From: an uncultured Bacilli bacterium | Lineage (GTDB): Bacteria; Bacillota_I; Bacilli_A; RF39; UBA660 | Assembly (NCBI GenBank): GCA_944371315.1 | Contig: CALVXN010000008.1 | Span: 1 to 33,367, forward strand | Length of the DNA: 33,367 bases | Direction of reading: 5' to 3' | In this document: positions 1-33,367 of the stretch, in pieces | Position numbering within the stretch: the stretch's first letter is position 1 | Layout of the letters: each line of letters opens with the position of its first letter | Notes under the pieces: generated by a model | Seen by the model: only the letters and a program-made list of their open reading frames with translations | Databases searched by the model: none | What the model was told of the DNA's origin: nothing | Made by a program: the position numbers and the translations under genes

Positions 1-14
1 TAATATATTTATGG

Positions 15-90
15 GTCCTCGTAGTTTAATGGATAAAACAAGCCCCTCCTAAGGGTTAGAGTGGAGGTTCGATTCCTCTCGAGGACGCCA
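15..90 (+). tRNA. tRNA-Arg (anticodon CCT)
   Basis: A complete cloverleaf can be drawn. The acceptor stem GTCCTCG at 15-21 pairs perfectly with CGAGGAC at 80-86. The anticodon stem is 41-45 with 53-57 and its seven-base loop CTCCTAA puts CCT in the anticodon. The T arm is 63-67 with 75-79 around TTCGATT, and an encoded CCA lies at 88-90. It reads AGG codons. Its promoter must lie before the window. A tRNA-Arg(CCT) 3' end is a common phage or ICE integration site, and the following bases carry suggestive repeats. Confidence 0.97.
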
Positions 91-100
91 GATTGTATGT

Positions 101-145
101 AAAATGTCTTGAAATATTTTGATTTTAAGACATTTTTCTTTTTTT
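101..145 (+). terminator. Terminator of tRNA-Arg(CCT)
   Basis: A perfect 10-bp stem (AAAATGTCTT at 101-110 with AAGACATTTT at 127-136) is followed by a T-rich tract running to 145. It lies 10 bases after the CCA end and should end the tRNA transcript. Confidence 0.85.
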
Positions 146-150
146 AAAAA

Positions 151-180
151 ACGATATAACATGATATAAAGTGATACAAA
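151..180. repeat. Three tandem imperfect 10-base repeats
   Basis: The units ACGATATAAC, ATGATATAAA and GTGATACAAA lie end to end and share a GATAYAA core with a period of 10 bases, close to one helical turn. They sit between the tRNA terminator and the palindrome at 190-199. They could be arm-type integrase binding sites or simple AT-rich drift. Confidence 0.5.
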
Positions 181-189
181 TTATTTTTT

Positions 190-199
190 GTGTCGACAC
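190..199. repeat. Perfect palindrome GTGTCGACAC
   Basis: This ten-base perfect inverted repeat has no loop and is unusually GC-rich for its surroundings. It lies 100 bases after the tRNA. It is a candidate binding site for a dimeric protein or part of a recombination site. Confidence 0.45.
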
Positions 200-360
200 T
201 AAGGTAAATTATTATACTTTTAAAGTAGCACAACACTCAGGTAATTACAACCTTTAGATTGATTAAAAAGAAAATCATTGGGAAGAAACTACAAACAATC
301 AAAATAATTATTTTTTGCATAGATTCCATAGATACTTTCGGAATGAACTAATTAATTGTA

Positions 361-395
361 TTGACAAAGCCACATAAATTATGATAAATTATAAT
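361..395 (+). promoter_or_regulatory. Candidate sigma-A promoter for the gene at 426
   Basis: A perfect -35 TTGACA lies at 361-366. A weaker -10, GATAAA, follows 16 bases later at 383-388. A better TATAAT at 390-395 is too far away (23 bases) for standard spacing. The box falls just upstream of the start chosen at 426, which argues against translation starting at the ATG at 381. Confidence 0.5.
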
Positions 396-425
396 AAAAC
401 AATAGTAAAAACACAAGAGGTTTAT

Positions 426-863
426 ATGAAAAAAATATTATTAGGAATTATAGTTGTCATCTTTATATGGCTAGGAGTATTTATAGTTGATTATTTAAAA
501 AGTCATAGTTTTGAAACTGGAAATGTCTCTAATGTGAAAATAATTCCGATAGAATCAGAAATTTATTCAAATGAAGAAATAAATAATGCTATTGATGTAA
601 TTCTAGATTATTTTGAGAAAAATTTTAATGGTTGTTCACTATTGGAAATTGAATATATAGGTGATGAAAATAATGATGACTATAGGGATTGGGCAATAAG
701 AAATAATAAGAGTGAGGTAATTGTTTTTATTTCGAATTTTAAAGTTAATCCTAATGGCGGAAATGGCGTTCTAAATTCAAATAGTGAATATGATGATTAT
801 AGTTGGATTTTAGTGAGAAATGAAAACGAAAATTGGAAATACGTTGATGGCGGCTATGGATAA
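426..863 (+). CDS. Small membrane-anchored extracellular protein, function unknown
   Basis: This is a 145-residue protein with an N-terminal hydrophobic segment (about residues 4-24) acting as anchor or uncleaved signal, then an acidic, Asn/Tyr-rich outer domain. I start it at the ATG at 426 because AGAGG lies at 416-420. The in-frame ATG at 381 overlaps the promoter and lacks a ribosome site. The domain has the pattern of an unnamed family I recall from Clostridia and Bacilli: YSNEEI near its start, FNGCSLLEIEY, a VFISNF strand, WILVRNENENW and a closing DGGYG. No catalytic motif is visible and there is a single conserved-looking Cys. The gene stands alone between a tRNA and the FIST operon, so it may have arrived with an element inserted at the tRNA. 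Function unknown. Confidence 0.75.
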   Translation: MKKILLGIIVVIFIWLGVFIVDYLKSHSFETGNVSNVKIIPIESEIYSNEEINNAIDVILDYFEKNFNGCSLLEIEYIGDENNDDYRDWAIRNNKSEVIVFISNFKVNPNGGNGVLNSNSEYDDYSWILVRNENENWKYVDGGYG

Positions 864-881
864 TTGTTAAATGAAACCATC

Positions 882-904
882 ATCCATGCTAGTGGATATT
901 TTTT
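882..904 (+). terminator. Weak terminator after the gene at 426
   Basis: A short stem (ATCCA at 882-886 with TGGAT at 893-897, loop TGCTAG) is followed by a run of Ts at 899-904. Five base pairs make it weak, but the position 19 bases after the stop codon fits. Confidence 0.5.
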
Positions 905-994
905 AGTTGAATTGTATAAATAAAACGAATATTAATATGCAATTAATAAAATTTTTTAATGTGTGTAAAATTTAGTAAAGCAGCCGTAAAATAA

Positions 995-1069
995 TTGACT
1001 ATTTTTTAAAAAACAAATTATAATATATTTAAGCTAGGATAGCTGATAACCTAAGTGGTTTAAGGAGGG
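995..1069 (+). promoter_or_regulatory. Strong sigma-A promoter and leader of the FIST-ALDH-SDR operon
   Basis: TTGACT at 995-1000 and TATAAT at 1019-1024 are separated by 18 bases. The short leader contains two small inverted repeats (AGCTA 1032-1036 with TAGCT 1040-1044, and AACC 1048-1051 with GGTT 1057-1060) directly before a strong ribosome site AAGGAGG at 1062-1068. Near-consensus promoter and ribosome site suggest high expression. The small hairpins could stabilise the 5' end or bind a regulator. Confidence 0.8.
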
Positions 1070-1073
1070 AAAA

Positions 1074-2246
1074 ATGTTAAAAACTAAAGTTGGTTATAGT
1101 GAAAATGTTGATGCATATGCATCAGGTGTTGAAACAGCTACAATGGCAAATGTAATTGATAATCCACAAGTAGGCTTATTATTTACAAGCTGTGTTCAAG
1201 ATCAAAATGAATTAATGAAAGGTGCTAAAAGTGTATTAGGTAATGTTCCTATAATTGGATGTACATCATCAGCAGCATTGTGCACACAAGATGGTTACTT
1301 GAATAAAGAAACTGGATACTCTGGAATGATGCTTTTTGGCGGTGATGTAGAAGTTGTAGTTGCTGGTTCTAAAAAAACTGAAGAAAGTGCTAGAGAAATT
1401 GGTCAAAGAATTGCTAAAGAAGCAATTAGTAAACGTAAAGGCGAAGATAAAGAACCAGATTTCTTCTTTATGAGTGCAAGTCCTGCTAATGAAGAAGAAT
1501 ATTTAAAAGGAATTCAAGATGTTATTGGAAATATTCCTGTATTTGGTGGTTCAGCAGCTGATAATACTGTTGAAGGAAAATGGAGCTTACTAAATGATGG
1601 TGAAGCTTTTGCAGACGGATGTGTTTTAGCTATATTTTATACTGATAGTAAAATGTCTAACATATATACAGGAGCATATCATGAAACTAATAACTCTGGT
1701 ATAATTACAAAAATTGCTGGAAGTAGAACATTAGTAGAAATAGATCATGAACCAGCATTAAAGAAATATGCTGAATGGACTAATCAAAAAGTTGAAGATT
1801 TAATGGGAGGAAATTTACTTACTGCAACAATATGTGCACCACTTGGAGTAAAAGACCCAATAGGTAAAGTAACTGCAGTTCGTCATCCAATGAATGGTAA
1901 TGAAGATTTATCAATGAATATAGGAGCTGATTTAGCAGTTAATACAGCAGTTATTCAATTATCTAATTCTCCAGAAGGAATATTAAATGCAAATGCAGAA
2001 ACAATAGCTAAGTTAAATAATTTAATGGGTGAAGATATTAATTCTTATTTCTTAGTTCATTGTGGTGGACGTCGTTTAGGATTAGCTCTTGCAAATATTG
2101 AAGATAAAATATATCCAGAAGTTAAAAAAGCTATCCCTAATAAAGAATTTTTAATGGTATTCACATTTGGTGAATATGGACAAGGAGATCACTCATCTAA
2201 TACAGTAGGAGGTTTATCACTTTCATATACTGGATTTGGTGAATAA
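1074..2246 (+). CDS. FIST-domain (FIST_N/FIST_C) ligand-sensor protein
   Basis: This 390-residue soluble protein is recognisable as a stand-alone FIST protein, the predicted small-ligand sensor module found in bacteria, archaea and some eukaryotes. FIST_N covers roughly residues 1-200: FTSCVQDQNELMKG, then IIGCTSSAALCT, then FGGSAADNT. FIST_C covers about 210-380, with HCGGRRLGL and the closing TFGEYGQG motif typical of the family. There is no kinase, cyclase or receiver domain attached and no membrane segment, so any output must be by protein contact. It is the first gene of an operon with an aldehyde dehydrogenase (27 bases downstream) and a short-chain dehydrogenase, which suggests, as inference, that it senses or controls the metabolite handled by those enzymes. 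Start at ATG 1074 is set by AAGGAGG at 1062. Confidence 0.9.
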   Translation: MLKTKVGYSENVDAYASGVETATMANVIDNPQVGLLFTSCVQDQNELMKGAKSVLGNVPIIGCTSSAALCTQDGYLNKETGYSGMMLFGGDVEVVVAGSKKTEESAREIGQRIAKEAISKRKGEDKEPDFFFMSASPANEEEYLKGIQDVIGNIPVFGGSAADNTVEGKWSLLNDGEAFADGCVLAIFYTDSKMSNIYTGAYHETNNSGIITKIAGSRTLVEIDHEPALKKYAEWTNQKVEDLMGGNLLTATICAPLGVKDPIGKVTAVRHPMNGNEDLSMNIGADLAVNTAVIQLSNSPEGILNANAETIAKLNNLMGEDINSYFLVHCGGRRLGLALANIEDKIYPEVKKAIPNKEFLMVFTFGEYGQGDHSSNTVGGLSLSYTGFGE

Positions 2247-2273
2247 TATATTTAAGAATAAAAAGGAGAAATA

Positions 2274-3710
2274 ATGAAAAGTTTAATAGGAACAAGTTGG
2301 AGAGATTCAAGTGATGGAAAAGTTATTGAAGTTAAAAATCCTGCAACAAATGAACTAGTAGATACAGTGCCAAGCCTAACAGCAGCTGATGTAGAAGAAG
2401 CAATTAAGTATGCTTATGACCATCAAAAAGAATGGGAAAATTTATCAGTAGTTGCTAGATGTGAAATATTATCAAAATTTGCAGTTTTAGTTGAAAAAAA
2501 CAAAGATGAACTTGCTAAACTTTTATCTGATGAAACTGGAAAGCCAATTAAAGAAGCATATAATGAAATTGCAAATATACAAATTGGAGTTCCAGCATAT
2601 GTAGAAAAAGTAAAACATGAATATGGAAATATTATATATCGTGGAACAGAAAAAGGACAAGAAAATACTATACAATATACAATACAACAACCATTAGGGG
2701 TAGTAGTAGCTATAATTCCATTTAATTTTCCAAGTGATATTTTTATAAATAAGATACCACCAGCATTATTAATGGGAAATGCTTGTATTTTAAAACCTGC
2801 GAGTGCTAATCCACTTACACTTACAAGATATGTAGAATTATTAGTTGAAGCTGGAGTTCCAGCTGGAATAATTTCAGTTGTTCATGGTTCTGGATCAGTT
2901 GTTGGAAAGACACTTACTAGTAGCAAATTAGTTAACATGGTAAGTCTTACTGGATCAACTGCCGCAGGAATTGATGCTGCTAAAAACTGTGCAGAACATT
3001 GTGCCCATAGTTCTTTAGAATTAGGGGGAAATGATGCATTCATAATTTGTGCTGATGGAGATATTGATTTAGCTGTTGAAGAAACAGTATGGGGAAGACT
3101 ATACAATACAGGACAAGTTTGTTGCGCAAGTAAAAGATTTTTAGTTGAAAATTCTGTTAAAGATGAATTTATTAGTAAAATGGTTGCAAAAATTAAAACA
3201 TTAAAAGTAGGTATGCCTAGTGAAATGGATACTAATATCGGATGTTTAATTAGTGAAGAAGCAGCTATTGAAGTAGAAAAACAAGTTAATAAAACTGTAG
3301 AAGAAGGCGCAAAAATTGTTTATGGTGGAAGAAGAAAAGGTGCTTTTTATGAACCAACTATTTTAGATAACGTAACTAAAGATATGGAAGTTGCAAAAGA
3401 CATGGAAATTTTTGGCCCAGTTATTCCTGTAATTGGTTTTGATACAATTGAAGAAGCTGTTAAAATAGCAAATCAATCAATTTATGGGTTATCCGGTTCT
3501 ATTGTTACACGTGACTTTAATAAAGCAATTAAAGTTAGTGAACAAATGGAATGTGGAGGATTTGTTATAAATGGTGCAAGTTTCTTTAGATCATTTGAAC
3601 AACCATTTGGGGGTTGGAAATATTCTGGAATAGGAAATGAAGGAATAATGACAACTTTAAAAGAAATGTCTAGAACAAAGACAGTTATATTAAAAAATGT
3701 TACAAAATAA
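2274..3710 (+). CDS. NAD(P)-dependent aldehyde dehydrogenase, succinate-semialdehyde type
   Basis: This is a full-length 478-residue ALDH-superfamily enzyme oxidising an aldehyde to the acid with NAD(P)+. Visible landmarks are the IIPFNFP motif with catalytic Asn151, LKPAS at 173-177 in the cofactor site, the glycine-rich LTGST loop near 225-229, general base Glu249 in LELGGND, and nucleophile Cys283 in GQVCCASKR. A second Cys follows directly at 284. C-terminal motifs EIFGPV and FGGWKYSG are intact. Closest in type to succinate-semialdehyde and related dehydrogenases; the true substrate cannot be read from sequence. It lies between the FIST sensor and an SDR and is followed by a hairpin before the SDR, so the two dehydrogenases may be made in different amounts. 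AAGGAG ahead of ATG 2274 fixes the start. Confidence 0.92.
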   Translation: MKSLIGTSWRDSSDGKVIEVKNPATNELVDTVPSLTAADVEEAIKYAYDHQKEWENLSVVARCEILSKFAVLVEKNKDELAKLLSDETGKPIKEAYNEIANIQIGVPAYVEKVKHEYGNIIYRGTEKGQENTIQYTIQQPLGVVVAIIPFNFPSDIFINKIPPALLMGNACILKPASANPLTLTRYVELLVEAGVPAGIISVVHGSGSVVGKTLTSSKLVNMVSLTGSTAAGIDAAKNCAEHCAHSSLELGGNDAFIICADGDIDLAVEETVWGRLYNTGQVCCASKRFLVENSVKDEFISKMVAKIKTLKVGMPSEMDTNIGCLISEEAAIEVEKQVNKTVEEGAKIVYGGRRKGAFYEPTILDNVTKDMEVAKDMEIFGPVIPVIGFDTIEEAVKIANQSIYGLSGSIVTRDFNKAIKVSEQMECGGFVINGASFFRSFEQPFGGWKYSGIGNEGIMTTLKEMSRTKTVILKNVTK

Positions 3711-3713
3711 TTT

Positions 3714-3739
3714 AAAAGGCAAGTAACAGCTTGCCTTTT
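3714..3739 (+). terminator. Intercistronic hairpin between ALDH and SDR genes
   Basis: A perfect 10-bp stem (AAAAGGCAAG at 3714-3723 with CTTGCCTTTT at 3730-3739, loop TAACAG) lies in the 50-base gap between the two genes. There is no long T-run beyond the stem, so it is probably a partial terminator or mRNA-stabilising hairpin. Confidence 0.65.
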
Positions 3740-3760
3740 ATTAATATAAGGAGTGATAAA

Positions 3761-4519
3761 ATGTTTGATTATAAAAATAGAGTAGTAGTAATGACTGGTG
3801 CATCATCAGGATTAGGAAAGCAAATGGCTAGAGGATTTGCTCAAATGGGAGCAAATTTAGTTTTGATGGCTAGAAGAATAGAACGATTAGAAGATTTTGC
3901 CCAAGAATTAAAAGATATGGGTGTAGAAGCATTACCAATAAAATGTGATGTTACCAATGTTGCAGAAGTTAATGAAGCTGCTAAAATAGTAGAAGAAAAA
4001 TTTGGCAAAGTTGATGTATTAGTAAATTGTGCAGGTAGTGCTAAAAATAATGGCGTATTAAACATGACAGATGATGAATGGCAATTTACAATTGATACAG
4101 ACATGAATAGTGTATTTTATGTAACACGTGCTTTTGCAAATATAATGAAAAAAAATAACTATGGTCGTATCATAAATATTGCATCAATGTATGGCATGGT
4201 TGGAAACATGGCATTGGATACGGTTGCATATCATACAAGTAAAGGAGGAGTAATAAACTTTACTAGAGCAGTTGCAGCAGAACTTGCAAAATATGGAATT
4301 ACGTGTAATGCAATTTGCCCAGGATATTTTGATACTGAGCTTACCCATGATACACTAGTTACAAATGAATTTACTCAATATATGAAATCTACTGTTCCTG
4401 TTGGAAGATATGGCCATGAAGGAGAACTTAATGCTGGTGCTATATTTTTAGGAAGTAGTGAAGCAAGTTATGTTACTGGGGTAATACTTCCTATTGATGG
4501 TGGATATACTGCTATTTAG
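3761..4519 (+). CDS. Short-chain dehydrogenase/reductase (SDR)
   Basis: This is a 252-residue classical SDR. The cofactor motif TGASSGLG starts at residue 12, with Arg38-Arg39 after the second strand, which usually favours NADP(H). NCAG is at 89-92. The catalytic set is Ser142, Tyr157 and Lys161 (YHTSKGG), and the C-terminal PIDGGYT is typical of the FabG and gluconate 5-dehydrogenase-like group. I start at ATG 3761, preceded by AAGGAG at 3748-3753; an upstream in-frame start would overlap the hairpin. Third gene of the FIST-ALDH-SDR operon; a route that reduces or oxidises a sugar- or alcohol-derived carbonyl together with the ALDH is plausible. Substrate unknown. A terminator follows. Confidence 0.92.
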   Translation: MFDYKNRVVVMTGASSGLGKQMARGFAQMGANLVLMARRIERLEDFAQELKDMGVEALPIKCDVTNVAEVNEAAKIVEEKFGKVDVLVNCAGSAKNNGVLNMTDDEWQFTIDTDMNSVFYVTRAFANIMKKNNYGRIINIASMYGMVGNMALDTVAYHTSKGGVINFTRAVAAELAKYGITCNAICPGYFDTELTHDTLVTNEFTQYMKSTVPVGRYGHEGELNAGAIFLGSSEASYVTGVILPIDGGYTAI

Positions 4520-4554
4520 ATAAAAAAATATCAAAACAATCTGAAATAATTCTT

Positions 4555-4580
4555 AAGAGGCAATTAAATTGCTTCTTTTT
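4555..4580 (+). terminator. Terminator of the FIST-ALDH-SDR operon
   Basis: The stem 4555-4563 with 4569-4577 (AAGAGGCAA with TTGCTTCTT, one G-T pair, loop TTAAA) is followed by Ts to 4580. Confidence 0.8.
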
Positions 4581-4704
4581 AAGTTAGATAATAAAATTGT
4601 TTTTATTTAATAAACGAAGAAGCATATAAACGTTAAAAATGTTATAAATATTTTAAACTTATTTATTTCTTTTTTAAATTTTATTATAAAAATAGACAAA
4701 ATAA

Positions 4705-4733
4705 GTTCAAAAAAAATAAAAATGTGCTATAAT
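4705..4733 (+). promoter_or_regulatory. Promoter of the HD-domain gene
   Basis: An extended -10, TG-C-TATAAT (TATAAT at 4728-4733), lies 17 bases after a poor -35 (GTTCAA at 4705-4710). The extended -10 can compensate for the weak -35. The ribosome site is GTGAGG just before ATG 4754. Confidence 0.6.
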
Positions 4734-4753
4734 TTACTAATGTGAGGTTATAA

Positions 4754-5242
4754 ATGACAATTAATAAAGAAGTAGAATTTAATAATATAGTTAGTGATAT
4801 ATTAAAAAACGAGTCTTTTATAGAATTAAAATATGAAATTCATCACGGAATATCAAGATTAGATCATTCATTAAATGTTGCTCGTCTTACATATAATACT
4901 TGTAAAAAAATGAAAATAAAAAATTATAATGAAATAACAAGAGCTGCGTTATTACATGACTTTTTTAAAAGTTCAGAAATAAATGGTAATAGTTTTATTA
5001 ATCATCCTAAAAAGGCACTTGATAATTCTAAAAATAATTTTGAAATATCAAGTATACAAGAAAATATAATAATTTCACATATGTTCCCAATGACTAAAAC
5101 TATTCCTAAAAACATAGGTAGTTGGATAGTTACATTAGCAGATAAAATGGTAGCTCTTTATGAATGCACAAAATATAAAATTCCATTAACAATTGGAGCA
5201 GTTATGTTGTTTTTTATTAATTTTTGCTTTATTCAAAGATAG
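4754..5242 (+). CDS. HD-domain metal-dependent phosphohydrolase family protein
   Basis: This is a 162-residue HD-superfamily protein. The metal-ligand set is visible: His38 in RLDHSLNVA, His68-Asp69 in ALLHDFF, His109 in ISHMFPM and Asp130 in TLADKMVA. It follows the pattern of a small Firmicutes HD family that I recall by its HGxxS start, ALLHDFF, a HP-AL segment, HM-P and LADK motifs. Here the loop between HD and the HP segment (about residues 72-86) is shortened compared with what I recall. The last 18 residues are hydrophobic (AVMLFFINF) and may be membrane-associated, which is odd for the family. Substrate unknown; HD relatives hydrolyse nucleotides or cyclic dinucleotides. Monocistronic, with its own promoter and terminator. 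Confidence 0.85.
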   Translation: MTINKEVEFNNIVSDILKNESFIELKYEIHHGISRLDHSLNVARLTYNTCKKMKIKNYNEITRAALLHDFFKSSEINGNSFINHPKKALDNSKNNFEISSIQENIIISHMFPMTKTIPKNIGSWIVTLADKMVALYECTKYKIPLTIGAVMLFFINFCFIQR

Positions 5243-5269
5243 TATAGTGTTTAAACATTATGCTTTTTT
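5242..5269 (+). terminator. Terminator of the HD-domain gene
   Basis: An 8-bp stem with two wobble pairs (GTATAGTG at 5242-5249, CATTATGC at 5256-5263, loop TTTAAA) is followed by six Ts. It starts at the last base of the stop codon. Confidence 0.75.
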
Positions 5270-5328
5270 CATATATTTATTTTTTTTATTAATTATGATA
5301 TTATTAAAAAAATAAAGGAAGTGAAAAA

Positions 5329-7332
5329 TTGAGTAAAATAGATAATGAAATAATAAATAGTATAAAGGTTTTAGCATTGGACATGATTAATAAAGCTGGT
5401 AGTGGTCATCCTGGAATAGTTTTGGGGGCAGCTCCAATGCTTTATGCTCTTTATAAGGATCATTTAAAAGTAATTCCAAGTAAAGCAAATTGGATTAATC
5501 GAGATCGCTTTGTAATGTCTGCAGGACATGGCTCTGCATTATTATATTCAATGCTTTATCATGCCGGTTATGATATAGATATTGAAGAAATTAAGCATTT
5601 TAGAGAATTAAGTTCATTAACACCAGGACATCCTGAATATAAAGTTACACCAGGAGTAGATGCATCAACTGGACCATTAGGACAAGGTATTGGAATAGCA
5701 GTTGGTATGGCTATGGCTGAAAGATATTTAAACACAATATCTAATATTGAAAAAAAAGATAGTGAAATTATAGATTATTATACTTATTGCTTATGTGGCG
5801 ATGGAGATTTAATGGAAGGCATTAGTTATGAAGCTTTATCATTTGCCAGCACCCAAAATTTAAATAAATTAATTTTACTTTATGATTATAATAAAGTAAG
5901 CTTAGATAGTGATACAAATATTACCTTTACTGAAGATATATTTATAAGGTTTGAAGCATTAGATTTTAATATTATTGATGTAAAAAATGGCAATGATTAT
6001 AATGAAATATCTAAAGCAATAAAATTGGCAAAAAAAAGTAAAAGACCATCAATAATAGTTTGTCAAACAACAATAGGTAAAGATTCTATTCTTGAAGGAA
6101 CCAATAAAGTTCATGGTAAACCATTAAGCAATGAAGATATGAAAAATATTAGAAATAAATATAAAATAGAAACAGAAGCATTTAATGTTGATAGCAAATT
6201 ATTATTAAATTTACAATCTAGTATAAATAATAGAGTTGGTCCAATTTATAAAAAATGGGAAGAAGAATACACAGAAATAAAAGAAAGTGAAAATATTGGT
6301 TTAAATATGATGCTAAATTTACTTGAAAGAAATGCGTTTGTAATAGATTTTGATGATTCTAAGTTTAAAATAAGTAGTGAATATAGTGAAGAATTAAGAG
6401 AAAGCAATCATAAAATTATGAATTTTATATCTCCAAAAAGTCCATTTTTTCTAGGAGGATCTGCTGATTTATCATCATCATGTAAAACAAATTTAGATAA
6501 ATCTAGTATTCAAAGTGATGAAAATAGAACAGGTAAAAACATTTATTTTGGTGTTAGAGAACATGCAATGGGAGCAATATTAAATGGTATGGCTTTATCT
6601 AATTTAAAAGTTTTCGGATCAACATTTTTAGCATTTAGTGATTATTTAAAACCTGCGATAAGAATGTCTGCATTAATGAATTTACCAGTTACATATATAT
6701 TTACTCATGATTCAGTCTATGTAGGTCAAGATGGTCCAACCCATGAGCCAGTTGAGCAATTATCAATGCTTAGAACTATACCAAATTTTATCACTTTTAG
6801 ACCGGCAGATATTAATGAAATAATGGGATCATGGGAATATATTTTAAAAAATAATTGCGCAACAGCATTAGTCATTAGTAAAGAAAAAAGAAGTAAAAAT
6901 AAAAATACTAATGCAAAATTTGTTAAATATGGGGCTTATATGATTAGAAAAGAAAAGTATCGACTTGATGGTATTATAATAGCTACGGGTTCTGAGGTTG
7001 AAATGGCTATGGAAATAGCAAAAGAATTATTTACAATGGGAATAGATATAAGAGTGGTATCTATGCCATCAATGGAATTATTTTTAAAACAAAATTCTAA
7101 ATATGAAGAACAATTACTTCCTAAAGAAATACCAACTTTTGTAATTGAAGCTGGATCTAGTTTAATATGGAATCGATTTGCAAGTAAACCAGAATACATA
7201 TTTGGAGTTAATAAGTTTGGTATGAGTGGGAAAACAGATGAGTTAATTAAATATTTAAAAATAGATAAAAATACAATATTAGAAAAAATTGCAAATTATT
7301 TAGCAAAAGATATAAATATCGACATAATTTAA
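5329..7332 (+). CDS. tkt: Transketolase
   Basis: This is a full-length 667-residue thiamine-diphosphate enzyme of the non-oxidative pentose phosphate pathway, moving two-carbon ketol units between sugar phosphates. N-terminal pyrophosphate domain: AGSGHPGIVLGAAP, SAGHGSALLYSMLYH, TGPLGQG, and the ThDP/metal motif GDGDLMEG followed by the usual downstream Asn. Pyrimidine domain: GGSADLSSS, NIYFGVREHAMG with the catalytic Glu, FTHDSVYVGQDGPTHEP. C-terminal domain: ATGSEVEMA. The start is TTG at 5329, the only in-frame initiation codon at the right distance from AAGGAAG at 5315-5321. First gene of the tkt-sirA-yneF group in the order known from B. subtilis, ending at the hairpin at 8095. Confidence 0.97.
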   Translation: MSKIDNEIINSIKVLALDMINKAGSGHPGIVLGAAPMLYALYKDHLKVIPSKANWINRDRFVMSAGHGSALLYSMLYHAGYDIDIEEIKHFRELSSLTPGHPEYKVTPGVDASTGPLGQGIGIAVGMAMAERYLNTISNIEKKDSEIIDYYTYCLCGDGDLMEGISYEALSFASTQNLNKLILLYDYNKVSLDSDTNITFTEDIFIRFEALDFNIIDVKNGNDYNEISKAIKLAKKSKRPSIIVCQTTIGKDSILEGTNKVHGKPLSNEDMKNIRNKYKIETEAFNVDSKLLLNLQSSINNRVGPIYKKWEEEYTEIKESENIGLNMMLNLLERNAFVIDFDDSKFKISSEYSEELRESNHKIMNFISPKSPFFLGGSADLSSSCKTNLDKSSIQSDENRTGKNIYFGVREHAMGAILNGMALSNLKVFGSTFLAFSDYLKPAIRMSALMNLPVTYIFTHDSVYVGQDGPTHEPVEQLSMLRTIPNFITFRPADINEIMGSWEYILKNNCATALVISKEKRSKNKNTNAKFVKYGAYMIRKEKYRLDGIIIATGSEVEMAMEIAKELFTMGIDIRVVSMPSMELFLKQNSKYEEQLLPKEIPTFVIEAGSSLIWNRFASKPEYIFGVNKFGMSGKTDELIKYLKIDKNTILEKIANYLAKDINIDII

Positions 7333-7376
7333 CAAATTATTCGTAAATTGTTTGGTATCATTACTTTGGTGATGAA

Positions 7377-7793
7377 ATGAGGACTTTTTATGTTTTTAAA
7401 ATTAATAGAGAAATGACTTTACTAATGAAAGAATCTCCATATAATTTATTTAAATCTTTAGAAGGAATTTACTTGCTTGATAAAACAAGTGTTGGATATG
7501 GAAAAGATTTGTTAGACCAAATAATTACTCCAATAGATAAGATGAAATATAATAGATTAATATATGATAAAAATAAAGATAATGATTTTTATATGAAAAT
7601 TGGGGATAATCATAGAATTATAAATAAATATAGGAAAGAAGAAACAAATATTCAGATAAAAAATAGTCATATATTATTAAAAACTAATATAATAAATAAA
7701 AATATTCGTAAATATTTACCACTAAATGAATTATTTGCGTGTGATTTTGAAAATAAAGATTATTTTTGGTTAGAAGAATTAGTTAGATTATAA
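7377..7793 (+). CDS. sirA: SirA-like sporulation inhibitor of replication
   Basis: This 138-residue protein is matched to SirA (B. subtilis YneE, 148 residues) by position and pattern: it lies directly between tkt and yneF as in B. subtilis, starts RTFYVFKI like the aromatic SirA N-terminus, and ends with DFENKDYFWLEEL, resembling the DF-K-YGWL segment of SirA. In B. subtilis SirA binds domain I of DnaA and blocks new rounds of replication once sporulation starts, under Spo0A control. I see no convincing 0A box upstream. Middle part is diverged and rich in Asn, Lys and Ile. TGGTGA at 7367-7372 supports ATG 7377. Identification rests heavily on synteny. Confidence 0.78.
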   Translation: MRTFYVFKINREMTLLMKESPYNLFKSLEGIYLLDKTSVGYGKDLLDQIITPIDKMKYNRLIYDKNKDNDFYMKIGDNHRIINKYRKEETNIQIKNSHILLKTNIINKNIRKYLPLNELFACDFENKDYFWLEELVRL

Positions 7794-7845
7794 GTTGTTA
7801 AAAATAGAAAACTATAGTAAAATAAATTTATAGGGAGTGATTATT

Positions 7846-8058
7846 ATGGATTGGCAATTAATACTTTATTTATTTATAGGAATAATTATAGGGATAATTA
7901 TAGGATTTTTAATTACAAGAATGTTATTTAAAAAACAATTAGAAAAAAATCCACCAATAAACGAAAAAATGATTGAAGCTATGATGAGTAGTATGGGAAG
8001 AAAACCAAGTCAAAAACAAGTAAGACAAGTGATGCAACAAATGAACAGATTTAAATAA
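7846..8058 (+). CDS. yneF: YneF family (UPF0154) small membrane protein
   Basis: This 70-residue protein has one N-terminal transmembrane helix (about residues 4-26, rich in Ile and Gly, IGIIIGIIIGF) and a basic cytoplasmic tail. The tail contains the family pattern NPPINEKMIEAMMSSMGRKPSQKQV, split here across residues 37-60, followed by QVMQQMN. UPF0154 proteins of this size are universal in Bacilli; function is unknown, though B. subtilis yneF sits beside sirA as here. Start at ATG 7846 is chosen for AGGGAG at 7832-7837. The GTG at 7837 overlaps the ribosome site and is not a likely start. Confidence 0.93.
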   Translation: MDWQLILYLFIGIIIGIIIGFLITRMLFKKQLEKNPPINEKMIEAMMSSMGRKPSQKQVRQVMQQMNRFK

Positions 8059-8094
8059 ATTATGTTTATTGCAAAACTTGTTTTTTCTTTATAT

Positions 8095-8130
8095 AAAGTG
8101 TAAATTTTTTATAAAAATGTTTACATTTTT
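8095..8130 (+). terminator. Terminator of the tkt-sirA-yneF group
   Basis: A 10-bp stem with one G-T pair (AAAGTGTAAA at 8095-8104 with TTTACATTTT at 8120-8129), a 15-base AT-rich loop, and five Ts at the end. The large loop lowers confidence. Confidence 0.6.
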
Positions 8131-8148
8131 GGCATATTTTGATAATAT
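8120..8148 (+). promoter_or_regulatory. Candidate promoter of the acidic membrane-anchored protein gene
   Basis: TTTACA at 8120-8125 and TAATAT at 8143-8148 are 17 bases apart. The -35 lies in the 3' arm of the preceding terminator, so the two signals overlap. Confidence 0.5.
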
Positions 8149-8179
8149 TAAAATATAAGAATAAAGAGGTGTATTTAAT

Positions 8180-9028
8180 ATGATGAATTTCATCTATGAA
8201 TTATATCAAAATGATAATTTTGTTTTATATTTAACAATAGCCTTAGTAGTATTAATTATACTTTTTGTAGTAGTTTTATTTTTTGGAAAAAGAGATCAAA
8301 AATTAGAAGAAACAAAGAGATTACAAAAAATTGATATTGATGCATTTAAAGAAGAAGCAAAAGAAAAGGAAAAACTAGAAGTAAAAGAAAATATTGAAAA
8401 AACTAATACTGAAAGCACAATAACTGAAAATAATGAAGATAATTTGCCTTTAATTGAAAATAATAATGAAGAAATTAAAAGTGAAACATTTTCTTTATCA
8501 GATAATATAAACGATTCACAAATAAATGTGACAACATTTGAGCCAATAAAAAACATAGAAAAAGAATCTGAAGAAGAATTAGAATTACCTAAAAAAGCAG
8601 AAGAAAATAACATTAGAAAACCTTTATTAGATGGTGATGAAGAAAGTAAACCGATAAGTTTTGATGAATTAGATAAAATTAATTTTGATGAAAGCGATTT
8701 AGAAAAAGATTTAAATGAATTAGAAAGTATTAAAAACGAATTTAATAAAATTAAAGTTCCTGAAGTAGAAAAAAAGGAAACAAAAGTTGAAACTAAAAAC
8801 TATAAAGCAAGTCCTCAAATATTTAGCTCAGTGTTTGTAAATAAGGAAGATTCGGTAAGTAGTAGCATTAAAGTAGAACCTAATAAACCATTGCTTGAAG
8901 AAAAAAATGATGAATTAAAAGAAGAAAAACAAGAAAAGGATAATATCTCGCATGAAAAATTATTTACAATAGTAGATGATGATGCAGATGATATTGATTT
9001 ACCAAGTTTAAAAAGCAGCAATAATTAA
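8180..9028 (+). CDS. Membrane-anchored acidic, low-complexity protein, unknown
   Basis: This is a 282-residue protein not recognised as a named family. A transmembrane helix (about residues 14-38) is followed by a long cytoplasmic-looking region dominated by Glu, Lys, Asn, Asp and Ser. It is probably largely disordered with short coiled-coil segments: KEEAKEKEKLE near 55-65 and FDELDKINFDESDLEKDLNE near 165-185. Three better-ordered islands stand out: KIDIDAFKEE just after the membrane, SPQIFSSVFVNKED near 210-225, and the acidic end with DDDADDIDLPSL. Such islands are typical of linear binding motifs. AGAGGTG at 8165 supports ATG 8180 (8183 is equally possible). It has its own promoter and terminator directly upstream of parE. 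A scaffold or recruitment role at the membrane is a guess from shape only. Confidence 0.7.
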   Translation: MMNFIYELYQNDNFVLYLTIALVVLIILFVVVLFFGKRDQKLEETKRLQKIDIDAFKEEAKEKEKLEVKENIEKTNTESTITENNEDNLPLIENNNEEIKSETFSLSDNINDSQINVTTFEPIKNIEKESEEELELPKKAEENNIRKPLLDGDEESKPISFDELDKINFDESDLEKDLNELESIKNEFNKIKVPEVEKKETKVETKNYKASPQIFSSVFVNKEDSVSSSIKVEPNKPLLEEKNDELKEEKQEKDNISHEKLFTIVDDDADDIDLPSLKSSNN

Positions 9029-9034
9029 GGTGTG

Positions 9035-9069
9035 ATAGTCAATAAATATTATTGGCTATTTTATTTTTG
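9035..9069 (+). terminator. Terminator of the acidic protein gene
   Basis: The stem ATAGTCAATA (9035-9044) pairs with TATTGGCTAT (9050-9059) with one wobble and loop AATAT, followed by a T-rich tract. Confidence 0.78.
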
Positions 9070-9099
9070 TTGATTTTTAGGGAAAATTATTGTTATAAT
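9070..9099 (+). promoter_or_regulatory. Promoter of parE-parC
   Basis: TTGATT at 9070-9075 and TATAAT at 9094-9099 are 18 bases apart, with an extended TG at 9091-9092. The ribosome site TAGGTGA follows at 9104-9110. Confidence 0.75.
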
Positions 9100-9117
9100 G
9101 GTCTAGGTGAATAGAAA

Positions 9118-11025
9118 ATGGCAAAATACGACGAATCATCTATTAAAATACTTGAAGGTTTAGAAGCCGTTAGAAAAAGACCTGGTATGTATATAGGTTC
9201 AACTGATAAACGAGGAATGCATCATTTAGTTTGGGAAATTGTTGACAATGCAATAGATGAAGTAATAAATGGCTATGGAAACTATATAAAAGTAATTATT
9301 AATAAAGACAAAAGCATAACTATTGCTGATAATGGTAGAGGTGTTCCAATTGGAATGCATGAATCTGGAAAAAGCACTCCTGAAGTAATTTACACAATTC
9401 TTCATGCTGGAGGAAAATTTAGTGAAAGTGGTTATAAAGTAAGCGGAGGACTTCATGGTGTTGGAGCATCAGTAGTAAATGCTTTAAGTAAGGAAATGCA
9501 AGTTGTAATATATAGAGATGGATTAATATCTACAATAGAATTTGAAAACGGAGGAAAAGTCAAAAGCCCTTTAAAAACCGTTGGGAAAAGTAATAAAACC
9601 GGAACTATTGTCCGATTTTTACCCGATTTTGAAATATTCAAAAATTGCAATTTTTCTTATACAACAATATGTGAAAGAATGCAAGAAAGTGCATTTTTAT
9701 TAAGTGGATTAACAATTGAAGTAATAGATGAAGAAGATAAAAAACAAGTGAAGTATCATTACGATAATGGACTTGTTAGTTTTATTGATTACATGAACGA
9801 AGGAAAAAATACACTACATAAGGTAATAAATTTTAATACAATAAAACAAAACATAGAAGTTAATATTGCAATGCAATACACAGATTCATATAATGAAAAT
9901 ATATTATCATTTGTAAATAATGTTAAAACCATTGATGGTGGAACTCATGAAGTTGGATTTAAAACAGGAATAACTAAAGCATTTAATGATTATGCTAAAA
10001 ATAATAATATATTTAAAACTAAAGACGGTAATCTTGACGGAACAGATGTAAGGGAGGGATTATCTGCAATAATTAGTTTAAAAATACCTGAAGAGCTTTT
10101 ACAATTTGAAGGTCAAACTAAAGGCAAATTAGGAACTCCAGAAGCTAGAAGCGTTACTGAAAGCGTTATATATGAATCACTTAAATTTTATTTAGAAGAA
10201 AATAAAGAAGTAGCTATGAGCATACTTGATAAAGCAATGAAAAGTAAAATAGCTCGTGAAGCAGCAAGAAAAGCAAGAGAAGAAGCAAGAAATGGTAAAA
10301 CTAAAAATAAACAAGAAAAAAATTTATCAAACAAACTTGCTCCCGCTCAAAGCAAAAATGCTAAAATAAATGAATTGTTTTTAGTAGAAGGGGATTCTGC
10401 GGGAGGTTCTGCAAAAGGTGGAAGAGATAGAAAATTTCAAGCTATACTACCACTAAGAGGAAAAGTAATTAATAGTGAAAAAACTAGTATTGAAGAATTA
10501 ATGAAAAATGAAGAAATTAACACATTAATATATACAATTGGAGCAGGTGTTGGACAAGATTTTGATATAGTTGATTCTAATTATGATAAGGTTATAATAA
10601 TGACAGATGCTGATGTTGATGGTGCTCACATACAGATTTTATTACTTACATTCTTTTATCGTTATATGCGTCCTTTAATAGAAAATGGGAAACTTTATAT
10701 TGCTATGCCACCTTTATATAAACTAGATTATGGAAAGAAAAGATATTATGCTTATACTGATGAAGAACTAGAGGAAATAAAAAAAGAAAATACTGGAAAA
10801 TATTCAATTCAAAGATATAAAGGGTTGGGTGAAATGAATCCAGATCAATTATGGGATACTACAATGAATCCAGAAACTAGAAGTTTGATTAGAGTAACGA
10901 TAACTGATGCTGCACTTGCAGATAAAAGAGTAAATGTCTTAATGGGAGATAAAGTAGAACCAAGAAAAGAATGGATTAATGAAAATGTGGTATTTACTAT
11001 GGAAGATAACTATCGAGCTATTTAA
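9118..11025 (+). CDS. parE: DNA topoisomerase IV subunit B
   Basis: This 635-residue ATPase subunit of topoisomerase IV powers strand passage that separates replicated chromosomes. The GHKL ATP site is clear: EIVDNAIDE, IADNGRGVPIG, then LHAGGKF and GGLHGVGASVVNALS lid glycine motifs. The TOPRIM metal site follows: EGDSAGG with Glu424, and DADVDGAH with Asp497, Asp499 and Asp501. C-terminal ends QRYKGLGEMNPDQLW and a conserved VEPRK segment. It is called ParE rather than GyrB from the MAKYDESSIKILEGLEAVRK start and because a ParC-type partner lies 18 bases downstream; the two type II enzymes are close, so a gyrB elsewhere is expected. Between residues about 390 and 410 the usual Lys/Arg-rich linker is present (KTKNKQEKN). 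Confidence 0.96.
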   Translation: MAKYDESSIKILEGLEAVRKRPGMYIGSTDKRGMHHLVWEIVDNAIDEVINGYGNYIKVIINKDKSITIADNGRGVPIGMHESGKSTPEVIYTILHAGGKFSESGYKVSGGLHGVGASVVNALSKEMQVVIYRDGLISTIEFENGGKVKSPLKTVGKSNKTGTIVRFLPDFEIFKNCNFSYTTICERMQESAFLLSGLTIEVIDEEDKKQVKYHYDNGLVSFIDYMNEGKNTLHKVINFNTIKQNIEVNIAMQYTDSYNENILSFVNNVKTIDGGTHEVGFKTGITKAFNDYAKNNNIFKTKDGNLDGTDVREGLSAIISLKIPEELLQFEGQTKGKLGTPEARSVTESVIYESLKFYLEENKEVAMSILDKAMKSKIAREAARKAREEARNGKTKNKQEKNLSNKLAPAQSKNAKINELFLVEGDSAGGSAKGGRDRKFQAILPLRGKVINSEKTSIEELMKNEEINTLIYTIGAGVGQDFDIVDSNYDKVIIMTDADVDGAHIQILLLTFFYRYMRPLIENGKLYIAMPPLYKLDYGKKRYYAYTDEELEEIKKENTGKYSIQRYKGLGEMNPDQLWDTTMNPETRSLIRVTITDAALADKRVNVLMGDKVEPRKEWINENVVFTMEDNYRAI

Positions 11026-11043
11026 GTTAGGATTGGTGATACA

Positions 11044-13539
11044 ATGGAAAATATTTTAAAAAGAATTGAGAATTATTCCCTTGAAGAAATAATGGGGGAT
11101 AGGTTTGCAAAATATGCTAAAGAAATAATACAAGATAGAGCAATCCCTGATGTTCGAGATGGTTTAAAGCCAGTTCAAAGAAGAATTTTGTATGCAATGT
11201 ATAAAATGGGAAATACTTGGGATAAAGGTTATTTAAAATGTGCTACAACTGTTGGAGATGTTTTAGGTAAATACCATCCACATGGTGATACATCAGTATA
11301 TGATGCAATGGTTAGAATGTCACAATGGTGGAAACAAAGTAATATTTTAATAGATATTCATGGAAATAATGGTTCAATGGATGGAGATCCACCAGCAGCA
11401 TATCGTTATACTGAAGCAAGACTTGCTAAAATTAGTGGCGAGTTATTAAAAGATTTAGATAAAGAAACAGTTGCATGGGCACCAAATTTTGATGATAGAT
11501 TATTAGAACCCACTGTTTTACCTGCAAAATTTCCAAATTTACTCGTAAATGGTGCTAATGGTATATCAGCAGGTTATGCAACAAACATTCCTCCTCACAA
11601 TTTAGGTGAAATAATTGATGCAACTATAAAAAGAATTGATTCACCAAATTGTTATTTAGATACAATATTAGAAATAGTAAAAGGTCCTGATTTTCCAACT
11701 GGTGGTATTGCTGAAGGAAAAGATGGAATAATTGATGCATTTAAAACTGGTAGAGGAAAAGTAATAGTTCAATGTAAATATGAATTTAAAAAAGAAAAAG
11801 GAAAAAATCAAATAATTATAAGTGAAATACCATTTGATGTAAATAAATGGAATTTAGTAAGCAAAATAGAAAGTATTAGAATTGATAAAAAAATTGAAGG
11901 TATAGCAGAAGTTCGTGATGAAACTGATAGAGAAGGCCTAAGAATTGTAATTGATTTAAAAAGTGGAGCAAACAAAGAATTAATATTAAAGTATTTACTT
12001 AAAAATACAGAATTACAAATATCATACAATTACAATATGGTTGCTATAGTTAATAGAACACCAAAAACTCTAGGTTTAATAGAAATATTAGATGCATACA
12101 TTGCTCATCAAAAAGAAGTAATAATTAAAAGAACACAATTTGATTTAGCTTTTTATCAAAAAAATTATCATATAGTTACAGGCTTAATAAAAGCTATATC
12201 CATATTAGATGAAGTAATAAAAACTATAAGAAGTAGTAAAAATAAAGGAGATGCTAAAAATAATTTAGTAGATAAATATGGATTTACTTTTGAACAAGCA
12301 GAAGCAATAGTTACTTTGCAACTTTATAGATTAACTAATACAGATATTGTAACATTAGAAGAAGAATGTGAAAAATATCAAGAGTTAATAAAAGATTGCG
12401 AAGAAATATTAAATGATGAAAATAAACTTAAAAATGTAATGAAAAGTGAATTAAGAGAAGTAAAGAAAAACTATGCTACTCCTAGAAAAACAGAAATAAG
12501 AGATGAAATAACTGATATTAAAGTTGATATTAAAGAAATGATACCAAATGAAAAAGTAGTGGTTGTAGTTACAAATGATGGATATGTAAAAAGAGTAAGC
12601 TTTAAAAGTTATAATTCATCAACTGAAGAAACTGCATTAAAACCTGGTGATTTTGTTAAGGGTAAGTATTTTGTTACTACGTTAGATACTTTATTATTAT
12701 TTACAAATTTAGGAAATTATTTATATATTCCTATTCATAAACTAGCAGAATCTAAATGGAAGGAATTAGGAAAACATATAAGTAATACAGTAGTAATAAA
12801 AGAAAATGAAAAAATAATATCTAGTATGATTTTAAAAGATAAAGCTAAGAATGTAGTTATGTTTACTAAAAATGGATTGGTTAAGCAAGTGGCTTTGAAA
12901 GACTTTGAAGTTACAAGATATTCTAAACCAATGACATCAATTAAGCTTAAAGAAAATGATGAACTTATAAATGTAACAATAGCAAAAGAAGATGTATTAT
13001 TAATAACAAATAATGGTTTTTATCTTAAATTTAAAACTGCTGAAATTCCAATAGTAGGAGTTAAAGCTAGTGGAGTAAAAGGAATTAATTTAAAAGATGA
13101 CTATGTTATAAATGCTGGATCAATTATGGAAGAACACGAATATTTAAATATATTTACAAATTATAAAACTGGTAAGAGAATTAAATTAAATGAATTGACT
13201 ATTTCTAATAGAGCTAAAAAAGGTTCAATGTTATATAAGAAAGTTAAAACAAAAGATTATAAAGTAAGTTTTGCTTATTTAACTACAAGTAAAGATATTA
13301 ATATAATAAAATTGGATAATGATATAAGTGAATTAAAAAATAGTGAAATACCGATAATGGATTTAATTAGCACAGGAAGTCAAATAACTAAGAAAAATGT
13401 TGATGTATGGGCATTAAAACCAATAGAAGTAAACTTAATAAATAAAAGTGTAGAAATAGAAGAAGATAAAAAAGAAGAAAAGAAAGAAAACACCCAATTG
13501 TCTTTTGATACATTTAATATAGAAGATTTTAAAATATAG
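11044..13539 (+). CDS. parC: DNA topoisomerase IV subunit A
   Basis: This 831-residue DNA breakage-reunion subunit forms an A2B2 complex with ParE and decatenates sister chromosomes. The catalytic Tyr is Tyr122 in RYTEAR. ParC signature GNNGSMDGDPPAA precedes it, then LVNGANGISAGYATNIPPHNL and the IRSSKNKGDA coiled-coil gate region, as in Gram-positive ParC/GrlA. The drug-contact stretch reads HPHGDTSVYDAM, with Thr83 and Asp87 where Staphylococcus GrlA has Ser80 and Glu84. The usual Met before RYTEAR is Tyr here. The C-terminal beta-pinwheel domain (about residues 500-790) is present; the last 40 residues are a Lys/Glu-rich tail (IEEDKKEEKKE). It lies in an operon 18 bases after parE and ends at the strong hairpin at 13542. 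Confidence 0.96.
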   Translation: MENILKRIENYSLEEIMGDRFAKYAKEIIQDRAIPDVRDGLKPVQRRILYAMYKMGNTWDKGYLKCATTVGDVLGKYHPHGDTSVYDAMVRMSQWWKQSNILIDIHGNNGSMDGDPPAAYRYTEARLAKISGELLKDLDKETVAWAPNFDDRLLEPTVLPAKFPNLLVNGANGISAGYATNIPPHNLGEIIDATIKRIDSPNCYLDTILEIVKGPDFPTGGIAEGKDGIIDAFKTGRGKVIVQCKYEFKKEKGKNQIIISEIPFDVNKWNLVSKIESIRIDKKIEGIAEVRDETDREGLRIVIDLKSGANKELILKYLLKNTELQISYNYNMVAIVNRTPKTLGLIEILDAYIAHQKEVIIKRTQFDLAFYQKNYHIVTGLIKAISILDEVIKTIRSSKNKGDAKNNLVDKYGFTFEQAEAIVTLQLYRLTNTDIVTLEEECEKYQELIKDCEEILNDENKLKNVMKSELREVKKNYATPRKTEIRDEITDIKVDIKEMIPNEKVVVVVTNDGYVKRVSFKSYNSSTEETALKPGDFVKGKYFVTTLDTLLLFTNLGNYLYIPIHKLAESKWKELGKHISNTVVIKENEKIISSMILKDKAKNVVMFTKNGLVKQVALKDFEVTRYSKPMTSIKLKENDELINVTIAKEDVLLITNNGFYLKFKTAEIPIVGVKASGVKGINLKDDYVINAGSIMEEHEYLNIFTNYKTGKRIKLNELTISNRAKKGSMLYKKVKTKDYKVSFAYLTTSKDINIIKLDNDISELKNSEIPIMDLISTGSQITKKNVDVWALKPIEVNLINKSVEIEEDKKEEKKENTQLSFDTFNIEDFKI

Positions 13540-13541
13540 TA

Positions 13542-13584
13542 AAAATCACTTAATAAAATCATAAACTTTATTAGGTGATTTTTT
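13542..13584 (+). terminator. parC terminator that overlaps the ylbD ribosome site
   Basis: A 16-bp stem with one wobble (13542-13557 with 13567-13582, loop ATCATAAAC) ends in six Ts at 13579-13584. The 3' arm contains AGGTGA at 13573-13578, the only plausible ribosome site for the next gene at 13587. Any transcript reading through would therefore fold its own ribosome site into the stem. Confidence 0.88.
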
Positions 13585-13586
13585 AT

Positions 13587-13949
13587 ATGAAAAATGAAGA
13601 ATTTAAAAGATTTGTTAGAACAAAACCTGAATTAATAAAGTATGTTCAAAGTGGTGAAATGACATGGCAAAAATTTTATGAATTATATGATTTATATGGA
13701 GAAGATGAATCAGTATGGAATAAATATATACTAAATAATGATCGAAATATTAATGATAGTATAAGCAAAATTACAAATATGGTTAAAAGTGTAGATGTAG
13801 ATTCAATTAAAAGTCACATAAATACCGCTCAAAAGGCAATAGATTTTGTGCAAGATTTAACTAAAAAAACACCTCCATCAAATTTAGGCAATAATTTAAA
13901 TAAAGGACCAGTTTCACCAAGGCCTTTAAATAAATTTTTTGAGGATTAA
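13587..13949 (+). CDS. YlbD-like (putative spore coat family) protein
   Basis: This 120-residue protein has the YlbD-family pattern at the N-terminus: FKRFVRTKPELIKYVQSGEM, then TWQKFYELYDLYGEDESVW, matching the family's FVK-HP-LI--V--G--TWQ-LYE-WYL-GEDD layout. B. subtilis YlbD is annotated as a putative coat protein and is paired with ylbE as here. A second half with amphipathic helices (about 60-95) and a Pro/Asn-rich tail is less conserved. The start is ATG 13587 with AGGTGA at 13573-13578; the GTG at 13575 would lie inside that site. The gene shares the terminator stem of parC as its leader, and it overlaps ylbE by one base (TAATG), implying coupled translation. Role in the spore is by homology only. 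Confidence 0.82.
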   Translation: MKNEEFKRFVRTKPELIKYVQSGEMTWQKFYELYDLYGEDESVWNKYILNNDRNINDSISKITNMVKSVDVDSIKSHINTAQKAIDFVQDLTKKTPPSNLGNNLNKGPVSPRPLNKFFED

Positions 13950-14170
13950 TGGAAAAGTATTTACAAATGGCTTTTAGATCAAATGTTAAGGATTATAATC
14001 GTCTTAAAGAAAATTCATATTATATAAAAGACTTAAACAGAGGAATAATTGATTATAAAAATTTTGTAGAAAAAATGAAGCTTAAGTATAAAGAACGAGT
14101 AACAGATAAAATTAGTAATGTAATGGATAATATGGAAATGATTAATTCAGTTTTAAGTGTGTTAAAATAA
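13949..14170 (+). CDS. YlbE-like small protein
   Basis: This is a 73-residue, mostly helical protein. The pattern YYIKDLNRGIIDYKNF followed by YKERVTDKI and a hydrophobic C-terminal helix MEMINSVLSVL fits YlbE-like proteins (roughly 75-80 residues in Bacillus, where they have WYRKL-RNP and a KTIPDK-like segment). The neighbour is YlbD-like and the order ylbD-ylbE is as in B. subtilis. Start ATG overlaps the ylbD stop as TAATG. No catalytic residues, no membrane helix. Function unknown; linked by context to sporulation. Confidence 0.78.
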   Translation: MEKYLQMAFRSNVKDYNRLKENSYYIKDLNRGIIDYKNFVEKMKLKYKERVTDKISNVMDNMEMINSVLSVLK

Positions 14171-14181
14171 ATGATATAATA

Positions 14182-14210
14182 TTGACTAAATCTAAAAATT
14201 ATTGTAATAT
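14182..14210 (+). promoter_or_regulatory. Promoter of the pilin-like gene
   Basis: TTGACT at 14182-14187 and TAATAT at 14205-14210 are separated by 17 bases, 28 bases before the start codon at 14238. Confidence 0.72.
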
Positions 14211-14237
14211 TTAAACATAGAGAGGTGCATACAAAAA

Positions 14238-14762
14238 ATGAAAAATAATATGAAAGATTTAAGAGGGTTTACCTTAATAGAATTATTAGCGGTTATAGTA
14301 GTATTAGCAATAATCATGTTAATTGCAGTAAATGCAGTATTACCACAAATGGCAAAGGCCAGAAGATCATCATTTGCAATTGAAGCAAATGGAGCAATTG
14401 ATGCAGCTCAGTCATATTATATGAGTCAAAATTTAGTTGGTGGAAATGGGCTACCTACTACAGAGGGTGGGGTTGCATGTGTAACAATAAAACAATTATA
14501 CGATGCGGGTCAAACAGAATTAAATCCTGAAAACGGCTATGAAGGAAAAGTTGTTGTTAAAAAACAAGGAAACATATATCTTTATCGCGTATATTTGAAT
14601 AAATCTGATTCATTAATGATTGTAAATAAAGGAGTTTCTGGAGATGGAACTGCTGAAAAACCATACAATAACTATGATATAACAGAAGCTCATGTTGAAG
14701 ATTATGATTCTAGTGTTGATGCTAAATTGAGTTGTAAAAATGATGGTTCAGATTGGGAATAA
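14238..14762 (+). CDS. Type IV pilin-like (prepilin N-terminal motif) protein
   Basis: This 174-residue protein has a textbook class III signal: short basic leader MKNNMKDLRG, cleavage after Gly10, then FTLIELLAVIVVLAIIMLIAV with Phe at +1 and Glu at +5. These mark substrates of prepilin peptidase, as in type IV pilins, type II pseudopilins and ComG proteins. The globular part (about 45-174) has two Cys (in GGVACVTI near 77 and SCKND near 167) that could form a disulfide, and ends in a Gly/Asp-rich segment. No peptidase, ATPase or platform gene is nearby, so its machinery must be elsewhere. AGAGGTG at 14220 supports the ATG. It has its own promoter and terminator. Could be a competence pseudopilin or a surface pilin; undecided. 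Confidence 0.87.
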   Translation: MKNNMKDLRGFTLIELLAVIVVLAIIMLIAVNAVLPQMAKARRSSFAIEANGAIDAAQSYYMSQNLVGGNGLPTTEGGVACVTIKQLYDAGQTELNPENGYEGKVVVKKQGNIYLYRVYLNKSDSLMIVNKGVSGDGTAEKPYNNYDITEAHVEDYDSSVDAKLSCKNDGSDWE

Positions 14763-14792
14763 AAAAATATAAATAGTTATCGTAAAAATTTA

Positions 14793-14818
14793 ATAGCTTT
14801 TACAAAAGCTATTTTTTT
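14793..14818 (+). terminator. Terminator of the pilin-like gene
   Basis: The stem ATAGCTTT (14793-14800) pairs with AAAGCTAT (14805-14812), loop TACA, followed by seven Ts. It overlaps the nfo promoter. Confidence 0.82.
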
Positions 14819-14826
14819 GTTATAAT
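14799..14826 (+). promoter_or_regulatory. nfo promoter overlapping the upstream terminator
   Basis: TTTACA at 14799-14804 and TATAAT at 14821-14826 are 16 bases apart, with an extended TG at 14818-14819. The -35 and spacer coincide with the terminator hairpin of the pilin-like gene. Confidence 0.65.
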
Positions 14827-14843
14827 TTTTATGGTGAAGTAAA

Positions 14844-15725
14844 ATGATTATAGGATCACATGTTAATTTTGGTAGTGAGCAATTATTAGGCTCTGCTAAA
14901 CAAGCTGTAAGTTTTGGAGCAAATACATTTATGTTTTATACTGGTGCTCCTCAAAATACAATTAGAAAAGATATAAAAGATGATTTAACTGATGAAGCAA
15001 TAAAATATATGAAAGAAAATAACATTGATATTAATAATGTAATATGTCATGCACCATATATTATTAATTTAGCAAATAAAGAAAAAGAGGATTCTTGGAA
15101 TTTTTCAATTAGTTTTTTGAAGAATGAAATAAATAGAATTACAAAAATGGGGATTAATTATATAGTAGTGCATCCTGGCAATGCATTAAAAATTGATAGA
15201 ATGGAAGCATTAAATAATATTGCAGAAGCTATCAATAATATAATTACCACAGAAACAATGCCAATGATACTTTTAGAAACTATGGCTGGAAAAGGGACAG
15301 AATGTGGAATAAATATATATGAAATAAATGAAATATTAAATAAAGTTAATTTAAAAGAAAAAGTTGGAGTATGTTTAGATACTTGTCATTTAAATGATTC
15401 TGGAATAGATATATCAAAGTTTGATGAATATTTAAATGAATTTGATGAAAAAATAGGAATTGAAAAAATAAAATGTGTTCATGTAAATGATAGTAAAAAT
15501 GAAATTGGAACACATAAAGATAGACATGCAAATTTAGGTTATGGAACAATAGGATTTGAAAACTTAATTAATGTTATTTATAATGCAAGATTAAAAAATG
15601 TTCCTAAAATATTAGAAACACCTTGGATTGGAGAATATCCTCCATATAAAATAGAAATAGATATGATAAAAAGTAAAAAATTTAATCCTAATTTAGAAGA
15701 AGAGGTAAATAAGTTATATGAATGA
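14844..15725 (+). CDS. nfo: Endonuclease IV (AP endonuclease)
   Basis: This 293-residue zinc-dependent AP endonuclease cleaves DNA 5' of abasic sites in base-excision repair. All nine metal ligands of the E. coli Nfo fold can be placed: His69 (CHAPY), His110 (VVHPG), Glu145 (LLETMAG), Asp179 and His182 (LDTCHL), His213 (VHVNDS), Asp226 and His228 (KDRHAN), Glu258 (LETPW). Length is near the usual 280-300. GGTGA at 14833 precedes ATG 14844. The stop codon is TGA, the only TGA terminator I find among intact genes here, and the last 12 bases overlap the convergent gene. In B. subtilis nfo (yqfS) neighbours yqfT, a DUF2624 gene, as appears to be the case here. Confidence 0.96.
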   Translation: MIIGSHVNFGSEQLLGSAKQAVSFGANTFMFYTGAPQNTIRKDIKDDLTDEAIKYMKENNIDINNVICHAPYIINLANKEKEDSWNFSISFLKNEINRITKMGINYIVVHPGNALKIDRMEALNNIAEAINNIITTETMPMILLETMAGKGTECGINIYEINEILNKVNLKEKVGVCLDTCHLNDSGIDISKFDEYLNEFDEKIGIEKIKCVHVNDSKNEIGTHKDRHANLGYGTIGFENLINVIYNARLKNVPKILETPWIGEYPPYKIEIDMIKSKKFNPNLEEEVNKLYE

Positions 15726-15974
15726 TTTAAATTTTTGATAATATTCATCAAAAATTTTTTTAACTTTGTAAAAATTTTCTTCACTAAATTGGTTTTTATA
15801 ACGATTTATATCAAATACATTAGGATTTTTTAAAATGTCTTGCCAATTTTTCTTTAAAAATTCATAAGTAAAATTTAACTCATTTTCTGATAAAAACACA
15901 TTTTTTTTAATGGCAAAATTGTTAACATCTTCTTTTTTTAACATACTCATATATCTTTCAATTATATTATACAT
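15714..15974 (-). CDS. DUF2624 (YqfT-like) small protein
   Basis: This is an 86-residue helical protein with no catalytic motif or membrane helix. It resembles the DUF2624/YqfT pattern: NIIERYMSMLKKEDVNNFA at the start (a helix followed by a phrase like LTPEELI-YGK in Bacillus), then two helices separated by NVFDINRYK. The nfo (yqfS) neighbour supports it, since yqfT adjoins nfo in B. subtilis. The start is ATG at 15974 because AGGTG lies at 15985-15981 on this strand; the GTG at 15983 is inside it. It converges on nfo with a 12-base overlap and diverges from the PBP gene by only 17 bases, so its promoter lies inside that gene's first codons. B. subtilis YqfT is of unknown function. Confidence 0.7.
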   Translation of the reverse strand: MYNIIERYMSMLKKEDVNNFAIKKNVFLSENELNFTYEFLKKNWQDILKNPNVFDINRYKNQFSEENFYKVKKIFDEYYQKFKSFI

Positions 15975-15990
15975 GCATATCACCTAATAT

Positions 15991-16020
15991 ATTGTATGAA
16001 TTAGTCTTAAAAAACAATAC
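15991..16020 (-). promoter_or_regulatory. Candidate sigma-E-like promoter of the DUF2624 gene
   Basis: On the minus strand CATACAAT (15998 to 15991) matches the consensus -10 of sporulation sigma-E, preceded after 14 bases by GTATTGTT (16020 to 16013), a 6 of 8 match to its -35. A sigma-A reading (TACAAT with TTGTTT at 15 bases) is also possible. It lies inside the start of the divergent PBP gene. Confidence 0.4.
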
Positions 16021-17971
16021 TAATAATATGAAAAATGGTAATAAGAAATATTATATTATAATATGTTTATTGTTTGAAATTTTAACTATTAGATTGTTTT
16101 TTATATATAGTAATTCTGATTATTATAAAGATATTCTAGAAAAAAAGACTTTAATATATGTAAATGGTAGTAGTGCACCAAGGGGAAAAATATTAGATAC
16201 TAATGGTAAAGTTTTAGTAGATAATATTGGAGTAAAAACAATTTATTATAATAAGTTAAAAGAAATTGATAAAAATGAAGAAATTGAAATATCATATAAA
16301 TTAGCTAATATTTTAACCATAAATGAAGCAAGTAGTGATGTATTAAAAGAATTTTGGTTAGTATTAAATAATAATGGTAAGGAATTGATAACTGATGAAG
16401 AATATGAACTTTTAAATGAAAGAAAGTTAACAAATGATGATTTAGAAAGTAAAAAAAGAGAAAGAATAACTGATGAAATGTTAGAAAACTTTAATTATAT
16501 AGATAAAAAAGCAGCAAATATATATGATTTAATGAATGATGGATACAATTATAGCAAAAAAGAAATATTAAGAAATGTAGCAGAAGAAGAATATGCAAAA
16601 GTTATTGAAAGTAATATACCGGGTATTACTGGTGAATTATCATGGGAAAGAAAGTATTTATATGAGGATACTTTAAAAAATATTTTAGGAAGAATAGGAA
16701 GTATACCTAAAGAATTAAAAGATGAATATTTAAATAATGGTTATGAACTTACAGATATAGTAGGATTAAGTTATTTAGAATACCAATACGAAGAATATTT
16801 AAAAGGAACAAAGGCTAAATATTTAGTAAATAATGATAATACTTTAACTATGGTTGAAGAAGAAAAAAGAGGTAATGATTTAGTTTTATCAATAGATATA
16901 GATATTCAGTTAAAAGTTGAAGAGATATTAAAAGATAAAATATTACTAGGAAAAAAATATCCAAATACAGATTATTATAAAGATAGTTATGCATTAGTAA
17001 GTAATCCAAATACAGGAAATATTATTGCGATTGCAGGAATTAGACATAATAGTGATGATTCATGGAGTGATATAAGTTTAAATAATATAAATAAATCATT
17101 TACTGTTGGTTCAGTAGTTAAAGCTGCTACAATAGCGGTAGGTTATGACAATAATTTAATTGAAATGGGAAAATATTTAAATGATGGATGTGTAAAATTG
17201 TATTTAGTTCCGCAAAAATGTAGTTTTAAAAAATTAGGAAAAATTAATGATTTAACAGCTCTAGCTATGTCATCAAATTATTATCAATATTTAATAGCTA
17301 TTGGCATTACGGGAAATACTTATAAACCTAATATTAAGTTAAATGCTAATGAAACTCACTTTAAAATATATAGAGATATGTTAGCAAGTTTTGGTTTAGG
17401 AGTCCAAACAGGAATTGATTTACCTAATGAATCAGTTGGAATTATTGGATCAACTATTGCTGATGATTTATTATTAAATTTAGCTATTGGACAGTATGAT
17501 ACATATACACCAGTTGAGGTCTTACAATATATTAATAGTGTTGCAACTGGTAATAGAATATCATTATCATTAATGAAAGAAATAAAAGATAATGATGATA
17601 TTATTTTAAAAAATGAGGTTAATGTATTGAATAAAGTTGCTTTAGATGATGTATATTTAAATAGAATAAGAGAAGGATTAAAGCTAGTTTTAAGTGAAGG
17701 AACAGGAAAAATATATGTTAATAAAGAAATTAATGCTGCTGGTAAAACTGGAACTAGTGAATCATTTTATGATTCTGATAACGATGGAGCAGTAGATGTA
17801 TCAACTATTTCTTCAACCTTTGCAGGATATTTTCCAGCAGATAACCCAGAATATAGTGTAGTTGTAATAACTCCAAATATATCACATAATAATGGTGCTA
17901 ATGATACGATGTATTATGGCGCAAGCAAAATAACAAAAGATATAACTAATTATTTAAGTGAAAACTATTAG
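15992..17971 (+). CDS. Class B penicillin-binding protein (transpeptidase)
   Basis: This is a 659-residue cell-wall transpeptidase anchored by one N-terminal helix (about residues 20-40) with its enzyme domain outside. A dimerisation region (about 55-290), rich in Lys/Glu, includes GKILDTNGKVL near 67-77 and NILGRIGSIPKE near 228. Catalytic motifs: SVVK (Ser374 nucleophile, Lys377), SSN (427-429) and KTGT (585-588). The layout is that of PBP2B/FtsI-type proteins, so septal or elongation cross-linking is expected; which one is not decidable here. The start is unclear: TTG at 15992 has no ribosome site and the next Met (16028) has none either. It may be leaderless or translated weakly. It shares a 17-base divergent gap with the DUF2624 gene. 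Confidence 0.92.
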   Translation: MYELVLKNNTNNMKNGNKKYYIIICLLFEILTIRLFFIYSNSDYYKDILEKKTLIYVNGSSAPRGKILDTNGKVLVDNIGVKTIYYNKLKEIDKNEEIEISYKLANILTINEASSDVLKEFWLVLNNNGKELITDEEYELLNERKLTNDDLESKKRERITDEMLENFNYIDKKAANIYDLMNDGYNYSKKEILRNVAEEEYAKVIESNIPGITGELSWERKYLYEDTLKNILGRIGSIPKELKDEYLNNGYELTDIVGLSYLEYQYEEYLKGTKAKYLVNNDNTLTMVEEEKRGNDLVLSIDIDIQLKVEEILKDKILLGKKYPNTDYYKDSYALVSNPNTGNIIAIAGIRHNSDDSWSDISLNNINKSFTVGSVVKAATIAVGYDNNLIEMGKYLNDGCVKLYLVPQKCSFKKLGKINDLTALAMSSNYYQYLIAIGITGNTYKPNIKLNANETHFKIYRDMLASFGLGVQTGIDLPNESVGIIGSTIADDLLLNLAIGQYDTYTPVEVLQYINSVATGNRISLSLMKEIKDNDDIILKNEVNVLNKVALDDVYLNRIREGLKLVLSEGTGKIYVNKEINAAGKTGTSESFYDSDNDGAVDVSTISSTFAGYFPADNPEYSVVVITPNISHNNGANDTMYYGASKITKDITNYLSENY

Positions 17972-18000
17972 GGAAATACTATAAAATTTAACTATTTTTA

Positions 18001-18028
18001 TTGAAAATTATAAAAATTTTGATATAAT
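18001..18028 (+). promoter_or_regulatory. Promoter of rpmG-efp
   Basis: TTGAAA at 18001-18006 and TATAAT at 18023-18028 are 16 bases apart, with AAGGAGGG about 20 bases later. Confidence 0.78.
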
Positions 18029-18060
18029 TATAGAGAACTTGTTAGTAAGGAGGGAATTTT

Positions 18061-18225
18061 ATGGCAAAAAAAGAAAATCGTAGTGAAGTAACTATGAGAT
18101 GCTCTGTTTGTGGTTTTCAATTACGCCCTGTTAGTAAAAATAAAAAAAATACTCCGGACCGTCTTGAAATAAATAGATATTGTCCAAAATGTAGAAAGAC
18201 TCAAATTGCAAAAGAAAAAAAATAA
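18061..18225 (+). CDS. rpmG: 50S ribosomal protein L33
   Basis: This is a 54-residue zinc-ribbon ribosomal protein. The two Cys pairs Cys14/Cys17 (CSVCG) and Cys41/Cys44 (CPKC) make it the zinc-binding C+ form. NTPDRLEINRYCPKC is the family core. A strong AAGGAGGG precedes ATG 18061. It is followed 20 bases later by efp, an arrangement that places two translation genes on one transcript. A C-minus paralog may exist elsewhere, as in many Bacilli, to replace this copy under zinc limitation. Confidence 0.95.
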   Translation: MAKKENRSEVTMRCSVCGFQLRPVSKNKKNTPDRLEINRYCPKCRKTQIAKEKK

Positions 18226-18245
18226 AGAAAGAGTGAGTGAGTTTA

Positions 18246-18806
18246 ATGGATATAAATATTAATGATATTAAAAATGGTATGACTATTATTATGGATGGAA
18301 ATCTATATACAATAGTAGAATTCCAACATGTTAAACCAGGTAAAGGTCCAGCTTTTGTTAGAATTAAAAGAAGAAATTTAAGAACTGGTGCAGTAACAGA
18401 AGATACATTTAATACGAATATTAAAATAACTAAGGCACATATTGAAAAAGTAAAAGCTCAATATTTATATAAAATGGGTGATGCTTTGGTATTTATGAAT
18501 TCTACAACATATGAACAAATTGAAATACCAGAAACTATTTTAAAAGATAGTATTGCATTCATAAAAGAAGGCCTTGAAATAGATATAGATTTTTATGAAG
18601 GAGAAATAATAGGAATTACTTTACCTGAAAAAATAGAATTTGAAGTTATTGAAACAGAACCAGCAGTTAAGGGTAATACAGCTACTAATGCAAGTAAAGA
18701 TGCGAAAATAGAAACAGGTTATACTGTAAAAGTTCCTTTATTTATAAATGAAGGAGAAAAAATAATCATATCTACAAAAGATGGAAAATATTCAGGAAGA
18801 GCATAA
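18246..18806 (+). CDS. efp: Elongation factor P
   Basis: This is a 186-residue, three-domain translation factor that rescues ribosomes stalled on polyproline. Domain I has KPGKGPAF with Lys33 at the tip, the residue modified in B. subtilis (5-aminopentanol) and E. coli (lysylation). Residues about 65-125 form the OB domain II, and the C-terminal domain III ends with STKDGKYSGRA, the usual family ending. I choose ATG 18246; the GTG at 18237 gives three extra residues and lacks support. No modification enzyme gene is visible nearby. The terminator begins inside the last codons. Confidence 0.97.
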   Translation: MDININDIKNGMTIIMDGNLYTIVEFQHVKPGKGPAFVRIKRRNLRTGAVTEDTFNTNIKITKAHIEKVKAQYLYKMGDALVFMNSTTYEQIEIPETILKDSIAFIKEGLEIDIDFYEGEIIGITLPEKIEFEVIETEPAVKGNTATNASKDAKIETGYTVKVPLFINEGEKIIISTKDGKYSGRA

Positions 18807-18821
18807 CATGTTCTTTTTTTT
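18797..18821 (+). terminator. efp terminator
   Basis: An 8-bp stem (AAGAGCAT at 18797-18804 with ATGTTCTT at 18808-18815, one G-T pair, loop AAC) runs straight into a T-run to 18821. It spans the efp stop codon and reaches the last bases of the convergent gene. Confidence 0.75.
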
Positions 18822-19692
18822 ATTGAGAAAAAGATAATTTTTGAACATGTTTAGAAATATCAACATCTGAAATAAAGTTTTTAATTAAGTCTTTTAGTTG
18901 ATTGTCTATATCAATATTTGCAATTATATTATTTAGATTATCTAATAAAGAATTGTTATAATAAGCTAATATTTTCATATAAAAAATTAGATATAATATT
19001 TCTAATAAAGAAAGTTTATTTTTTTCTAAATAGCTTTTAATTTGTTCAAATTTTATTTGTGCTATTAAAGAAATTTCAAATGCATTTTTAATATTTGTTT
19101 TTAAACAGTCTATTGTAGAAATTAATTCCTTAGGAATATTTAAATCATTACTTAATAAATAATGTTCAACATATGGGAACATAAAAGAAAAAGTCCCTTT
19201 CATATTTATGAAACTTTTTTTGGAAATAATAGATGGATTTTTTTGTAAAAACATTTCAAATAATATAAGGGTCAAAATTAAATTTTCAAAGTGAAATTGA
19301 GAATATATTTCAAATTTGCTAGATGTATTAAACATTTGAGGAGATTTAGCTTTCAAAATTTCTGTAATTATTTCATTTAATTTTAATGATATTCTTGTAT
19401 ATATTTGGTTATTTTCACTTTGTATCAAAGCAAAGTCGTTACTAGAATTATTAAAATATTCTAATTTTTTTAATAATGCTAATATTAAATCTTTATCATT
19501 AGCTAATTTTATATAATATAAATCTTCATTTTCTATTGCTTGTTTTAATTCTTCTAATGTAGAGGTTAAAGAAGAATAATTATTTGATGATTCTAAATCT
19601 TCTAATTTTTTATAATTATCAAGTGTATTACTTGCTAATGCTACTAATTTTTTTAAAACGTTATTTAAGTAAAAAATTAAATTTTCATTCAT
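18820..19692 (-). CDS. Helical hypothetical protein, unknown
   Basis: This is a 290-residue protein that I do not recognise. It looks all-helical: Leu, Ile, Asn, Lys and Ser rich, with no Cys and a repeated heptad-like pattern in the first 80 residues (LEDLESSNN, LEELKQAIENEDLYY). No signal peptide, no transmembrane helix of standard length except a weak hydrophobic stretch around 135-150 (LILTLILFEMFL). No recognisable catalytic or nucleotide-binding motif. AAAGGAG lies before the ATG at 19692. It sits downstream of the DUF4282-like gene on the same strand, separated by a terminator, and converges with efp. Nothing in the context suggests a role. Confidence 0.75.
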   Translation of the reverse strand: MNENLIFYLNNVLKKLVALASNTLDNYKKLEDLESSNNYSSLTSTLEELKQAIENEDLYYIKLANDKDLILALLKKLEYFNNSSNDFALIQSENNQIYTRISLKLNEIITEILKAKSPQMFNTSSKFEIYSQFHFENLILTLILFEMFLQKNPSIISKKSFINMKGTFSFMFPYVEHYLLSNDLNIPKELISTIDCLKTNIKNAFEISLIAQIKFEQIKSYLEKNKLSLLEILYLIFYMKILAYYNNSLLDNLNNIIANIDIDNQLKDLIKNFISDVDISKHVQKLSFSQ

Positions 19693-19754
19693 AGTAACTC
19701 CTTTACAAATTTATAATAAGTTATTTTAGCATATTATAAATTTTATAGCAAAAT

Positions 19755-19775
19755 AAAAAAGCTATTTCTAGCTTT
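19755..19775 (-). terminator. Terminator of the DUF4282-like gene
   Basis: On the minus strand AAAGCTA and TAGCTTT pair with the stable tetraloop GAAA between them (19758-19775), followed by Ts. The stop codon of the gene is part of the loop-proximal stem. Confidence 0.82.
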
Positions 19776-20226
19776 CCTTTGTTTCACTATGTTTAGTTGT
19801 TTTTTCTTTATCTTTATCTTTTTCTTTTTTTGTATTATCACTTATTATTTTTGTATTTTTCCAAATCATTACTAATATTAATGAAGCTTCATAAACAATT
19901 CTAATAATTACTGGGCCAATAATTAATATTAATAGGAAAGATATAAAGTTAATTGTGATAAAATTAAATGAAAACAATATTATAAATATAGTTCCAATTA
20001 AATAAACTATTTTCAAGATTGGTTCAATTAACATTATTCTAAAATCAAGAAGATCTCTTAATTTTTTTAAATTGTCACTTAATTTATTATTTGTTTTAAT
20101 AAATAAAAAATATACTAAAATTCCTCCGATAATAGATAATATTAATGCTACAATAGTCCAAATAGCCATTCCTTGTAATGAATTTGAAACGCTATATATA
20201 TCATTATAGCCATAACCATAGTTCAT
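19768..20226 (-). CDS. DUF4282-like multi-pass membrane protein
   Basis: This is a 152-residue membrane protein. Helix 1 (about 20-43) is followed by a short charged loop (KLSDNLKKLRDLLDFRIM), then two helices (about 68-88 and 92-118), and a highly charged Lys/Asp tail (from about 128). The core FRIMLIEPILKIVYLIG plus RIVYEASLILVMIWKNTKII follows the DUF4282 pattern, in which two hydrophobic helices end in R-YE--L--F---N. DUF4282 proteins are of unknown function. AAAGGAG precedes ATG 20226. It has its own promoter. The N-terminus is Tyr/Gly rich (MNYGYGYNDIY), a further oddity. Confidence 0.72.
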   Translation of the reverse strand: MNYGYGYNDIYSVSNSLQGMAIWTIVALILSIIGGILVYFLFIKTNNKLSDNLKKLRDLLDFRIMLIEPILKIVYLIGTIFIILFSFNFITINFISFLLILIIGPVIIRIVYEASLILVMIWKNTKIISDNTKKEKDKDKEKTTKHSETKES

Positions 20227-20249
20227 TCTAACAACTCCTTTCTAAAAAT

Positions 20250-20278
20250 ATATTATCATTTTAGTTAATTTTTTACAA
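20250..20278 (-). promoter_or_regulatory. Promoter of the DUF4282-like gene
   Basis: On the minus strand TTGTAA (20278 to 20273) and TAATAT (20255 to 20250) are 17 bases apart, just downstream of the tRNA-Arg(TCT) terminator. Confidence 0.65.
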
Positions 20279-20279
20279 T

Positions 20280-20304
20280 AAAAAACTACTAAAAATTAGT
20301 AGTT
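20280..20304 (-). terminator. Terminator of tRNA-Arg(TCT)
   Basis: On the minus strand AACTACTA (20304 to 20297) pairs with TAGTAGTT (20291 to 20284) and is followed by Ts. It lies 12 bases after the tRNA CCA end. Confidence 0.82.
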
Positions 20305-20316
20305 GTAATCAACAAT

Positions 20317-20393
20317 TGGTGTCCTCGAAGCGATTCGAACGCTTGACCGTACGCTTAGAAGGCGTATGCTCTATCCAGCTGAGCTACGAGGAC
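20317..20393 (-). tRNA. tRNA-Arg (anticodon TCT)
   Basis: On the minus strand the acceptor stem GTCCTCG (20393 to 20387) pairs with CGAGGAC (20327 to 20321), the anticodon stem TACGC/GCGTA encloses CTTCTAA with anticodon TCT, and the T arm has TTCGAAT. An encoded CCA is at 20319 to 20317. It reads AGA, apparently the main Arg codon here. Its acceptor stem is identical to that of the tRNA-Arg(CCT) at 15-90. Confidence 0.98.
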
Positions 20394-20402
20394 ATCAACT
20401 AA

Positions 20403-20431
20403 ATTATAGTATATTAAATTTATTTTTTCAA
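20403..20431 (-). promoter_or_regulatory. Promoter of tRNA-Arg(TCT)
   Basis: On the minus strand TTGAAA (20431 to 20426) and a perfect TATAAT (20408 to 20403) are 17 bases apart, directly ahead of the tRNA. Confidence 0.85.
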
Positions 20432-20449
20432 GTTAAAAATGAAAAAAAC

Positions 20450-21385
20450 TTATTTTTCTGCAAAACTTAACGTATCATTACTATCAGGATAATTAAATAA
20501 AACTTCCTCAATGCCGTAACTATCACGCATGGATAAAGCAATTGAATATTTTACCTCTTCAAGCATTTCTTTATCATTAATATTAGCAATTAAATAATTA
20601 TCAAATGAAAGAGAAATGCTATTTTCGAGTAGTTCATAATTTGACAAATTAGTTGATGCAGCAAGATAACTAATTAAATTGGTATGATATATAGGAGTAG
20701 ATTTTAACTCTTTAATTATAATTTCGGCTTTTTCTATATTTTCATTAGAAACTTTTGTGACAGGAACATAATAGTAATAATCATTGTATTTGCTTAGATA
20801 ATATATAGTAGTTTTACTGGTATCTTTTATAGAATCTAGATTATATATTTTATTAATTCCATAATTTTTATCAAAATAAGTAGGTAATTTTTGATTAGAA
20901 TTTGGTAATTTAGATAAAATCTCTCCTTCAACAAGAATACAAATTTTTTTAATTTCCGATAACTCAGTTAAAGAATAAATAATAGCTTCAAGCATTTTTT
21001 TTTCATTGTCCTTATTAACATTTAATAATTCCTTGCTAAAATTAATAGTTAATATTTCATTTTCTAATTTTAAATCTAAAACTTTGGTATTACTTGGAAT
21101 AATTGCTTTAAAGCCTTCCCTAACATAACTAGATTTTTTACTATCTATTGTGAGAGATTCAATAATTTCTTTTATTAAATCTGTAGTATTTTCGCTTTCC
21201 TTAATTATAGAAGTTCTTGCGATATATTCCATGCTATCTAATAAAAAGATTGGCATTTCATCTTTAGAAATATAAGATAAGGATTCTTTTATTGGGGTAG
21301 TAGTAGGGAAAAAATAAATAATTAGCAAAATAAATAATGCTAAAGTAGCAATCATAATTCTTCTTAAAGAAGCTTTTTTAATCAT
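20450..21385 (-). CDS. gerM: GerM-like protein with two GerMN domains
   Basis: This is a 311-residue protein with an N-terminal membrane helix (about residues 10-28) and two GerMN (sporulation and spore germination) repeats, roughly 85-160 and 195-300. Both contain the strand-helix pattern with L-V-FS-EL or ISLSFDN. In B. subtilis GerM is made in the mother cell, lies between the spore membranes and is needed for engulfment-complex function and germination. The Bacillus protein is a lipoprotein; here no Cys follows the helix, so it is helix-anchored instead. gerE is directly upstream on the same strand, as in B. subtilis where gerE and gerM lie a few genes apart. The gerE terminator separates them, so a separate promoter is implied. 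Confidence 0.85.
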   Translation of the reverse strand: MIKKASLRRIMIATLALFILLIIYFFPTTTPIKESLSYISKDEMPIFLLDSMEYIARTSIIKESENTTDLIKEIIESLTIDSKKSSYVREGFKAIIPSNTKVLDLKLENEILTINFSKELLNVNKDNEKKMLEAIIYSLTELSEIKKICILVEGEILSKLPNSNQKLPTYFDKNYGINKIYNLDSIKDTSKTTIYYLSKYNDYYYYVPVTKVSNENIEKAEIIIKELKSTPIYHTNLISYLAASTNLSNYELLENSISLSFDNYLIANINDKEMLEEVKYSIALSMRDSYGIEEVLFNYPDSNDTLSFAEK

Positions 21386-21418
21386 AATATAACCTCAATT
21401 AAATTATATTTTTAATAT

Positions 21419-21440
21419 AAAAAAAAAGACCGAAGTCTTT
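21419..21440 (-). terminator. gerE terminator with TTCG tetraloop
   Basis: On the minus strand AAAGAC and GTCTTT pair with a TTCG loop (21440 to 21425), followed by a long T-run. It lies immediately after the gerE stop codon. Confidence 0.9.
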
Positions 21441-21441
21441 A

Positions 21442-21648
21442 TTAAATTACTATTTCTCCAAGCTTTATTAGTTCAACAACTGCTTGAGCGCGACCTTTTA
21501 CTCCTAATTTTTGAATAGCATTAGAAATATGATTGCGAACAGTTTTTTCACTAATATCTAATAAATTAGCTATTTCTTCGGTAGTTTTATTCAATACTAA
21601 TAAATTAAAAACTTCTTGTTCTCTATCAGTTAATATTTTTTTCTTCAT
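21442..21648 (-). CDS. gerE: GerE, LuxR-type late sporulation regulator
   Basis: This is a 68-residue stand-alone LuxR-type helix-turn-helix, close in length and sequence to B. subtilis GerE (74 residues): LTDREQEVFNLLV, then NKTTEEIANLLDISEKTV with the recognition helix RNHISNAIQKLGVKGRAQAVVEL. No receiver domain. In B. subtilis GerE is a mother-cell DNA-binding protein that activates and represses late coat genes with sigma-K. AAAGGA precedes ATG 21648. Upstream is a CATAAAATA box in the sigma-K arrangement. The gene is followed by its own strong terminator and then gerM. Presence of gerE strongly implies a full coat programme. Confidence 0.96.
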   Translation of the reverse strand: MKKKILTDREQEVFNLLVLNKTTEEIANLLDISEKTVRNHISNAIQKLGVKGRAQAVVELIKLGEIVI

Positions 21649-21673
21649 AATAATTCCTTTCTCAAATAAAATA

Positions 21674-21709
21674 ACTTCATAATATTTTATGAAGTATTTT
21701 TTTTAAAGT
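21674..21709 (-). promoter_or_regulatory. Candidate sigma-K promoter of gerE, inside an inverted repeat
   Basis: On the minus strand AC (21709-21708), a 16-base spacer, then CATAAAATA (21691 to 21683) matches the AC-N16-CATAnnnTA pattern of sigma-K. The box lies in an inverted repeat ACTTCATAA/TTATGAAGT (21674-21695). That repeat could also serve as a terminator after spoIIIAH or as a protein-binding site. Confidence 0.5.
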
Positions 21710-21722
21710 GAATTATTTTTAT

Positions 21723-22208
21723 CTATTCAAATTTAACGGTTATATATTTTTGAGTATCGTATAACTCTTGAACAGCTCTAATTATTTTATTGGCAATTTC
21801 TTTGCTATGATCCTCACTAGCGATAATTATACTAATTGAATCTCCGTCAATTTTGACAAAATTATCATATTTAAATTGAGAGTTAATTAATTTTTCAATT
21901 TTTTCAGATTCACCTTGTTTATTATTTAAAGCTTGTAGTGCATTATAAGCATCGTTTTTTTCTTCAATTGTAGCTGAATCATCTAATAAAATATTTTGGT
22001 ATTGATTCATTTGTTCTAATACAGCTTCATCATCTTCAACTTGTAATGCTACAATCACATCTGATTCTTTTACTTCCAAGACTTCACTGACGTCATTATT
22101 TCCCGCTAGAACTTTAACAGTTTCATCTCCCATACTTACATAATAAATTCCTAATACTAAAATCAAAGAAAATAAAGTTATAAACCACAAATTTTGTTTA
22201 TTTATCAT
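21723..22208 (-). CDS. spoIIIAH: SpoIIIAH-like sporulation protein
   Basis: This 161-residue protein has the SpoIIIAH layout: basic start MINKQNLW, one helix (about 8-25), a Glu/Asp-rich linker with coiled-coil, then a C-terminal alpha/beta domain (about 105-161) of the ring-forming type (FVKIDGDSISIIIA, then IANKIIRAVQELY). In B. subtilis SpoIIIAH is the mother-cell half of the channel with forespore SpoIIQ and is the last of the eight-gene spoIIIA operon. Here it stands alone, with gerE downstream and ezrA diverging upstream; AA to AG are not in the window. GGAGGA before ATG 22208 is a good ribosome site. A CATATATT (22241 to 22234, minus strand) is a weak sigma-E-like -10. Confidence 0.85.
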   Translation of the reverse strand: MINKQNLWFITLFSLILVLGIYYVSMGDETVKVLAGNNDVSEVLEVKESDVIVALQVEDDEAVLEQMNQYQNILLDDSATIEEKNDAYNALQALNNKQGESEKIEKLINSQFKYDNFVKIDGDSISIIIASEDHSKEIANKIIRAVQELYDTQKYITVKFE

Positions 22209-22335
22209 TTCTATCCTCCGTTTAATCTATTAAAATATATGTTAGTCCTATAAATTTATTAATTAAAAAAATAAATTTGTTTATCTTTAAAAAAAAATAA
22301 ATATATGATAAACTTAATACAGTAAGGTGAATGAA

Positions 22336-24051
22336 ATGGGAAGAACAACTTTTTTATTATTAGCTGTAGCGTATTATATTTTAACTATAATAATAGTAAT
22401 AATTGTTTTAAACTTGATAAATAGAAAAGAAAAGAATAAATTAAAAAAAGAAATAGATAAATTAGAAACAGAAAAAAACTTAGTTATTTCAGCTAGTATG
22501 CTTTCAGAATTAAATAAAGTTGAAGCATTAGTTAATAATGATGAAATGAAAGAAAAATTTGAAGATTGGAAAAAAAGATTCAATGATATTAAAGATATTG
22601 AAATGCCCAAAATAACCGATTCAATAAATGAAATTGAAGAATTATATGAAAATCATAATTTTAAAGAATTAAAAGGAATGTTATTAAAAGTAGATTTTGA
22701 TTTAAATAATTTAAAAACAAAAGCTAGTTTTTTATTAGATGAAATAAAAGATGTAACATTAAGTGAAGAAAGAAATAGAGAAACAATTATTAAGCTAAAA
22801 GCTCAATATAGAGATATTGTATCTACATACAAGGACTATGAAAACGAATATGAACTTATAAAAACTCCCTTAGAATTGCAATTTGAAAATGTAGATAAAT
22901 TATTTCATGCCTTTGAAGCATCTATGGAACAAAATGCATATACAGAAGTAGGAAAAATTGTTAAAGCCGTAGCTGATATTATTGATAATTTAAAAATAGT
23001 TATTGAAGAAACAAGGCCAATAATAAATTTAGGAAAGAATTTAATACCTAAAAAAATAGAAGATATAAAAAACATTGCTGAAAAAATGACTAGAGAAGGT
23101 TATAATCTAGAATATTTGAATATAGACTACAACATAGAAGAGGCTAATAAAAAAATCCAAGATATATTTCAAAGATTAAATGTATTAAATATTGAAGATT
23201 CTTTATTCGAATTAAAAACAATGCATGATTACTTTGATTCTTTATATAATGATTTTGATAAAGAAAAAATCAGTAAAAAGATTTATGAAGATTATAGTAG
23301 AAGTATATTAATCAAAGCAACAAAATTAGAAAAAATAAATAATGAATTATATAAAAAAATCGATGATATTAAATATAGTTATGATTTAAATGATGAAGAA
23401 GTATCAGTTATTATAGAAATTAAAGAAGAAATAATGAATATTAGAGCAAGTTATGATAAAATAGTGGACATTGCTAGAAGTCATGTATTGTCATATTCAA
23501 AATTAGCAAAAGAAATGGAAAATATTAATAGCAAATTAGTTAAAACAGAAGAAAAACTAAACGGAGCGTTAAAAAACTTAGGAAGTTTAAAAGAAGATGA
23601 ACTAAGAGCACGTGAACAACTTGAAGAAATTAAAAAGATATTAAATCAAACTAAAGAAAAGATTAGGTCATTTAAACTTCCTACAATACCCAAAAATTAT
23701 TATGTTGAACTAGCAGAAGCCATGGAAGCAATAAATGAATTAGTAAAAGCATTAGATAAAAGGCCAATATCAATAAAAATACTAAATTTAAGAGTAGATA
23801 CAGCAAGAGACTTAGTTTTAAAAGTATATAATACAATAAATGAAACAATAAAAACTGCTAAAATGGCTGAAACTGCAATAGTATATGGAAATAGATATAG
23901 AGTAACTAATAAAGAAGTAGATTTTGGTTTAATTAAAGCAGAAAATAATTTTTTAAAAGGTAATTTTAAAAATAGTTTAGAAAATGCAATAAATGCAATA
24001 AACCTAGTTGAACCAGGAATATATAAAAGATTGTTAGAAGAATATAGATAG
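22336..24051 (+). CDS. ezrA: EzrA, septation ring formation regulator
   Basis: This 571-residue protein has an N-terminal membrane helix (about residues 4-27) and a long chain of helices with spectrin-like repeats, as in B. subtilis EzrA (562 residues). The most conserved part is C-terminal: the stretch with AETAIVYGNRYR near 519-530, followed by LIKAENNFLKGNFKNSLENA and VEPGIYKRLLE. EzrA binds FtsZ, limits Z rings to midcell and links them to cell-wall enzymes. I start at ATG 22336, preceded by AAGGTG at 22324-22329; the GTG at 22327 lies inside that site. It heads an operon with the pilin-like protein, nifS and thiI; ezrA near nifZ and thiI is also seen in B. subtilis. Confidence 0.93.
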   Translation: MGRTTFLLLAVAYYILTIIIVIIVLNLINRKEKNKLKKEIDKLETEKNLVISASMLSELNKVEALVNNDEMKEKFEDWKKRFNDIKDIEMPKITDSINEIEELYENHNFKELKGMLLKVDFDLNNLKTKASFLLDEIKDVTLSEERNRETIIKLKAQYRDIVSTYKDYENEYELIKTPLELQFENVDKLFHAFEASMEQNAYTEVGKIVKAVADIIDNLKIVIEETRPIINLGKNLIPKKIEDIKNIAEKMTREGYNLEYLNIDYNIEEANKKIQDIFQRLNVLNIEDSLFELKTMHDYFDSLYNDFDKEKISKKIYEDYSRSILIKATKLEKINNELYKKIDDIKYSYDLNDEEVSVIIEIKEEIMNIRASYDKIVDIARSHVLSYSKLAKEMENINSKLVKTEEKLNGALKNLGSLKEDELRAREQLEEIKKILNQTKEKIRSFKLPTIPKNYYVELAEAMEAINELVKALDKRPISIKILNLRVDTARDLVLKVYNTINETIKTAKMAETAIVYGNRYRVTNKEVDFGLIKAENNFLKGNFKNSLENAINAINLVEPGIYKRLLEEYR

Positions 24052-24061
24052 GATGTGTTTT

Positions 24062-24619
24062 ATGAAAAAGGTATTAATGATTTTAGTAATAATGTTATCA
24101 TTTATAACTTTTATGCCCAAAGTTTATGCTTTAGATTGTAACAATGGTAGTTGTTATTGTGATGAAAGTGGAGAAAATTGTGCAATTATGCGAAATCCAA
24201 GAGGAGAATATACTGTATTATCATCGGGAAGCAAATGCGGATGTGATGGTGGTAATAGTATGTGCATAAAAACTTCTGAGATATGGCAATTTGTTGGATA
24301 TGGTTTATTTGCTATTAAAATAATAATTCCTTTAATAATTATGATTTTTGGAATGATTGATTTTGCAAAAGCAGTAATGGGTGGGGATGATAAAACAATA
24401 AAAAGTGCTGGGGCGTCCCTTATAAAAAGATTAGTATTATGTGCTTGTATATTTTTAATTCCGTCCGTTATATCATTGATATTTAAATTAGTTGATAATA
24501 CTTCAACTTTTGTTCAAGGAGCAGCACCGTGTGAAGAATGTTTAACTGATCCAACGGGAGAAACGTGTAAATCTTATGTTAATCAAGCAGAACAAGCAAG
24601 AAAAAATGGAGCTAATTAA
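24062..24619 (+). CDS. Cys-rich secreted two-helix membrane protein (VirB2/TrbC-like)
   Basis: This is a 185-residue protein. Signal peptide 1-23 (ending VYA), a Cys-rich outer segment (Cys at 26, 31, 33, 40, 59, 61, 68), then two membrane helices (about 78-98 and 123-144) separated by a basic loop. GMIDFAKAVMGGDD (97-110) and IKRL lead to the second helix. The C-terminal tail has CEEC then Cys169, a CxxC-x8-C motif. Helix-loop-helix with FAKAV and a second helix with FLIP resembles VirB2/TrbC-type conjugative pilins or PF18895-like T4SS pilins, but no secretion genes are near. A paralog lies at 30205. The ATG at 24062 is preceded by AGGATG; the upstream ATG at 24053 is less likely. Operon between ezrA (10 bases) and nifS (2 bases). 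Confidence 0.78.
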   Translation: MKKVLMILVIMLSFITFMPKVYALDCNNGSCYCDESGENCAIMRNPRGEYTVLSSGSKCGCDGGNSMCIKTSEIWQFVGYGLFAIKIIIPLIIMIFGMIDFAKAVMGGDDKTIKSAGASLIKRLVLCACIFLIPSVISLIFKLVDNTSTFVQGAAPCEECLTDPTGETCKSYVNQAEQARKNGAN

Positions 24620-24621
24620 TT

Positions 24622-25749
24622 ATGATATATTTAGATTATAGTGCAACAACACCAGTATCTTATGAAGTTTTAGATACCATTTCAAAAGTAACAAAGGAAT
24701 TTATTGGAAATGCAAATTCACTACATGCATTAGGACTTAAATCAGCAAATTTACTTGAAAGTGCCACCAAACAAATTGCAGATATTTATGGCATAAGTCC
24801 CAATGAAATTATTTATACAAGTGGAGCAACTGAAGCAAATAATATGGCTTTAATTGGAGTAGCCATGGCTAATCACAAAAAGGGAAAACATATAATTGTT
24901 TCTAAATTAGAGCATCCATCTATATATGCAATATGTAATTATTTAAAAAGTATAGGATTTGAGATTAGTTATGTTAACAATGATAAAGAAGGATTAATAG
25001 ATTTTGACGATTTAAAAAACAAAATTAGAGAAGATACAATTTTAGTAAGTATTTGCGCAGTTAATTCAGAAACCGGAGTAAGACAACCTCTAAAGATGAT
25101 TAGGCAAATCATAAAAAAAGAAAATCTAGCTACAATTTTTCATTCAGATATAACACAAGCAGTTGGAAAAGTATCAATTAATTTCCATGATATAGATTTA
25201 GCTAGTATGTCTGCTCATAAAATTTTTGGACCAAAAGGAATAGGCTTTTTATATAAAAGTAATATGATAAAAATTTCCCCATTAATATATGGCAGCGGAA
25301 AATTTAATGAATTAAAACCTGGAACACCGCCGCTTCCTTTAATTGCGGCTTTATCAAAAGCGATAAGACTTGCTAATAATGATTTAGAAAAAAGAGAAAG
25401 ATTTGTTAATCTGTTAAATATGAAAATTGTTAATTTTTTAGAAAAATATCCGGAAATTAAAATTAACAAAACCAAATATTCAATACCACAAATATTAAAT
25501 ATTAGTATTATGAACATAATGCCAGAAACATTTTTACATATGCTTGATAAACATGAAGTATATGTAAGCACTAATACCGCTTGCTCAAGCGGAGAAATAT
25601 CTAATAGTATTATGGCTATTTATGATGATAGTAAAAGAGCAAAACATACACTAAGAATTAGTTTATCGTATGTAACTACTACAGATGAAATTAATAAATT
25701 TTTAGAAATATTTAAAGAAGAATACGAAAAAGCAATTACAGTCAAATAG
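24622..25749 (+). CDS. Cysteine desulfurase (NifS/NifZ type), partner of ThiI
   Basis: This 375-residue PLP enzyme takes sulfur from Cys. Residues: His98 in EHPS, Asp175 and Gln179 (HSDITQA), PLP-binding Lys200 in SAHKIFGPKG, catalytic Cys321 in TNTACSSG on the long flexible loop. LDYSATTP is the family start. It lies 8 bases before thiI, which receives the persulfide to make 4-thiouridine in tRNA; B. subtilis NifZ has the same partner and place. A general Fe-S desulfurase (SufS) role is less likely because no suf genes are near. The short 2-base gap from the upstream pilin-like gene and GGAG before the start indicate operon translation. Stop overlaps the thiI ribosome site. Confidence 0.94.
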   Translation: MIYLDYSATTPVSYEVLDTISKVTKEFIGNANSLHALGLKSANLLESATKQIADIYGISPNEIIYTSGATEANNMALIGVAMANHKKGKHIIVSKLEHPSIYAICNYLKSIGFEISYVNNDKEGLIDFDDLKNKIREDTILVSICAVNSETGVRQPLKMIRQIIKKENLATIFHSDITQAVGKVSINFHDIDLASMSAHKIFGPKGIGFLYKSNMIKISPLIYGSGKFNELKPGTPPLPLIAALSKAIRLANNDLEKRERFVNLLNMKIVNFLEKYPEIKINKTKYSIPQILNISIMNIMPETFLHMLDKHEVYVSTNTACSSGEISNSIMAIYDDSKRAKHTLRISLSYVTTTDEINKFLEIFKEEYEKAITVK

Positions 25750-25757
25750 GGGGAATA

Positions 25758-26948
25758 ATGAAAAAAATAATAATTATAAAATATGGAGAACTATCTACTA
25801 AAAAAGACAATATTAATTTTTTTATAAGTAAATTAAAAAATAATATATCTATAATATTAAAAAATATAGACAATGAAATAAAATATGATTTTGGTAGAAT
25901 GTTTATTAAAGTAAATGAAAAAGATATAGATAGCGTGGTAAATAAATTAAAAAAAGTATTCGGAATATTAGAAATTATAATTGGATATATAGGCAATGAA
26001 TTAGAAATAGAAAAAATAAAAAATAATACTCTTAGTTTAATAAATGATAAAAAATTTAATACATTTAAAGTTATAACTAAAAGAAGTGACAAAAATTATC
26101 CAATCAATAGTATGGAGATTAACAATGTGATTGGGGGATTTCTACTTAAAAACATATCGAATATAAAAGTTGATGTTCACAATCCTGAATTATCAATAAA
26201 TATAGAGATAAGAAAAAACGAAGTTTTATATTATTTTAATGGAATAAAAGGACTTGGAGGATATCCTGTTGGAACATTAGGTAAAGGACTTTTAATGTTA
26301 AGTGGTGGAATTGATTCGCCAGTATCAGGTTACATGGCAATAAAAAGAGGAGTAAAAATTGAAGCAATTTATTTTGAAAGTCCACCTCATACGAGCGAAA
26401 TGGCAAAAGAAAAAGTTATTAAATTAGCAAGAGTATTGTCATCTTATAATGCAGAAATTAAACTTCATATTATTAATTTTACAGAAATTCAAGAAACAAT
26501 ACTTAAAAATATACCACATGATTATTTGATTACGATAATGCGTAGAATGATGTATCGAATAAGTGCAATTATTGCTCATAATAATAAATGTAATATATTA
26601 ATTAATGGAGAATCAATCGGTCAAGTAGCAAGTCAAACTTTAACTAGCATGAGAGCAATAAATGAAGTAATAAAAATGCCAGTTATAAGACCTTTAGCAT
26701 GTTTTGATAAATTAGAAATAATAAATAAAGCAAAAGAAATAAATACTTATGATATTAGCACATTACCATATGAAGATTGTTGCACAATATTTGTTCCAAC
26801 ACATCCAGTTATAAATCCAAGTGTTAGTAAGTGTGAAGAATATGAAAAGTTAATACCATACAAAGACTTGATACATACCGCAATTAAAAATCATGAAGTT
26901 TTAATTATAAAAGAAGAAATTGAAAATAAATATCAAGACTTGTTATAG
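25758..26948 (+). CDS. thiI: ThiI, tRNA 4-thiouridine synthase
   Basis: This 396-residue tRNA sulfurtransferase has a ferredoxin-like start, a THUMP RNA-binding domain (about 60-165, FGRMFIKV near its start), and a PP-loop ATPase domain with SGGIDSP at 182-188. Conserved ASQTLTSM and PYEDCCTIFVPTHP follow, with Cys341 or Cys342 in the position of the conserved Cys344 of E. coli ThiI. No rhodanese domain is present, as usual in Gram-positive ThiI, which rely on a dedicated desulfurase, here NifS upstream. It makes s4U at tRNA position 8. GGGGGAA (25749-25755) precedes ATG 25758. Confidence 0.95.
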   Translation: MKKIIIIKYGELSTKKDNINFFISKLKNNISIILKNIDNEIKYDFGRMFIKVNEKDIDSVVNKLKKVFGILEIIIGYIGNELEIEKIKNNTLSLINDKKFNTFKVITKRSDKNYPINSMEINNVIGGFLLKNISNIKVDVHNPELSINIEIRKNEVLYYFNGIKGLGGYPVGTLGKGLLMLSGGIDSPVSGYMAIKRGVKIEAIYFESPPHTSEMAKEKVIKLARVLSSYNAEIKLHIINFTEIQETILKNIPHDYLITIMRRMMYRISAIIAHNNKCNILINGESIGQVASQTLTSMRAINEVIKMPVIRPLACFDKLEIINKAKEINTYDISTLPYEDCCTIFVPTHPVINPSVSKCEEYEKLIPYKDLIHTAIKNHEVLIIKEEIENKYQDLL

Positions 26949-26986
26949 ATAAAATTAAAATAGCCATAATAGTAGTAGGTGATTAT

Positions 26987-27187
26987 ATGTATAAATCTAC
27001 AAACTATTATTATAAAGGTTATGATATTACAAGTAAAAATAGATTAGAAAAACTTATGTATGAATATTCAAATCCGTATGGTTATAATATTGAAAGTAAC
27101 CAAAAAAGAAATATAGATTATGACTATTTAGTAACACATACTAACCAAGATTTTGTAAAAAATAAGGAATATATGGGAAAAAGATAG
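26987..27187 (+). CDS. Small Tyr/Asn-rich protein, unknown
   Basis: This is a 66-residue protein with no match I recognise. It is rich in Tyr (about one in six) and Asn/Lys, without a membrane helix or Cys: YKSTNYYYKGYDITSK, then YSNPYGYNIES, then DYDYLVTHTNQD. A convincing GTAGGTGA at 26972-26979 and the position just after thiI with a terminator behind it argue that it is a real gene on the ezrA-thiI transcript. Role unknown. Confidence 0.6.
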   Translation: MYKSTNYYYKGYDITSKNRLEKLMYEYSNPYGYNIESNQKRNIDYDYLVTHTNQDFVKNKEYMGKR

Positions 27188-27206
27188 CTATTTTATCTTT
27201 TTTTTT
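27180..27206 (+). terminator. Terminator of the ezrA-thiI operon
   Basis: The stem AAAGATA (27180-27186) pairs with TATCTTT (27194-27200), loop GCTATTT, followed by Ts to 27206. A TATAAT at 27208-27213 directly behind it may be the -10 of ackA, without a clear -35. Confidence 0.78.
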
Positions 27207-27232
27207 GTATAATAATAATTGAGGTGGAAAAA

Positions 27233-28414
27233 ATGAAAATATTATCAGTTAATGCTGGAAGTTCATCATTAAAATTTACATTATTTGAAATGCCAGCACA
27301 AACAGTTATAGCTAGTGGCTTATTTGAAAAGATAGGATTAAGTGATAGTTTTTATTCAATTAAAATAAATGGTGAAAAAATCACAAAAGAAAAAGCATTA
27401 GATAATCATTCTATTGCAGTAGAAACATTAATGCAAGAATTGATTTCTATGAATATTATTAAATCCTTAGATGAAATTGAGGGAGTAGGACATAGAATAG
27501 TTCATGGTGGACCAAACTTTACCAAAACAACATTATTAAATGAAGAAATAGTAAAAGAATTAGCTAAAAATGATGATTTAGCTCCACTACATAATAAAGC
27601 TCATATTATGGGTATTAATGCATTTATGAAAGCTTTACCAAATGCAACACAAGTAGCAGTATTCGATACTGCATTTCATTCAACAATGGATAAAAAAGAA
27701 TATTTATATCCAGTCCCATATGAATGGTATGAAAAATATCAAGTTAGAAAATATGGATTTCACGGAACTAGTCACAGATATATAAATAAAACAATTAGTG
27801 AATATTTAAAGCGTGATGATTTAAAAGTAATTTCATGTCATATTGGAAATGGTGGTAGCGTAACAGCAATAGCATCAGGAAAAGTTGTAGATACTTCAAT
27901 GGGATTCACCCCTCTTGCTGGTATAATGATGGGATCACGCTGTGGTGATATAGATGCAAGTATTTTAAATTATGTTAGTAAAAAAACAGGAAAGTCATTA
28001 GAAGAATTAACAAATGATTTAAATAAAAAAAGCGGTTTACTTGGAATTAGTGGCATAAGTAGTGATTCAAGAGATGTAGAAGCTGCTGCAGAAGAAGGGA
28101 ATGAAAGAGCAATTTTAGCTCAAGAAATGTATGCTCAAAAGGTAGCAAATTATATAGCAATGTATAATAATTTATTAAATGGTGCAGATGTCATAGTATT
28201 TACTGCAGGTGTCGGGGAAAATGGCATAGACATGCGTAGAATGATTATAGATAAAGTAGCATCTCTTGGAGTTAAAATTGATAATGAAAAGAATAATTTC
28301 CGTGGAGAATTTAGATTAATAAGCACAGATGATTCAAAAATTCCGGTTTATGTCATACCAACAAACGAAGAACTAATGATAGCATTAGACACAATGGAAT
28401 TTATTAAAGAATAA
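27233..28414 (+). CDS. ackA: Acetate kinase
   Basis: This 393-residue ASKHA-fold enzyme converts acetyl phosphate and ADP to acetate and ATP, the energy-yielding step of acetate fermentation. Motifs in order: VNAGSSSLKF near the start, HRIVHGG, AVFDTAFHSTM, KYGFHGTSHRY, CHIGNGGSV, MGFTPLAGIMMGSRCGDID, and FTAGVGENG. All are intact. GAGGTGG at 27221-27227 fixes ATG 27233. The phosphotransacetylase (pta) gene is not in the window. It is followed 10 bases later by the DHH phosphoesterase gene, so ackA-nrnA-recX are probably cotranscribed. Confidence 0.97.
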   Translation: MKILSVNAGSSSLKFTLFEMPAQTVIASGLFEKIGLSDSFYSIKINGEKITKEKALDNHSIAVETLMQELISMNIIKSLDEIEGVGHRIVHGGPNFTKTTLLNEEIVKELAKNDDLAPLHNKAHIMGINAFMKALPNATQVAVFDTAFHSTMDKKEYLYPVPYEWYEKYQVRKYGFHGTSHRYINKTISEYLKRDDLKVISCHIGNGGSVTAIASGKVVDTSMGFTPLAGIMMGSRCGDIDASILNYVSKKTGKSLEELTNDLNKKSGLLGISGISSDSRDVEAAAEEGNERAILAQEMYAQKVANYIAMYNNLLNGADVIVFTAGVGENGIDMRRMIIDKVASLGVKIDNEKNNFRGEFRLISTDDSKIPVYVIPTNEELMIALDTMEFIKE

Positions 28415-28424
28415 GAGATAGAAA

Positions 28425-29405
28425 GTGGTGAGTATAATTAAAAAAGAATTATACAAAAAAATATATAAAATAATAAAAGATTATGATGAAATAGTTTTAG
28501 TAAGACATATTGGGCCGGATCCTGATGCTATAGCTAGTCAAATAGCTTTAAGAGATTCAATAAGACTTACGTTTCCTAATAAAAAAGTGTATGCTGTCGG
28601 AGCAGGAGTTCACAAATTTAAATATTTAGGTAATTTAGATAAAGTTGAATACGATGAATTAACAAACCCATTATTGATTGTATTAGATGTTCCAAACTTT
28701 TTTAGATTAGATGGAATAGAAGGTTTAGAATATCAAGCTATTTTAAAAATAGATCATCATCCAGCCGAAGACATAATCGGAGATGTAGATTGGACAGATG
28801 AAACGATGTCTAGCACATGTGAAATGATAACCAATTTAATATTAAATACCAAATTAATATTAGATCAAAAAATAGCAGAAAATTTATATATTGGTATGGT
28901 GTTTGATAGTGACAGATTTTTATTACAAAATACAAGTGTGGAAACGTTTAAAACTGTATATGACTTATTAAATATAAGCAAAATAAATTTTATACCATTA
29001 TATGATAATTTATACGAAAGAGGAATTATTGAAGAAAAATTTAGAGCATATTTAATAAATAATATAAAAATCAGTGAAAACAGTTTTGGTTTCATATATG
29101 TTTCGGAAGATGTTCTAAAGAAATATAATGTAGAATCAACTATTGTATCGAATCAAGTAAATGATTTCTATTTTATTAAAGAATTAATTTGTTGGATGTT
29201 TGTTGTATATGATGAAAGAAATAAGATATATAAAGCAAACATTAGAAGTAGAGGACCAATAATAAATGAAATAGCAAGTAAATATAATGGTGGTGGACAT
29301 AAATTTGCATCTGGATGTCGAAGCAAAGATTATAAAGATATGGAAAAATTAGCCAAAGATTTAGATGAAGCATGTAAGATGTATATAACGAAAGAAAATA
29401 ATTAG
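28425..29405 (+). CDS. nrnA: DHH-family oligoribonuclease/pAp phosphatase (NrnA type)
   Basis: This 326-residue bifunctional DHH-DHHA1 enzyme degrades short RNAs (nanoRNA) and removes 3'-phosphate from pAp. DHH domain: HIGPDPDAIAS (motif I, residues about 28-38), VLDVPNFFRL (motif II, with Asp), KIDHHP (motif III). DHHA1 ends in GGGHKFASG (about 288-296). Length is close to B. subtilis NrnA (313). Start is GTG at 28425 or 28428, with no strong ribosome site; GAAAGTGG is the only candidate. It lies between ackA and recX. The usual third acidic motif around 150-160 (GMVFDSDRF) is also present. Confidence 0.92.
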   Translation: MVSIIKKELYKKIYKIIKDYDEIVLVRHIGPDPDAIASQIALRDSIRLTFPNKKVYAVGAGVHKFKYLGNLDKVEYDELTNPLLIVLDVPNFFRLDGIEGLEYQAILKIDHHPAEDIIGDVDWTDETMSSTCEMITNLILNTKLILDQKIAENLYIGMVFDSDRFLLQNTSVETFKTVYDLLNISKINFIPLYDNLYERGIIEEKFRAYLINNIKISENSFGFIYVSEDVLKKYNVESTIVSNQVNDFYFIKELICWMFVVYDERNKIYKANIRSRGPIINEIASKYNGGGHKFASGCRSKDYKDMEKLAKDLDEACKMYITKENN

Positions 29406-29406
29406 A

Positions 29407-30159
29407 ATGAAAATAGAAAGAATTATTAAAAAGAAGTCCAATGTTTATGAATTAATACTTAGTGATAAAACTTCACTAAGTTTTTATGATGAAACAATAT
29501 TTCATTACAATTTATTGTTAACTAAAGAAATAAATAAAACAGATTTAAAAGGTATTAATTATTTTAATTTGCAAGTTGAAGCATATTATAAAGCATTAAA
29601 TTACATTAAAAAAAAGCTAAGAACTAAATTAGAAATATATAATAAATTAAAAGACTTTAATTATGATGAAAATATTATAAAAAATGTTTTAGAAAAGCTA
29701 GAAAAACAAAAATATCTTAATGATGAATTGTATATAAAAAGTTATATAAATGACCAAGTAAATCTTACTTTAAAAGGTCCAATAAAAATAAAAAGAGAAT
29801 TAAACAATTTAGGATTTAACAATATTGATTCATATTTTGAAAGTATTGATAAAAAAGTATGGGAAAATAAAGTCCAAAAAATAATAGATAAAAATATAAA
29901 AAGCAATAAGAAATATTCAAAAAATAATTTAGTTATAAGAATTAAAAATAATTTAGTTCAAAATGGATATAATATCGATGATTTTTCATATTTATTTGAT
30001 AATATAAAAATAAAAGATAATGAAGAAATTATAAAAAAATTAATAGAAAGAGCAAAAACAAAGTATAGTAAAAAGCTAACTGGTAAAGAATTAGAATATA
30101 AAATAAAACAATATATGTATAGTAAAGGATTTAATATATCAATAGATAAATACTTATAG
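29407..30159 (+). CDS. recX: RecX regulator of RecA
   Basis: This 250-residue helical RecX-family protein has the usual three-helix repeats: RTKLEIYNKLKDFNYDE (about 76-92), then LEKLEKQKYLNDELYIKSYI, then a second KGPIKIKRELNNLGF (about 120-135), and a third near the end. RecX binds RecA filaments and limits or stimulates strand exchange. It begins 1 base after the nrnA stop (TAGAATG) with no ribosome site of its own, so it is translationally coupled. N-terminal extension of about 45 residues before the first repeat is typical of Bacilli RecX. The end is about 45 bases before the next gene, which has its own promoter. Confidence 0.88.
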   Translation: MKIERIIKKKSNVYELILSDKTSLSFYDETIFHYNLLLTKEINKTDLKGINYFNLQVEAYYKALNYIKKKLRTKLEIYNKLKDFNYDENIIKNVLEKLEKQKYLNDELYIKSYINDQVNLTLKGPIKIKRELNNLGFNNIDSYFESIDKKVWENKVQKIIDKNIKSNKKYSKNNLVIRIKNNLVQNGYNIDDFSYLFDNIKIKDNEEIIKKLIERAKTKYSKKLTGKELEYKIKQYMYSKGFNISIDKYL

Positions 30160-30186
30160 ACGAAACAAAAATAGCTATGATATAAT
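30157..30186 (+). promoter_or_regulatory. Promoter of the large Cys-rich two-helix protein gene
   Basis: An extended -10 TGA-TATAAT (TATAAT 30181-30186) lies 18 bases after TAGACG at 30157-30162, a 4 of 6 match to the -35. Confidence 0.62.
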
Positions 30187-30204
30187 AAATAAGGAAGTGA
30201 TACT

Positions 30205-31500
30205 TTGAAAAAAATTATAAATATGTGTTTAATAATTATGATAATACCAATTTTAATGGGGGCAAAATGGAGTGAAAAATATCCAATAGTTGGCAAAGAC
30301 TTTACTTGTGAATACACTACTAATAGCGCTGATTTTTTGAAATCTTTTAAGATAGAAGTAACTAGCAATGGAATTTACGCTGTTTATCCTGATGATGATA
30401 CCAAATATAGAATAGAAACAGATGATGGAGATGATACTCCACATTATTATAACAGTAGAACTATTTATTTTACATCGTTTAACACTGAATCCTTTTTAAA
30501 AGAATATAAAGAAAACGATGGTTGTATGAGAAATATTTATTTGAAACTGCCAGGGAATGGAGATTATATATCTACCAACTGCCTAGAAGAAGAAAGTTGC
30601 ACAGTTTATACAGCAAAAAAAGATGCTTCTAGTAGTAATAATGGAGATAATACTGGCAAATTAGATGGTTATGAAGACTCAGATTATGATTGTTATCAAC
30701 CTAATGCAACTAGTTGTAAAACTTACCATGTAGATGTATCGGACATTAGAACAGTGTATGTAGAATTGGGCTTTTATAAACCCAGTAACAGCGATACTTA
30801 TGAAAGATATTTTGTAGTGTCTTATCTTCATGATTTAGATGATGGAAAGCAAGCTAAGTTAAATGAAACAATGGCAGCAACATATCAAAATTATGTTTAT
30901 GAAATAATAAATCCTGATTTAATTTTTTCTTATAGTAACGGAAAATATAATTATATAGCAGAATCCGATTTTGATATTACCTATGACCCTACCAGCACTC
31001 ATTATTACATTATTAATAAAAAATTAGATGATTCAATTTATAGCAATTATATTTCAGTAGGTCAAAACATTGGAACTTATGATCCAAGCGTATATGGTAA
31101 AGATAATAATATAGAAGAAGATTTAGAAATTAAACCAATAACATTTTGTGAAGAAAATAGAGTTTTAAAAGTATTTCAAATATTGGGATATGTGATTTTT
31201 GGAGCTAAAGTAGTAGTGCCTTTAATTCTTCTAATATTAGGAACAATAGATTTTGCAAAAGCAGTAATATCTAGTAGTGAAAAAGCACCTCAAGAAGCAT
31301 TGAAATCATTTGGTTTAAGAATTGTAGCGGCAATTATAGTATTTCTAATTCCAACATTTTTAGAGTTTTTAATATCTTTAGTAAATGAAGCATCAGAAAC
31401 CTTTAAAGAAAAAAATGAAAATTGCACTAATTGCCTGTTTAATCCATTTAATCCTGACGAATGTAAAGCATCAAACGTAGATTATGATAATGCAGATTAA
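30205..31500 (+). CDS. Large secreted protein with VirB2/TrbC-like two-helix end, paralog of the 24062 gene
   Basis: This is a 431-residue protein. Signal peptide (about 1-20, IMIIPILMGA), a large outer region (about 21-318) rich in Tyr, Asp, Asn and Ser with scattered Cys pairs (FTCEYTT, GCMRN, NCLEEESC, DCYQ, SCKTYH), then two helices (about 325-348 and 371-394) and a tail with CTNC and Cys420. The helix end GTIDFAKAV with IVFLIPT plus CxxC-x9-C matches the 185-residue protein at 24062, so the two are paralogs. Start is TTG 30205, with AAGGAAGTGA at 30191-30200. Own promoter and a bidirectional terminator behind. The family is reminiscent of T4SS pilin proteins but has an unusual, long N-terminal ectodomain. 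Function unknown; surface exposure expected. Confidence 0.75.
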   Translation: MKKIINMCLIIMIIPILMGAKWSEKYPIVGKDFTCEYTTNSADFLKSFKIEVTSNGIYAVYPDDDTKYRIETDDGDDTPHYYNSRTIYFTSFNTESFLKEYKENDGCMRNIYLKLPGNGDYISTNCLEEESCTVYTAKKDASSSNNGDNTGKLDGYEDSDYDCYQPNATSCKTYHVDVSDIRTVYVELGFYKPSNSDTYERYFVVSYLHDLDDGKQAKLNETMAATYQNYVYEIINPDLIFSYSNGKYNYIAESDFDITYDPTSTHYYIINKKLDDSIYSNYISVGQNIGTYDPSVYGKDNNIEEDLEIKPITFCEENRVLKVFQILGYVIFGAKVVVPLILLILGTIDFAKAVISSSEKAPQEALKSFGLRIVAAIIVFLIPTFLEFLISLVNEASETFKEKNENCTNCLFNPFNPDECKASNVDYDNAD

Positions 31501-31556
31501 ATATAAAAATCCATAAATATTATGCATAGTTTTATATATTTATTATAAATATTTTA

Positions 31557-31596
31557 AAAAAAAGTATTGGTTGATTATATTACCAATACTTTTTTT
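31557..31596. terminator. Bidirectional terminator between convergent genes
   Basis: A perfect 15-bp stem (31557-31571 with 31582-31596, loop TGATTATATT) has A-runs on one side and T-runs on the other, so it can stop transcription from both sides: the plus-strand gene at 30205 and prsA on the minus strand. Confidence 0.88.
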
Positions 31597-31622
31597 AAGA
31601 TTGATTTAAATTATATTATATT

Positions 31623-32654
31623 TTAATTACTTGAACTTGATTCTTGAAGTGATGCCAACATATTTTGAATATAAGTAGAATATTGTTTATTAATTTCACT
31701 ATCTTCTATTTCCATACCATATTCTTTACGATAATGTTGTAATGCTTTAATTCCGGCATCTTTATTATTATTAACATATTCAGTTCCAAGAATAGTTTTT
31801 ATTTCATCAGTAAGATTCTTTAAAGTATCTTTTTCGTATGATTTAATTTTTAAAATTACATGGTATCCTAATTCAGTAGTAATTACATCAGTAGAGTAAG
31901 CTCCATCTTTTAATTTAACAGCAGCATCAATGAGTTCATCATAAGATTCATCTAAATCCCCATAATTAATTTTGCCTAAATTTCCACCATCATCTTTAGT
32001 TGCATCATCTTCTGAATATTCTTTAGCTAATTTACTAAAAGTTTTTTCAATATCTTCATTGTTTTTCTTAGCTTCATCTAATTTTGTAATTATTTCTTTA
32101 ATAGTTTCCTTAGCTTTTTCTTCGGCTTTTTCTGTTTCTTCATCAGTAGAATCATCATCAACATCTGGCGTAATCAAAATATGAGCAATTTCCATATCTC
32201 CGATAGCTTTATTGTTGTAATATTCTTCAATTTCTTCATCAGTAATTTGTGACTTTGCGTATTCTTCAATTGCATGACTTTGAAGCATAGACAAATACCA
32301 ATAACTACGATAAGCATCAATTGTTTGATATCCGGTTTGTTGTTGAAGAACTTGTAAAAATTCATCTTCTCCGCCATAATTTTCAATGAATGCATCTACA
32401 TACGCATCAGCTTGCTCTTTAGCAGTATCAATATAATCCTTAAATTCTGTTTCCAAAACATAAGTATCAATCATAGTAATTAATGCTTGTAATCCAAAAT
32501 CATTTTTTATAGTTTCATAAAAATCATCAACGCTAATTTTTTCGCCATTTTCAAAAGTAACGATTGCTTCTTGACCATTTTCTAATTTTGGAACTTTACC
32601 GCATCCACTAACTAATGTTAAAAAAACACATAATCCAATAATTTTTTTCTTCAT
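31623..32654 (-). CDS. prsA: PrsA-type foldase lipoprotein (parvulin peptidyl-prolyl isomerase)
   Basis: This 343-residue lipoprotein folds exported proteins outside the membrane. Signal with lipobox VSGC, modified Cys18. An N-terminal chaperone part (about 35-135), a parvulin domain (about 150-280: AHILITPDVDDD, FSKLAKEYSEDDA, GGNLGKINYG, ELGYHVI), and a C-terminal helical section. The parvulin domain has an insertion of acidic residues (about 165-200, rich in Glu/Lys) longer than in B. subtilis PrsA (292 residues). AAGGAGA before ATG 32654. It has its own promoter. PrsA is needed for penicillin-binding proteins and secreted enzymes, so it may serve the PBP and Cys-rich secreted proteins of this window. 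Confidence 0.93.
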   Translation of the reverse strand: MKKKIIGLCVFLTLVSGCGKVPKLENGQEAIVTFENGEKISVDDFYETIKNDFGLQALITMIDTYVLETEFKDYIDTAKEQADAYVDAFIENYGGEDEFLQVLQQQTGYQTIDAYRSYWYLSMLQSHAIEEYAKSQITDEEIEEYYNNKAIGDMEIAHILITPDVDDDSTDEETEKAEEKAKETIKEIITKLDEAKKNNEDIEKTFSKLAKEYSEDDATKDDGGNLGKINYGDLDESYDELIDAAVKLKDGAYSTDVITTELGYHVILKIKSYEKDTLKNLTDEIKTILGTEYVNNNKDAGIKALQHYRKEYGMEIEDSEINKQYSTYIQNMLASLQESSSSN

Positions 32655-32676
32655 TTTCTATATCTCCTTCTCGAAT

Positions 32677-32705
32677 ATTATAACAAGTTTTATTTTTAAA
32701 TACAA
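32677..32705 (-). promoter_or_regulatory. Promoter of prsA
   Basis: On the minus strand TTGTAT (32705 to 32700) and TATAAT (32682 to 32677) are 17 bases apart, with an extended TG before the -10. Confidence 0.75.
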
Positions 32706-32740
32706 CAAAATCACTATATTTTCAAGGAAAAAAAGCACTC

Positions 32741-32767
32741 ACACATATCAAAAGTTACCATACAATA
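32741..32767 (+). promoter_or_regulatory. Candidate sigma-K/sigma-E promoter of the yjcZ pair
   Basis: CATACAATA at 32759-32767 matches both CATAnnnTA (sigma-K) and CATACAAT (sigma-E). An AC at 32741-32742 lies 16 bases upstream as in sigma-K promoters. The spacing is the same as at gerE. No sigma-A promoter of comparable quality is seen before the first YjcZ gene. Confidence 0.5.
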
Positions 32768-32799
32768 CTAATGAAAAGACAAAAAAGGAGGAATGATTT

Positions 32800-32886
32800 A
32801 TGAATCATTGTGGAAATGGCCTAGGTGCTGCTATAATCTTAGTATTATTTATTTTATTAATAATTATAGTAGGGGCTTTTATTTAA
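32800..32886 (+). CDS. YjcZ-family small sporulation protein (28 residues)
   Basis: This 28-residue protein has a short polar start MNHCGNGLG and one hydrophobic helix (about residues 10-28) ending GAFI. The pattern matches the tiny YjcZ/YrpK-type sporulation membrane proteins of Bacilli, which have a Gly-rich start and a helix with F-LLIIVG-A. A very strong AAAAAAGGAGGAATG precedes ATG 32800. The candidate sporulation promoter upstream and the similar gene 21 bases downstream argue that it is real despite its size. Role not known in detail; possibly a spore-membrane component. Confidence 0.85.
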   Translation: MNHCGNGLGAAIILVLFILLIIIVGAFI

Positions 32887-32907
32887 TTTAAATATAAGGA
32901 GGTTAAA

Positions 32908-33030
32908 ATGAGTTGTTGTAAAAAAGAATGCGACCCATGTGGCGGCAGCGGATTTACTGCAAGCTATGCTTTTATAGTATTAATATTATTTATTTTGCTT
33001 GCCATAATTTGGGGCGGTGCTTTTTATTAA
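32908..33030 (+). CDS. YjcZ-family small sporulation protein (40 residues)
   Basis: This 40-residue protein begins MSCCKKECDPCGGSGF (four Cys in the first eleven residues), followed by one hydrophobic helix, AFIVLILFILLAIIWGGAFY. The helix shape and WGGAFY end match YjcZ-type proteins and the gene just upstream, so the two probably arose by duplication. Cys clusters could bind metal or form disulfides, for example during spore coat maturation. TAAGGAGG at 32896-32903 precedes ATG 32908. It is followed at once by a terminator, so the pair forms a complete transcription unit. Confidence 0.88.
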   Translation: MSCCKKECDPCGGSGFTASYAFIVLILFILLAIIWGGAFY

Positions 33031-33053
33031 AGAGGATAATACCTCTTTTTTTT
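33030..33053 (+). terminator. Terminator of the yjcZ pair
   Basis: AGAGG (33031-33035) pairs with CCTCT (33042-33046), plus a flanking A-T pair, and is followed by a run of Ts. Confidence 0.82.
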
Positions 33054-33094
33054 ATGTATTAATTATAATATAATTATTGTAATGGAGGTAAATA

Positions 33095-33310
33095 ATGTTA
33101 AAAGTAAAAAATATTACAAAGAAATATGGGGAACTATTAGCAGTTGACAATTTATCATTTGAAGTGAATGATGGTGAAATATTTGGCTTACTTGGTGAAA
33201 ATGGAGCTGGAAAAACCACTACATTTAGAGTGATAATGGGATTATTAGAACCAAATAATGGAGAAGTTTTATTAAATGGCAAAAATATTGACCCATCTTT
33301 GACACTTTAA
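33095..33310 (+). pseudogene. ABC-transporter ATPase, truncated after Walker A
   Basis: This 71-residue fragment is the start of an ABC ATPase of the NatA/ABC-2 export type: LKVKNITKKYGELLAVDNLSF, Walker A GENGAGKTTTF (about 35-45), then MGLLEPNNGEVLLNGKNID. After that the family should go on with an ILPEER-like segment, signature and Walker B, but here it ends PSLTL and stop. All later motifs are missing and no other frame restores them, so it is not a working ATPase as it stands. GGAGG at 33084-33088 precedes ATG 33095. The break is near 33287. The rest of the window may be another sequence joined there: an insertion-sequence edge or an assembly join. Confidence 0.8.
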
Positions 33311-33367
33311 CGCAAAAAAATCATTTAAACCTAGGTAAAATCTAGTTTTTTTATTTTTCATGCTTGC
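33287..33367. mobile_element. Possible insertion-sequence end disrupting the ABC gene
   Basis: From about 33287 the sequence stops looking like an ABC ATPase. It reads CCATCTTTGACACTTTAACG, similar in outline to ISL3-type terminal repeats (TCTTTG-CA-CTTTA), then a small hairpin (CTAG 33331-33334 with CTAG 33342-33345, flanked by A and T runs). On the minus strand the last bases read AAG-CAT-GAA-AAA-TAA, which could be the end of a transposase. Too short to prove; an assembly artefact is equally possible. Confidence 0.35.

Follow-up and report, generated by a model that had tools for sequence, protein, structure and literature searches.

Gene Organization at the parC-ylbD Junction

The window, which is the whole stretch of 33,367 nt of DNA analysed here, contains a parE-parC pair, in which ParE and ParC domains were found with Pfam, followed by ylbD and a short open reading frame (ORF) on the same strand. 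The upstream gene parC (11044..13539, +) is an ORF coding for topoisomerase IV subunit A (Pfam DNA_topoisoIV, 1.9e-155), and its stop codon TAG lies at 13537-13539 (+). The ylbD gene (13587..13949, +), with its ATG start codon at 13587-13589 (+), codes for a putative spore coat protein of 120 aa (Pfam YlbD_coat, 7.3e-20). A 73-aa ORF (13949..14170, +), named ylbE in the initial annotation, overlaps the final base of the ylbD stop codon and showed no match in Pfam or NCBIfam. YlbD has been listed with coat genes occurring mainly in Bacilli (PMC3533761, partial text), and ylbD is unnamed in the main text, supplement tables aside, of a paper on the mother-cell programme of B. subtilis (PMC517825, partial text). 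Elsewhere in the window, a GerM-like (Germane) gene and a SpoIIIAH-like gene adjoin at 20453-22208 (-), and 7377-7790 (+) shows a sub-threshold match to SirA, which inhibits replication at sporulation (E 0.0011, 19.8 of 26 bits).

The gap between parC and ylbD is 47 nt, and it holds a hairpin that starts 1 base past the parC stop and ends 3 bases 5' of the ylbD ATG. RNAfold of 13530-13610 gave 17 contiguous pairs between a 5' arm (13541..13557, +) and a 3' arm (13567..13583, +), closed by a loop of 9 nt (13558..13566, +). The minimum free energy was -17.1, compared with a mean of -6.04 (sd 2.19) for shuffled sequences (z = -5.05), and none of the 200 shuffles was as good. The stem is AU-rich, with two G-C pairs and one G-U pair. 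The Shine-Dalgarno (SD) sequence of ylbD, AGGTGA (13573..13578, +), is located 8 nt 5' of the ATG and inside the 3' arm, as the initial annotation had recognized for a stem that it put at 16 pairs rather than 17. The T6 run at 13579..13584 (+) serves both as the U-tract of the terminator-like hairpin and as the spacer between SD and ATG.

A stable stem followed by T6 has the make-up of an intrinsic terminator, which is consistent with the earlier proposal that parC transcription would end here. The hairpin differs from intrinsic terminators in having two G-C pairs and a 9-nt loop and in using the SD of the next gene as its 3' arm. It was unlisted in a terminator scan that asked for a minimum of 3 G-C pairs with a 3-8 nt loop, which is the rule of that scan and not a universal one; because its two G-C pairs and 9-nt loop caused it to be missed, we call it terminator-like. 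No known riboswitch or RNA family was matched at the gathering score, as the two Rfam matches in 12900-14300 were well below it (the best was Spd-sr07, with 24.8 of 55 bits and E 0.41).

Conservation and Covariation of the Hairpin

Of 59 near genomes, 40 had a YlbD match, and so did 159 of the 193 genomes sampled from the family. The first set comprised 117 ylbD upstreams, 27 from the genus (window included) and 90 from other genera, the latter drawn from 156 matches by similarity rank, plus L030, with one skipped; G218 was left out of the 60 fetched upstreams, as its gene sits at a contig start. From a subsequent scan of genome contigs, 80 loci were retained, mainly from uncultured Bacilli and five of them from goat gut samples. 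The held-out set consists of the 46 of these loci whose upstream was not identical to earlier ones and lay far enough from a contig end. These 46 upstreams form 31 groups at no more than 6 differences in 60, and none is within 6/60 differences of a first-set locus in the same register. A hairpin was called strict when it had at most one mismatch, net 10 pairs and a covered SD (40/117 upstreams), while a strong rule was passed by 50/117; the first, loose rule (79/117) was dropped because it admitted weak structures.

An SD-hiding helix under the strict rule was found in 40 of the 117 upstreams, compared with 50 of 2320 when the sequence 5' of the SD was shuffled. It is frequent in the genus (23/27) and occurs in 17 of the 90 upstreams outside it. 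Thus, the stem is conserved among close relatives, and the absence of such conservation had been named beforehand as evidence against the reading of the initial annotation. The compensatory changes that the initial annotation had proposed to look for were also observed. Across the genus, which has 23 distinct arm pairs, native arms paired at a mean of 13.13 of 14 positions and swapped arms at 11.89, with none of 5000 permutations as high, the native registers having been picked for best pairing. When the register was re-optimised, the swapped mean was 11.96, and 11.9% of single swaps reached the native mean. Outside the genus, 19 loci (18 distinct) gave 12.83 for native and 11.56 for swapped arms (0/5000), these loci having been chosen partly by eye from 24 strong ones with L076, L086, L107, L113, and L128 omitted; all 24 gave 12.30/14 native, 10.83 swapped and 11.32 swapped after re-optimisation. 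The covariation tests, like the Fisher tests below, take related genomes as independent. Mapped on a tree of YlbD from 57 loci, the presence of the hairpin (labelled partly by hand) requires 9 changes, 3 of them forced by well-supported branches.

A Mother-Cell-Type -10 Box in the Loop

The hairpin loop holds CATAAACT (13560..13567, +), which by sequence comparison is a putative -10 box of the mother-cell sigma type (sigmaE/sigmaK); all of it lies in the loop except the last T, with which the 3' arm begins. In 97 of the 117 upstreams, CATA (with the 8-mer) is found 4, 5 or 6 nt 5' of the SD, and 102 have it at any accepted place. Of the 15 upstreams without CATA, 13 have a different base followed by ATANN(N)T at the same place. 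The held-out set agrees, since CATANNNT lies 3-7 nt 5' of the SD in 45 of 46 upstreams. The box is therefore commoner than the strict hairpin (97 vs 40 of 117). It is also kept where the hairpin is missing, in 55 of the 66 upstreams outside the genus without a strong hairpin. These upstreams give the profile CATATAAT-N5-TAGGTG, aligned on CATA, in which the informative letters are only the TAAT after CATA and the TAGGTG five bases on. The sigmaK promoter -10 of C. difficile is printed as CATATAAT, and the sigmaE and sigmaK boxes of this species are said to be very like those of B. subtilis (PMC3789822, partial text). The CATA-type -10 at ylbD resembles these promoters, and the box of the window deviates from CATATAAT at two places.

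The -35 element is less informative. The window has a weak -35-like heptamer, GTAAAAA (13539..13545, +), 14 nt 5' of the -10 box and degenerate compared with the exact GGATAAA found at this place in 13 of the 27 upstreams of the genus; the poorer GTAAAAA is found in two of the 27, the window and L002. In C. difficile the -10 boxes of sigmaE and sigmaK are much alike, and the -35 elements differ, with ATA for sigmaE and AC for sigmaK (PMC3789822, partial text). At ylbD the weak -35 does not distinguish the two factors, and we infer that either may be the one used. A sigma-70-type promoter for ylbD was rejected, as no such site with 9 of 12 matches was listed on the + strand of 13308-13658.

The initial annotation had considered a promoter in the loop or 3' arm hard to fit, and this view is probably wrong given the recurrence of the box. 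It had also named a promoter that starts inside the hairpin and removes the 5' arm as the finding that would speak against it. The comparison of relatives supports such a promoter, with its start placed from the -10 position. In the genus CATA was present in 27/27 upstreams, and in the held-out set in 21/22 with the hairpin and 24/24 without. Outside the genus it was less well kept in hairpin-bearing relatives, being found in 15/24 with a strong hairpin vs 55/66 without (P 0.047), and in 9/17 vs 61/73 under the strict rule (P 0.019). The usual change, judged by eye, was C to A in CATA. This difference weighs against the merged arrangement proposed below and suggests that the box and the hairpin may trade off in some relatives.

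Sporulation Sigma Factors and Similar Boxes in the Genome

The genome encodes sigE-, sigG-, sigK-, and sigF-like factors. A sigma-70 region 2 model matched ten places, eight of them above the cut-off, and NCBIfam typing of four sigma genes gave SigE, SigG, SigK, and SigB/F/G as the best families. None of the four reached an equivalog cut-off: the SigE-like factor scored 322 bits against 339, the SigG-like factor 348.7 against 372, and the SigK-like factor 298.5 against 298.65, with 313.6 bits against the SigK subfamily cut-off of 252. The SigK subfamily cut-off was passed by both the SigE-like and SigK-like factors. The fourth factor, with SigB/F/G as its best match, scored 145.8 bits against a cut-off of 234, which was passed by the SigG-like factor.

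Boxes similar to that of ylbD precede other sporulation genes. The upstream of spoIVA carries TCATAAA-N14-CATACCAT, that of spoIID carries CATATATT followed by GAGG, and that of sigK carries CATATTAT. A sample covering 494,655 of the 1,085,115 bases contained 504 gene starts from a simple call; at 16 of them, CATANNNT was found 3-7 nt before an SD-like triplet or longer, compared with 5.25 in shuffles. Seven of these 16 genes belong to sporulation families in Pfam (CotE, YabG, BofA, GerQ, CotJB, YabP, and YlbD), two more code for an M23 protein and for a LysM protein with a sub-threshold SpoVID-N match, and the other seven are without a sporulation family. Since the box is near the SD at several sporulation genes, transcripts of mother-cell genes in this genome seem usually to start at the SD. 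An 86-aa ORF of the window without a Pfam match (15714-15998, -) has CATACAAT, a mother-cell-type box, 5 nt 5' of AGGTG.

The presence of YlbD was also compared with that of spoIVA. In the 12 class-sample genomes outside the family that were searched for both, spoIVA was found in 4/4 with YlbD (G037, G039, G042, and G045) and in 0/8 without. Within the genus, G003 and G016 have YlbD and no spoIVA match. For spoIIIAA, considered as an extra sigmaE control, the NCBIfam model found no match in this genome.

Predicted Exposure of the Ribosome Site and Proposed Mechanism

From the position of the -10 box, the ylbD transcription start is predicted at 13570..13574 (+). The predicted leader is 13-17 nt long with the SD at its 5' end, very short since the start would fall at the SD, which sets it apart from usual sigmaE/sigmaK promoters, as does the weak -35 of the window. 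The 5' arm, which overlaps the -35-like stretch and the spacer of the promoter, would be absent from this RNA. The two kinds of RNA differ strongly in the folding model. For all six SD bases, the probability of being unpaired in the read-through fold is at most 0.002, in agreement with the earlier claim that read-through RNA would hide the site. In RNA from 13572-13573, the first four SD bases are predicted to be 0.87-0.97 unpaired. The corresponding values for RNA from 13569 or 13571 are just 0.57-0.70, and in the short predicted RNAs the last two SD bases are mostly paired (0.05-0.24 unpaired). An alternative start at 13547, inside the 5' arm and placed from a TATAGT close to the stop codon of parC, was rejected because it would leave the SD closed (0.01-0.13 unpaired). 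As a start at 13570-13574 omits the 5' arm, the native ylbD RNA would have an open SD, and neither a switch nor the unfolding event that the initial annotation had named, beside an internal start, as a route to ylbD expression would be necessary.

It is probable, in our judgement, that a terminator-like hairpin, a sporulation promoter and a lock on read-through RNA are merged in these 47 nt. The AU-rich stem and T6 would act as an intrinsic-type terminator of parE-parC. The 5' arm would span the upstream half of a mother-cell promoter of ylbD with CATAAACT in the loop, and the start, 3-7 nt 3' of the -10 box, would fall about where the SD begins. The SD would double as the G-rich segment of the 3' arm. 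In growing cells, parC RNA would stop at the hairpin, and any RNA reading through would fold the SD away so that no coat protein is made. During sporulation, polymerase with sigmaE or sigmaK would initiate inside the hairpin and produce an RNA without the 5' arm, in which the SD is free.

Other SD-Hiding Stems in the Genome

A stem scan of the 504 starts with a loose rule gave 30 hits, and the top four long stems belong to a hisS-like gene (L203), a 79-aa gene (L202), sigG (L068), and ylbD. At sigG (L068 6133-6200, -; G000:C14), the SD AAAGGA lies in a stem of 14 pairs followed by a T run, and the stem-loop has a possible forespore -10, its sigma class judged by eye only. The strict stem was found in 6 of the 19 sigG loci with a start found (22 relatives, L207-L228). 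The 79-aa gene (L202 15650-15955; G000:C9) codes for a tyrosine/proline-rich coat-like protein without a Pfam match; its SD lies in a strong stem, and CATACATT covers the end of the 5' arm together with the loop. Its strict stem was found in 10 of the 15 loci with a start found (of 18, L229-L246), a count that leaves out a nineteenth, weak locus. At the hisS-like gene, so named by eye (L203, -, ATG at 7895), the SD pairs with a T-rich upstream stretch, with 21 pairs in total. Because sigG and the 79-aa gene came to light only afterwards, the enrichment of sporulation genes among SD-hiding stems is a lead and not a test.

Link to parC and Alternative Explanations

The hairpin goes together with an adjacent parC. 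Outside the genus, the strict hairpin was found in 15/27 parC-adjacent upstreams vs 2/63 others (Fisher P 3.7e-8). The held-out set, in which parC was called by a rough pattern (as for 60 first-set loci) that may have missed L308 and L300, gave 20/36 parC-adjacent vs 2/10, which is not significant (P 0.074). A run of at least four T before the start was found in 38 of the 40 strict hairpins and in 10 of the 77 other upstreams. In addition, several parC-adjacent loci without the merged hairpin (L030, L033, L034, L040, L043, L046, and L114) seem by eye to carry a separate terminator-like stem 5' of the -10 box.

These three observations are also what simple economy of space would produce. With little room in the gap, the parC terminator would borrow the SD of the next gene as its G-rich arm; the promoter would be real, and the hiding of the SD would be a by-product without selection. 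We regard this explanation as possible, though it is not the one that we favour. Two of the 40 strict hairpins, L020 and L026, are without a run of four T, which speaks against it. Moreover, SD-hiding stems also occur at sigG and the coat-like gene of this genome, and the large hairpin at sigG of B. subtilis has been proposed to block translation of read-through RNA (PMC5942855, partial text).

The switch suggested by the initial annotation, in which ylbD is expressed as part of parE-parC transcripts once the hairpin has been opened by a signal, an RNA or a protein, is unlikely. The full pairing of the SD in the read-through fold would suit it, and so would the drift of the promoter box from CATA in some hairpin-bearing relatives. 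Against it, the loop contains a conserved promoter box, and upstreams of ylbD genes that are not preceded by parC keep this box but mostly lack the hairpin, which occurs in two of 63. The lack of an Rfam family at gathering score also argues against it. Still less probable is translational coupling, in which the ribosome ending parC would cover the 5' arm and so open the SD: the geometry suits it, with the parC stop at 13537-13539 and the 5' arm from 13541, but 63 of the 90 outside-genus upstreams have no nearby parC and yet retain the SD and mostly the box, and the -10 box would be left unexplained.

Relation to Known Systems and Biological Meaning

The principle of a lock on read-through RNA is already known. 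In phage T4, late genes and homing endonucleases (I-TevI, segB, soc, and e) have a ribosome-binding site that is hidden only on the long early or middle transcripts, and the late promoter of I-TevI is sited so that the late RNA has too little sequence for the structure (PMC2988022, partial text). In B. subtilis, read-through RNA from PspoIIG is predicted to be kept from translation by the large hairpin of sigG (spoIIIG), a structure that RNA from PsigG is unable to form (PMC5942855, partial text). The ylbD arrangement is predicted to be like that of the T4 late genes in having the SD within a stem on the long transcript. In contrast to T4, ylbD is a cellular sporulation gene with a putative mother-cell sigma promoter, and its hairpin also resembles the terminator of a housekeeping gene. 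In B. subtilis a sporulation operon lies upstream of sigG and the hairpin is 20 or more pairs long, whereas at ylbD the upstream genes are parE-parC, the putative -10 box is in the loop and the SD is in the terminator-like arm. Among the literature titles and abstract openings listed, mostly outside subscription papers, we found no report of read-through control of ylbD, nor of a terminator that has the SD of the next gene as an arm and a promoter in its loop. Thus, the fused form appears without a report in that material.

A broader reading, to which we give close to an even chance, is that several sporulation genes of this uncultured Bacilli family share a compact promoter-in-loop hairpin that insulates spore genes at both translation and transcription. 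In such a device the 5' arm would lie across the promoter spacer, the sporulation -10 box in or beside the loop, the SD in the 3' arm, and a T run would form the spacer to the start codon. Translation would be possible only from the sporulation transcript, and the device would be fused with the terminator of the upstream gene where space is short.

If the proposed mechanism is true, 47 nt of a small, AT-rich genome would be enough for a terminator, a developmental promoter and a ribosome site combined, with a spore gene still kept silent beside a housekeeping operon. The ylbD locus seems to follow the same logic as the T4 late genes and B. subtilis sigG, and the relatives with and without the hairpin would provide a ready natural experiment.
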